This document shows positions 1 to 49,116 of a stretch of 49,116 bases of DNA, piece after piece; within the stretch, counting starts at the first letter, position 1; each line of letters starts with the position of its first letter. Under the pieces are notes generated by a model. It saw only the letters and a program-made list of their open reading frames with translations. It was not told the DNA's origin and made no database searches. The DNA is from Gemmatimonadota bacterium (GTDB lineage: Bacteria; JBHIER01; G020348925), in contig CP070758.1 in the NCBI GenBank assembly GCA_020348925.1, positions 1,307,755-1,356,870 of the forward strand, in the 5' to 3' direction. The translations under genes were made by a program, and so were the position numbers.

Positions 1-312
1 AAAGCCAGCTTCGTTTAATATTTCCCAGATTGTGGGCATTGAACAGTACTCTGCACTGACAATCTGCGCCGATTGGTGAGGGCGGTTCCAATGATAAGAT
101 CCCCAGATACCGTGATATCCGGGGTTAGCACCGGTATAGATCGAGGGCCAGGACACCAAGGTATCGGGGGGAATCGTCGAATTCAGGCATCCGAAGTTGC
201 CGGCCTGAGCTAAAGCCTGCAGGTGGGGTAAGAGCCCTCGATGCATCCAGCGGATCATCAAGTGATAGTCGGCACCGTATAAACCGATTACGTATACACG
301 ACTGTGTTTCAT
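1..312 (-). CDS. AlkP-superfamily phosphohydrolase/phosphomutase-like protein, N-terminal part only
   Basis: The gene runs off the left edge; only its first 104 codons are visible, starting at ATG 312. The start reads MKHSRVYVIGLYGAD, followed by a PHLQALAQAGNFGCLNSTIPP stretch (residues 29-49) and TLVSWPSIYTGANPGYHGIWG. This layout matches the predicted phosphodiesterase/phosphomutase branch of the alkaline phosphatase superfamily, where an early Asp is a metal ligand and a Thr or Ser before the 'TGxNPGxHG' segment is the nucleophile. The early Asp (usually GLDGAD) is Tyr here (GLYGAD), although the next Asp is kept. Such genes often sit in surface-glycan clusters, which fits the genes that follow. 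Substrate unknown; the missing C-terminus holds the remaining metal ligands. Confidence 0.75.
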   Translation of the reverse strand, partial: MKHSRVYVIGLYGADYHLMIRWMHRGLLPHLQALAQAGNFGCLNSTIPPDTLVSWPSIYTGANPGYHGIWGSYHWNRPHQSAQIVSAEYCSMPTIWEILNEAGF

Positions 313-518
313 GAGGCTGGTTCTCCGAGTTTTGATTTCTCCTTCTGGAAGCGACGAGAATTAACCGAAGATACCGTCTTCAAAGCAGTACCTCAGGGCG
401 TTTAAGCAGAGCTTCCCCGGTTTTCATCCAGACCATGTGTTCCTCTTTAATGAATGAGAAATAAAAAGGTACCCTCAGCATCTTAGCATATCCGCAACCG
501 CTTATTCAGACGAACCTC

Positions 519-2000
519 CTATAAATGGTGGGGTGGATCTGTTGATAATTTGTGTCTTAGATTTCTTAAAAAACTGTAATTGAAAACCTTCTTAAACCGT
601 GCGTTTATTTTCGGATCGATAAACATGAACTCGCGAATTGCCCTGGCTGCTATCATGTAGAAGGGGAGTCGACCTCTGTAAACGTGGTAATAAAATAAAA
701 TAAATTCGCGTTGAATTTGTTTTTTAGAGAAACCCGGAAGATCAGGTCTTGAGATTTTTCTTTCTGCAGTAGGATTTACAAGATCCTCTGAAAGGAGATT
801 CATATTCCTGGCCATGTTATACAGCTTGGTCCCCGGGTATGGGTAGAAGATAAAGGGAGTAACATGTTGGGGATTACAGTCGCGAACACAGGCGATGGTC
901 TCCTGGAAATCGGAGAGTGTTTCGCCCGGGATACCTATTAGAACGTTCAGTTTGACATGCATCCCAACAGTCCTCGCTAAGTTACAGAAATCAATGATGT
1001 CCCTATTCGTATATCGTGGTCTTTTCAAGATTTCGTTGCGTACTTTTTCTGAACCGGATTCCAAGCCGATAGAAATGTTGTCAATGCCCGCTGATTTCAA
1101 CCTGTAGAGAAACTCCTTGTCGGTTAATAGCCCCTTGCCGGGAGAGAGATTAATTTGAAAGCTTAAGGGGTATTTTAATCCGGCATTGAACTCCTTTAAC
1201 CTGTCGCATAATGCGTAAGTATATTCAAGGTTGATGCTGAGCGTCTCTGCCTGTAAACGAACGTATCGCACGGTAGGGTAGTCTATAATAATACGATTTA
1301 TTTCCTCGATAATATTGTCGGGAGACCGGAAACGTACATATTTTCCTCCGCAAAGCTTTGCCAGTGCGTGATTGGAGCAATATGTGCACGTATTCGGGCA
1401 TCCTCTTCCGATTAAAACTTGCGCGACCCGCGTCGTATGTGCGATCCATCTGTCCCACATTTTAATGTCCATAAAGGGAAGCCCGTCCAGATCTTGAATA
1501 AATGGATGTGAATCATTCTGCTCTACAGTGCCATTCTCTTTGTCCCTTATCCAGAGATTATGAATTTGAGAGGGTGTTTTTCCATCTTGTATTTGCGAAG
1601 CGTATTCGACAACAGAGAATTCACCTTCCCCAATGCATAGAGCGTCAAAGCACGGTTCCTTAATAGTCGCCTCCGGGTTCAAGGATGCGTGGTGACCGCC
1701 TAAAAGGAGATATATCGAGTCATCAATCGAACGCACAGTTCTTGCGATGTCACGGATTAAAGGATATTGTGAACTCACCGAAGTCAGGCAGAAAAGTCGA
1801 GGATGATGTTCTTCAATGTAACCTTTTATCGTCCTCCTGATATCAGTCTCAGGAGTAATGACCAATATTTGAACATCGTACCCGCTATTTTTTAACGAGG
1901 TCGCAATAAAGGAGATCCCAAAAGGTATTTTCACGAGACTCACTAATGGTTTTTTACCCGCAATATAGTTGTCGGTGGTGTACACACAACATATATTCAT
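519..2000 (-). CDS. B12-binding-domain radical SAM protein
   Basis: 493 residues from the ATG at 2000, chosen because GGAG lies six bases upstream; two in-frame upstream ATGs lack such a site. The N-terminal ~140 residues look like a cobalamin-binding Rossmann fold (LVKIPFGISFIATSL, then LLLGGHHASLNPE near residues 98-110). The radical SAM cluster motif follows as GCPNTCTYC with Cys201, Cys205 and Cys208 (CxxxCxxC), and the Elp3-like barrel continues with SIGLESGSEKVR and LIGIPGET. The family methylates or rearranges unactivated carbons in lipids, hopanoids and natural products. Its place in a glycan cluster suggests modification of a sugar or lipid carrier, but the substrate cannot be read from the sequence. 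Confidence 0.88.
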   Translation of the reverse strand: MNICCVYTTDNYIAGKKPLVSLVKIPFGISFIATSLKNSGYDVQILVITPETDIRRTIKGYIEEHHPRLFCLTSVSSQYPLIRDIARTVRSIDDSIYLLLGGHHASLNPEATIKEPCFDALCIGEGEFSVVEYASQIQDGKTPSQIHNLWIRDKENGTVEQNDSHPFIQDLDGLPFMDIKMWDRWIAHTTRVAQVLIGRGCPNTCTYCSNHALAKLCGGKYVRFRSPDNIIEEINRIIIDYPTVRYVRLQAETLSINLEYTYALCDRLKEFNAGLKYPLSFQINLSPGKGLLTDKEFLYRLKSAGIDNISIGLESGSEKVRNEILKRPRYTNRDIIDFCNLARTVGMHVKLNVLIGIPGETLSDFQETIACVRDCNPQHVTPFIFYPYPGTKLYNMARNMNLLSEDLVNPTAERKISRPDLPGFSKKQIQREFILFYYHVYRGRLPFYMIAARAIREFMFIDPKINARFKKVFNYSFLRNLRHKLSTDPPHHL

Positions 2001-2044
2001 ACTTAACTCCATTGACAACATTGAAGAACTGTATATTTATCCAT

Positions 2045-2947
2045 TCACTGTCGGCTTAAAATTTTTAACAGGCCCGCAGAATACCAAACCTTTCCAATTG
2101 CGGAAGCAGTCAATAGGATCGGAGTTTCCCAGAAATGCAACCGGAGTTCTTTGCGAAAACGGAAAACGTTTTTTATGTCTTGCAAAAGTCTGACAGATGG
2201 AAAAAAGCAGGCGGCCAGTAATGGGTATTTCAGCCACTTCGCACCACGTATCGAAGGATCGAGCTGTCTGATCGTTATACTTGTCTGAGCTGAATACTGT
2301 GCGAACCGCCTGAGATATCCTTTAAAATCGGGTGATATGTGGAATACTCCTATGCGAGGCTCATAGAGAACTGACAAACCCTGTCTTTTCAACTCCTCGG
2401 CCAGTAGGGCCGAACCAGCTGAATCGTTTACGATTTGATCGACCGGTAATTTTTGCAGGAGTCCACGAAGAACCTTCTTTTTTATGGCAAAATTGTCATC
2501 CTCGACATAGTGAACCTTGTGTTTTGCGTGTGACAGGAATGCCGCTTCAAGCGTTAGGCCGGTCAATTTAGCCATAAATGAATTTCCCTTGAACAGTGGA
2601 CCGGTTACAATGGAAATTTCTGGATCCGACTCAAAGGATGCCACAATTGTCCTGAGCCACTGCGGATCGGCAGCGACACAATGTGGATCGAAGAATATGA
2701 TGATGTCCTCTCTCGCCGCTTCACAGGCTTTCAGAAGTAGATGAAACCATCCCAATGATTTCGGGCTGGTCACAACAGTAACGCGATCTGCAAACGCCTT
2801 TCGTACAATTTCAACGGTGTCGTCCTGAGAAGCATCGTCAAGAACAGTAATTTCAAAACTTCGGTCGTAGTCCTGGTCGACCACTGACTGGATGCATTGC
2901 TTGACATGTTCGCGTTGATCTTTGGTCGTAATAAACACGCTAACCAT
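2045..2947 (-). CDS. Family 2 glycosyltransferase
   Basis: 300 residues starting MVSVFITTKDQREHVKQCI, with GAGGA nine bases before the ATG. The GT-A fold is indicated by the VLDDAS motif (Asp37-Asp38) and a FFDPH segment (residues 85-89) where the metal-binding DxD normally lies; here it is DPH, a known kind of variant. A C-terminal hydrophobic stretch around residues 240-280 may associate with the membrane. It would transfer a nucleotide-activated sugar to a growing glycan on the cytoplasmic face. It lies 17 bases downstream of the radical SAM gene above it in transcription, consistent with one transcript. Donor and acceptor sugars are unknown. Confidence 0.88.
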   Translation of the reverse strand: MVSVFITTKDQREHVKQCIQSVVDQDYDRSFEITVLDDASQDDTVEIVRKAFADRVTVVTSPKSLGWFHLLLKACEAAREDIIIFFDPHCVAADPQWLRTIVASFESDPEISIVTGPLFKGNSFMAKLTGLTLEAAFLSHAKHKVHYVEDDNFAIKKKVLRGLLQKLPVDQIVNDSAGSALLAEELKRQGLSVLYEPRIGVFHISPDFKGYLRRFAQYSAQTSITIRQLDPSIRGAKWLKYPLLAACFFPSVRLLQDIKNVFRFRKELRLHFWETPILLTASAIGKVWYSAGLLKILSRQ

Positions 2948-2964
2948 AGGCTGTGTTCCTCTTT

Positions 2965-3990
2965 TCAGAAGTTGTTATTTAATAAACGGCACATTTCTTG
3001 GCAACGTTTTATCTTCCCCCGGATTATCCGTGCTCTCCGAGATGTCCATATTCTTCTGAGGTCATCCCTCCGGATATTTCCTATCGGTTCAAAGCCGTAA
3101 CATAAATGCACCATTCCGTAAGGATCAATATACACATTTGAGCCACTTAAGCATAGCATTCTTTTCACGGATTCTGGATTGGAGTAGTATCGGATCATTG
3201 CCTTCAGCTGTTTTTTTGAATTAAGGATGGGGAAACCTCGTTGTTTTTTTTTCAGCAAAAGTTGGATCACACGTGAGATTTTCACCGTGTCTTTAATCCA
3301 GAAGCGATCCGTCTTGTACCAATTCTGAGGTACAGTATCCATGTGATCATCGACAAATGGATAGTGTACCCTCGCATCAGCCAACACCTGAAATGAAATG
3401 CCATGCAAGCGATGTTTCTTAGCAAGCTCGGCCAAAGGGAGAATCTCATCGACGTTTGTGTCCATGAGGATTGTCTGGAGATCCGTTTTTATGTTATACT
3501 TGTGCAAGGTAGGAAGTACATTCATGATGCGTGTGTAACTTTCGCGAACGCCTCGAGTGTTGTCGTGAGTGCGTTCATTGGTACCGTTGAGCGAAATGAC
3601 GAGAGTGTCGAGACGAACCTTCTCCAATCGTACTAAAATATCCTTCGTTAATAAAAATCCGTTTGTAAGGAGGGAAACATGAAATCCCTTGTGTTTTGCA
3701 TATTCGATAGTGTCAAAAAGATCGCTTCGCAATAACGGTTCTCCACCGCTGATGGTAATTCTTTTGCTCACTATTTTGCCCTGTAATTTATCCAGTGTAT
3801 GCTTCCATTCGTCAGTATCCAACTCTCTATCGGGATCGACGGATGTCTTCCACTTCGAACATGTCGGGCATAAAAAATTGCATCGATCCGTGATTTCTAT
3901 GCTGACTCGCAATGGGTATGGAAGGACACCGATATAATATTCTGTATATTTTAATAGCTGGGCAAGTTTTTTTAAAATAAAGGTCTTCAT
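2965..3990 (-). CDS. Radical SAM protein with SPASM-like C-terminus
   Basis: 341 residues. The radical SAM motif is CNFLCPTC (Cys37, Cys41, Cys44, CxxxCxxC), followed by TISGGEPLLRSDLF, the usual SAM-binding GGEP motif, and LLTNGFLL. The C-terminal part carries a CLSG...VHLCYGFEPIGN segment and a closing CQEMC, typical of auxiliary iron-sulfur (SPASM or twitch) regions that follow 'yID.G.v..C' patterns. Such enzymes modify peptides, sugars or heme-like molecules. In this cluster a sugar or carrier modification is likely but unproven. No clear Shine-Dalgarno site precedes the ATG, so the start is the least certain part. Confidence 0.87.
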   Translation of the reverse strand: MKTFILKKLAQLLKYTEYYIGVLPYPLRVSIEITDRCNFLCPTCSKWKTSVDPDRELDTDEWKHTLDKLQGKIVSKRITISGGEPLLRSDLFDTIEYAKHKGFHVSLLTNGFLLTKDILVRLEKVRLDTLVISLNGTNERTHDNTRGVRESYTRIMNVLPTLHKYNIKTDLQTILMDTNVDEILPLAELAKKHRLHGISFQVLADARVHYPFVDDHMDTVPQNWYKTDRFWIKDTVKISRVIQLLLKKKQRGFPILNSKKQLKAMIRYYSNPESVKRMLCLSGSNVYIDPYGMVHLCYGFEPIGNIRRDDLRRIWTSRRARIIRGKIKRCQEMCRLLNNNF

Positions 3991-4402
3991 GTTTGCAAAC
4001 GTTTAATCACCGGCCACAGACTTCGGATCTCGCGATCCCCATCTTACGGCTGGCTCAGGACGGATCGTATACATGCGACGGCACTGCCGACCGGGTTCTT
4101 CGTCGTAATAATAATTCTGATGATCGGGATGTTTGAACCTCCCTAATGATCGATTGTGCGAGTTGAGACACCGGAACATAGAATTGCACATGAAGATAGT
4201 TCTTATATTTTCTTTTTCCCTGGAGTTTCATATATTACTAATATGATTACCCCGAACGTTTCCTGCCGTTCCCAGTCCATGACACAGGTACGGAGAGTCA
4301 TTGGATCAAACAAATGTTGCAACTGGTTAGGCACAAGAGTGCTTGACTGATAAAATTATGTGTTTTAAACTGTACATACAATTAAATATAGAGATGCCTG
4401 GC
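3991..4402. other. 412-base gap with no convincing gene
   Basis: A 62-codon minus-strand frame (4003-4191, starting MCNSMFRCLNSHN) is present but has no recognised motif. On the minus strand TTGTAT (4376-4381) and TAATTT (4353-4358) are spaced 17 bases and could be a weak promoter for the radical SAM gene, leaving a leader of about 350 bases. The stretch is AT-rich and may contain the remains of a lost cluster gene. Confidence 0.3.
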
Positions 4403-5329
4403 CTATTCTTTTTTTAAACCTCTGCCAGATCTCAATCCGCGGTATGCACCCAAACACCAAGTTATTTTAAGCATGTATACCAGAGGTGCTGTCCAGAACA
4501 GTTTGGCTATGTTGACGTTACTCAAATAAATTTGAAAAGTTACTTTTAAAGCAATAAGAGGAGCTAGGAGCAGAAGGAGAGGGGCTGAACGAAGAATAAA
4601 AGGGGTTCGCAAAAGCGATCGGTACCGATTTCGAAGGGAGATTGTTACAGCTGCGTGTTTAAAAGTATGCCTGAAAATACTTGCAACTGTCGTTCGTTCG
4701 GGGTCATGAAGGACAATTGCATTCGGACTAAAAAGTATTTTGAGACCGCTGTGGCGTGCTCGGAGAATGAGCTCAATGTCTTGAGCAATTCTCAGGCTAT
4801 TCTGGAAGCCCCGCAACTCCTCAAGGACTCTTCGATGAAAACCCATGTTCGCACCGGCAATGAATGGTGTGGTGTTACTCTTTCGACCTGGCATGTAAGC
4901 GTGAAAAGAAGATATATTGTGGCATAGCTTCATATAGTTGTTCACAGGGCTTGTTACGGCACCGGCCACAATTGGTGCTCTATCAAGGTCAGCACACAAG
5001 CGCTCCAGCCAATCTGTAGCCGGAATGCAATCGTCATCAGTGAAGATAATGTAATTCCCGGAAGCCGCCTTGATTCCTACATTACGAGCATGAGCCAGAC
5101 CAAGATTGGATCCTGTTGATATGTATCTCAGATGGGGTAATTTTTTTCGCAACATCTCGCAAACCGTGGGGGTCTCATCCCGTGATCCATCGTCCACGAC
5201 GATGATCTCAAACTGATCGGGTTTCAGGGTTTGATGTACGAGAGAGGATAAGGCGCGTCTCAGAAGATGCGATCGGTCATATGTACAGATGATGACAGTA
5301 ACGATCATTTTATGATTCGAAATATTCAT
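4403..5329 (-). CDS. Family 2 glycosyltransferase with C-terminal membrane segments
   Basis: 308 residues. MIVTVIICTYDRSHLLRRAL opens the nucleotide-binding fold, followed by VVDDGSRDETP (Asp46-Asp47) and the metal-binding FTDDD (residues 96-100). LGLAHARNVGIKAASG (77-91) is the standard GT2 helix. After the catalytic domain come two hydrophobic stretches (roughly 248-268 and 278-298), so it is probably held at the inner membrane. The ATG at 5329 has GAAGG upstream; an ATG seven codons later is also possible. It is a sugar transferase of the surface-glycan cluster, with unknown specificity. Confidence 0.9.
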   Translation of the reverse strand: MNISNHKMIVTVIICTYDRSHLLRRALSSLVHQTLKPDQFEIIVVDDGSRDETPTVCEMLRKKLPHLRYISTGSNLGLAHARNVGIKAASGNYIIFTDDDCIPATDWLERLCADLDRAPIVAGAVTSPVNNYMKLCHNISSFHAYMPGRKSNTTPFIAGANMGFHRRVLEELRGFQNSLRIAQDIELILRARHSGLKILFSPNAIVLHDPERTTVASIFRHTFKHAAVTISLRNRYRSLLRTPFILRSAPLLLLLAPLIALKVTFQIYLSNVNIAKLFWTAPLVYMLKITWCLGAYRGLRSGRGLKKE

Positions 5330-5500
5330 ATCGTCCGGCCTTCAGCAATGAGTGCACGTTATTTCTTTCCGTTCTCGACAGATTCCTCAATAACCTCAAA
5401 CGTGTTATTTCAAGAGGATCGTGCCCTCTCCACGGCGCCATCTCGAGAAAATTCTAAAAAAGTTCGGTGCCGTGTTGCTGATTTCACGGCATCATTCAAT

Positions 5501-7072
5501 TTACTTTCGATGTTTTCTTCCCTTTCTGTCAGACATCTTTTTCTTTTCCGGCTCGACGGTTGCAGCTAGAAAAAACTTGACGAGCATATAACCGGAAATG
5601 GACAGGCTGAGAATGAGAATATAGAATGACATACTTACCCAGGATGGAGCCTCACTCCCCCATTGAAGTTTAAAATACGTTAATTTGCTTTCAGTCAAGT
5701 AACCATGATACATGAAATCTGTATTCCCTGAGCGAAGTAAATTTATATTCTGCGTAATTAAATTCCACTTGGGAAATACATTCATCATCCTGCGGGCAAT
5801 CCCATCATCCTCAGGTGTATTGTAGTTCTTCTCTAAATAGTGTTGAGTATCCTGATAACTTCTACTCGCTCCTATGAATTGGAAAAACGCCGAAAGAACG
5901 AAAACAGCAACAAAAATCTTAAAAATCCGATTTCTATGTTTCATGATTCTCTCAACGAAGATTCCCATGATAATCACCATAAAGCTGGTCATCGGAACCA
6001 TATATCGAATACCCCAAGAACCGCCGCCTGGAAAACTGCTCGGACCCCGATTTGAGTAGACGATTACATGTGGAATAAATATGATTCCAATTATGAGCAA
6101 CTCGTATCTATACTTTTTCCAAAAATCTGTCAAAGCAAAAAAAATGAAGATTAATACAGGATTAATGAAAAACATGCTTCTGCATGGAATGATCCACATT
6201 CCGGCAAACCCCAATAAAGTATCAGTCATACTTCTCACTCTGAATGGGCTCTCGTACCCTTTACTATCCAATTCTTGCCGCCCTTTTGTTGAATACCCTG
6301 ACTCGAATATATTCCCAAATCTTGCATGATTATAATACGCATACACACCAAAGAAAAAAACGAGAGGTGTTAGAAAGAGCACACCCTCCCTTACGATAGC
6401 ATCCAACTTCTTCCTGCCGTCCCGGTATTGAGTATAGAACACCACCACCACCCCAACGATCATGCCAAGTATAAAAAGGGGTGCATCTGGTCGGACGATG
6501 ATGGACAATCCTGTAAAACATCCGCATAGAAAAAGCCAAGTGACTTTATTCTTATTCTTATATTTGAGCAGAAACAGAAAGGCGGTCAAATACACCAAAG
6601 TGGTTAAGGGCTCTGGCATGAGATACCGCGAATGTACCAGTGCCATTGTTCCGATTCCATAGATCAAAGAGAGAACAAGAGACACTTTTTTTGAGTATTT
6701 AAATTCTCTGCTAACATAGAAAAGAATGAGACAGGCGAGAGCTGTCAAAATTTGATTTGTGAATAGAACGCCATTTGGAGACATTCCAAGCAATTTCGAA
6801 ATGGCAGCAAAGATGGTAACAGCCAAGATAAATGCCAATCCCTCATAGGTGTAATATTTGCCATCTTTCCCAATTCCTGTTTCGAGAGTAGCTTTCTCTA
6901 AAGAAAGGTTGCCTTCCTCGACGAAGCTTTTTGCTGTGAGAGCGGCAGTAACACCCATGGATGTTGCTGGATATCCTGCTGCCATAAGCATATAAAGGCT
7001 TGCTAGAAACACGAAAAGCATCACCTGAGTTTTCTGACCGGTTTTTTTGAGGTTTGTAACTTTTGATTCCAT
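5501..7072 (-). CDS. GT-C-like polytopic membrane protein, possible lipid-linked-sugar transferase
   Basis: 523 residues with about eleven hydrophobic segments spread along the protein. The ATG at 7072 is preferred over an upstream TTG because GAGGA lies eight bases before it. An acidic/Tyr-containing loop after the first membrane segment (NLSLEKATLETGIGKDGKYY) and RPDAP in a middle loop resemble the PMT/ArnT-like GT-C glycosyltransferases that use polyprenyl-phosphate sugars on the outer face of the inner membrane. The C-terminus is a lysine/arginine-rich cytoplasmic tail. GT-C membership is inferred from topology and loop placement only; a transporter or polymerase cannot be ruled out. Confidence 0.6.
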   Translation of the reverse strand: MESKVTNLKKTGQKTQVMLFVFLASLYMLMAAGYPATSMGVTAALTAKSFVEEGNLSLEKATLETGIGKDGKYYTYEGLAFILAVTIFAAISKLLGMSPNGVLFTNQILTALACLILFYVSREFKYSKKVSLVLSLIYGIGTMALVHSRYLMPEPLTTLVYLTAFLFLLKYKNKNKVTWLFLCGCFTGLSIIVRPDAPLFILGMIVGVVVVFYTQYRDGRKKLDAIVREGVLFLTPLVFFFGVYAYYNHARFGNIFESGYSTKGRQELDSKGYESPFRVRSMTDTLLGFAGMWIIPCRSMFFINPVLIFIFFALTDFWKKYRYELLIIGIIFIPHVIVYSNRGPSSFPGGGSWGIRYMVPMTSFMVIIMGIFVERIMKHRNRIFKIFVAVFVLSAFFQFIGASRSYQDTQHYLEKNYNTPEDDGIARRMMNVFPKWNLITQNINLLRSGNTDFMYHGYLTESKLTYFKLQWGSEAPSWVSMSFYILILSLSISGYMLVKFFLAATVEPEKKKMSDRKGRKHRK

Positions 7073-7237
7073 ATTATGTTTCCTCAAAATTGGAGCGCTC
7101 GCTCTTATTCCGACAGACCCGATCGTTCGAATTTAGCCTGGCCTCTCTCGCTGCATTTGTCACAATGAAATTCCTTCTTACCTGAGGGTCCTCCGATACA
7201 ACTGAAGTGTCAAGCCGGATTTGAAGTCTCATATATT

Positions 7238-8530
7238 TTATGTAATGTTTTTTGTAGTACCTATCAACCCTGATGTAATCTTTCCACCTTGCCGGTAATG
7301 AAATCTCAGGAAATTCTGTAAAGTCTTAAACAAATATGTTGGACTGTGGAGTATATTCGAATACGCCTGGTTGGCCAATACACAGGCGCAATTTCTGTCT
7401 TTAATATATTTCCTTACCACGTTTGCCCGATCAGAATGCCAGACTTTTTGAAAGTCATAGTTCTGTTCCCTTAAAAATCCCAAGGGTTTCTTATATCCCA
7501 AAACACAACAAGGCCATACTTCGCCATCATAATTTATATGAGCATTGGAAATACCACCGTAGCATGGGATGACTTGTCTCTCTTCTCGCAAGATTTTAAC
7601 CGCTAAATCGTAGTAAACCAATCTGAAGGATTCGGTAATTTTTGTGAAACGTTTTTTATTAATTACGGTTTCCCTTATCTTTCGCACGAATCCTCTGATT
7701 AATCTTTCGTAGGTATCTGCATTTGGTGTAATAGGATCATTTAAATTAAAAAACTCTGTTCTCTGCTCAGCGATTTCGTGGCGATAGCTCTCAATACCCA
7801 ATGAGTGAACGTAATCCTCTATCTCTGAGAGATGATCGATATTAAAATTGGATATTATGGTACCCAGTTCAATGTGCAAGTTAGAATATTCCTTTCCAAT
7901 ATCTTTCAAGTACGAAAGAGTTTTTTCAAGTTGCTTGAAATTATCTCTAACTCCTCTGATTTCATCGTGAACATCACCCACTCCATCTACTGAGGGTTTG
8001 AGTGTAAAAGGAATGCTTGAATCGTAGGACTCATTGATAATTTCAAGGCATTGAATTGTCAGATCGCGAATCCTTTCAGAGGAAATGGCATTGGTCGATA
8101 CATGGATTATCCTGGGTTTCAGATAGCGGCATGCAAGTTCGATAATTTTTGGCAAGTCGTCACGCAAAAAAGGCTCCCCACCACTGATATTAAAAAAATA
8201 GACATGTCCCAGAGTGATGAAAATTTTCTCTAACTCTTCGACTTTAAGATCCTTTTCTTTACTCGTCGGATCTTGCTTATATTTTAATCCGATGTGACAC
8301 GTCTTGCATTGAGATTGGCAGGCAGCCGTGACCGAATAGGTTAATGTTATAGGGTTGCCAGGCTTTAACAATTTGAACCTGGAGGCTCTGTATTGGAGCG
8401 TCTTCGGGAACAAATAGGTTAAGTAATCTTTAGCATTCATCGTCTTCCAAATAACCAGGTGATCATCCTGGGTCTGAAGTTTCAGAGCACCAAGAATAAA
8501 CAGAACTCGAGATATGAAGCCAGAGAACAT
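7238..8530 (-). CDS. Radical SAM protein with SPASM-type C-terminal cysteines
   Basis: 430 residues. The cluster motif is CQSQCKTC (Cys71, Cys75, Cys78), followed by NISGGEPFLRDDLP (GGEP motif) and a barrel ending near residue 330. The tail has VIPCYGGISNAHINYDG, WPCCVLG and NCACVLAN, the usual pattern of an auxiliary 4Fe-4S SPASM domain. Start at ATG 8530 with GAGG seven bases upstream. This is the second SPASM-like radical SAM gene in the cluster and is only distantly similar to the one at 2965-3990. Its substrate is unknown; the family includes sugar dehydrogenases and epimerases as well as peptide modifiers. Confidence 0.88.
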   Translation of the reverse strand: MFSGFISRVLFILGALKLQTQDDHLVIWKTMNAKDYLTYLFPKTLQYRASRFKLLKPGNPITLTYSVTAACQSQCKTCHIGLKYKQDPTSKEKDLKVEELEKIFITLGHVYFFNISGGEPFLRDDLPKIIELACRYLKPRIIHVSTNAISSERIRDLTIQCLEIINESYDSSIPFTLKPSVDGVGDVHDEIRGVRDNFKQLEKTLSYLKDIGKEYSNLHIELGTIISNFNIDHLSEIEDYVHSLGIESYRHEIAEQRTEFFNLNDPITPNADTYERLIRGFVRKIRETVINKKRFTKITESFRLVYYDLAVKILREERQVIPCYGGISNAHINYDGEVWPCCVLGYKKPLGFLREQNYDFQKVWHSDRANVVRKYIKDRNCACVLANQAYSNILHSPTYLFKTLQNFLRFHYRQGGKITSGLIGTTKNIT

Positions 8531-8646
8531 TCCTCGACCTCAAAAAATTAATTTCTCCTTTCTTCCATTTCAATAATGGGAGTTCTTTGTTTTTCGAAAG
8601 GTGGTTGCTTTTCTTCATTTTGGAATATTACGGGCATAGACCTTAT

Positions 8647-9882
8647 TTACCAGGATACGCTGGCTCCATGGATTTTCTTTTCCACAGCCTGGACAATTAA
8701 GTCGAAGTATCGAGAGGCCAGGTCTGCCTGCTGCTGTTTTATAATGTTGAGATTTTGCTGAATGGATTCTCTATTACGATAGAGCTGTTCCCACTTGTGT
8801 TTTAGAAGTTCAAAGGACAACTCTTCAATTTGTATTACGTATTCCTCCAGGCCAACTTCTTTCATGAACTTGTAAGCTTTTTCTTCGTAAGATATCGCAA
8901 GCACAGGCACGTTTTGTTGTGTGGCCAAGAGAACCGAATGAAAGCGGGTTCCAAGGAATAGATCACATTGAGCAATCTGTGACTTTAATTCGGAGAAATT
9001 CTGGCATCTATATATCTCAATGCGGATGGAATGAGGCTCTAACTTCGAACTCAGCTTATCGTATGCCGGGAAATCGCTCTGATGTTCCTCTTCACAGAAG
9101 GGGAAAAAAATGAATTTGCAGCCATAAGTTGAATTGATCCATTTGCACCAAGAAATCAATGAATCATAGTAATTCTTGATTATATTCTCTGGAAAATGTT
9201 TATAAGAAAAGTGGCGTGCGCTTAACCCAATTATGCTTGGAGCCATTGTTCTCTCATTCTCTGGGAAAGATGGCAGGATCGTCTCACAGAAGCTCAGATC
9301 AGCAAGCGATATAACTTTAGGGCCATCTATCCCTAACTCACTGAGTTTCTCCGCTGATACCAAATCTCTTGCGGATATAAATACCGCTCTATTGCCGAAT
9401 ATTTTAAAAAAACACCTCGAGACCCTCCATGTTACGTTACCTACTCCTACCCCAATATATGCATAAGGTGTTTTTAATAAATAAGCTATAACAGCCCTTG
9501 ATAAATAAAAGAGTAATTTAAAGCGATTTGTATCATCTTTTATTGGATTACCAGGACCGATAAGCAACAAATCGCTCCTGTGTATCCACCGAAAGGTTTG
9601 AAAAATCCATAATATTGACAACAAAGGTGGGCTTTCCGGTTCAAAAAGGCCCCATCTTCCTGAATAAACGGTTCTCACCGATTCAGGTTCTATGCCTTCT
9701 CGAACAAGAAGTCTCTCGGTATTCTTTCTGTTTGCAGTAAAAGCTACGATAGTACAGTCATGCAACCTTGCTCTTATGCCACGGACTAAGGCCATGAACA
9801 GAATATCATCACCTATGTTATTCTCGCCATAGCAACCTGAAATAGAAATAATAACCTGTCTGTTTTCTTTTGACCGCCTCAT
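8647..9882 (-). CDS. Polysaccharide pyruvyl transferase family protein
   Basis: 411 residues from ATG 9882. An in-frame TTG at 9933 preceded by GGGAAAG is an alternative start that would add 17 residues. The N-terminal ISGCYGENNIGDD (residues 14-26) and the C-terminal LFLGTRFHSVLLA followed by VPVLAISYEEKAYKFM are the two hallmark segments of the CsaB/WcaK-like fold, where the Arg-x-His pair helps bind the acceptor or phosphoenolpyruvate. The enzyme would attach a ketal pyruvate to a sugar of the exported glycan, giving it negative charge. It belongs to the cluster running from 15326 downward. Confidence 0.85.
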   Translation of the reverse strand: MRRSKENRQVIISISGCYGENNIGDDILFMALVRGIRARLHDCTIVAFTANRKNTERLLVREGIEPESVRTVYSGRWGLFEPESPPLLSILWIFQTFRWIHRSDLLLIGPGNPIKDDTNRFKLLFYLSRAVIAYLLKTPYAYIGVGVGNVTWRVSRCFFKIFGNRAVFISARDLVSAEKLSELGIDGPKVISLADLSFCETILPSFPENERTMAPSIIGLSARHFSYKHFPENIIKNYYDSLISWCKWINSTYGCKFIFFPFCEEEHQSDFPAYDKLSSKLEPHSIRIEIYRCQNFSELKSQIAQCDLFLGTRFHSVLLATQQNVPVLAISYEEKAYKFMKEVGLEEYVIQIEELSFELLKHKWEQLYRNRESIQQNLNIIKQQQADLASRYFDLIVQAVEKKIHGASVSW

Positions 9883-9951
9883 ACAGATGTATACTCGCCC
9901 TTCCAATAACCGGAAGCGTTTACTTGAATACAATATATCTTTCCCATGCGA

Positions 9952-11025
9952 CTATCTATCCCGGTCCGTTATGATCCTATCAAGCTGTACCATAGTCTGA
10001 ACCGTGGCCAATCCGTCCTCAGCAGGAATTGGGACTGGATTGCCGCTGCGTATTGCGCTGTAAAAGGTCTGGATGAGTGCACGATGTCCCGGCCGCCGTT
10101 TCAATTGCCCGGTCACGATACGAACCGAGTTACTCAACGTCTGCCACATTCTTTGAAAGGACTGTTCGACCGTCGATCCCATGCGTGCTGCTACCAACGG
10201 AAGGTTGCCGCGGATTCGTTCAATACTAAATGTAAGATCCATCATATTTATATGGGCCGCTGCCCGAGTCCCATAAAGATCGATGTTGAAATGCCCGTAA
10301 GGCATGCAGTCTATCAGAAGAATCCTCCCGATAGCATTACGAAAGCGGAGTTGTACGGCGAAACTTTTGCGCTGATATTCCTCTCCTGGAGTTGAACGAG
10401 CTGTCTCTTCCATGAGCTGTAATTCTCTACATGGTCCCAAAAAAGATTGGAGCAAATAAATTGTGTGAGGCATGAATTCACCGGCAATCCCGCTCTTCAG
10501 TGTATGGACCCAGTGATCCGGACGATCTAAATGTTCCTGAGCCATCTTCTCCATATCCAGAAAATACTGCCCCTCACCATATATCAATTCACCCAACTTC
10601 CCATTCTGCACCGCCCGCCGCATCTTTTGGATAGGCGGATCAAACATATGGTTGTGCATCATACAGAGCTCACTTCCAGAGCAATCTCTGGCTTCAAGAA
10701 TCCGCTTGGCCTCCTCAACGGTTGTTGCCATCGGTTTTTCGAGCAAAACGTGACACCCGGACTTTAATGCGCTTATACTGAAGTCGGCATGGGTATGGGG
10801 CGGAGTGCAAACATGAATGACATTCGGCTTTGCATCGCTGAGAAGCCTTTCAAAATCATCCCCTATTGTGCCTTCCTTTCCCCATAGTTTCATGGCTCTG
10901 TGAGCCGAGATTTCGTTCTTATCACAAAACCAGAGAATCTGAACATTCGGCACAGATTTCAGGGCGTGTATATGAAGGACACTGGCAACACCACATCCGA
11001 CAAACCCGATACGAATCTTATCCAT
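9952..11025 (-). CDS. Gfo/Idh/MocA family NAD(P)-dependent oxidoreductase
   Basis: 357 residues. The Rossmann motif is GFVGCGVAS (residues 7-15), VCTPPHTHAD lies at 72-81, and the conserved Glu-Lys-Pro is LLEKPMA (94-100), where the Lys takes part in catalysis. MHNHMFDP near residue 123 begins the substrate-binding domain. Members oxidise or reduce sugar hydroxyls, for example nucleotide-sugar 3-dehydrogenases in glycan pathways. The gene overlaps the preceding DUF362 gene by eight bases, so the two are almost certainly co-transcribed. The exact sugar is not readable. Confidence 0.9.
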   Translation of the reverse strand: MDKIRIGFVGCGVASVLHIHALKSVPNVQILWFCDKNEISAHRAMKLWGKEGTIGDDFERLLSDAKPNVIHVCTPPHTHADFSISALKSGCHVLLEKPMATTVEEAKRILEARDCSGSELCMMHNHMFDPPIQKMRRAVQNGKLGELIYGEGQYFLDMEKMAQEHLDRPDHWVHTLKSGIAGEFMPHTIYLLQSFLGPCRELQLMEETARSTPGEEYQRKSFAVQLRFRNAIGRILLIDCMPYGHFNIDLYGTRAAAHINMMDLTFSIERIRGNLPLVAARMGSTVEQSFQRMWQTLSNSVRIVTGQLKRRPGHRALIQTFYSAIRSGNPVPIPAEDGLATVQTMVQLDRIITDRDR

Positions 11026-12136
11026 TCCGTAATCTCACGTTCGAAAGGTTAAAACCTTTGACTAATACCTTGTTGGTTGCAGGATCGTGATAGCACCTTA
11101 AGCAACGGACATTTATACACTTCTCCTTGATTATCTTTTTTTTATCCCTATTTATCGCGCCCACGGGGCACACCAAGGAGAGGTGGTGGAGCTCTTCAGG
11201 GGTAACTGAGCCTAAAGCCGGATGAAGCCCAAAATGCCAATGCGCTGCCGGGATGACAGACTTTCCGCCAAGGGTGTTGTGTTTCATGTCATCTAAATAG
11301 TACAGCGTCCTATAAAGCATTCTATGGAGGCCTTTCCTCAAAAAATGTTTATCTGAAGAGTGCGGCAATTGGTCCGGCACAGGTCCCTCGACATCGTATG
11401 CGTCAGTTCCTCTGAGATATTTGACACTTTCAGGGTCTATCCCGATGAGTTTTGAGCCGAAGTGATCCAGCGCAAAAGCATTCAGGCCGGCCAGGCAGAC
11501 TCCTAACGCCCTCGATTCTCCAAAGACGGAGCGGTTCAAGGGATTCCTGGCATCCAAGAGATGAAGAACGCCCTTAAATTTTCGACCGAGAGCAGTTATT
11601 CCATCTTCTAACCGATGGCAATGAAGATATCTCCTGCTCGGTTTTGATAAAAATCCAATTAGATTCTTAACCGCCCCGCTTATTTCTGTCAGTGTGTGTT
11701 CCTTCAGAACCGCAAGATTTATGATTAATCTTGCCTCAAATGCTGCCGTAGTGATCTCGACCCAACCTAACCCATTATCGAGTTGAATTTTCTTGTATTG
11801 TGCGTCCTCAAAATTGATGAGTTCTACGTTCCTGTCCCTCGCAAATTGTTTGACTCCAAGTATCTGGAATGTGATATCGGTGTCAAACTCAAAGCCACTT
11901 GATTCACCGATGACAGGCGTGGCTCCAACCTGGCGTATTTTTTTTATCAGGACGTCAATAAACTTAAGATCTGTCGTGGCTTTTCGGAAAGGAGCAACGA
12001 GATTGGGCTTTATTAAAACTCTATCCCCGGAAGAGACCCTCTGAGATAATCCGCCCATCTTGTTGAGAAGATATTCAACAATTTGAGATGGATCATCGTC
12101 CGATTGTGTTTTATACGAGTATACAATACTATTCAT
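11018..12136 (-). CDS. DUF362 family protein with ferredoxin-like C-terminus
   Basis: 372 residues. GDRVLIKPNLVAPF (residues 37-50), VIGESSGFEFDT and the AVLKEH/GAVKNLIG segments are characteristic of DUF362. The tail has CPVGAINRDKKKI and CINVRCLRCYH, a cysteine set resembling a partial 4Fe-4S ferredoxin; CPVGAI matches the second half of a ferredoxin motif, and the other cysteines are spaced unlike a classic pair. The family has no settled biochemical function. It overlaps the Gfo/Idh/MocA gene, which suggests a redox step in the same pathway. Confidence 0.85.
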   Translation of the reverse strand: MNSIVYSYKTQSDDDPSQIVEYLLNKMGGLSQRVSSGDRVLIKPNLVAPFRKATTDLKFIDVLIKKIRQVGATPVIGESSGFEFDTDITFQILGVKQFARDRNVELINFEDAQYKKIQLDNGLGWVEITTAAFEARLIINLAVLKEHTLTEISGAVKNLIGFLSKPSRRYLHCHRLEDGITALGRKFKGVLHLLDARNPLNRSVFGESRALGVCLAGLNAFALDHFGSKLIGIDPESVKYLRGTDAYDVEGPVPDQLPHSSDKHFLRKGLHRMLYRTLYYLDDMKHNTLGGKSVIPAAHWHFGLHPALGSVTPEELHHLSLVCPVGAINRDKKKIIKEKCINVRCLRCYHDPATNKVLVKGFNLSNVRLRNG

Positions 12137-12196
12137 ACAAGGTGTCCCAGAGTCTCAAACCTCTCTATCGTCTCGTGTTCAATCTTTCCATATATA

Positions 12197-13192
12197 TCAA
12201 GTTAATAAATCATTTGTCTGAAACCATGCAACGGTTTCCTGTATACCCCGCCTCAGATCTTCATTTGGATGATAAGATAGTTCGGTTTGTGCTTTATGGA
12301 TATCAAATACTCGTCCTGTCACGGTTGAAATAATATTTTTTCGCGAGACGATGGGATCTCTTCTATATATTGTTGATACTCCCTCCAACAAAAAAGCTCC
12401 CATATATCCTATCCAGAGGGGGACGTAGAAATAAGGTCGTTTTATCTTGAGTGCTTGAGCAATGAATTTATGTATATCCACTAAGGGGGGAGAGGTTTCT
12501 GATGCAATCAGATAAATTTCTCCCGGTTTTCCCTTAAAAAGAGCACGAACGGCAGCTTGCACCACATCATTGACGTGAACTATGGGTGTCAGATTCTCTC
12601 CCAAACCGACCCTCGGAAAAATTCCTTTTTTGATCAACCTGCAAAAATTTAAGAACTGTCCTTTTCCGCCCGGTCCGTATACCATGCAGGGGCGCAGAAC
12701 AATAACTTCCATTCCAAACTTGCCGCCCGCTTCAAAGGCTGCCAGTTCACTTTCATATTTACTTTTCTGATAAGGTGTCTTGGGTTGGCATGGCGCTGTT
12801 TCATCAATCTTGGGGAGCTTAATCAATCCCATGGCCGCTGTGCTGCTGAAATGAATAAACCGCTTGACACCATTTTGTCCACAGGTTTCAGCAATATTTT
12901 TTGTCCCTTGAACGTTAAGGCTGAAAAAAGCCTTGTAACTCTCTTTGGAGACCGATGTCACATGGCCTGCAGCTGCCAGATGATACGCTACATCGATACC
13001 CTTTGCCATACGCATGAGAGTTCCAGGTTTGGTGACATCTCCTTGAAATAGTCGAACGTTAGAATTGTTGAAGAGTTCATCTTTATTAACAAGACTTCGT
13101 ACCAGACAGCGGCAGTGATGCCCTTCTTGTATGAGTTGTTTCAGGAGGTGTCTGCCAATGAATCCTGTTGCCCCGGTAATCAAAATGTTCAT
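12197..13192 (-). CDS. NAD-dependent epimerase/dehydratase (extended SDR)
   Basis: 331 residues from the ATG at 13192; an upstream TTG adds five residues without a better ribosome site. GATGFIG (residues 7-13) is the extended SDR nucleotide-binding motif, HLAAAGHV (71-78) follows the central strand, and the catalytic pair is Tyr141-Lys145 in YQKSK. The middle ALRPCMVYGPG-like segment reads VLRPCMVYGPGGKGQ. Such enzymes epimerise, reduce or dehydrate nucleotide sugars, or reduce flavonoid- or sterol-like substrates. The cluster context favours a sugar nucleotide. Confidence 0.88.
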   Translation of the reverse strand: MNILITGATGFIGRHLLKQLIQEGHHCRCLVRSLVNKDELFNNSNVRLFQGDVTKPGTLMRMAKGIDVAYHLAAAGHVTSVSKESYKAFFSLNVQGTKNIAETCGQNGVKRFIHFSSTAAMGLIKLPKIDETAPCQPKTPYQKSKYESELAAFEAGGKFGMEVIVLRPCMVYGPGGKGQFLNFCRLIKKGIFPRVGLGENLTPIVHVNDVVQAAVRALFKGKPGEIYLIASETSPPLVDIHKFIAQALKIKRPYFYVPLWIGYMGAFLLEGVSTIYRRDPIVSRKNIISTVTGRVFDIHKAQTELSYHPNEDLRRGIQETVAWFQTNDLLT

Positions 13193-13242
13193 CTTGCGTT
13201 GGTTCAAAGATTGATGGAATGCAATATGATTTCATGTGGATT

Positions 13243-14367
13243 TTAGGAAAAAGCCAATTCTTCAATGGCACCAACCAGAAAATCCCATGAGAATCTGAAA
13301 TTTTCTTTTTTGACATTTTCCCGAAACGCTTCGTCCTTTTTACTCTGAAAGAATTTGACAATAACATTGGCTATTTCTGCGGCAGATCCGGGAGAGACCA
13401 GATAACCAGTTTTGCCGTCCTCAATAACCTCGGGCAAGCATCCGACATTCGTAGCGACTACAGGTTTATTGAAAGCAAAGGCAATTTGAACAATCCCACT
13501 CCCCGTGCCTGAGACATAGGGCAGAACAACAATGTCACTCGCTGCAAAATAGATCCCAACATCTTCATTCGGTACATATTCGTCAACAATCTTTATTTTG
13601 TCAATTATTCCTAACCTTTTAATAATTCTTATGTAATGTTCTTTGTTCTCCCAAAACTCCCCAACCACCAGCAAAGTGACATCCAATCTCTCCAAGATGA
13701 GCGGCAGAGCTTCGATGAGATACCTCAGTCCCTTGTACGGCCGCACAAAACCGAAGAACAACAATATGTTTCCGTCCACATTTAATCGCCGTTGTGCATA
13801 TTCTTTGCTTATATTTCTGAAGTGAAACACATCGTACGTCGGATGAAATGTCTTCTTAACATTTGCATTCGGCAGGGCACTTTTCAGATTCTTCAAATCT
13901 TCATTAGAGTGGACAATAAAATAGTCACCTCTGTTTAAAACCAATTTTGTAAACAACCCATCCATTACTCTCGACTCATGAGCGATAACATTGTGACAGA
14001 TGAAAAGAACTTTTGCTTTGGTATAACGACGAACAAGTGATGCTATTGTGCCAAATTGAAGCGTCCAAAAGGATACCCACCAGGGGAAAATCACCAGATC
14101 CGGATTGACCTTTTTTATCCGCCGAAATACATTCCACCAAGAGAGAGGATTCAAAGAGTCCAATATCTTTTCAATTCCCTCCTCGTTGATAACCGTCACG
14201 CTTTTGTCCACATCCGTTCTTCCGGGAAACATCCATCTCGGATATTGTCTTTTGAACGCGTAGAATGTCACGTCGTGTTTTTTTCGAAGATTTCTGTAAA
14301 GGAGAGTTGTGTGGTGGGCAATCCCTCCTCGAAAAGGGTAGGAAGGACCGATGAGACAGATTTTCAC
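13243..14367 (-). CDS. Family 4 glycosyltransferase
   Basis: 374 residues with a GTG start at 14367 that overlaps the TGA of the upstream GT2 gene by four bases (GTGA); AAGGA lies nine bases upstream. MKICLIGPSYPFRGGIAHHT is the glycine-rich donor/acceptor loop of the GT-B fold. The C-terminal domain has LLFFGFVRPYKGLRYLIEAL, VVLPYVSGTGSGIVQIAFAF and KPVVATNVGCLPEVI, the usual nucleotide-sugar binding region of GT4 enzymes. It retains the anomeric configuration. The translational coupling indicates a shared job with the polyprenyl-type GT2 enzyme before it. Confidence 0.92.
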   Translation of the reverse strand: MKICLIGPSYPFRGGIAHHTTLLYRNLRKKHDVTFYAFKRQYPRWMFPGRTDVDKSVTVINEEGIEKILDSLNPLSWWNVFRRIKKVNPDLVIFPWWVSFWTLQFGTIASLVRRYTKAKVLFICHNVIAHESRVMDGLFTKLVLNRGDYFIVHSNEDLKNLKSALPNANVKKTFHPTYDVFHFRNISKEYAQRRLNVDGNILLFFGFVRPYKGLRYLIEALPLILERLDVTLLVVGEFWENKEHYIRIIKRLGIIDKIKIVDEYVPNEDVGIYFAASDIVVLPYVSGTGSGIVQIAFAFNKPVVATNVGCLPEVIEDGKTGYLVSPGSAAEIANVIVKFFQSKKDEAFRENVKKENFRFSWDFLVGAIEELAFS

Positions 14368-15326
14368 GCGAGCGGTTCCTTCTTGTCCGAAGACAGCTCC
14401 AATTTTCTCATTCTGTACGATAAATCTTCAATCAGTCTTCGGTTCGTAGAGATGAGATCAGCCAATAAACCGATCAAACCCAACAGAAAACCTATGATTG
14501 TGAGTATTGCCGCAAAAACGACTGACTGTATGTGGCCCTCTCCATTTCCAGTAAGATAAAAATAGAGGAACCGAACACCGAGGGCAATGCCGGCTGCCAG
14601 CATCAAGCCTCCCATACCAAAGAAAATTCTGAGAGGCTCATACGTGGCGTAGGTCCGGATTATTGTGCTGGCCGATTTTTTGAGGAAAACAAAAGTGCTG
14701 GAATACAGACGTGGCTCCCTGAGCTTCTCGTTTGTTCGAACGGGAACGACCTTGATTGCAAATTTCTTTTTTGCAGCCTGGATGATGGCTTCCAACGTGT
14801 AAGAAAAGTCGGATATGATGTTGAGCCTCAATGCAGCATTTCTGGTCATGGCCCTGAAGCTGCTTGCGGCATCAGGGACTTTGGCTCCGGAGAGTTGCCT
14901 GACCACCCAGCTTCCGAACTTCTGAAGTTTCTTCTTGGTGAAAGAAAAATGCTCAATCGTGTGGGTCTGCCTGTCGCCAATGACCATATCGGCCTTCCCC
15001 TCAAGAATGGGTTGTATTAATTTTGGTATATCCTGACCGCAGTATTGATTATCACCATCGGTATTGACGATGATATCTGCACCGAGCATCAGGCAGGAAT
15101 CAACACCCGTCATAAAGGCCTTCGCGAGGCCCTGATTTTTCTCAAATCGGACAATGTGATCGACGCCGACCTCCCGGGCTACTTCTGATGTGCGATCGGT
15201 GCTGCCGTCATCAATGACGAGTATTTCCACCGCTTCGATCCCTTCGATAGTGCGGGGAATATCTCTCACAGTGAGAGGCAGGGTCTCCTCTTCGTTCAAA
15301 CAGGGTATCTGTACAATGAGCTTCAT
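14364..15326 (-). CDS. Family 2 glycosyltransferase of the dolichyl/polyprenyl-phosphate sugar synthase type
   Basis: 320 residues. IPCLNEEETLPLTV starts the GT2 domain, VIDDGSTDRT (38-47) and NTDGDNQY (88-95) supply the nucleotide and metal ligands. Two transmembrane segments follow at roughly 233-257 and 266-290, and the last 25 residues form a charged tail. This architecture is typical of enzymes that load a sugar onto polyprenyl phosphate, giving the donor used by GT-C transferases such as the candidate at 5501-7072. It is the first gene of the left-hand cluster; the 124 bases before it contain a possible hairpin (GTTCTCG/CGAGAAC) but no clear promoter. Confidence 0.9.
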   Translation of the reverse strand: MKLIVQIPCLNEEETLPLTVRDIPRTIEGIEAVEILVIDDGSTDRTSEVAREVGVDHIVRFEKNQGLAKAFMTGVDSCLMLGADIIVNTDGDNQYCGQDIPKLIQPILEGKADMVIGDRQTHTIEHFSFTKKKLQKFGSWVVRQLSGAKVPDAASSFRAMTRNAALRLNIISDFSYTLEAIIQAAKKKFAIKVVPVRTNEKLREPRLYSSTFVFLKKSASTIIRTYATYEPLRIFFGMGGLMLAAGIALGVRFLYFYLTGNGEGHIQSVVFAAILTIIGFLLGLIGLLADLISTNRRLIEDLSYRMRKLELSSDKKEPLA

Positions 15327-15450
15327 AATGTGTATATTCTATTTTTGACTGTCCGCCTCAGAGGTACGAAGACATATGAATGCATTGCACTCTCAGTTCT
15401 CGTTCGTGTCGTTCCGGCGAGAACGCGAGATCGACGCATTGCTCGCATTT

Positions 15451-16233
15451 TTACTTCGCCTCTGAACCGAGCCCTAAAACGTCGTTCATGTCGAAGAGTC
15501 CCGGCTCTCGGTTGATGACAAATCGGACGGCCTTGATGACACCTGAGGCGAATGTCCGCCGGCTGCTGGCTTTGTGCGAGATCTCCAAGCGTTCACCATT
15601 CCCGGCGAAGATGACATGATGTTCACCCACGACATCGCCGCCGCGGAGGGCATGGATACCGATCTCCTGCGGTTTCCTCCCTCCGATCAACCCCTGACGG
15701 CCGTATATCTGTTGACTCCCCTCTTTGACGCGACTTAAAATGTCGGCGATTTTTGCCGCCGTTCCGCTGGGTGCATCCTTCTTCATGCGATGATGCATCT
15801 CGACGATTTCAAAGTCGAAATCGTCCTTCAGGATCGTGGCCGCTTCGGACACCAGATTGAATAGGAGATTCACGCCCACGGACATATTGGGTGCATAGAC
15901 GATCGGTATCTGTTCGGAGGCTCTTCGTATAATCTCCATTTGTTCGTCGCGTAAAGCGGTCACTCCCACGACGGCGGGGACGCTCCGTTCGGAGGCGATG
16001 GAGACGTGGTCCACGGCTCCATCGGGATTGGTGAAATCAACAAGAACATCCGCATTCTCTATCCGGCTCCTCAGATCTGATACGACTTCTAATTCACCCA
16101 TCTTTACACCTATGTTCGGATGATTTTCCGCCTCAAGTGCCACGGATAATGTCATATCATCCTGCTCAGCAATGGTCCGGGCAACTTCGCTGCCCATTCT
16201 GCCCAAGGCTCCGCATAATGCTACTCGTATCAT
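15451..16233 (-). CDS. dapB: 4-hydroxy-tetrahydrodipicolinate reductase
   Basis: 260 residues from ATG 16233, which has GAGGT four bases upstream; the longer frame starting at 16260 is unlikely. ALCGALGRMGSEV gives the NAD(P)-binding loop and MHHRMKKDAPSGTA (146-159) the dapB signature with the catalytic His147-His148 pair and Lys152. The enzyme reduces the dapA product on the way to diaminopimelate and lysine, supplying the peptidoglycan crosslinking residue. dapA is not in the window. The gene ends the glnS/gltX run and has the usual family length. Confidence 0.95.
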   Translation of the reverse strand: MIRVALCGALGRMGSEVARTIAEQDDMTLSVALEAENHPNIGVKMGELEVVSDLRSRIENADVLVDFTNPDGAVDHVSIASERSVPAVVGVTALRDEQMEIIRRASEQIPIVYAPNMSVGVNLLFNLVSEAATILKDDFDFEIVEMHHRMKKDAPSGTAAKIADILSRVKEGSQQIYGRQGLIGGRKPQEIGIHALRGGDVVGEHHVIFAGNGERLEISHKASSRRTFASGVIKAVRFVINREPGLFDMNDVLGLGSEAK

Positions 16234-16377
16234 ATGTACCTCGACATGATATACATTCAATCGTCTGCGAATTTACACTTCAAGATCATCTCAGACTGCT
16301 TTCCGATCTTCTGATATTGATCCACTGATTTCCTGATTTTCTGATGGGCACTGCATCTCTCCTTTCGAACAGGAGGT

Positions 16378-18087
16378 CTACGATCCACCCTGAGCCTTCT
16401 CGATCTTCGCCCATGTATCCCGCAAGGTTACCGTCCGATTGAAGACGGGCTTGTCATGCGTCGAATCGGGATCTACACACAAATATCCCTGGCGCTCGAA
16501 CTGGAAACGTGTCCCAGGCTTTGCGCCGACAAGACTTGGCTCTATCTTACATGCGTTCAATACTTCGAGGGAATTGGGATTCAAATTGGCCATAAAATCT
16601 TGGCCCTGTTCAACCTCATTCGGATCGGGTGTCGTGAACAGACGATCGTAGAGCCGTACTTCCGCATTCATGGCATGCGCTGCCGATACCCAGTGTAAGG
16701 TGCTCTTGACCTTGCGCCCGTCCGGAGAGTCGCCCCCTCTGGTTGCCGGATCGTATGTACAGTGCAGCTCGGTAATTTCGCCTGTCTTCTCGTCTTTGAC
16801 GACATCGACGCAGGTGACAAAGTACGCGTACCGAAGCCGGACTTCTCTGCCGGGAGCCAGCCGATAGAACTTCCTGGGCGGGTCCTCCCGAAAGTCCTCT
16901 CTTTCTATGTAAATCACTTTCGAAAACGGCACCTTTCGAGTGCCGGCAGCAGGATCTTCAGGATTGTTTATGGCCTCGAGCTCTTCCACCGTATCCTCAG
17001 GATAGTTGTCGATGACGACGCGGAGCGGACGCAGCACACCCATATACCTGAGTGCGTGTTTGTTGAGCTCCTCGCGAACGAAATATTCCAGCAGAGAAAC
17101 ATCGACCATACTGTCCCGCTTGGCCACTCCAATCCGCTCGCAGAAATTCCGGATGGCCTCCGGCGGGTACCCTCGTCTTCTCATACCGGAGATGGTCGGC
17201 ATCCTCGGATCGCCCCACCCTCCAACATGCCCTTCCTCCACGAGCTTTAGAAGCTTGCGTTTGCTCATCACCGTGTAGGTCAGATTGAGGCGGGCGAACT
17301 CAATCTGCTGGGGATGATAGACATCGAGTTGATCCAGAAACCAGTCGTACAATGGCCTGTGGTCCTCAAATTCCAGGGTACAGATGGAGTGGGTGACTTT
17401 TTCGATCGAGTCTTCAAGACCGTGAGCCCAATCGTACATGGGGTAGATATTCCACGTGTCACCGGTACGGGGATGCGGAGCTTTGAGAATCCGGTACATA
17501 ACCGGGTCGCGCATGTTCAAATTGGGCGAAGCCATGTCGATCTTAGCCCGGAGAACGCGGGAGCCATCTTCGAACTCACCGGCCTTCATGCGTTCAAACA
17601 GGTCAAGGTTTTCCTCGACCGGGCGGTTCCGATACGGACTCTCTTTTCCGGGCTCGGTGAGCGTTCCCCGATATGCCCGAATCTGATCAGGCTTCAGATC
17701 GTCCACGTAAGCCTTACCGTCTTTGATGAGCTGAAGGGCCCATTCGTACATCTGATCGAAATAATCAGAGCCGTAGTATTCGTGCTCACCCCAGTTGAAA
17801 CCGAGCCAGCGAACATCCTCCTTGATGGCATCGATGTATTCCTGTTCCTCCTTGGTGGGATTGGTGTCGTCGAACCGCAAGTGGCATACACCGCCGAACT
17901 CAGCGGCAAGTCCGAAATCGATGCAGATCGCCTTGGCGTGACCGATGTGCGGATATCCGTTCGGTTCAGGCGGAAAGCGGGTCACAACGCGACCTCCCCA
18001 CTTGTTCGTCCTCAGATCCTCCTTCATAATCTCCCGTATGAAATTCGGAGCAAGTGCGACCTTGGCTTCGGTGTTTTTATCCTTCAT
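16378..18087 (-). CDS. glnS: Glutaminyl-tRNA synthetase
   Basis: 569 residues. The class I HIGH signature is PHIGH (46-50) within [17 protein letters not shown], and the KMSKS equivalent is VMSKRKL (273-279). The ARFDDTNP-like segment reads [13 protein letters not shown]. The C-terminal ~220 residues are the two beta-barrel domains that read the anticodon (for example [10 protein letters not shown] and [12 protein letters not shown]). It charges tRNA-Gln directly, so the organism need not use the Glu-tRNA-Gln amidotransferase route. It lies 54 bases downstream of gltX, likely in one transcript. Confidence 0.97.
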
Positions 18088-18141
18088 TTCAGTTTCAACC
18101 TCATGTCTTCGTAATCTTAAGTTGCTCTCTTGGAACGATCT

Positions 18142-19620
18142 CTACCTGTCCTGGTGACTCTCCAGCCACTCTACGGCTCTTTTCATCCTGCGCAAGACGT
18201 TCTCTTTGCCCAAAGCCTCGAGAAGTTCGAATAAACCCGGGCCGTAACTGACGCCGGTGACTGCGAGCCGTGTCGGGTGAATGAGCTTGCCCACGCCGAT
18301 CTCCAAGGTTTCGGCTTGGGCGCGATACACCTCCTCCAGCACCTGGTGATCAAAAGAGTCAGACTGTTGGAGGATTTCACACAGCGATTTGAGTGTAACT
18401 GCGGCGTTGCCTTTAAAATGTTTCTTGATCGCTTTCTCCTCGTAGGACTCAGGATCGCGAAAAAAGTACGTCGCACTTTCCGCCAGTTCGTTGACGGTTC
18501 TCGACCTGTCCTTGAGGAGGCTCACTACTGTTCGAAGATATGGATCGTCCGTTGTCGTTTCCCGTGCAACGATGCCCTGATCCACCCACATCCGGACCAC
18601 ATCCCGAAGGATCGAATCGACACTGGTCTCCCGCATGTACATACCATTCATCCACTCCAGCTTCTTCTCGTCAAAGACGGCCGCCTTCGGCGTCACCCGA
18701 TCCAGGGAAAATATTTCTGTTATCTCCTCCCGGGACATTTTTTCCCGATCGTCCCCCGGAGACCACCCCAGAAGAGCCAAGAAATTGAACAGCGCTTGAG
18801 GCAGATAGCCGGCTTTCTTATAGTCCATAACCGACGCAGCGCCCTTTCTTTTGGACAACTTTCCTCCGTCAGGTGACAGGATGACGGGCATGTGGGCGAA
18901 GGTCGGCGGCTCCCAACCGAAGGCCTCATAGATGAGGACATGTTTGGGTGTTGAGGATATCCATTCGTCACCGCGCAGAATGTGCGATATACGCATCATA
19001 TGATCGTCCACGACGTTCGCCAGATGATATGTGGGAAAACCGTCCGATTTCAGGAGAACGAGATCATCAAGACTATCCGTTTCGTATGCTATCTCACCTC
19101 TGATGAGATCGTGAAAATCGACGGTCCGATTAAAGGGAATCTTCAGCCTGATGACGTGTGGTTTTTTCACCGCAAGAAGAGACTGCCCTACCTCCGTCGA
19201 GAGATTGCGGCAATGTCGGTCGTAGCCTGAAACATTCGGAAGCTTCGCTTTCTCCTGCTCCTCCCGCAGTTTTTGAAGACGGTCCGGTGTGCAGAAACAT
19301 CGATAGGCGTGTCCTGTTTCAATGAGCTGCTCGGCATGACTTTTATACGTCTCTGTCCGCTCCGACTGGAAATAGGGCCCGTAATCACCGCCGACTTCCG
19401 GTCCTTCGTCCCAGTCAAGGCCCAACCATCGCAGGCTCTCAAGAATCTCCTGAACGGCACCCTCTTGGTACCGGCTTCGATCCGTATCCTCGATACGAAG
19501 AATGAACCGACCATCCTTCGATTTGGCGAAGAGCCAGTTGAAAAGGGCCGTCCGGGCGCCCCCAACGTGGAGATAGCCTGTTGGGCTGGGTGCAAGACGA
19601 ACTCTCACTTCAGATCCCAT
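18142..19620 (-). CDS. gltX: Glutamyl-tRNA synthetase
   Basis: 492 residues, start at ATG 19620 with AGGA eight bases upstream. RLAPSPTGYLHVGGARTALF carries the HIGH-type motif (YLHVG, 16-20), ILRIEDTDRSRY the Glu-binding strand, and KLSKRKG (254-260) the KMSKS loop. The C-terminal all-helical anticodon-binding domain is complete. With glnS next to it, this enzyme is probably discriminating, that is, specific for tRNA-Glu; that is an inference from context. It is preceded by a small membrane-protein gene in the same direction. Confidence 0.97.
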   Translation of the reverse strand: MGSEVRVRLAPSPTGYLHVGGARTALFNWLFAKSKDGRFILRIEDTDRSRYQEGAVQEILESLRWLGLDWDEGPEVGGDYGPYFQSERTETYKSHAEQLIETGHAYRCFCTPDRLQKLREEQEKAKLPNVSGYDRHCRNLSTEVGQSLLAVKKPHVIRLKIPFNRTVDFHDLIRGEIAYETDSLDDLVLLKSDGFPTYHLANVVDDHMMRISHILRGDEWISSTPKHVLIYEAFGWEPPTFAHMPVILSPDGGKLSKRKGAASVMDYKKAGYLPQALFNFLALLGWSPGDDREKMSREEITEIFSLDRVTPKAAVFDEKKLEWMNGMYMRETSVDSILRDVVRMWVDQGIVARETTTDDPYLRTVVSLLKDRSRTVNELAESATYFFRDPESYEEKAIKKHFKGNAAVTLKSLCEILQQSDSFDHQVLEEVYRAQAETLEIGVGKLIHPTRLAVTGVSYGPGLFELLEALGKENVLRRMKRAVEWLESHQDR

Positions 19621-19634
19621 TTGAAGATTCCTGA

Positions 19635-20033
19635 CTAAAGAGAAGAAGATTGGGAAGGCGGCGAGGGAAGCGGAGGTCGTTCTCTCTCTCTTTGATCCGC
19701 TATGAGACCTGTTTCATCAGGCTCTAATGTTATCCGGATGCCACCCATGAGCCTCGCAAAAAAATTATAGAGCCACGTCAAGATGGCTGCCATGATGGAG
19801 CCCACGACAGCATAAGTGAATGAGAGCACAAAGGCCATGAAGAATCCGAAGGTGCCGGAAAAGAGTCCGGAGATTTCCTCAAGCTCCCCTCCACCGATCA
19901 TCCCCAGGATGCTGCCGATTATGACCAGAAAAATCGCATAGAGAAGGCCGAAGAAGAAGCCTGTGATACCGCACATCAGAAATGCGATCTTCACCACAGA
20001 CCAGACATCGCACCGCTTCCATTCGTACGTCAT
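19635..20033 (-). CDS. Small membrane protein, DUF3566-like
   Basis: 132 residues starting at ATG 20033, chosen because GAGGAGAATT precedes it directly. The start MTYEWKRCDVWSVVKIAF is followed by a first membrane segment (about 15-40), a short acidic loop, and a second long hydrophobic region (about 55-85), then FARLMGGIRITLEP and a proline/serine-rich polar tail. The order (basic N-terminus with 'xSVxK', two membrane spans, closing IRITLE) resembles the DUF3566 transmembrane family. Function unknown. It is the first gene of the gltX-glnS-dapB run, 14 bases before gltX. Confidence 0.65.
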   Translation of the reverse strand: MTYEWKRCDVWSVVKIAFLMCGITGFFFGLLYAIFLVIIGSILGMIGGGELEEISGLFSGTFGFFMAFVLSFTYAVVGSIMAAILTWLYNFFARLMGGIRITLEPDETGLIADQRERERPPLPSPPSQSSSL

Positions 20034-20164
20034 AATTCTCCTCGAAAGAAAAGTACCTGTGAATGAAAAGTCGTATTCTCGCAGACTGACATGTGAATTT
20101 TTCAAAAGCTCATATGTCTTAACAAATACATATCCGAAACGTCCCTTAACTTCGAGTTAACTGT

Positions 20165-20193
20165 AATATGCCACATTTGGAAATCTTTGTCAA
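20165..20193 (-). promoter_or_regulatory. Sigma70-like promoter for the DUF3566-gltX-glnS-dapB run
   Basis: On the minus strand TTGACA (20193-20188) and CATATT (20170-20165) are separated by 17 bases. Transcription would begin near 20158, about 125 bases before the first start codon. Confidence 0.6.
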
Positions 20194-20317
20194 GAAAGAA
20201 TTTTCGAGTGAAAATTTTTTATAGTCAGGGAGATCGATAGGCCAACAGGGAGAAGCCAAGACAACTCCAGGGGAAACCACGAGAGGGGGAGAGGAATCAC
20301 CCGACATTTTAAAAAAG

Positions 20318-20346
20318 TTGATTTTCGGCAATAGAAGTATTATTTT
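20318..20346 (+). promoter_or_regulatory. Possible glnA promoter
   Basis: TTGATT (20318-20323) and TATTTT (20341-20346) are 17 bases apart and lead into glnA about 60 bases downstream. It is weaker than the divergent promoter at 20165-20193. The rest of the 373-base gap (20034-20406) holds an AT-rich hairpin AATTTTC/GAAAATT near 20200-20218 and no gene. No sigma54 (GG-N10-GC) element was seen. Confidence 0.4.
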
Positions 20347-20406
20347 ACCCATCCTTTTTAAAAGGCAACTACAATTTCAGTTATGTATTTACAAAGAGGG
20401 TGAAAA

Positions 20407-21843
20407 ATGTTTACCAAGGCAAAAGAAGCTCTGGAGTATATTCGACGCGAAAAGGTATGTGCAGTTGACATGAAGTTCACCGATCTCTTTGGAGCGTGGC
20501 ACCATCTGACTGTTCCCAAGGGTTCGGTCGATGACGCATTGTTTGAAGCCGGGATCGGTTTTGACGGGTCGAGCATACCGGGATTTTCCAAACTGGAATC
20601 GGGTGACTTGGTTCTTTTGCCGGATCCAGCGACCGCTTTTATCGATCCCTTCTGGGAGAACAAGACCCTGAGCTTTATCTGTGACATCGGGGAAGCCGAT
20701 TCAAAGGAGCGCTATCATCGGGATCCACGGTCTGTTGCACAGCGGGCTGAGGAATATCTCGTCAAAACGGGCATCGCGACACAAAGTCTGTGGAGCCCGG
20801 AGTTCGAATATTACATCTTTGACAACGTCCGGCACGTGAATGACACGAATCGGGCCTTCTACGAGATCGATTCAGAAGAGGCTTCGTGGAACGCTCCCAT
20901 CAGGGAGCGGCCCAACCTGGGTCATCATATTCCTCCCAGTGGAGGTTACCACGTTATTCCTCCCATGGACACGCTCTACAACCTTCGAGCGGAGACCGTC
21001 CGCCTTATCGAAGAGGTGCATATTCCTGTGCGGTATCACCATCATGAGGTGGGTGGTCCGGGCCAATCTGAAATCGAAATCGGACGCGGCCCCTTGACCA
21101 AGACCGCTGATTGGTCGATGATCATAAAATATTTCATAAAGATGACGGCCAAGAAATTTCATAAGACGGCCACATTTATGCCGAAACCCCTCTTTGGCGA
21201 ATCCGGCAGCGGGCTCCATTTTCATCAACAACTGTTCAAGAATGAGGTCCCGATCTTTCACGACGAAGCTGGGTATGCCGGATTGAGCCGGACTGCGTTA
21301 TCATACATCGCTGGAGTCCTCACCCATGGCTCGGCGCTGTTGGCGTTTACAAATCCGAGCACGAACTCTTACAAGCGTCTTGTACCCGGCTTCGAAGCCC
21401 CGGTGAACCTCTTCTTCTCTCTGGCCAATCGAAGCGCCTCAGTCCGTATCCCGAAATATGCCATTGATCCGATGGAGAAGACCGTCGAGTTTCGCCCCCC
21501 GGATGCAACCTGCAATCCATACCTGGCTATGTCGGCAATTCTTCTGGCAGGGATCGAGGGCATCCTTAAAAACCTCGATCCTACAGCCGAAGGGTTCGGT
21601 CCCATCGACGAAAACGTGTTCGAATGGACGGAGGATGAGAGGAGGACGAAGATCAAACCGCTTTCGACGTCTCTCAAAGGCGCCCTCGACCATCTGAAGG
21701 AGGATCACCGCTTTCTCCTCGAGGGTAAAGTCTTCTCTGCGGATCTTATAGAAACCTGGAATAAATACAAGTTCGAAAAGGAGTACCAGGAGGTGCGGAG
21801 CAGACCCCATCCCTATGAGATCGCGCTTTACTATAATGTGTGA
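20407..21843 (+). CDS. glnA: Glutamine synthetase, type I
   Basis: 478 residues, ATG 20407 with GAGGGTG upstream. It makes glutamine from glutamate, ammonia and ATP. GFDGSSIPGF (51-60), SPEFEYYIFD (130-139), HHHEVGGPGQSEIEI (211-225), the NPSTNSYKRLVPGFEAPVNL block and EFRPPDATCNPYLA are all present, giving the metal, glutamate and ATP sites. In the loop where adenylylated GSI enzymes have Tyr (NLYDLPPEE), this protein has DENVFEW with Phe405, so control by adenylylation is unlikely. It stands alone, divergent from the tRNA-synthetase run. Confidence 0.97.
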   Translation: MFTKAKEALEYIRREKVCAVDMKFTDLFGAWHHLTVPKGSVDDALFEAGIGFDGSSIPGFSKLESGDLVLLPDPATAFIDPFWENKTLSFICDIGEADSKERYHRDPRSVAQRAEEYLVKTGIATQSLWSPEFEYYIFDNVRHVNDTNRAFYEIDSEEASWNAPIRERPNLGHHIPPSGGYHVIPPMDTLYNLRAETVRLIEEVHIPVRYHHHEVGGPGQSEIEIGRGPLTKTADWSMIIKYFIKMTAKKFHKTATFMPKPLFGESGSGLHFHQQLFKNEVPIFHDEAGYAGLSRTALSYIAGVLTHGSALLAFTNPSTNSYKRLVPGFEAPVNLFFSLANRSASVRIPKYAIDPMEKTVEFRPPDATCNPYLAMSAILLAGIEGILKNLDPTAEGFGPIDENVFEWTEDERRTKIKPLSTSLKGALDHLKEDHRFLLEGKVFSADLIETWNKYKFEKEYQEVRSRPHPYEIALYYNV

Positions 21844-21895
21844 GATAGCTTGATAAGGCATGAGAGGTTCTTTCTAGCCTACTTTATTCAAAAGC

Positions 21896-22006
21896 TGTCA
21901 TTCCGGCCCCCGTAATAGAATACGGGGTAAACTCCGTGCCGGAATCTCCTCGGTTGAATCAACATCCTCTCTGCTAAGGAGATTCCGGTATAAAACCGGA
22001 ATGACA
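21896..22006. repeat. Nested inverted-repeat element (REP/MITE-like)
   Basis: TGTCATTCCGG (21896-21906) pairs perfectly with CCGGAATGACA (21996-22006). Inside it CCGGAATCTCCT (21939-21950) pairs with AGGAGATTCCGG (21977-21988), and CCCCGTA/TACGGGG (21908-21914, 21921-21927) forms a third hairpin. The 111-base unit has the build of a repetitive extragenic palindrome or a small non-autonomous transposon. It sits in the 349-base gap between glnA and the M64 peptidase gene; the remainder of that gap is AT-rich and empty. Confidence 0.7.
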
Positions 22007-22192
22007 TGCAGGGTTTCTGTGAAAGCATAAACCAGGGAGTTTAAAACCAGTAACTTTTTTAAGTCTAATAAAATAAATATGTTAATTTAGTTTTGAACGA
22101 TTTAATAAATAATCCAGGCTAAATGTTCTATTGTAATTTACTCGATGAGCATTTCGCATGAGTGGGGCTCTTTAACAAGGAGGTAATCAGTA

Positions 22193-23614
22193 ATGAGAAT
22201 ATTCTTGAGTACTATTTTAGTAACCGTTTTTTCTTTTGGAATAAGCCTGGCCGACATCGATTTCGACCGGTTTTTCCTGGAGAAGACGATGCGGGTGGAT
22301 TACTTCCACACGGGGATTCAGGGCAAGGAGGTCATCAGTTTGGATCAGGTTCGGGAGGAGCCCATCTGGGCCGGCAGCCGGGTGAATCTCATCGATACCC
22401 TCAATTTGGGGAAATACTTCTTCAAGGTTTTCGACGCCAAAACAAATCAGATGATTTACTCCAGAGGTTTCTCCTCCATCTACGGCGAATGGGAGACCAC
22501 GGATGAAGCGGCCAAAGGCATCTGGCGCACGTTCAGCGAGTCGGTACGGTTTCCGTATCCTAAAGGAACTGTGCAGTTGGCCATTGCCGTTCGGGACGAG
22601 GGCGGCTATTATAAAAACATCTTTTCGACAGTGATCGACCCCAATTCGCATTACGTCAATCGGGAGCCTCCGACGTCCGACATGAGCGTCATCAGTGTCC
22701 AGAAGATGGGTGAGCCGGCGAAGAAGGTCGATCTCCTCATCCTGGGGGACGGCTATACCCGGGACGAGATGGGTCAGTTTCGCAAAGATGTGGAGCGTTT
22801 CACCAAGGCTCTCTTCGATACGTCGCCTTTCAAGGAGAGGAAGAAGGACTTTAATGTGTGGGCTATTGAGGTGGCTTCCCAGGATTCGGGACCGGATCAA
22901 CCGCATCTGGGTATTTTTCGGAACACCGCTCTGGGTTGCTCCTACAATACCTTCGATTCCCCGCGGTATATGCTCACCTACGAGAACAAGGCTTTTCGGG
23001 AGATCGCCGCCAATGCCCCCTACGATCAGCTGTTTTTCATTGTGAACAGCAATCAGTATGGTGGGGGCGGTATTTTCAACCTCTATTCGACGACCTTCAC
23101 CCGGGCCGAAAAGGAGGTCCAGAGCTGGTGGCCGGATTACGTCTTTGTCCACGAGTTCGGCCACTCCTTCGGTGGTCTGGGAGACGAGTACTACTCGTCT
23201 TCCGTGGCGTATACGGACTTCTATTCCTCCAAGGTGGAACCCTGGGAGTCGAACGTCACCGCCCTGCATGACCCTGACAACGTGAAATGGAAAGATCTCA
23301 TCGAAGAGGGGACACCCCTTCCGACGCCCTGGGACAAGGCGGAATACGATGAGCTGGACGCAGAGCGACGGGCCTTAGAAACGGACGACCCGGACTATGG
23401 ACGAAAACTGACGGAGATCACCGTTAGGAGGGAAGAGCTCTTTCAGAAGCAGAAGTACTTCGGGAAAGTGGGGGCCTTCGAAGGATCCGGGTATGTCTCC
23501 GAGGGTATGTACCGCCCCAGTCTCGACTGCCGCATGTTCACCAAGAGCCTCGCCGAGTTCTGCCCGGTCTGCCGCCAGGCCATTGAGAGAATGATCGACT
23601 TTTATACGGAATAG
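22193..23614 (+). CDS. Secreted M64-family (IgA-peptidase-like) metallopeptidase
   Basis: 473 residues, ATG 22193 with AAGGAGGT upstream. Residues 1-20 form a signal peptide ending LA-DI. A beta-rich N-terminal domain (about 25-160) precedes the catalytic domain, which starts with VDLLILGDGYTRDEM (179-193). The zinc site is VHEFGHSFGGLGDEY (319-333), that is HExxHxxGxxxD with His320, Glu321, His324 and Asp331. YRPSLDCRMF and FCPVCRQAI close the domain as in the family. It would cut extracellular or periplasmic proteins. M64 enzymes include an immunoglobulin A protease, but the natural substrate here is unknown. Confidence 0.92.
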   Translation: MRIFLSTILVTVFSFGISLADIDFDRFFLEKTMRVDYFHTGIQGKEVISLDQVREEPIWAGSRVNLIDTLNLGKYFFKVFDAKTNQMIYSRGFSSIYGEWETTDEAAKGIWRTFSESVRFPYPKGTVQLAIAVRDEGGYYKNIFSTVIDPNSHYVNREPPTSDMSVISVQKMGEPAKKVDLLILGDGYTRDEMGQFRKDVERFTKALFDTSPFKERKKDFNVWAIEVASQDSGPDQPHLGIFRNTALGCSYNTFDSPRYMLTYENKAFREIAANAPYDQLFFIVNSNQYGGGGIFNLYSTTFTRAEKEVQSWWPDYVFVHEFGHSFGGLGDEYYSSSVAYTDFYSSKVEPWESNVTALHDPDNVKWKDLIEEGTPLPTPWDKAEYDELDAERRALETDDPDYGRKLTEITVRREELFQKQKYFGKVGAFEGSGYVSEGMYRPSLDCRMFTKSLAEFCPVCRQAIERMIDFYTE

Positions 23615-23735
23615 GAGTGCTTGAGGAGCGAAAATTCTTCACCCGAGGGGAAGGAGTTCCACGCGATAGTGTTCTCATTCTATGAATGCTTTGTCCCCTT
23701 TCGAGCAGCTCCTTATCACAAAAAATGAATGTCCC

Positions 23736-25592
23736 TCAGGGAGTTACCGTGAGGATGATGGTGGCCATGCAGATCAGATCGAGAACATCGAGGGTCCCGT
23801 CATTGTTACAGTCTGCCGCCTGATACTGCTCCTCTGACAGCTCCGTTTTTCCCAATATGGCGTTCACCACAATGGCCAGATCCTGAACGTCCACAACGCC
23901 CTCGCCGGTCATGTCCCCGGGTATATGGGCCATTTTCAATATCCAACCGTCCACATCGAGAAGGGCGACAATGGGCTTGGAGCTCAAGATGAGCTCAAAG
24001 GTCTGTGTCTGCAAGCTGTCGAAAATGACGAATGTCTCCTCCCCAAACTGGGTTATGAAGGTGACGTCGACAGGCATGGTGAAGGGGGCCGTGTTGGTCT
24101 GGACCTGTTCGATGGTCAGATCCACGCTATAGCCTCCACTTTGCTCGACCATCGTCCAGGAGTAATCATATTCAGGATAGAACTCGCCGTAGATCCATTC
24201 CTGAAAGAACCAGCCCAATTCCATCCCGGAGACCGCTTCGCACAGGGACTGAAAGTCCTCCGTGACTGCCGTTCCGTGTTGGTACTGGCTGTCATAGTAA
24301 GCCCGGAGGATATCGAAAAAGACGGGATCCCCCACCACATGCCGCAGCATATGTAGCACCCACGAACCTTTGTTGTAACTGAGGCCGCCGTCGAAAATGC
24401 GCCAGATATTGGTGAGATCCGGGACGTAGATCGTTCCCTCGCCAAAGTATCTGTTCCTGTTCATATCTTCGAAATAGGCCTCTTTCCCGTGAACCTGTTC
24501 CCAGTATAAAGCCTCTGAATATGTGGCAAATCCCTCGTTGAGCCAAATATGGTGGAAGTCCCGGCAGGTGATCATGTCGCCCCACCACTGGTGGGCCAGC
24601 TCGTGGGCGATGAGGGCCTCACTCCATCCCCCAAGGCTTGTGCAGGTCTGATGCTCCATCCCTCCTCCAAAAATAAACTCCGCCTGGCCGTACTTTTCGT
24701 CAAGAAAAGGGTACGGGCCGAAGAGGTCGGAGAAAATTGCCAGCATGTCTTTGGTCTTGGCGTAGGTTGACCGGAGGTTTTCCAGGTGATCGGGGAACAC
24801 GTAGAACTGGATCTCCATGGAATCCGTCGGGGAGTATTTGTAATAATCGGAGTAAGTTGCATATTCATAGATTGCGACCGAGACGAGGTATGTGGTGATG
24901 GGGTAGCTTTCATGCCACCAGTACGTTTCGGTGTCTCCGTTGTCAGTAACTTCCCGGAGGACCCCGTTGGAGGCGACAATCATCCCTTCGGGAACAGTCA
25001 CCCTGATGTCGACGGAATCGGCTTTATCAGAGGGTTGATCCTTACACGGCCACCAGTTGCGGGCCCCAAAGGGCTCGCTCAAACTCCAGATCATGGGCCT
25101 GCCGGCATGAAGGTCGAAGCCGAAGGAACCCAGACCGCTTGTGGCCGGATTGCCTTCGTAATCGATGACTATGCCGACAGATTCACCGGTCGCATAGGAT
25201 CTCTCGAGATCGATATCGAGGAGATCGTGCTGATGCGTGAAGGAAGTCGGTGTTCCGGAAAGGGTGATTTGAGACACCGTCATGTTGTTCAGAAGATCCA
25301 CCTCAATGTGATCGATGGGATCGCCCACCACCTCAGCCCTCATCTGGACCGTTCCCGCCAATCGGCGGAGATCGGGATCGACGCTCAGGTCGATGTTGTA
25401 ATACCGAACATCGTACTGTTCCTGGTTGACCGTCTGCATGGAGATTGCCGCCTGTCGCTTCATGTACCGAAACATCTCGGCCTTGCGCTCGTGGATGGTG
25501 TCCAGAACATCGGGGGTCAAAACCGGCCACTGGGCCGATGCACTGCTCATCGATACAAGAGAGAACAGCATGACACATACTATTTTCTTCAT
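23736..25592 (-). CDS. Secreted M1-family aminopeptidase with C-terminal dockerin-like domain
   Basis: 618 residues, ATG 25592 with AAGGAAAA upstream and a signal peptide (1-20, ending ASA). The exopeptidase motif GGGMEH is at 309-314 and the zinc site HELAHQWWGD at 330-339 (His330, Glu331, His334), with Glu353 in NEGFATY as third ligand. Residues 559-614 hold two calcium-binding repeats, GDMTGEGVVDVQDL and ADCNNDGTLDVLDL, which match a type I dockerin. It would remove N-terminal residues from peptides outside the cytoplasm; the dockerin could bind a cohesin-bearing partner. No cohesin is in the window. It is convergent with the M64 gene. Confidence 0.93.
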   Translation of the reverse strand: MKKIVCVMLFSLVSMSSASAQWPVLTPDVLDTIHERKAEMFRYMKRQAAISMQTVNQEQYDVRYYNIDLSVDPDLRRLAGTVQMRAEVVGDPIDHIEVDLLNNMTVSQITLSGTPTSFTHQHDLLDIDLERSYATGESVGIVIDYEGNPATSGLGSFGFDLHAGRPMIWSLSEPFGARNWWPCKDQPSDKADSVDIRVTVPEGMIVASNGVLREVTDNGDTETYWWHESYPITTYLVSVAIYEYATYSDYYKYSPTDSMEIQFYVFPDHLENLRSTYAKTKDMLAIFSDLFGPYPFLDEKYGQAEFIFGGGMEHQTCTSLGGWSEALIAHELAHQWWGDMITCRDFHHIWLNEGFATYSEALYWEQVHGKEAYFEDMNRNRYFGEGTIYVPDLTNIWRIFDGGLSYNKGSWVLHMLRHVVGDPVFFDILRAYYDSQYQHGTAVTEDFQSLCEAVSGMELGWFFQEWIYGEFYPEYDYSWTMVEQSGGYSVDLTIEQVQTNTAPFTMPVDVTFITQFGEETFVIFDSLQTQTFELILSSKPIVALLDVDGWILKMAHIPGDMTGEGVVDVQDLAIVVNAILGKTELSEEQYQAADCNNDGTLDVLDLICMATIILTVTP

Positions 25593-25640
25593 ACTATTTT
25601 CCTTTTTCGTTTTGCGTCTTTCATTTTTTACTGTATAGCC

Positions 25641-26309
25641 CTAAAGTCGTGTTCTCTCCTGTCCGAACTGACAGTGTTTGAAAACCGGGCAGGCGTCGCA
25701 CCGTGGGTTGCCCGGATGGCAAATCTGGCGCCCGAGGGCGAGCATATTCATGTGAAGGGAATAGACTTTCCCCCGGGGGATTTGGTCTCTCATCATGTAG
25801 AACGTTTTATCGGCCGTGGCCTTGGCCGGGACCAGTCCCAATCTCCCGCAAATCCGGTGAACGTGGGTGTCCACGGGAAAGACATCCTGGCCGCAGGCGA
25901 ACATGAGGACGACGGCCAGGGTTTTCACGCCGATCCCTTTCAAATGGCCGTAAGTTGCCAGGGCCTGATCGAAATCCATGGAGCAGATTGGATCAAGAGC
26001 GAGGCGACCGTATTCCTTTTTCAGCCAGGCGAGGATGGCCTTGATACGGGCGCTCTTCTGGTTGGCCAGGCCGCCGACCTTGATGGCTTCGGCGATCTCT
26101 TCTGTTTTCGCCCTGAGCACCTTCTCCCAGGTGGGGTACCTTTCCCTGAGGCTTTCGTAGGCCCGGTCGCGGTTGTGGTCGTTCGTGTTCTGGGAGAGGA
26201 TGGTCTTGATGAGGCTGTCCAGGGGGTCCCTCGGTCCTTGCCATGCTGGTTTTCCGAACCGGCCCTCCAGAGCCCTTGAAATATGACCTGTTTTTCCTTT
26301 ACGAACCAA
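25641..26309 (-). CDS. nth: Endonuclease III-like DNA glycosylase/lyase
   Basis: 222 residues with a TTG start at 26309; AGGA lies seven bases upstream and no ATG is nearby. The helix-hairpin-helix is LKGIGVKTLAVV (Lys129 is the lyase nucleophile), followed by the catalytic Asp147 in FPVDTHVHRI. The iron-sulfur loop is Cys197-x6-Cys204-x2-Cys207-x5-Cys213 (CHPGNPRCDACPVFKHC). It removes oxidised pyrimidines from DNA and nicks the abasic strand. It starts 332 bases from the basic secreted protein gene and reads toward the M1 gene. Because the family includes close relatives, the symbol nth is likely but not certain. Confidence 0.9.
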   Translation of the reverse strand: MVRKGKTGHISRALEGRFGKPAWQGPRDPLDSLIKTILSQNTNDHNRDRAYESLRERYPTWEKVLRAKTEEIAEAIKVGGLANQKSARIKAILAWLKKEYGRLALDPICSMDFDQALATYGHLKGIGVKTLAVVLMFACGQDVFPVDTHVHRICGRLGLVPAKATADKTFYMMRDQIPRGKVYSLHMNMLALGRQICHPGNPRCDACPVFKHCQFGQERTRL

Positions 26310-26606
26310 TGATATTTCCTGAGAGAGTTGCAGTGCCGTATTTCATGAGGTTCTCAATATATACAAACTCGGTGCTTTCGTAAAGATTTCTTTGGAGATT
26401 TCCCAAAAGGAGTGAAAGGGTGTGCCCGTTCGCTCCGAACCTGCCCATTTCAGTAACGGAAATGTCCGTGCTCCGTGAGGCTCGGTGTGCAACAATTCAC
26501 CCTTGCAGAGAGCGTTCTCGGGGAAAAATTGCTTTTTCCCCCTAACGAAAAATGAGGCTGCTGAGGGATTCGTCTCAGCGATCCAATGTGCAAGATCAAG
26601 AGATAG
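26310..26606. other. 297-base gap with two hairpins, no gene
   Basis: GGGGAAAAA (26520-26528) pairs with TTTTTCCCC (26533-26541), and GCTGAG (26560-26565) pairs with CTCAGC (26574-26579). Read on the minus strand, the second hairpin follows the secreted-protein gene and is followed a few bases later by ATTTTTCG, so it may act as a weak terminator for that gene. Nothing else is recognisable. Confidence 0.4.
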
Positions 26607-27701
26607 TTAACGTCTTCTTCCAGCCTTTGGTGTGGCTCGAGGGGAACTGTAGGCGCGACTTCCCCGGGGAGCTGAGGGTGAACTTCTGAAAGAGCTCCTG
26701 GAAGGACTGCTTCTTATAGAGGGTCGACTGTACGTTGCCCTGGAGCGGTTAAGTTTTCGACCGGGTGCCATGCTTCTGTCCGCCCTCCGGAAGGTCTTCT
26801 GTTGCGGTTTGATTGCGCGATACCGGTCGGTTTTGTCATCCTTTCTTTTCGCCCTGTACTCCTTGACCGGATACGTATCGCGGCGGGAGTTCTGTTTGGA
26901 CCGATACTGTCTGTCGTAATATCTGACCCCCTGATCCCTGGGGAGACCCCGTCTGCGATCGTATTTCCTGTAAGGTTTTCCCCATTGATCATAATCGTTA
27001 TACCCACAGCGATCGCGGTAGCGATACCTCCAGTCGTAGCAGTAATGATCGATGTACCATCCCAAACCGCAATCGTACCAGGGACGCCACCCCCAGTGGA
27101 CGTCGATCCAGATGCCGCTCCACCAGGCCGGGTAGTGCCACCAGACCGGAGCGTGGAGCCATGGTCGACCCACCTCGTGAAAGATGATGTATTGTTCTAC
27201 GACTCTCCCGTCTTCGTAGATCTCCTCATCACCCTCAAATTGCTCAGGCTCGTCATCCGCGTCCGTGACTACCTCATACTGGGTACTTCCTTTTGTGTAA
27301 ATTGCTTCCGTTAAATTCAGGATTTCACTCTCACCGTCATAATTGCCCCGGACTGTCACACTTTGAAGGTCCCTTCCCTCCTTCTTGAAATCCTCGTTCT
27401 TCTCAATGATGGCCTGGATGTCCTCGTGGGCCGCTCTGAGATCGGCGATGTTTGCCCCGTCCTCGTAACAGAGAAGTTTGTTCTCGTCCCGGCCAATCAG
27501 GAGGTTCCATACACCATACCCGTCATCCTCCTTAAAGGTACTGACGAGAGGAACTCCCTCTACCTCGACCCATTGCGAATCGTATTGGTCGATGTCGGCC
27601 AGGGCGATTTGCACCTGGGCCTCCGGGTTTGCCGGTAGTATAGAGAAGCAGGATAGGGCTGCGAGCACCGCAATCAGCTCGATTCTTTGCGTTCTTTTCA
27701 T
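26607..27701 (-). CDS. Secreted protein with Trp/Tyr-rich and Arg/Ser-rich regions, unknown function
   Basis: 364 residues from ATG 27701 (GGAGG eight bases upstream; a GTG three codons earlier overlaps that ribosome site). A signal peptide (about 1-28) leads to a folded acidic domain (about 30-160, with VEVEGVPLVSTF and QSVTVRGNYDGES) that resembles an OB-like strand pattern. Residues 170-235 are packed with Trp, Tyr and His (HAPVWWHYPAWWSGIWIDV), and the remaining 120 are strongly basic and low in complexity (Arg, Ser, Tyr, Pro). The tail could bind nucleic acid, polysaccharide or cell envelope. I do not recognise the family. Confidence 0.75.
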   Translation of the reverse strand: MKRTQRIELIAVLAALSCFSILPANPEAQVQIALADIDQYDSQWVEVEGVPLVSTFKEDDGYGVWNLLIGRDENKLLCYEDGANIADLRAAHEDIQAIIEKNEDFKKEGRDLQSVTVRGNYDGESEILNLTEAIYTKGSTQYEVVTDADDEPEQFEGDEEIYEDGRVVEQYIIFHEVGRPWLHAPVWWHYPAWWSGIWIDVHWGWRPWYDCGLGWYIDHYCYDWRYRYRDRCGYNDYDQWGKPYRKYDRRRGLPRDQGVRYYDRQYRSKQNSRRDTYPVKEYRAKRKDDKTDRYRAIKPQQKTFRRADRSMAPGRKLNRSRATYSRPSIRSSPSRSSFRSSPSAPRGSRAYSSPRATPKAGRRR

Positions 27702-27746
27702 AAGGCTCACCTCCGAAAAAATGAAGAATGATACTTTTGCACGAAC

Positions 27747-27774
27747 AAAATAGGGAATTATTCCCCGATGTCAA
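27747..27774 (-). promoter_or_regulatory. Promoter with palindromic spacer for the secreted-protein gene
   Basis: On the minus strand TTGACA (27774-27769) and TATTTT (27752-27747) are separated by 16 bases. The spacer contains GGGAAT-T-ATTCCC (27753-27765), a perfect inverted repeat with six-base arms, where a repressor could sit. The start codon is about 45 bases downstream of the -10 element. Confidence 0.55.
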
Positions 27775-27940
27775 CCCCTTTGTGCAATATTTCCGAAAGG
27801 GGGTGCTCACGGCCGAAACGAGACATCATTTTCACTCCGGCGTACCGCGATCGTTTAAATAATGTGAAGGCTTTTTGGAATGTCGAGGGCAACGGTTCAT
27901 CGCTCCAGGTACAATTTTTCAGTGGGCTGTGAAAAAGTCC

Positions 27941-27969
27941 TTGACAGTAATACAATAATGCGATATAAT
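27941..27969 (+). promoter_or_regulatory. Perfect-consensus sigma70 promoter for the M14 peptidase gene
   Basis: TTGACA (27941-27946) and TATAAT (27964-27969) are separated by exactly 17 bases, and the M14 gene starts about 50 bases later with AAGGAGGTAGACG. It is divergent from the promoter at 27747-27774. An exact consensus at both boxes is uncommon and suggests strong expression. Confidence 0.8.
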
Positions 27970-28022
27970 AGGGCTGTTGAAAACCCGGTCTGTGCGACAT
28001 AGTCTTCACAAGGAGGTAGACG

Positions 28023-30881
28023 ATGAAGAGGCTGAGAATGTTCCGTAAGTTCTTGATTGTTTTGTCTTCTATCTTTATTGCTTCAATCGCGTTCTGCCCG
28101 GTTTCCGGGGGGACGGCCGTATCGATGGAGATCTCCGGCAATCCCTCGATGTCGTCCCCCGATGGCGAGCCGTTTTTTGAGGGTGGGACCTACATGGGGA
28201 CGGTTCCATCGCCCGATGAGTTCCTCGGTTTTCCACTCGGATCAAAACCTGTGGATCACGAGGAGACACTCTCGTACCTGAACCACCTCGCCGAATTGAG
28301 CCCCCGCGTTCAATTTCAACAATACGGAGAATCCCACGAGGGACGAGAGCTGTTTTACGGTGTTATCAGCTCCGAATCGAACATATCTCAAATTGACAAG
28401 ATAAAAGCATCCGTAGGCCGACTGGCAGACCCCCGAAAGCTGTCCGGCGAGAAAGAAGCCGGGTCATTGATAGAAAACACACCTGCCATCTGCTGGTTGG
28501 GCTACAGTATTCACGGCGACGAGCTCTCCAGCACCGATTGTGCCCTTCAGGTTGCATACCAATTGGCGGCTGGTACCGATACCCTCACCGACAAGCTCCT
28601 CCGCGATCTCATCGTCATCATAGACCCTCTCCGAAACCCCGACGGCCGCGATCGTTTTGTAGCGCAGTTGCAACAATTGAGCGGTACAGTTCCCAATCCG
28701 GATCACCAGAGTTTACAGCACCGTGGCTTCTGGCCGTGGGGTCGCGGAAACCACTATCTCTTCGACCTCAATCGCGACTGCTTTGCTTTGGTTCATCCTG
28801 AGTCGCGCGCACGAGTCCGAGCCATTCTCGAGTGGCACCCACAGCTTCAGGTCGATTCTCACGAGATGGGGCCGCTCGACACCTATCTCTTCTCACCGCC
28901 CCGAGAGCCCTTCAACCCGAATATCACTGAAAGACAGAAGAAGTGGTGGGGCATTTTCGCCCGCGACCAGGCCCGGGCTTTTAACACATACGGCTGGAGT
29001 TACTACACACGCGAGTGGTCCGAGGAATGGTATCCCGGTTACGCCAATAGCTGGGCCCTCTATACAGGAGCGATCGGTATCCTCTACGAGCAGGCCGGCG
29101 TGGACGGTTCGCTCGTGAAACAGAGGGACGGATCGATCCTCACCTATCGCGAATCCGTTCATCACCACTTCGTGAGCAGCATGGCAAATCTCACGACCGC
29201 AGCAAATAACCGCAAAGAATTATTGAGTGACTTTTACGAGGAAAAACTTCGCTCCACACACACACTTCCGCCCAATACCCCAGGAGCTTTTCTCTTCGTG
29301 CCGGGCAATAATCCGGAGAGGACTGCAGATTTTGTCGATCGACTTCTCTTGCAGGACATAGAGGTCTATGCAGCGACCGAGGATTTCAAGGTGAAGAAAT
29401 GTCGCAATTATTGGGGCCAATCATTTCCGGAGAAGAGATTTCCTGAGGGCACGTTCATCATCCACCTCAACCAGCCCATGCGACCCCTGATCATGGCCAT
29501 CCTCGAATTCGATCCAAGGATGACCAAGTCTTTTCTCATCAAGGAGAGACGGCGGCTTGAGAAGAAGGGGAAAACCTCCGTTTACGATGCAACGGCCTGG
29601 TCTTTCCCCATCGCTTACGACATCGAGGCCTATTCTACTGAGAACCGGGTAAAAGTGAATGCGGAGCCCGTCATTCGGCCTGAACGATCCCGGGGTGGAA
29701 TCACACAGAAAGATCCTCAGTACGGCTGGCTGATAGACTCAGAGAGGGACGGCTGTGTCAAGGCGCTCATTCGATTGTTCCAGGAGGGCTGCACAGTTCG
29801 GGCGGCTGTGGAGCCTCTCAAGAGCAGTGGAATCCCCTTTGCGACGGGAAGTCTTCTTCTGCGAAGACGCGAGAACTCCGATCTCACATCTGAGACTCTC
29901 GATCGAATAGCCTCGGAGACAGGTGCTGCAGTGCATGGAGTGAATACTGCTCTGAGCGATGAAGGTCCGGATCTGGGAGGTGGTAGGTTTCGGCTTTTGG
30001 AACAACCCCGCATAGGCGTATTCGCTGGATCGCATCTGAGTACAACAAGTTACGGGGCACTGTGGCATCTTCTCGATGGAGAATACGGTTTCCGATTCTC
30101 GTCCCTGGATATTGGATCCCTCAACCGGATGAATTTGGATACCTATAACGTCCTCGTTCTCCCTCATGCATGGGGAGATATTGACGCGTTTCAGGAGGTT
30201 ATGTCCGATCGTGGATTGAGCAAGCTGAAATCATGGATTGAAGCAGGGGGGACACTCATAACCATTGGGTCGGCATCAGCATTCGCCGCCGACACTTCTG
30301 TCGGACTGAGCAAGGTCCGACTGCGACGCCAAATTCTCAATAGAATCGATGACTTTACAGAGGCCGTAGCCCGTGAACGTGAGGCGGAACGAGCGGTGGT
30401 TGACAGCATCGCCTTATGGGAGGGAAAAGAGGAGAAAGAAGAATCTCAAGCCGAGGAGAAGAAATCGAAGAAGAGCGTAAAAAGTGGTGAGGAGGATGAG
30501 TACCAGCGCCGTTTCATGCCCAGAGGATGTATTCTGCGTGCTGACCTTGATGCGGAGCACTGGTTGACCGCTGGAATGAAGGCCAAAGTTCCCGTCTTCC
30601 TCTATACCACTTACGCACTCATGTCGAAAGGACCTGTCGAGACGGCCGCCCGGCTCGCACAACCGGACAGTCTCCGCGTCAGCGGACTGCTCTGGCCCGA
30701 AGCGAGAGACAGATGGGCGTCAACGGCTTATCTTACGAGAGAGAAACTCGGCAAGGGGCAAATCATCCTCTTTGCTGGCTTTCCCGCCTTTCGTGGCTAC
30801 TTTCGGGGCTCCATGAGGCTGTTGATGAACGCTCTTCTTCTCGGCCCCGGTTTCGGCACCTCCCGGCCCATGCCGTGGTGA
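28023..30881 (+). CDS. Large secreted M14-family metallocarboxypeptidase
   Basis: 952 residues. Signal peptide at about 1-30. The catalytic domain (about 75-400) has the zinc ligands His164 and Glu167 (HGDE) and His280 (DSHEMG), plus NPDGRD (205-210), the DLNRD segment (248-252, Arg251 for the substrate carboxylate) and the catalytic Glu356 in ILYEQAG. A beta-rich middle region follows, then a Rossmann-like domain (about 663-757, RIGVFAGSH ... VLVLPHAWGD) similar to class I amidotransferase or ThuA folds, then a Glu/Lys linker (800-828) and a short final domain. It would trim peptides at the C-terminus outside the cytoplasm. This multi-domain length is typical of one subgroup of M14 enzymes found in such phyla. 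Confidence 0.9.
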   Translation: MKRLRMFRKFLIVLSSIFIASIAFCPVSGGTAVSMEISGNPSMSSPDGEPFFEGGTYMGTVPSPDEFLGFPLGSKPVDHEETLSYLNHLAELSPRVQFQQYGESHEGRELFYGVISSESNISQIDKIKASVGRLADPRKLSGEKEAGSLIENTPAICWLGYSIHGDELSSTDCALQVAYQLAAGTDTLTDKLLRDLIVIIDPLRNPDGRDRFVAQLQQLSGTVPNPDHQSLQHRGFWPWGRGNHYLFDLNRDCFALVHPESRARVRAILEWHPQLQVDSHEMGPLDTYLFSPPREPFNPNITERQKKWWGIFARDQARAFNTYGWSYYTREWSEEWYPGYANSWALYTGAIGILYEQAGVDGSLVKQRDGSILTYRESVHHHFVSSMANLTTAANNRKELLSDFYEEKLRSTHTLPPNTPGAFLFVPGNNPERTADFVDRLLLQDIEVYAATEDFKVKKCRNYWGQSFPEKRFPEGTFIIHLNQPMRPLIMAILEFDPRMTKSFLIKERRRLEKKGKTSVYDATAWSFPIAYDIEAYSTENRVKVNAEPVIRPERSRGGITQKDPQYGWLIDSERDGCVKALIRLFQEGCTVRAAVEPLKSSGIPFATGSLLLRRRENSDLTSETLDRIASETGAAVHGVNTALSDEGPDLGGGRFRLLEQPRIGVFAGSHLSTTSYGALWHLLDGEYGFRFSSLDIGSLNRMNLDTYNVLVLPHAWGDIDAFQEVMSDRGLSKLKSWIEAGGTLITIGSASAFAADTSVGLSKVRLRRQILNRIDDFTEAVAREREAERAVVDSIALWEGKEEKEESQAEEKKSKKSVKSGEEDEYQRRFMPRGCILRADLDAEHWLTAGMKAKVPVFLYTTYALMSKGPVETAARLAQPDSLRVSGLLWPEARDRWASTAYLTREKLGKGQIILFAGFPAFRGYFRGSMRLLMNALLLGPGFGTSRPMPW

Positions 30882-31157
30882 GCGAGATGTCTTGCCGCAG
30901 GTTTTTTTCTTTTCTTGCTCGGTGCGGCAAAGCCGCAACCTGTGGTCTCTCATGGTGCGTTTTGATGGCTGGAGTCGTGTGCGGGGTCATGACAAAATAC
31001 TCCACGTCCCCTGCCCAATAAAAGATTTGAGTGGCTGTACCTTTCGTACGAGAAGGGTTTTGGTTGTTTTCGAGTCATTCCTCAATTATATTGACCGCTC
31101 ACTTTCTTTTGCCGTTTCAAGTAAGATTGTCCGCAAACATAATAGGAGGTAGAAGCT

Positions 31158-32420
31158 ATGGCTCTCGAAAATTATGAACATACTGTTCTGGATCGTTTTC
31201 TCAAGTACGTCGGGTACGATACCCAGTCCGCCGAAGATGCCGAGACGTTTCCCAGCACTGAGGAGCAGAAGGTTTTGGCCCAGGTCTTGGTCGAGGATTT
31301 GAAGGCGATCGGGCTGAGCGATGCGAACATGGATGCCCATGGTTACGTCACCGCCACCCTCGAGGCCAATACGGAAAAGAGGATCCCTACTCTCGGTCTC
31401 ATAGCCCATTTGGATACGTCTCCCGACGTTTCCGGAAAAGATGTCAAACCTCACATTCACAAAAATTACCAGGGCGGGGATATCGTTCTGACGGGCGACA
31501 GGAGTCAAGTGATTCAGGAGTCCGAGAATCCCAATTTGAAGGAGCAGATCGGCAACGATGTTATTACATCGGACGGAACGACTCTCCTCGGAGCGGACAA
31601 CAAGGCCGGAATCGCGGAGATTTTCGACGCGCTCCAGTATATTGTTCGGCATCCTGAGATTGAACACGGCCCGATCCGTGTGGCGGTCACCCCCGATGAG
31701 GAGGTCGGCAATGGTACGAAATACTTTGACGTCAAGGCCTTTGCCGCTGACTACGCCTATACCGTTGACGGTGAGACAGCCGGGGAGATTGAGAACGAAA
31801 CCTTCTGCGCCGACTCCGTCACGGTCAAGATCCACGGCCACAACGTCCACCCCGGTTACGCCAAGGACAAGCTTGTCAATTCAATAAAGATCGGTTCGGA
31901 GTTCATTGATCAGTTACCCAAGAAGGGGCTCTCGCCCGAGACGACCGAAAAGCGGGAGGGCTATGTTCATCCGCATCATATCAGCGGCGGCATCGAGACG
32001 ACGACGATTAAATTCCTCATTCGAGATTTCGAGGAGGATGGGCTGAAAGAGAAGGAGACGATGTTGCAGAAGCTCGCTGAGCGTGTCGTCAAGAGGTATC
32101 CCAAGGCGAAGCTCGAGTTTGAGGTCGAAGAATCATACCGAAACATGAGGTTCAAACTGGACGAGGATCCGAAGGTCGTGGAGAATGCCATGGAGGCGGT
32201 GCGGCGGGCGGGGGTGGAGCCCAAGTTGAACCTTATCCGGGGGGGCACGGATGGTGCTCGCCTGTGTTACGAGGGATTGCTCACCCCGAACATCTTCACC
32301 GGCGGTCACAATTTCCACTCGAAGCTGGAATGGATTTCTCTTCAAGATATGCAGAGGGCTGTGGAGGTGATTGTTCATCTGGTTCAGATATGGGCCGAGC
32401 AGGCTGAGGAACGCCGTTAG
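31158..32420 (+). CDS. pepT: Peptidase T, tripeptide aminopeptidase
   Basis: 420 residues, ATG 31158 with TAGGAGGTAGAAGC upstream. Metal ligands follow the M20 pattern: AHLDTSPD (His84, Asp86), GADNKAG (Asp147), PDEEVGNG (Glu181-Glu182), YTVDGETAGEIE and the closing GGHNFHSKLEW. No signal peptide, so it acts in the cytoplasm, cutting the N-terminal residue from tripeptides. It would finish degradation of peptides released by the secreted peptidases encoded on either side. Family length is about 405-410, so this is full length. Confidence 0.95.
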   Translation: MALENYEHTVLDRFLKYVGYDTQSAEDAETFPSTEEQKVLAQVLVEDLKAIGLSDANMDAHGYVTATLEANTEKRIPTLGLIAHLDTSPDVSGKDVKPHIHKNYQGGDIVLTGDRSQVIQESENPNLKEQIGNDVITSDGTTLLGADNKAGIAEIFDALQYIVRHPEIEHGPIRVAVTPDEEVGNGTKYFDVKAFAADYAYTVDGETAGEIENETFCADSVTVKIHGHNVHPGYAKDKLVNSIKIGSEFIDQLPKKGLSPETTEKREGYVHPHHISGGIETTTIKFLIRDFEEDGLKEKETMLQKLAERVVKRYPKAKLEFEVEESYRNMRFKLDEDPKVVENAMEAVRRAGVEPKLNLIRGGTDGARLCYEGLLTPNIFTGGHNFHSKLEWISLQDMQRAVEVIVHLVQIWAEQAEERR

Positions 32421-32595
32421 CAGATCGGGAAAACAAATAATACCTTCAGATGATGAGGGTTACGGGATCGTTATCGTCTAGCGGAAGTGTATTTTGTGTC
32501 ATGTTGGATTTTACTGTATTCGCAGGGACGGGTTTGTAGCTCCTTTACCGCTCTGTGGCCACATGGCCGAAACGACGAAAAAGTTCAATTTTTTA

Positions 32596-32624
32596 TTGAC
32601 AATTGGACCCGAAGGGCTTATATT
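32596..32624 (+). promoter_or_regulatory. Sigma70-like promoter for the MltD-like gene
   Basis: TTGACA (32596-32601) and TATATT (32619-32624) with a 17-base spacer lie 47 bases before the ATG at 32671. The remaining gap after pepT has no other feature. Confidence 0.7.
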
Positions 32625-32670
32625 CGCAAAACTGTCAACCTTTCGCTGAGGGATAGAAAGATTATTTCTT

Positions 32671-34740
32671 ATGCGAAGAGTTTCTATTCTATTTATTATT
32701 ATACTCCTTTTGGGCGGATGTTCGTCCACCCGTCGATTTATTATTCCCTATTCCGAGCCGGCTGGTCCTCCTGTCATCAGCGGGTCAAGTGAAGCTGTCG
32801 CCGTTGATTCTCAAGATGTTCTCCCGAATGATCTTATCCAATTCCAGGCCGATCTCGACCAGGCCGAATTGATCTTGCAGTCGAGCCTCGAGGCCAGGCA
32901 GTCGGGGCTTTACGAGGAAGCCCAGAAATATCTGGATGAGGTTGCCAACCTCCTCGCTCTCAAAGATATAGAGGAGATACCCGACAGTCTGTTGGCCGTG
33001 CGATACGACAGAATCCTCGAATCATTGTCCAGGGAATATTACGTTGTTCTTGCCGAGGTCTCCGAGATCTCCGTGGCGAGCCCTGCCTGGGCCATCCTCA
33101 ACCGAATAGACGAATTTGCAGAGGAGGGCGACGTCCCGGCCTGTGGTCAGTGGGTCTCCACTTTTTCCGAACTGTCCGGCCAGTTCGACATGGAGATCGT
33201 GGTCAATGAGCGGGTGGAGAAGAGTCTCTGCTTCTTCCTCAGCCAAGGTCGCGGCGCCTTCCAGCGCTGGTTGGAGCGCTCCGGGCAGTATCTCGAAATG
33301 CTCCGAGCTGTGCTCAGAGATGAGGGGCTTCCCACCGACCTGGTCTATTTATCGATGATCGAAAGCGGGTTCAATCCCAGAGCATATTCGTACGCCCATG
33401 CCGTGGGTTTGTGGCAATTCATCAGGGGAACCGCCCGGTTGTACGGCTTGAAGGTCGACTGGTGGGTTGATGAGCGTCGTGATCCGGTGAAATCGACCCG
33501 GGCCGCGGCGAAGTATCTGAAGGACCTCCACAGGGATCTGGGAGACTGGAAACTGGCCATTGCCGCTTACAACTGCGGGAAGGGTCGTGTCGATCGGGCC
33601 ATTCGACAAGCAGGCACGAATGATTTCTGGGCGCTTGACCTCCCCAGGCAGACGGAGAACCACGTTCCAATCTTTATGGCCGCGGCTATTATTGCCAAGA
33701 ATCCCGGGGCTTTTGGATTCGAGACGATCGCGTATGAGGAATCCTATACCTACGATGAGGTTGTTCTCGATCATTGCCTCGACCTCAAGGTCGCTGCCAC
33801 ATGCGCCGCCACGACGCAATCCGAGCTGAAAGACCTCAATCCGGAGTTGAGGCGATGGTGTACTCCTGTCCATAAGGGTGGATATCGGCTGAAGATTCCG
33901 CAAGGGACTAAGACACAATTCGAGCAGGCCTACGCCAAAATCCCTGACAGCAAGAAGGTGTCCTGGCACAGGCATAAAATTCGAAGAGGGGAGACGCTCT
34001 CTCAAATTGCACAACACTACGGCATCTCCCAGAGAGCTATCATGGATGCCAACACGATCAGCAACCGCCATCGTATCCACGCCGGCAAATACCTCCTCAT
34101 TCCTACGCCCTATGGATCTTCGCCGGTGGCCGCGAAGAGCTCGACACCTGCGAAATCATCGACAATACCGAGACCCACCGCCGCTGCCCCTAAAGATGGT
34201 GCTGTCCATGTCGTCAGAAGGGGCGATACGTTGTGGGAGATCGCTTCCACGTACGACACATCGATATCAAAAATTAGAAAATGGAATGGATTGAAGAGCA
34301 ACACCATTCGGCCTGGGGACCGGCTCGTCGTGGCCCCCAAAAAGGAGGAACCCCTTCTGGCCAAAGTCCTCCTCCCCACTCCCGCTGAAGCGGATGAAGC
34401 TTCAGGGGAGAAAATCATGTACACGGTCAAAAGAAACGATACGTTGTGGAAGGTCTCGACCAAATATGGCGCTACGATTGATCAACTCCGGACATGGAAC
34501 AGTCTTGATGGGAGCAGTATCATTCATCCTGGCGACCGGCTCGTGGTCGGCTTCCGCTCCAGCGAGGGGTCGGAGGAAACGAACCGGGAGATCGTCTATA
34601 CGGTCAGGAGAGGTGACACCCTGTGGGAAATAGCGAAGGCCCACAAGGTAACGGTCAGCGAGATACGCCGCTGGAATAATTTGCACCGCAATTCAAAGAT
34701 CTACCCCGGCGAAAAGTTCAAAATTTATATCCCATCCTGA
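32671..34740 (+). CDS. MltD-like lytic transglycosylase lipoprotein with four LysM domains
   Basis: 689 residues. The lipobox LLGGC puts the lipid on Cys17. A helical region (about 50-190) precedes the SLT domain with the catalytic Glu231 in SMIESGFNPRAYS, followed by AVGLWQFIRGTARLYGL (244-260) and AIAAYNCGKGRVDRAI. Four LysM repeats follow at about 434-477, 512-555, 582-626 and 641-687, each with RGDTL or a close variant, separated by Ser/Thr/Pro-rich linkers. It would cleave peptidoglycan to 1,6-anhydro products from the inner or outer membrane. E. coli MltD has two LysM repeats, so four is more than usual. Confidence 0.93.
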   Translation: MRRVSILFIIILLLGGCSSTRRFIIPYSEPAGPPVISGSSEAVAVDSQDVLPNDLIQFQADLDQAELILQSSLEARQSGLYEEAQKYLDEVANLLALKDIEEIPDSLLAVRYDRILESLSREYYVVLAEVSEISVASPAWAILNRIDEFAEEGDVPACGQWVSTFSELSGQFDMEIVVNERVEKSLCFFLSQGRGAFQRWLERSGQYLEMLRAVLRDEGLPTDLVYLSMIESGFNPRAYSYAHAVGLWQFIRGTARLYGLKVDWWVDERRDPVKSTRAAAKYLKDLHRDLGDWKLAIAAYNCGKGRVDRAIRQAGTNDFWALDLPRQTENHVPIFMAAAIIAKNPGAFGFETIAYEESYTYDEVVLDHCLDLKVAATCAATTQSELKDLNPELRRWCTPVHKGGYRLKIPQGTKTQFEQAYAKIPDSKKVSWHRHKIRRGETLSQIAQHYGISQRAIMDANTISNRHRIHAGKYLLIPTPYGSSPVAAKSSTPAKSSTIPRPTAAAPKDGAVHVVRRGDTLWEIASTYDTSISKIRKWNGLKSNTIRPGDRLVVAPKKEEPLLAKVLLPTPAEADEASGEKIMYTVKRNDTLWKVSTKYGATIDQLRTWNSLDGSSIIHPGDRLVVGFRSSEGSEETNREIVYTVRRGDTLWEIAKAHKVTVSEIRRWNNLHRNSKIYPGEKFKIYIPS

Positions 34741-35242
34741 CAACGAACCCGCGAACTCCCCCAATCTACCTCAGATTCACAAGACGCGCAGCACCCAAAG
34801 AATTCATTTGTTCTCCGCAAAATTCTCCAAACCTCGAGGAACAGTCAGAAAAGGCTTGACAACCTCTGCGCATAAGGTTATTATTACTTCGTGAAAAAGA
34901 GGTAATCATCTGAGGATATCCACTTAATAATGCGTTGTTCTTTGAATCGCCAATAGCCGTGTGCTGCGTTGATTCAACCGTCTGGCTCTAACAGGTTGTT
35001 TATGAAGAGCTGAGATATGCGTTCACCACCGTCTAATCCTAATATTTTGTCAGATACTAAGGAAAACGCCCTATTCTTTTCCAGTAGAACAGATACGTGG
35101 CCCAGGGGTATTCGTATCTGGGATGGTGTCTGATTCTGTGTTGCCGGGAAAAGGGATCTTCGAACACAGGACCGAGCAAAACGATCGAATAGAACAGGGT
35201 ACGACTCCGGCTTTTCATCCCAAAGAGAAAGGGGGATAAATC
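34741..35242. other. 502-base gap holding a promoter and possible long leader or small RNA
   Basis: A promoter lies at 34856-34884, about 360 bases before the next ATG. The space between has only short frames; one of 38 codons (from ATG 35017, starting MRSPPSNPN) has a weak ribosome site and no recognisable motif. No terminator hairpin was seen. It may be a long 5' leader of the metallophosphoesterase gene or encode a small RNA. Confidence 0.4.
34856..34884 (+). promoter_or_regulatory. Sigma70-like promoter, target uncertain
   Basis: TTGACA (34856-34861) and TATTAT (34879-34884) are separated by 17 bases. The nearest downstream gene begins at 35243. Confidence 0.6.
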
Positions 35243-36490
35243 ATGTTGGTTTTTATGAGCGATATTCATTTGACTGATGGGACATCGGGCAAGACAATAA
35301 AGTCAGGGGCCTTTAAGAAGTTTTCCCTGTTTCTTGAGGATATGATCGGGACAGCGACGGCGAAGGAGCTCGAGATCGTCTTCTTGGGTGATATCTTCGA
35401 TGTCATAAGGTCCGACTATTGGCTCAACTCGAGCATCCGCCCCTGGTCTGGAATCGATGACAAGGACGGTCAGGGAAAAGGGCTCAAGGACTACGCGGGA
35501 GAAATTGTGGGAAGGATCTGTAATAATTCTGAGAACAAGGCATCCGTTGATTACCTTAGGGAACTGCAGGATAAAATGGTGGGAAAGGGGATGCCTCTGA
35601 AGATTACGTATGTCGTCGGAAACCATGATTGGCTGATAAACCGATATCCGGAAACAAGGGTCGCCATTGCGAAATTCTTGGGCATGGACGATCCTGATCG
35701 ATACCAGGAGGCCGCTTTTCCAACGGAGTGGTTCTGGGAAAAGTACAGGGCTTTTGCCCGTCATGGAGACATATACGATCCGTTCAATTTTGATGGGAGG
35801 AGAGATGCATCCTCGTTGGGGGATGCAATAGTGATTGACCTGGTCAACAGATTTCCCAAGGCAGTCGAGGATGCGATCGGTTCTGCAGAGGACCCCGATC
35901 TTATCAGTCAGCTGAGGGAGATTGACAATGTGAGACCTCTTGTTGATATCCCCTCGTGGATTCAGGGAGCATGCCGAGGGGCTCGATCCGTAGAAATCGT
36001 GGAGAAGGTGAAAGAAATCTGGAACGATCTCGTGGATTATTTTCTCAAGATCGAATTTGTGAAGCAGCATGACAGACCCTGGAGGCTTGATGCCGTTGAC
36101 GCATTACAGTGGGGGCTCCGGATCAGTAAGCACCTTCCCCTCAAAGAGATCGCCAACCTCCCTCTCAGGAAATTTCATAGAAGTCGGACCGACTATACGG
36201 AGAGAGCCTACCGTGAAGAGCATGTTCGGAGAAACGAGGCCGAGTTTGTGCTCTACGGTCATACCCATAACTATGAGATCCAACCGCTTGATAATGTCCC
36301 GATGGCGGGGGAATCAAAACGGAAAACCTACTTCAACACTGGTACGTGGCGATTGCTCCACGTGAGGACGGCCTATGACACCGAGAGTCAGGAATTCCAG
36401 AGTTGGAATGTTATGACGTTTATTACCCTCTACCTGAATGGCGAAAGAGAAAATAGAGAATTTGAGGTATGGCATGGCGCTCTGGGATAG
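35243..36490 (+). CDS. Metallophosphoesterase (calcineurin-like)
   Basis: 415 residues, ATG 35243 with AAGGGGG upstream. The five metal motifs are visible: DIH (Asp7, His9), GDIFD (Asp50), GNHD (126-129), a His-containing segment in the middle (ARHGDIYDP) and GHTH near residue 333. A long insert between the second and third motifs and another between 190 and 310 make it larger than a simple UDP-sugar or phosphodiesterase. It is cytoplasmic by sequence. Substrate unknown. The next gene starts 41 bases downstream, so they may share a transcript, but no functional link is evident. Confidence 0.88.
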   Translation: MLVFMSDIHLTDGTSGKTIKSGAFKKFSLFLEDMIGTATAKELEIVFLGDIFDVIRSDYWLNSSIRPWSGIDDKDGQGKGLKDYAGEIVGRICNNSENKASVDYLRELQDKMVGKGMPLKITYVVGNHDWLINRYPETRVAIAKFLGMDDPDRYQEAAFPTEWFWEKYRAFARHGDIYDPFNFDGRRDASSLGDAIVIDLVNRFPKAVEDAIGSAEDPDLISQLREIDNVRPLVDIPSWIQGACRGARSVEIVEKVKEIWNDLVDYFLKIEFVKQHDRPWRLDAVDALQWGLRISKHLPLKEIANLPLRKFHRSRTDYTERAYREEHVRRNEAEFVLYGHTHNYEIQPLDNVPMAGESKRKTYFNTGTWRLLHVRTAYDTESQEFQSWNVMTFITLYLNGERENREFEVWHGALG

Positions 36491-36531
36491 GAGTTGACCG
36501 GAGTGTTGTGATCCGAGAAAGGACGGGAACG

Positions 36532-39096
36532 ATGTCGGAAATCACACTTGATGATCTATCACTCGAAAACGTTGAGCTCACGCCGCGTGTTCTCCACCTC
36601 AGAAAGACCTATTTCAAGGCCGTGCCGGAGATATGTATTGAGCGGTCCCGTTTGATCACCGCATTCAGTCTGCAGCACGACCTTTTCGACCACGACCGTA
36701 TCTCCACTCTCGACAAGGCCAGGATGTATCGGTTCGTACTGGAGAATCGCGTCCCGGTTGTCTATCACAGCAAAGGCTACGAAGAGGGGATGAAACCCTT
36801 TGAGTTCAGCGATGGTTCTCTCTTTGCCGGCTCTACGACGAGTAAGTTCAAGGGGGTTCCTCTCTATCCTGAGTTTCTCGCCTTGGCTCTGTGGCCGGAA
36901 CTTTGGACTATTTCGAAGAGAGCGCGAAACCCATACCACATCACAGACTCGGAGGTCAAACATCTCAATTCCAAGATTTTTCCTCATTGGATGGAGAACA
37001 CCATCCTCGAATATGCCAGACAAAGATCGTACGAGGAGAACTTTGAGAAGTATGGGCTCAGAAAACACGCGCCTGAGTTGAAACTGCTTGAGCGTCTCGT
37101 CTTCTTCCTCGCCAGTAAGCCCAATTGCATATCTCACACCATTCCGGACTTCTCAAAAGCGATTGGAATCGGTCTGCGAGGCATCATCGATGAGGCCAAG
37201 AGGAAGGAATTGGAAACTTCCGATATCTCCCGGAAAGAGTTTTACAGGGCCGTGTCCGAGGTTCTTGAGGGAATAATCACGTACTCGCGAAACCTCGCAG
37301 ATGAGGCCCAGAAATTGGCGGAGGACGAGAAAGATCCGGTGCGGAAGGAGGAACTTCATGATATTGCGAGGATCAATCGCCGGGTTCCGGAATCTCCGGC
37401 GCAGACCCTGCGTGAAGGACTGACCACCGTCTGGATATGCTGGACCGCGATCCACCTTGAAAACCCGAACGTCGGACTCAGCCTCGGAAGATTGGACCAG
37501 GCGCTGTACGATCTCTACCGAAGGGAGAGAGACGGAGGGACGTTGAGCGTGGAGGAGGCGGTCGAGCTTATCAGTTGTCTGTGGCTCAAGATCGGGGACC
37601 ACGTTCCCAGCATACCGGATGCCGCTGAGCAGCTCTTCGGTGGCACGGGTTCCAACCAGGCCATCACCATGGGTGGGGTTGATGCGGATGGCCATGACGC
37701 CGTGAACGATCTGACCTACATCATGCTCAGGGCCACCGAGCTGATGAAACTGCGCGACCCCAACCCCAATGCCAGGTACTACCTTGGCGTAAACTCCAGG
37801 GAGTACCTGAGACGACTGTGTGAGATCAATATGAATACAGGGGCCATTCCGGCGATTCACAATGACAGGGCTGTTATCAAGGCGCTGATGGCCAAGGGTG
37901 AGACGATCGAACAGGCGCGGGACTACGGCGTCATCGGCTGTGTGGAGCCCGGGAGTAACGGCAGGTTCTACGGTCATACTGCAGCCATCCTGTTGAATTT
38001 GACCTCCGCCCTTGAGCTGACACTCTTCAACGGAAGACACCGGCATACGGGTCTGGATGTCCTGATCAGCAAGGAGACCGGAGATCCGTCCGCATTCAAC
38101 ACCTTCGAGGACCTGAAAACAGCATTTGAGGAGCAGATTCGCTGGTTGGTCGAGCGGACCACAGCGCTGAATAACCTCCTGGGAAAGACGCACCAGGACT
38201 TTTATCCCACTCCCATTCTGTCCTCCTTCTTTGAGGGTCCTGTGGAGAAAGGGAGAGACCTCATTCGGGGCGGTGCCGTTATCAATTCATCGGGTGTGGC
38301 CATAATTGGGCTGGCGGATGTGGCCGATTCCCTGAGCGCCATAGAGAAGGTCGTCTTTGAGGAGAAAACCCATTCCTTCGGAGATGTTCTGATCGCTCTC
38401 AAGAAGAACTTCTGGGGATATGAAAGCCTGCGGACACGGCTCATGAATCCGGACAAGACTCCGAAGTACGGGAACGAAGATCCGGAGGCCGATGCCACAG
38501 TCTCATGGATCGTGCACTTGTTGGACGCATCATTTGGGGAGAAAGAGAACTATCGGGGCGGCAAATACCGGGTCGGGTACTGGACTATGACCAATCATGC
38601 GGGTTTCGGTCGTTTCATGGGAGCCACACCGAACGGGCGTAAGGCCCACGAGAATTTCACCAGCGGCATTACGCCTGTCTCGGCAGTCACACCCTATCTT
38701 ACCAAGGCCCTCAACTCTGTGGCAAACCAGCCTGCAGAGTGCCTGGCAAACGGCGTGGCTTTGAATATGAAATACACACCTGAACCCGGAGACAGAAAGA
38801 AGATGCTCGACAATTTCGTCGCCTCGGTCGAGGGGTACTTCGACGAAATGGACGGGAAACGCGACGGAGGCATGGAGGTCCAATTCATTATCACGGACCA
38901 CAGGACCCTTGCCGACGCCGTAGCCCATTCTGACAAGTATCCTGAACTCCTGGTTCGGGTCTCCGGATATACCGCATATTTCAAAGACCTGAATCCTCAA
39001 ATGCAAAAGGAGATCATTGATCGGACAGAATACCTGCTGTCCAGTGGTCGGATGGTCGAGTTTGAGCCGTTTCCACTACCTGCGGAGAGGAGATGA
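36532..39096 (+). CDS. Glycyl radical enzyme of unknown substrate
   Basis: 854 residues from ATG 36532, preferred because AAGGA lies eight bases upstream; a frame starting 63 bases earlier overlaps the previous gene. The thiyl-radical Cys470 and base Glu472 are in GVIGCVEPGSNGRF, and the glycyl radical is Gly812 in LVRVSGYTAYF near the C-terminus. The family includes pyruvate formate-lyase and the glycerol, diol and choline enzymes; GCVEP points to the dehydratase/lyase branch rather than pyruvate formate-lyase, where two adjacent Cys are needed. It requires an activating radical SAM enzyme, supplied at 42107-43033. It is oxygen-sensitive, implying an anaerobic host. Confidence 0.93.
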   Translation: MSEITLDDLSLENVELTPRVLHLRKTYFKAVPEICIERSRLITAFSLQHDLFDHDRISTLDKARMYRFVLENRVPVVYHSKGYEEGMKPFEFSDGSLFAGSTTSKFKGVPLYPEFLALALWPELWTISKRARNPYHITDSEVKHLNSKIFPHWMENTILEYARQRSYEENFEKYGLRKHAPELKLLERLVFFLASKPNCISHTIPDFSKAIGIGLRGIIDEAKRKELETSDISRKEFYRAVSEVLEGIITYSRNLADEAQKLAEDEKDPVRKEELHDIARINRRVPESPAQTLREGLTTVWICWTAIHLENPNVGLSLGRLDQALYDLYRRERDGGTLSVEEAVELISCLWLKIGDHVPSIPDAAEQLFGGTGSNQAITMGGVDADGHDAVNDLTYIMLRATELMKLRDPNPNARYYLGVNSREYLRRLCEINMNTGAIPAIHNDRAVIKALMAKGETIEQARDYGVIGCVEPGSNGRFYGHTAAILLNLTSALELTLFNGRHRHTGLDVLISKETGDPSAFNTFEDLKTAFEEQIRWLVERTTALNNLLGKTHQDFYPTPILSSFFEGPVEKGRDLIRGGAVINSSGVAIIGLADVADSLSAIEKVVFEEKTHSFGDVLIALKKNFWGYESLRTRLMNPDKTPKYGNEDPEADATVSWIVHLLDASFGEKENYRGGKYRVGYWTMTNHAGFGRFMGATPNGRKAHENFTSGITPVSAVTPYLTKALNSVANQPAECLANGVALNMKYTPEPGDRKKMLDNFVASVEGYFDEMDGKRDGGMEVQFIITDHRTLADAVAHSDKYPELLVRVSGYTAYFKDLNPQMQKEIIDRTEYLLSSGRMVEFEPFPLPAERR

Positions 39097-39099
39097 ACA

Positions 39100-39588
39100 A
39101 TGGCTTCGAGAATGAAACGGATCGCCTTACGGCCTTTGCCCTATCTGTTTACCGACTGGGTGGGGCAGCTCATCGCAAGGCTTTTCTCCAGAAAGCTCAT
39201 GAGACAGTTTTGTGGGGAGGTGACGGATACGTTTGTCGAACTTCTCCTGAAAGGTATGGATCTGGCCTTCTGTTTATCCAAGGGGTTTCGCAAGAATATC
39301 AGGGGCTTCGAGGGACGGTACCTTTTCCAGACGGCGGATGGTCTTATCGTCACATCCGCCACCTTTCGGAAAGGCAACATGAGGGTCCATGAGGCGGCCA
39401 TCGATGACTGGGATGTCCGGGTCACTTTCAAAGATGCTCCTGCGCTGAACGCGTTCTTGTTCTCCAAGGACCAGGACATCCTCGATTCGGTTCTGGCCGA
39501 TGACGTTGAGGTCGACGGCAATATGAACTACGTCTATAAGTTTGGCTTTATGGCCAGAGACCTGAGCCGGAGGTTAGGTGTGGGGTAG
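39100..39588 (+). CDS. Small SCP2-like protein coupled to the glycyl radical enzyme
   Basis: 162 residues, ATG 39100, three bases after the glycyl radical enzyme stop codon with GGAGATG upstream, so translational coupling is likely. The last two thirds (from about residue 65, FRKNIRGFEGRYLFQTADG to DGNMNYVYKFGFMARDL) have the alternating strand pattern of sterol-carrier-like (SCP2) domains, whose hydrophobic tunnel binds lipids; the match is by pattern only. The first 40 residues are basic with two hydrophobic stretches and may be a membrane-facing helix. It might bind the substrate or shield the radical enzyme. This is unproven. Confidence 0.7.
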   Translation: MASRMKRIALRPLPYLFTDWVGQLIARLFSRKLMRQFCGEVTDTFVELLLKGMDLAFCLSKGFRKNIRGFEGRYLFQTADGLIVTSATFRKGNMRVHEAAIDDWDVRVTFKDAPALNAFLFSKDQDILDSVLADDVEVDGNMNYVYKFGFMARDLSRRLGVG

Positions 39589-39757
39589 ATCAGGAAGTCG
39601 GGTCGAGGTGCCGTAAGATGCTTTCGCAGAATGTCCCGGTCACTTCAGGATCGGTCGACTCACCTTCGTAACCGCGTTCGAAAGTCGGGGAATTATGTCA
39701 CGTGCACTTCCGTATTGCGTCGCAGGATGTCGAAACATGCAGAGATAAGGAGGGCGT

Positions 39758-40345
39758 ATGAATACACGGCGAGTAGTTATTGATTACGGCCACGGAGGTT
39801 CCAAGCCCGGGGCTGTGTACGGCGGGGTCGAGGAGAAGACAGTGAACCTGTTCACCGGGCAGGAGCTTTACCATGAATTGCACAAGCACGATGAAGGACA
39901 GGATATTCAGGTGATGCTGACGCGGGACTCCGATTATGACATCCCGATTTCCGTTCGGTGTCAATTGATCAACCAGCATCATGAACGACAGCCGATAGGG
40001 CTCGTGATTTCGGTACATTACAATGCCGTGGGCGATCCGTCGGTGTCTGGTTTCGAAGTCTACTATTTGGCGAGCTCTGTGAAGGGGCTCGCCGCCGCCA
40101 GGGAGGTTTTACGGGTCGTTCAACAGGCGGGAATTCCTGTGCGCGGACAGGGACTCATCACGACCGCCCAGCTCGGTCGCAGATTGGCCATGATCCACAA
40201 AACCAAACCCCCCGCAATCTTGATCGAGGTGGGGTATCTGACGAACGTGCTGGATCGGAATAATGCACAAGATCCAAGTTTCCGGACGAATGTGGCCCGG
40301 GCGGTTGCCAAAGGAATACGGGCGTATCTGGAGAAGGAGGGCTAA
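39758..40345 (+). CDS. N-acetylmuramoyl-L-alanine amidase (Amidase_3) without signal peptide
   Basis: 195 residues, ATG 39758 with AAGGAGGGCGT upstream. The zinc site follows the family: His12 in DYGHGG, Glu26 in VEEKTVNL, His87 in SVHYNA, with catalytic Glu157 in LIEVGYLTN. It cuts the bond between muramic acid and the stem peptide. It has no signal peptide, unlike housekeeping AmiA/B/C enzymes, and is just the catalytic domain; phage endolysins and lysis proteins look like this. It opens a tight four-gene cassette with overlapping or abutting reading frames (ending at 41926). Confidence 0.93.
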   Translation: MNTRRVVIDYGHGGSKPGAVYGGVEEKTVNLFTGQELYHELHKHDEGQDIQVMLTRDSDYDIPISVRCQLINQHHERQPIGLVISVHYNAVGDPSVSGFEVYYLASSVKGLAAAREVLRVVQQAGIPVRGQGLITTAQLGRRLAMIHKTKPPAILIEVGYLTNVLDRNNAQDPSFRTNVARAVAKGIRAYLEKEG

Positions 40346-40347
40346 AC

Positions 40348-40824
40348 ATGACAAGTGAGAGGGGAGCTCCTGCAAGTTTTCTGCTGCGGAACAGTAAAGG
40401 CTATCCGGATTTTGTGATGACTATGCTGGTGGCGGTGACGTTGGCGCTGTTTGTGGTTATTCTGTGCTGGATGGCACTCAATCTGGTCGGTTTGCACAGC
40501 ATCTCCGCCACGCCGGCCTCGCAAGCCGGGACCGGGGATATTGAGGGGAGCGTCGTGTCGGCGGGTGGGTCGGTGCAGCTGTTGAACAGCTTCAACGAGA
40601 ATGCCCGTCTGATTGTGCTCGGTCTCTGTTCATCGGTCTTCAGTCTGGCTGGGGCCTACTATTTGCGCCGGAGGTCTCATGACATACATTACGAATCCTG
40701 GCAGAAAACCAAGGTGGAATTAGGACTGCAAGATGCGGGTGCACGTATCCCTTCGGGGTATGTGTCACCGGTGAGGTCCACATTGACGCATGCCAATTAC
40801 GACGATGAGGAGGAGGATATATGA
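40348..40824 (+). CDS. Two-span membrane protein of the amidase cassette
   Basis: 158 residues, beginning two bases after the amidase stop codon. Hydrophobic spans lie at about 23-48 (VMTMLVAVTLALFVVILCW) and 86-104 (ARLIVLGLCSSVFSLAGAYY), separated by a Ser/Gly/Ala-rich loop; the C-terminal 50 residues are polar and acidic at the end (DDEEEDI). The size and two spans suit a holin-like or adaptor role, but no family was recognised. Its end overlaps the next gene by four bases (ATGA), indicating translational coupling. Confidence 0.8.
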   Translation: MTSERGAPASFLLRNSKGYPDFVMTMLVAVTLALFVVILCWMALNLVGLHSISATPASQAGTGDIEGSVVSAGGSVQLLNSFNENARLIVLGLCSSVFSLAGAYYLRRRSHDIHYESWQKTKVELGLQDAGARIPSGYVSPVRSTLTHANYDDEEEDI

Positions 40825-41450
40825 GCATGTTCTCACTTTTTGATATGTTCCGCACAGGGGCGTGGATTGACTATGCCATCATCATCGTTTTTACATTGAT
40901 CGCACTCTTTTTGGTCGGGCATTTTATGAGACAAGGACCGAGGAGGTGGCTGGCGTTCGCGGGGATATTGTTGGGCGGTGGACTGGCGCTTTCCTGGACG
41001 GCGAGACGTCATCGCTATACGGAGAAGAAGCTGAAGGCGCATAACGAGGCGATCGAGCGGCTGCGGGCCATGGTCGCCAAACGCGATCAAATGATTGAGG
41101 AGAACAACGCGACAATCCGGGAGCTGGAGGCGGAGCGGGCCAACCTGCGGCCCGACATCGATGAGGACAAGGCCAAGATTCGGGAGATCGAGGAGAAGAT
41201 CGACGCCCGCCGGCGGAACCACGAGCGCATGGCTAAGGTGCTGGATATGCAGGAGGAGGATATCGCGGGATATGTGAAACGGATGGAAAGTGAGTCGCCG
41301 TTGCTGTCTGTGGGAGAGATTCTGACCAAGCACGGCTTGGCAGGAAAGCGCCCTGAAACGCAGCCGACCGTACCTGATCCGGCCGGTCCGGAGAAAAGGG
41401 CGGAGGCGATTGCCGTCGCCGGGTTTGTGATGAAAGGAGACGTCGAATGA
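40821..41450 (+). CDS. Two-span membrane protein with long coiled coil
   Basis: 209 residues. Two membrane spans (about 16-36 and 42-59) are followed by a heptad-rich coiled coil from about 65 to 140 (EKKLKAHNEAIERLRAMVAK, then IREIEEKIDARRRNHERMAK) and a Pro-containing, mostly polar tail. It overlaps both neighbours by four bases. The coiled coil is on the same side as the C-terminus and could reach a partner such as the next protein or the amidase. No recognised family; a structural or scaffold role is inferred. Confidence 0.8.
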   Translation: MSMFSLFDMFRTGAWIDYAIIIVFTLIALFLVGHFMRQGPRRWLAFAGILLGGGLALSWTARRHRYTEKKLKAHNEAIERLRAMVAKRDQMIEENNATIRELEAERANLRPDIDEDKAKIREIEEKIDARRRNHERMAKVLDMQEEDIAGYVKRMESESPLLSVGEILTKHGLAGKRPETQPTVPDPAGPEKRAEAIAVAGFVMKGDVE

Positions 41451-41926
41451 AGAGGATCGTGCCGGTGTTCGTCCTGTGCCTGATTCTGTCCCAATCGGTA
41501 TGGAGTCAGACCGAAAATTGGGAAGCTGCGTATCAGGAGTTGAGCGTCCAGTATGAGGAGGCACTGAGGCGGCTGGCCATGCGGGATACGCTCATCCAGG
41601 TGATGCAGGCGGCCTTGGATACAGCCCGGCTCATGAGAGAGAACACCCAGGGACTTCTGACAGATGTGGATTCCCTGAGAGCGCAAAACGAATCGCTGGC
41701 GATCAAATATGATCGCATGATCGCCCTTTCCGATTCCATCCAAACCCTGTTGAGAGAGAACGTCTCACTCTCACAACAATCGGTGTCCGAGCTGGATAGC
41801 GCTATCGTGGATCTGAACAAAAAGTATAATCGTGCGGTGCGCGAGTGTCTGCGCCCGTGGTACCTCCGCTGGGAATTCTATATGGGTGGGCTCATAGGAG
41901 GTCTCATCGGCATGGCCGTAAAATGA
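41447..41926 (+). CDS. Exported coiled-coil protein with C-terminal membrane anchor
   Basis: 159 residues. A signal peptide (1-20, ending VWS-Q) precedes a coiled coil of about 100 residues (from NWEAAYQELSVQYEEALRRL to LNKKYNRAVREC), then a short RPWYLRWEFY segment and a C-terminal Gly-rich hydrophobic span (about 143-158). This gives a periplasmic coiled coil tethered at its end, a build also seen in spanins and tail-anchored scaffold proteins. It overlaps the preceding gene by four bases. Function unknown; co-transcription with the amidase suggests wall-related activity. Confidence 0.78.
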   Translation: MKRIVPVFVLCLILSQSVWSQTENWEAAYQELSVQYEEALRRLAMRDTLIQVMQAALDTARLMRENTQGLLTDVDSLRAQNESLAIKYDRMIALSDSIQTLLRENVSLSQQSVSELDSAIVDLNKKYNRAVRECLRPWYLRWEFYMGGLIGGLIGMAVK

Positions 41927-42106
41927 GTGCGCCCGGAGTCCTGTTTCGATGTGTGCATAGGTCGAAGCACGATGGGCTATTCATCCCAGGCATGGCCTGG
42001 TGCGAGGGAACGGATCGGCCTGCCGGGGAAGCGTGTCTCACAAACAGTGAGATTTTTGACACTTCCAGGCTGCATAAAAAATTTTGGAGCGAGATCTCTT
42101 TAAACA

Positions 42107-43033
42107 ATGGAACCCTTGCCCCTCATCGTTGATATCAAAAGGCACAGCCTCGAGGACGGCCCCGGTATCCGGAGCGTCGTCTTTTTCAAGGGATGTCCCC
42201 TCCGGTGCGTCTTTTGCCAGAATCCCGAGACGCAGGATCCAAGGATGGAGATCTCCTTTTCTGTCAATGCGTGCATTCGGTGTGAGATGTGTCAGAGGAT
42301 CTGTCCAGAAGGGGCGATACGCTTCGACCTCCCCGGGCGAATTCAGCGGGACAGGTGTCTTCGCTGTGGTGCGTGTGCCGCCGTCTGTCCCGGCAAGGGA
42401 TTACGAGTTGTGGGATCGTACTTTCCTGTTGAAACGCTCAGCGAAATTCTTCTGCGAGACCTTCCCTTTTACCGCCATTCAGGGGGTGGTGTGACCCTCG
42501 CCGGAGGTGAACCCACCCTCCATCTCGACTATCTCGAACCCCTCTTACAAGCTCTTAAAGCCAGCGAGATTCATGTTGTCCTGGAGACCTCAGGTTATTT
42601 CGACTACGGCTCTTTTCGACGGCGGATCCTACCTTATATTGACATTATTTACTACGACATCAAGGTGGCTGATCCGCAGGTCCACCGGAAATATACAGGC
42701 AAGACAAACGGAAGGATCCTGGGTAACGTCCGCCGCTTACTCCAAGAGAGAGCGGCTGTGGTTTACCCCAGGATACCCCTTATTCCAAATATTACTGCCA
42801 CGAGGGAAAATCTGTCTGCGATCCTTCATATTCTGTGTGACGCTGGGGCGGAGCATGTCTCCTTGCTTCCCTATAATCCCATGGGAAGAGAGGCGGCTGC
42901 GGGTCTCGGAAACGTCACGGTGCCTCTTCCGGAGTCATTCATGAGGCCTGATGAGGAAAAGGCGATGTGCAGCATGTTTGCCGGGCTGATTCAAGAGCTG
43001 GAGAGGTCGCCTCGCCCGCGCCAGGAGGTCTGA
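42107..43033 (+). CDS. Glycyl radical enzyme activating enzyme
   Basis: 308 residues. The radical SAM motif is GCPLRCVFC (Cys30, Cys34, Cys37), preceded by the family start IKRHSLEDGPGIRSVVF. It contains two inserted 4Fe-4S ferredoxin clusters, CIRCEMCQRICP (Cys56, 59, 62, 66) and CLRCGACAAVCP (Cys84, 87, 90, 94), as in activators of dehydratase-type glycyl radical enzymes rather than pyruvate formate-lyase. TLAGGEPTL is the SAM-binding GGEP motif. It abstracts the hydrogen from the glycine of its partner, here most likely the enzyme at 36532-39096. The two are separated by the amidase cassette, about 3 kb. Confidence 0.95.
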   Translation: MEPLPLIVDIKRHSLEDGPGIRSVVFFKGCPLRCVFCQNPETQDPRMEISFSVNACIRCEMCQRICPEGAIRFDLPGRIQRDRCLRCGACAAVCPGKGLRVVGSYFPVETLSEILLRDLPFYRHSGGGVTLAGGEPTLHLDYLEPLLQALKASEIHVVLETSGYFDYGSFRRRILPYIDIIYYDIKVADPQVHRKYTGKTNGRILGNVRRLLQERAAVVYPRIPLIPNITATRENLSAILHILCDAGAEHVSLLPYNPMGREAAAGLGNVTVPLPESFMRPDEEKAMCSMFAGLIQELERSPRPRQEV

Positions 43034-43442
43034 CGGGTTCGCGGAAGTTGCCAGGGCGAGAAAAACTTTGGGCCTGTTCAATAATCAACAGTTGTTCCCT
43101 CGATCAAAAGCGGCAACAAGATTCGAGCGCTTGAGGAGGTTTTCGGGTTAACGAAATTTCACGACGCGCTCGCTACGCCTTACGCCGAGTTCGGATAGAA
43201 CAGGGAGATTTGTCGCGTTGTCATGGTGCCGAGCTTCATGTTCGCCTCTTCGAACTATGACAGGACAACGCTCGTTGCTCTTTGCATTCCCGGACACGGG
43301 CCACTCCAGGTTATCAACGGTTCTTTCGGAGGTCTCAAACGGGTTTCCCTGAAACCGTCCCTGTTTCCGCAGGCCATGAATATACGGGGGCTGACGGAAT
43401 ATGGAGACCTCATTGAAGTGAAAGGGAAGGAGGATCGATAAA
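43034..43442. other. 409-base gap without a supported gene
   Basis: A 72-codon plus-strand frame (43223-43441, starting MVPSFMFASSNYDR) ends two bases before the next gene, and an overlapping minus-strand frame covers 43148-43459. Neither shows a known motif and they cannot both be real. The ribosome site AAGGAGG for the next gene lies at its end. The stretch may hold fragments of a lost gene. Confidence 0.3.
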
Positions 43443-45590
43443 ATGAAGTTCGAAATCACAGGTCAAGTGGAAGAGGCCGAAAGCGGCCGCGGCGTGCCGG
43501 GCGTTGTCGTAAGCGCCTTTGATAAAGACCTCTTATTTGACGACCTCCTGGGGGAAGCGATGACGGATGCGCAGGGAAAATTCCGTCTGGAGTACGCCGA
43601 GGGAGAATTCAGAGACCTGTTCGAAAAGAGGCCTGACATCTATCTCACGGTCAAGACCGTGTCCGGCAGGACGCTCTCCACGACTGAGAAGGCGACCCGA
43701 TTCAATGCGACACCGCACGAGGAATTTCGGTTGAAGATTTCAGCAGAGGCACTGCGGGCGGCCGGGCTCCGGACGGCCGAGCCTGTTCCGACGATTTCCG
43801 AGGAGACGCTGACGACGCTTACCTGTCTTTGGCATCTCGATGCGGAAGATGAGTTGGGCGAGCAAATAAAGGCGGATCTCAAGGGGAAATCTTCAATTCT
43901 CGAGATGATGAAAGATTACATGGCGGAGCTGAAAGGGGAACTGGACAACGACGCCCCCACCTTCCGCAAACTCCACAGGCTGTTTGAGCTCGGTTCGATG
44001 CCGGAGAATGTGGAGGGCCATTATTACGGGGTCGCCCTCGGCCTGCGCACAGGCGACCTCCGTGGTATCGCCGCCGAGCACGGAAATCTGTTGGGCTATC
44101 TGTGGGGGGAGTCGATCGGAGGGGTGGCCCCCTGGGTGGGGAAGAGCTTTACTCCCATGTCTGAGGGAGACCGAAGACAGGTTATCGGATCGGCCCTTCC
44201 TGACGACGTCGCAGTGTCCCGGGGTATCAACCATTTTAACGTTCTTGAGCATGCTCCGGTAAATATTGCGTTGAACACGATCCTGAATTTCTTGTGGCAC
44301 CTGAAGGAGGTGCCGGAGGCCGAGAGGCTGAGATACGGACATGAGCGGAACGGGGGACATTTCGTGTACCATCGCGCCTTTTCCATGTGTGATAAGACGC
44401 CGAGAGAAGTCTTCCGTCTCAATTATCGTTTCCGTGGGCTGGACAACAATCCCCCGCTCAACTATCTCATTGACGAGTTGGTGGAGATCGCCGACGGGCT
44501 GTACTTGGGACAGCTGCTGTTTGCGACTGCCCGTCTGCTGGAGCGATACGACTCCGAAGCGGACAGCGAGACGTATAAATATCAGCATTTCGGATATTTT
44601 CTGCTTTTCCGGGAGGATTGGAATGGGGAGGCGAGGCGGCTCTTCCCCCATCTTGAGATGCCCCGGGCTGCCGTGACGAGCAGGCTGCCTTCATCGGCAC
44701 TGTCCGATGATGTCCTGATCTCAAAAATCCCGGATAAATTCACCGGACTCACTCTGGCCGACCCTGTGGATGGCGATGTGGACAGTGCCCTGGTGGATGA
44801 GATACAGAAGGACCTGTCCGACTCAGGGACAGTCATCCGACTGCTCAAGTCTTACTCCGATCAACTTATGGAACATCCGGATACCCGATCGCCGGTCTTT
44901 GCGAAACTGCACACACTGTTCAACGCGGGGGTGGGCCTGACAACAATGGACGGTTTCTATCGCGGGGCGCTCGTCTCGTGGCAGAGCCAGGGGCTGCTGG
45001 CCGCTTTCGATATCAATACGATCAACATCGCATGGCGGGCGGCACGCGCCTTCTCACCCTGGACGGGGAAGCGCTTCGACCCTGTTGACGAGGCGCGGCT
45101 CCTGGAATTGACCGATAACTGCGAGACGATGGACGTTCCCACCTTCTTCTGTGCCAATACGGTGGTCTTTCGCACGGCCAGGGAGAAGTTCACCCGAGAA
45201 ATCATGAAGGCGGTTGGAATCTGGATAGAGGACGCGACTGAGGAGGAACGTCGTTTGCACGAATATGATGCGAAAACGTTCTTCTTCATCAGTAAGTATG
45301 CCAGGAGTGTTCATCCGGAGAACAAAGGAAAATCGGTTTTTCAGTTCAATTACCGCTGGAAAGCGCTGCGCAATCCCATTCCTGATCGTTATTGTATCGA
45401 CGAGCTGGTGCAGATTGCTGAGGGACTCTATCTGGGCAAGGTCTATTATGCGACGAATCCGTTGGAAGCCTGGGATCCTTCGACGGACCCTTCGACGTAT
45501 AAATATCGGCTCTTCGAGTATTTTATCCTGATGGATGATGAATGGCATGGGCGCAGATTGCGCATCGGATTTGATCTTGAAAATATCTAA
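43443..45590 (+). CDS. Protein with a transthyretin-like N-terminus and an internally duplicated unknown domain
   Basis: 715 residues, ATG 43443 with AAGGAGG ten bases upstream. Residues 1-100 look like a transthyretin/carboxypeptidase-regulatory beta-sandwich (GQVEEAESGRGVPGVVVSAF, MTDAQGKFRLEY). Then two copies of a ~245-residue domain occur at about 152-400 and 464-709: for example APWVGKSFTPM against SPWTGKRFDPV, IDELVEIADGLYLG against IDELVQIAEGLYLG, and TYKYQHFGYFLL against TYKYRLFEYFIL. Cys and Trp are not specially placed. No signal peptide. The unit was not recognised; a structural or binding role is only a guess. Confidence 0.85.
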   Translation: MKFEITGQVEEAESGRGVPGVVVSAFDKDLLFDDLLGEAMTDAQGKFRLEYAEGEFRDLFEKRPDIYLTVKTVSGRTLSTTEKATRFNATPHEEFRLKISAEALRAAGLRTAEPVPTISEETLTTLTCLWHLDAEDELGEQIKADLKGKSSILEMMKDYMAELKGELDNDAPTFRKLHRLFELGSMPENVEGHYYGVALGLRTGDLRGIAAEHGNLLGYLWGESIGGVAPWVGKSFTPMSEGDRRQVIGSALPDDVAVSRGINHFNVLEHAPVNIALNTILNFLWHLKEVPEAERLRYGHERNGGHFVYHRAFSMCDKTPREVFRLNYRFRGLDNNPPLNYLIDELVEIADGLYLGQLLFATARLLERYDSEADSETYKYQHFGYFLLFREDWNGEARRLFPHLEMPRAAVTSRLPSSALSDDVLISKIPDKFTGLTLADPVDGDVDSALVDEIQKDLSDSGTVIRLLKSYSDQLMEHPDTRSPVFAKLHTLFNAGVGLTTMDGFYRGALVSWQSQGLLAAFDINTINIAWRAARAFSPWTGKRFDPVDEARLLELTDNCETMDVPTFFCANTVVFRTAREKFTREIMKAVGIWIEDATEEERRLHEYDAKTFFFISKYARSVHPENKGKSVFQFNYRWKALRNPIPDRYCIDELVQIAEGLYLGKVYYATNPLEAWDPSTDPSTYKYRLFEYFILMDDEWHGRRLRIGFDLENI

Positions 45591-45681
45591 ATAGGATTAC
45601 GGAATTCGTTTTTCACCGGCAGGATGACACCCGGTTTCAGGACGGATTTCACTGCAAATCGAAAACAGAGGGAGATGAATA

Positions 45682-46280
45682 GTGGTTGTTCCAACCGATG
45701 TTCAGGTCGCGTTCGTTGTCGGAGCTTTTTTTGCGGACATTGGGGCGAAACTCATCGACGCCGCCGAGGGACATTCTGTTGAGTATCTGAGGGCGCTCTA
45801 TGCTCGATTCAGGTTTCGGGCCCTGGCCTATCCCTCGGTGTTTGTTGCGCCTGCTGCCACAACCTTTATGCTGGCCTGGCCGGTTTGGGAAACGCAATAT
45901 TGGAGTGCGGGCTTTGAAGCGACTGGGGGAAATATTCTCAGCGCCGGCTCCTTCGGCATTTTTCTCTTGCTCATGTTTGGTGCCGGCTGGTTCGGAAACT
46001 GGTTGGGATTTCGGTGGGTCCTTTGCGGTGCCAGGAAAAGGCTCCGGATCCTCTATGTTTCGATCGTGGTGCTGACCTCCGGTCTGGTCATGGTTCACAA
46101 TGGCCAGCCCCCATCCGGTTGGGGAGCTACGCGGCGTTTCAGAGTGATCCAGGGGCTATGCCGTACATTTGGCAGAATCGGGACTTTTTTGTCAGCTTTT
46201 GCGCCCTGACGCTTTACTGTGCCCTGCCGCTTGTGATCTGGTATATCCGTATTCGCAGAAGCGTGAAAGAGATACGATAA
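45682..46280 (+). pseudogene. Four-span membrane protein gene, probably frameshifted
   Basis: GTG at 45682 (GGAG seven bases upstream) opens a frame reading VPTDVQVAFVVGAFFADIG, with membrane spans at about 50-68, 89-110 and 122-137, and stops at 46209. Just after position 46120 the sensible continuation is in another frame: SYAAFQSDPG, then a fourth span FFVSFCALTLYCALPLVIWY and the basic tail IRIRRSVKEIR, ending at 46280. One missing base in the run CCCCC (46108-46112) or GGGG (46121-46124) would join them into a protein of about 199 residues. It may be a real mutation or a sequencing error. Function unknown. Confidence 0.6.
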
Positions 46281-46346
46281 ATCGCGTGGATGATAAAAGT
46301 ACGCTGCGACGAGTACGGTACGATGTGAAAGCCGACAAGAACAGGG

Positions 46347-46391
46347 GCCGGGGCGCAGAATCGAGCTGCCGGCAGACGGACCTACCGTCCG
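46347..46391 (-). repeat. tRNA 3'-half-like copy, possible attachment-site remnant
   Basis: These 45 bases align without gaps to positions 48467-48511 of the tRNA-Phe gene, with 35 identities, in the same orientation. The match covers the acceptor 3' strand (CCCCGGC), the T-arm with CGATTC, and the anticodon arm; no D-arm or 5' half is present. One T-stem pair is changed on both strands of the stem (C-G to G-C), which hints that it derives from another tRNA gene rather than decay of this one. Integrative elements commonly insert at tRNA 3' ends and leave such copies. Confidence 0.55.
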
Positions 46392-46523
46392 AATAATATG
46401 GGCCTGATACGATTTTCTGTGAGGAAGAAACGTCTTGCCCGGGGTGTCTGAGAAGGATGGATCGAATCGCAATTCAGGAAAGACCAGTTTGTGAATGAGC
46501 AAAGGCAGGGGAGGGATGACAGC

Positions 46524-47444
46524 GTGAAGCTAACAAAATTTTGCATCATGATCTTCATCGTGGGACTGAGTCTTTGTGCGGATTTTCATGGTGCACGTGC
46601 TCAGAAAAATCCCAACACCATCACCTTTGACAATCAGTCCGGTGATCCGGCCCTTGTAAAAGTAATCGGGCCGACAGGGCATGTGATTGAAGTCCCTGAA
46701 GGCGAAGACAGGACAATCAACGTTGCATCCGGCGAATACTACATTCTTATCTGTTACGGATCTGAACCTGGGAAATACACTTATGCCAAGGGAGATACGT
46801 TTCGTGTCGTCGAGACCGCAACACAGTATTCCGCCATCGGCATCACATTGCACAGGGTCGTGGGCGGTGATTATCCGGTCCAGCCGATACCTCCTGAAGA
46901 GTTTGACCAGGGAACCGTTGCTCAAGCGAAATCGGTTTCAAAATCGGTGACGGTGGTCTTCGAGGATAGCGTTGAGGTCGAAGTGAATGATTGGACATTT
47001 CTGTACAGATTTGGTGCGTCGGATACGCTGGTGGATCTGTTTACGTATACTGAGAGAGATACGACCGACCTACGACTTCATATCGGCAGCAAGACGGAAC
47101 ACGGCGTTACCGTAGATGACGAGCGTGCGATCCCAGGCGACACAATTGAATCAATAGAATTTGTATGGGATGACAGAAAAGAGTATGTCCAGGAATATGT
47201 CATCAGGCTTGTTGATGGAGAAATTTTGAGATTACCGGATCTCAGGCCGGCGAAAGGTCTTCTGACTCGGAAGCGGTACTTTTTTGGTGCCGGCCTCTGC
47301 CCGTGCATATATCTTAGAGGAGAGGCTCTTGTGGAAGGAAAGAGAGGGAATTTTGAGATCAGGTTGAACAAGCTGGGACAGGGGGAAGGTGAGAGGAACG
47401 AGCCCGGCGACAGGGTTACGAGGATTCACTTTCTGGAAAAATAG
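46524..47444 (+). CDS. Secreted protein of unknown function
   Basis: 306 residues from GTG 46524 (GGAGG nine bases upstream); an upstream ATG at 46491 would place 11 polar residues before the signal peptide and is less likely. Signal peptide about 1-27 (ending GARAQ). The first domain (about 30-120, with ITFDNQSGDPALVKVIGPTG and ASGEYYILICYGSEPGKY) is a beta-rich module I have seen as a pattern in other exported bacterial proteins but cannot name. A second beta-rich domain follows (about 150-300), with repeated charged strands. It lies inside the segment bounded by the two tRNA-like sequences. Confidence 0.75.
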   Translation: MKLTKFCIMIFIVGLSLCADFHGARAQKNPNTITFDNQSGDPALVKVIGPTGHVIEVPEGEDRTINVASGEYYILICYGSEPGKYTYAKGDTFRVVETATQYSAIGITLHRVVGGDYPVQPIPPEEFDQGTVAQAKSVSKSVTVVFEDSVEVEVNDWTFLYRFGASDTLVDLFTYTERDTTDLRLHIGSKTEHGVTVDDERAIPGDTIESIEFVWDDRKEYVQEYVIRLVDGEILRLPDLRPAKGLLTRKRYFFGAGLCPCIYLRGEALVEGKRGNFEIRLNKLGQGEGERNEPGDRVTRIHFLEK

Positions 47445-47577
47445 GGTGTCCTAATCCTGGCAGTGTTCTTGACCGTGGAATCGACAAATCACAGATCTCT
47501 GGTGCTCAATTTCGGCAAAATATTCCTGCGTGGATTCGGTCACTGTTGAATGGTCGAAAGAGAAGAGGGATGGGAGA

Positions 47578-48318
47578 ATGGACGGAGAGCACGTGGATTA
47601 TAAAAATTTCGTTTCAAGCACATCGTTCCGTTTTATTGACCAGGAGACATATGTTCCCAAATATGTTCTGTCCTTTTTAAGAACCTTGGACAGAATAGGC
47701 TTATCATTTGAATTCATAAATACACGTATTCCACGGGAGAAGAGATATCTTAGGGGCAGAATTCGGAGGATATTTTTTATGCGAAAGAAATCAACCCTGG
47801 CCTTAGGAATGATTATAAATAAGATTGTCTCGAATATGAGAGATGGCGAGTGTTTCCTCAATATCGGCGTCTGGAAAGGGTACACTCTTTTTGCGGGGAT
47901 GGTCGGAAATGAGAGCAAGGTGTGCATAGGCGTTGACAATTTCTCCCAGTTCGGCTCTCCGAGGGGTTATTTTTTAGAGAAATTTCGAAAATTGAAGAGT
48001 GAAAATCATTATTTCTTTGAAATGAGTTACGAGAAGTATTTTGAGCAGGTTCATCGGAGCAACATAGGATTTTACATCTACGATGGGCATCACGGTTATG
48101 AAAACCAGTTGAACAATCTTCTCGTAGCGGAGCAATTTTTTTCCGATGGTTGTATCGTCATGATCGATGACACAAACTTTTCTCAGGTGAGAAAAGCAAC
48201 GCAGGATTTCATCGCCACCAGTAAAAATACGTATGAGATTCTTGTGGATGCGAGAACACCGCGCGACAGGCATATGACTTTCTGGAACGGGGTCATGATT
48301 TTTCAGAAAACGGGGTAG
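47578..48318 (+). CDS. Class I SAM-dependent methyltransferase
   Basis: 246 residues from ATG 47578 (GAGGG eight bases upstream); a GTG at 47530 has no ribosome site. Motif I is CFLNIGVWKGYT (92-103), the acidic end of strand 2 is GVD (118-120), YDGHHGYE (168-175) and MIDDTN (195-200) complete the Rossmann signature of the Methyltransf_24 group, which often methylates sugars or small molecules. The gene is clearly AT-richer than the region from 15 to 46 kb, resembling the left-hand glycan cluster. It may have arrived by transfer; the substrate is unknown. Confidence 0.85.
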   Translation: MDGEHVDYKNFVSSTSFRFIDQETYVPKYVLSFLRTLDRIGLSFEFINTRIPREKRYLRGRIRRIFFMRKKSTLALGMIINKIVSNMRDGECFLNIGVWKGYTLFAGMVGNESKVCIGVDNFSQFGSPRGYFLEKFRKLKSENHYFFEMSYEKYFEQVHRSNIGFYIYDGHHGYENQLNNLLVAEQFFSDGCIVMIDDTNFSQVRKATQDFIATSKNTYEILVDARTPRDRHMTFWNGVMIFQKTG

Positions 48319-48465
48319 TGGCCGTGTTATCTCGACGCGATAGCTGGGTGGGTAATGCGAGACTGTCTCAGATTGCATCTCTGTGGCTGTGATGGGGAAA
48401 GCGGGCCGCGGGTATTCGTAAAAATGACGTAAAAGGAGATTGACGAACGTAAGAATAAAAACAGA

Positions 48466-48538
<73 letters not shown>

Positions 48539-48565
48539 AAGTTGTAATCTATTTCTTTTATTTTT

Positions 48566-48589
48566 AAGACCTTCCAAGAGGTCTTTTTT
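48566..48589 (+). terminator. Intrinsic terminator, plus strand
   Basis: AAGACCT (48566-48572) pairs with AGGTCTT (48579-48585) around a six-base loop, and the run of six T ends at 48589. It reads in the direction of the methyltransferase gene and would end that transcript after it passes antisense through the tRNA. On the minus strand it lies in the tRNA leader without a following T-run. Confidence 0.65.
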
Positions 48590-48680
48590 CTATGCCCGAA
48601 GTGTCGAAAATTAAATTTTGTCCAAAAAGTGTCCACATTTTCCGGTTTTTCTAATTTTTTCTTCACCTCAAGAGCAAGCT

Positions 48681-48710
48681 AATATACTACCTCCAACCCG
48701 CTTTTGTCAA
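48681..48710 (-). promoter_or_regulatory. Sigma70-like promoter for tRNA-Phe
   Basis: On the minus strand TTGACA (48710-48705) and TATATT (48686-48681) are 18 bases apart. Transcription would start near 48674 and reach the tRNA after a leader of about 136 bases. Confidence 0.7.
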
Positions 48711-49077
48711 GTTTTTTATCAAGTATTTGAGTGACTTTTAGGCACACGTTTTGGGTACACTACTTCAGGTCAAATTTATTGGATTCCTCTCCCATTTCCC
48801 CATCTTTTGGGTTCCTACCGGTCACAATATGGTCACAAGATGACTGTGGACCTGTATTATTCTTTGAATTTCCGTCTCGATTCTTATCCCTCCGATCTCC
48901 AGTTTCCATCCTGAGTAGACTGAAGGCCGTATTGAAGGACCTAGTTATCGACCTTTAAACATATTCCAGTAACAACTCTGAAACTCAGGAACTTAGCAAC
49001 TTAGTAGCTTTTCCTTGCAAATTTACACTTTTTTGCACAAATCTAAAAAAGAATCAAGAGGTTGCGAAATAAAAGTC

Positions 49078-49106
49078 TTGATTTTTGAAGTTTATTCATC
49101 TATTAT
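49078..49106 (+). promoter_or_regulatory. Possible promoter at the right edge
   Basis: TTGATT (49078-49083) and TATTAT (49101-49106) are 17 bases apart, followed at once by TATAAT (49107-49112). The -35 box overlaps the inverted repeat AATCAAGA/TCTTGATT, so it could instead be part of a terminator hairpin. A gene would have to lie beyond the window. Confidence 0.35.
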
Positions 49107-49116
49107 TATAATCTGC

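What the first reader, a model, noticed from the sequence alone, without database searches (positions are those of the whole stretch)
39758..41926. Tight amidase plus three membrane/coiled-coil protein cassette, no recognised family
Four genes abut or overlap by four bases: a zinc amidase with no signal peptide, a two-span membrane protein, a two-span protein with a long coiled coil, and an exported coiled-coil protein with a C-terminal anchor. The order is like a phage lysis module (endolysin, holin, spanin), but no phage structural genes are in the window and the cassette sits between a glycyl radical enzyme and its activase. It could be a domesticated lysis or release system, or a wall-remodelling machine spanning the envelope. 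The membrane and coiled-coil layout is seen directly; the function is inference.
Basis: partly seen in the sequence, partly recalled or inferred. Interest (0 to 1): 0.65.

Follow-up and report, generated by a model that had tools for sequence, protein, structure and literature searches.

The report
Conserved lysis-like four-gene wall-cutting cassette
Four tightly packed genes, a wall-cutting enzyme with no export signal plus three membrane proteins of no known family, recur together in distantly related bacteria with no phage nearby and are kept intact by selection, so this is a real, undescribed bacterial system that may work like a tamed phage lysis module, although that function is not shown.

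Summary
Window 39758-41926 holds four ORFs: gap of 2 bases, then two 4-base overlaps. Only the first has a known family (Amidase_3, PF01520). The other three match none.

Outside the window, the 2-TM gene finds the whole cassette, in the same order, in a 4.98-Mb genome of another phylum (G345, perhaps Caldithrix abyssi). In that phylum 10 of 40 genomes carry the 2-TM gene; the first three genes recur in order and the fourth is found in 7 of the 10. Flanks are ordinary metabolic genes. Zinc ligands are invariant; dN/dS is 0.04-0.08 in the closest pair. One relative shows the same locus without the cassette. The family was absent from about 640 other genomes searched and from viral collections.

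So this is neither prophage debris nor chance: it is a chromosomal accessory system, mostly vertically inherited. Whether it is a domesticated lysis/release device is open. For: unexported amidase beside a class-II-holin-like 2-TM protein. Against "spanin": heptad-preserving shuffles of P0003 hit spanin profiles equally well, charges put its coiled coil in the cytoplasm, and the fourth protein has no lipobox. No phage module or contractile sheath is shared by carriers. Best reading: a lysis-like release or wall-opening cassette (about 0.42).

The parts
39758..40345 (+). Gene 1: N-acetylmuramoyl-L-alanine amidase (Amidase_3, PF01520), 195 aa, no signal peptide; H12, E26, H87 and E157 invariant in 10 homologues
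   Evidence: E 7.7e-35; alignment A6; tree; N-termini
40348..40824 (+). Gene 2: 2-TM protein, 158 aa, no family; conserved N-terminal NSKG[FY]PDF, FGLAGSYTVRRFKxDDHY in/after TM2, acidic C-terminus EDI; predicted N-in/C-in (class II holin-like)
   Evidence: no family; A5
40821..41450 (+). Gene 3: 2-TM hairpin followed by a coiled coil about 95 residues long and a conserved C-terminal I-x-[VI]-x-G-[YFH]-x-L, 209 aa, no family; overlaps gene 2 by 4 bases
   Evidence: A7; helix 40-158; spanin matches not above shuffled control
41447..41926 (+). Gene 4: Sec signal peptide, coiled coil, C-terminal transmembrane anchor, 159 aa, no lipobox, no family; overlaps gene 3 by 4 bases
   Evidence: (A8)

Best explanation
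A chromosomal, phage-independent lysis-like cassette that lets an unexported cell-wall amidase reach the wall, giving controlled local wall opening, cargo release or lysis of some cells. SHOWN: an intact Amidase_3 with no export signal is encoded in tight linkage with a 2-TM protein and two coiled-coil membrane proteins; the set is conserved across two phyla and under purifying selection; it is not in a prophage. INFERRED: the 2-TM protein (N-in/C-in, charged tails) is the holin-like gate that moves the amidase across the inner membrane; protein 3, by its charges a membrane-tethered cytoplasmic coil, holds or gates the amidase/2-TM complex; protein 4, a periplasmic coil anchored in the inner membrane, guides or restrains wall cutting. 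This is the division of labour of a Type 10 secretion system or lysis module, but built of unrelated accessory proteins and with no recognisable outer-membrane-disrupting spanin.
For: Amidase domain intact with invariant zinc ligands and catalytic Glu and no signal peptide in 10 homologues, so it needs a non-Sec route to the wall; ChiP and TtsA of T10SS likewise lack a signal sequence and depend on a holin (PMC13284979). The genome has two other amidase genes of 534 and 308 aa. Operon order and near-zero gaps are conserved. The fourth gene occurs in 8 of 11 carriers and in 0 of 12 non-carriers tested (weak hits at E 0.0076 in one non-carrier and 1.2e-4 in carrier G413 discounted), even where it has separated from the others (G389 on another contig, G395 behind an inserted gene). 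dN/dS 0.04-0.08 for G412/G413. Cassette amidases form one clade, 100/99. No viral relatives of genes 2-4. GC 0.557 against 0.54-0.55 for neighbours.
Against: No profile-level homology of gene 2 to any holin: PF11351 GTA_holin E 0.29 and phrog_944 E 0.02 are noise. Spanin matches fail the shuffle control. Gene 4 has no outer-membrane anchor. No cargo gene travels with the cassette in the neighbourhoods read. Three carriers (G412, G413, G415) lack a clear gene 4. Catalysis, export and release are untested.
Confidence: 0.42

Rival explanations
1. Non-lytic envelope-remodelling complex. The amidase is brought to a site (division, polar shape, large envelope machine) by the 2-TM and coiled-coil proteins and cuts peptidoglycan locally as part of growth, not to release cargo; the coiled coils act as amidase regulators, as EnvC/FtsEX do for AmiA/B.
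For: Strong conservation of the cytosolic tails of gene 2 (NSKGxPDF, RRFKxDDHY, EDI) and of the C-terminal motif of gene 3 suggests protein contacts rather than a bare pore; the gene 3 coil is predicted cytoplasmic and no outer-membrane anchor exists; stable vertical locus next to dinB in several genera.
Against: An amidase with no export signal is odd for such a role; the cassette is dispensable (absent from 30 of 40 genomes of the phylum, including intact loci), unlike core division genes.
Confidence: 0.25
2. Release module for a phage-like particle (extracellular contractile injection system or gene transfer agent) encoded elsewhere in the genome.
For: G000 has a contractile sheath and gp19-like/DUF4255-like genes at 2.02 Mb (the last two by eye); lysis genes of gene transfer agents can lie far from structural genes (general knowledge).
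Against: The sheath is found in 3 of 11 carriers and 2 of 30 non-carriers (hypergeometric P about 0.11), and is absent from the complete G345 genome; the portal is found in 3 of 11 carriers and 3 of 30 non-carriers (P about 0.18), and not in G000.
Confidence: 0.1
3. Remnant lysis module of a lost prophage, not now functional in the host's interest.
For: Layout resembles phage lysis modules; a short amidase without signal peptide is typical of endolysins, and the cassette profile scores viral amidases above most canonical bacterial ones.
Against: No phage genes seen near it in 11 genomes; synteny with dinB and with the MTHFR-like and LDH/DHH/aroC genes across genera; purifying selection; no viral relative of genes 2-4 in IMG/VR or 50,697 phage records. 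The amidase clade is not nested inside viral amidases, though the tree backbone is unresolved.
Confidence: 0.06
4. Abortive or population-level self-lysis triggered by stress (for example DNA damage, given dinB next door).
For: Adjacent to dinB in G345, G392 and G393; accessory distribution with losses.
Against: dinB is not adjacent in G000, G409, G412, G413 or G395; the cassette seems to have its own promoter, with TAnnTTTG-like elements by eye upstream in several carriers; no specific PADLOC defence match, only coiled-coil-like hits; no sensor gene travels with it.
Confidence: 0.1

Closest known systems
Type 10 secretion systems (ChiWXYZ of Serratia; ChiH/ChiP; YenTc release cassette)
   Same: Chromosomal, phage-like set: wall hydrolase without signal sequence, small multi-span membrane protein, accessory envelope proteins in one operon
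   Different: Different hydrolase class (Amidase_3; PMC13284979 places TtsA and ChiP with N4 Gp61-type muramidases), no detectable holin or spanin homology, no linked cargo or regulator, no outer-membrane-anchored component
Phage endolysin-holin-spanin modules with an Amidase_3 endolysin (e.g. phrog_435 endolysins; IMG/VR loci L063-L114)
   Same: Short Amidase_3 starting at the catalytic domain, small TM proteins alongside
   Different: Cassette amidases are a separate clade (100/99); genes 2-4 have no counterpart in the viral loci; the chromosomal setting is stable
Rz/Rz1 and unimolecular spanins
   Same: TM plus coiled-coil architecture; gene 4 has N-terminal signal, coil and C-terminal TM like a u-spanin
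   Different: No lipobox or outer-membrane lipoprotein; gene 3 has an extra TM and a coil predicted cytoplasmic; profile matches not above the shuffled control
EnvC/FtsEX-regulated amidases AmiA/B/C
   Same: Amidase_3 enzyme working with a coiled-coil partner
   Different: Those amidases are exported; no LytM, FtsEX or AMIN domain was matched here

Membership tests
Amidase_3 (PF01520) | Profile match above gathering cut-off with intact zinc ligands and catalytic Glu | tested here: met
   120.9 bits against cut-off 27; H12, E26, H87, E157 invariant; PDB relatives CwlV 1jwq, AmiC 4bin and others
Phage lysis module inside a prophage | Adjacent phage structural, replication or integrase genes | tested here: not met
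   None seen among the neighbours of 11 loci; G000 has no portal gene
Holin | Small protein, 1-4 TMs, hydrophilic charged tail | tested here: met
   126-158 aa, 2 TMs, about 6 K/R after TM2, N-in/C-in by charge
Holin | Homology to a known holin family | tested here: not met
   Pfam and PHROGs searches of 11 members: best E 0.0017 (a copper-chaperone family) and 0.02; holin families only E 0.15-0.29
Holin | Forms membrane lesions that release the endolysin | not testable with these tools
   needs expression
Two-component spanin (Rz/Rz1) | Outer-membrane lipoprotein partner | tested here: not met
   No lipobox in gene 4 of six genomes
Two-component spanin (Rz/Rz1) | Inner-membrane subunit with periplasmic coiled coil | tested here: inconclusive
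   K+R means N 0.5, loop 2.5, after TM2 4.5 favour a cytoplasmic coil; spanin profile matches fail the shuffle control
Unimolecular spanin | N-terminal lipoprotein signal plus C-terminal TM | tested here: not met
   C-terminal TM present, lipobox absent
Type 10 secretion system | Holin plus unexported peptidoglycan hydrolase, chromosomal, outside a phage | tested here: inconclusive
   Hydrolase and setting met; holin only by architecture
Type 10 secretion system | Release of a defined cargo | not testable with these tools
   No linked cargo seen
eCIS or GTA release module | Co-occurrence with sheath or capsid/portal genes | tested here: not met
   Sheath 3/11 carriers vs 2/30 non-carriers; portal 3/11 vs 3/30

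The most novel reading that the evidence does not exclude
A fully bacterial, non-phage holin-endolysin-like release or wall-opening machine found in one phylum and one other deep lineage, whose gate and coiled-coil parts belong to new protein families and which works without a spanin, i.e. an independently assembled analogue of the Type 10 secretion system.
Probability: 0.3. Interest if true: 0.72.

Novelty: new variant of a known kind. Interest (0 to 1): 0.5.

Why it matters
Holin-endolysin-based release by bacteria (Type 10 secretion) is known to me mainly from Enterobacterales and clostridia and is tied to phage-derived parts. A conserved, selected, phage-independent cassette in a deep lineage, with three new protein families, would suggest that the unexported hydrolase plus membrane gate solution is more widespread than recognised, and gives four small genes that can be tested directly in a laboratory host. 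If it is instead an envelope-remodelling device, it is a new way of controlling an amidase.

Tried and rejected
(1) Spanin homology of gene 3 from PHROG/TIGR LysB hits: rejected after the heptad-preserving shuffle control. (2) GTA_holin_3TM and phrog_944 matches of gene 2: noise level, and phrog_944 maps to the middle of a 235-aa profile. (3) eCIS or GTA release module: no co-occurrence. (4) Viral relatives: six IMG/VR scans; A5 none, and A6 only generic Amidase_3 endolysins. (5) Genome-wide spread: single-protein genome-contig scan with the amidase found only distant Spirochaetota/Omnitrophota amidases with other neighbours. (6) Flanking att-like repeats in the window: none convincing. (7) PADLOC: hits only at the level of coiled coils, LeoBC/JetC/LmuB. 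(8) Single-sequence AlphaFold for gene 4 was poor and was not used for fold search; alignments with loci from the genome search were not sent to the structure tool because its stated rule does not list them. (10) Promoter scan uninformative.

Full report
What is there. Intergenic distances are +2, -4 and -4. The cassette lies between a glycyl radical enzyme plus one small gene (39100-39588, no family) and a GRE activase. Its GC (0.557) matches its neighbours (0.54-0.55). Proteins 2-4 have no credible match in Pfam, NCBIfam or PHROGs or in phage records by tblastn.

Recurrence. A search of 386 family-spread genomes with protein 2 found one relative, in G345, a 4.98-Mb single-contig genome; its locus holds all four genes in the same order, between dinB and an unrelated gene. 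In the phylum of G345, 10 of 40 genomes (G345 among them; the other nine 57-77% identical to it) carry the protein-2 gene. Genes 1-3 are together in that order in the loci read (in G387 the amidase runs into the contig end), with varied non-phage flanks. Gene 4 is adjacent in G000, G345, G387, G392, G393 and G409. In G395 it follows one inserted gene, and its second half lies on another contig. In G389 it lies on another contig, in the neighbourhood of the MTHFR-like gene that also follows the cassette in G392. In G412, G413 and G415 no clear gene 4 was found (G413 has a weak coiled-coil hit at E 1.2e-4, G412 one at 0.008). None of 12 non-carriers tested had a convincing gene 4 (one hit at E 0.0076). 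Profile A5 found nothing credible in the other 384 family-spread genomes (best spurious hit 17.6 bits, broken frames), in 64 genomes of a second phylum or in 168 of a third. Those phyla were chosen because their GltX best resembles that of G000, a weak criterion.

Inheritance. In G345, G392 and G393 the cassette follows dinB. In G393 it is followed by an LDH-type gene, a DHH gene and aroC; in the non-carrier G390 (97% complete) dinB is followed directly by an isocitrate-dehydrogenase-type gene, DHH and aroC with no cassette. G386 and G388, of the same genus as G345, also have dinB without the cassette next to it. So it is an accessory set at a fairly stable chromosomal locus, lost (or not gained) in many lineages. 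dN/dS (NG86, own script) for G412 against G413 is 0.038, 0.078 and 0.051 for genes 1-3; where measurable at larger distances it is 0.09-0.39, with saturation of dS in several pairs.

Not a phage module. No portal gene occurs in G000, and the portal is present in only 3 of 11 carriers and 3 of 30 non-carriers; a contractile sheath is present in 3 of 11 and 2 of 30. My hypergeometric calculations from these counts give about 0.18 and 0.11. In a 75-row amidase tree the 11 cassette amidases are one clade (100/99), next to neither viral nor cellular amidases with support; the backbone is unresolved, so an ancient phage origin is neither shown nor excluded. Six IMG/VR scans found no relative of proteins 2-4, only generic Amidase_3 endolysins.

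Is it a lysis cassette? For: an intact wall amidase without export signal needs a route across the inner membrane, and a two-span N-in/C-in protein is its closest partner in all carriers; this is how T10SS hydrolases such as ChiP and TtsA are described to work (PMC13284979). Against: the spanin resemblance of protein 3 fails its control. Real sequence: phrog_89 E 5e-5. Heptad-preserving shuffles of P0003: Rz-like spanin matches in 4 of 5, best E 4e-6. The charge distribution of 11 homologues (K+R 0.5 before TM1, 2.5 in the short loop, 4.5 after TM2) favours a cytoplasmic coil, and protein 4 has a cleavable-looking signal with no lipobox in six genomes, so no component is anchored in the outer membrane. 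A single-sequence model of protein 3 shows one helix from residue 40 to 158.

Verdict. The function remains inference. I put 0.42 on a lysis-like release or wall-opening cassette (T10SS-like in logic, not shown to be a member), 0.25 on non-lytic envelope remodelling, and the rest on other readings.

Limits. Topology is by charge and hydropathy only. Absence of phage genes near the loci was judged by reading ORFs, plus profile searches for portal and sheath only.

Noticed in passing
G000:C1:2014000-2033900 (L150), about 670 kb from the window: eCIS-like or tail-like cluster: contractile sheath (PF17482 E 7.7e-12), a gp19-like tube protein and a DUF4255-like protein by eye; part of the stretch reads N.
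   Followed up: partly
window 36469-39096 and 42107-43033: Glycyl radical enzyme below the cut-off of every NCBIfam equivalog (TIGR01774 490.8 bits against 678.2), with its own activase: substrate unassigned.
   Followed up: no
window 39100-39588: 162-aa protein between the glycyl radical enzyme and the cassette, no Pfam match (resembles SCP2-like lipid-binding proteins to my eye only).
   Followed up: no
window 43443-45590: 715-aa protein with an N-terminal carboxypeptidase-regulatory-like domain (below cut-off) and what looks like two internal repeats; no NCBIfam match.
   Followed up: no
window 23736-25592: M1-type peptidase (by eye) with a C-terminal dockerin-like DMTGEGVVDVQDL repeat and signal peptide.
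   Followed up: no
L051, L053, L056, L049 upstream of the amidase: TAnnTTTG-like elements (e.g. CCTATATTTTTG) reminiscent of Bacteroidota-type promoters upstream of the cassette, suggesting its own promoter in several carriers.
   Followed up: partly
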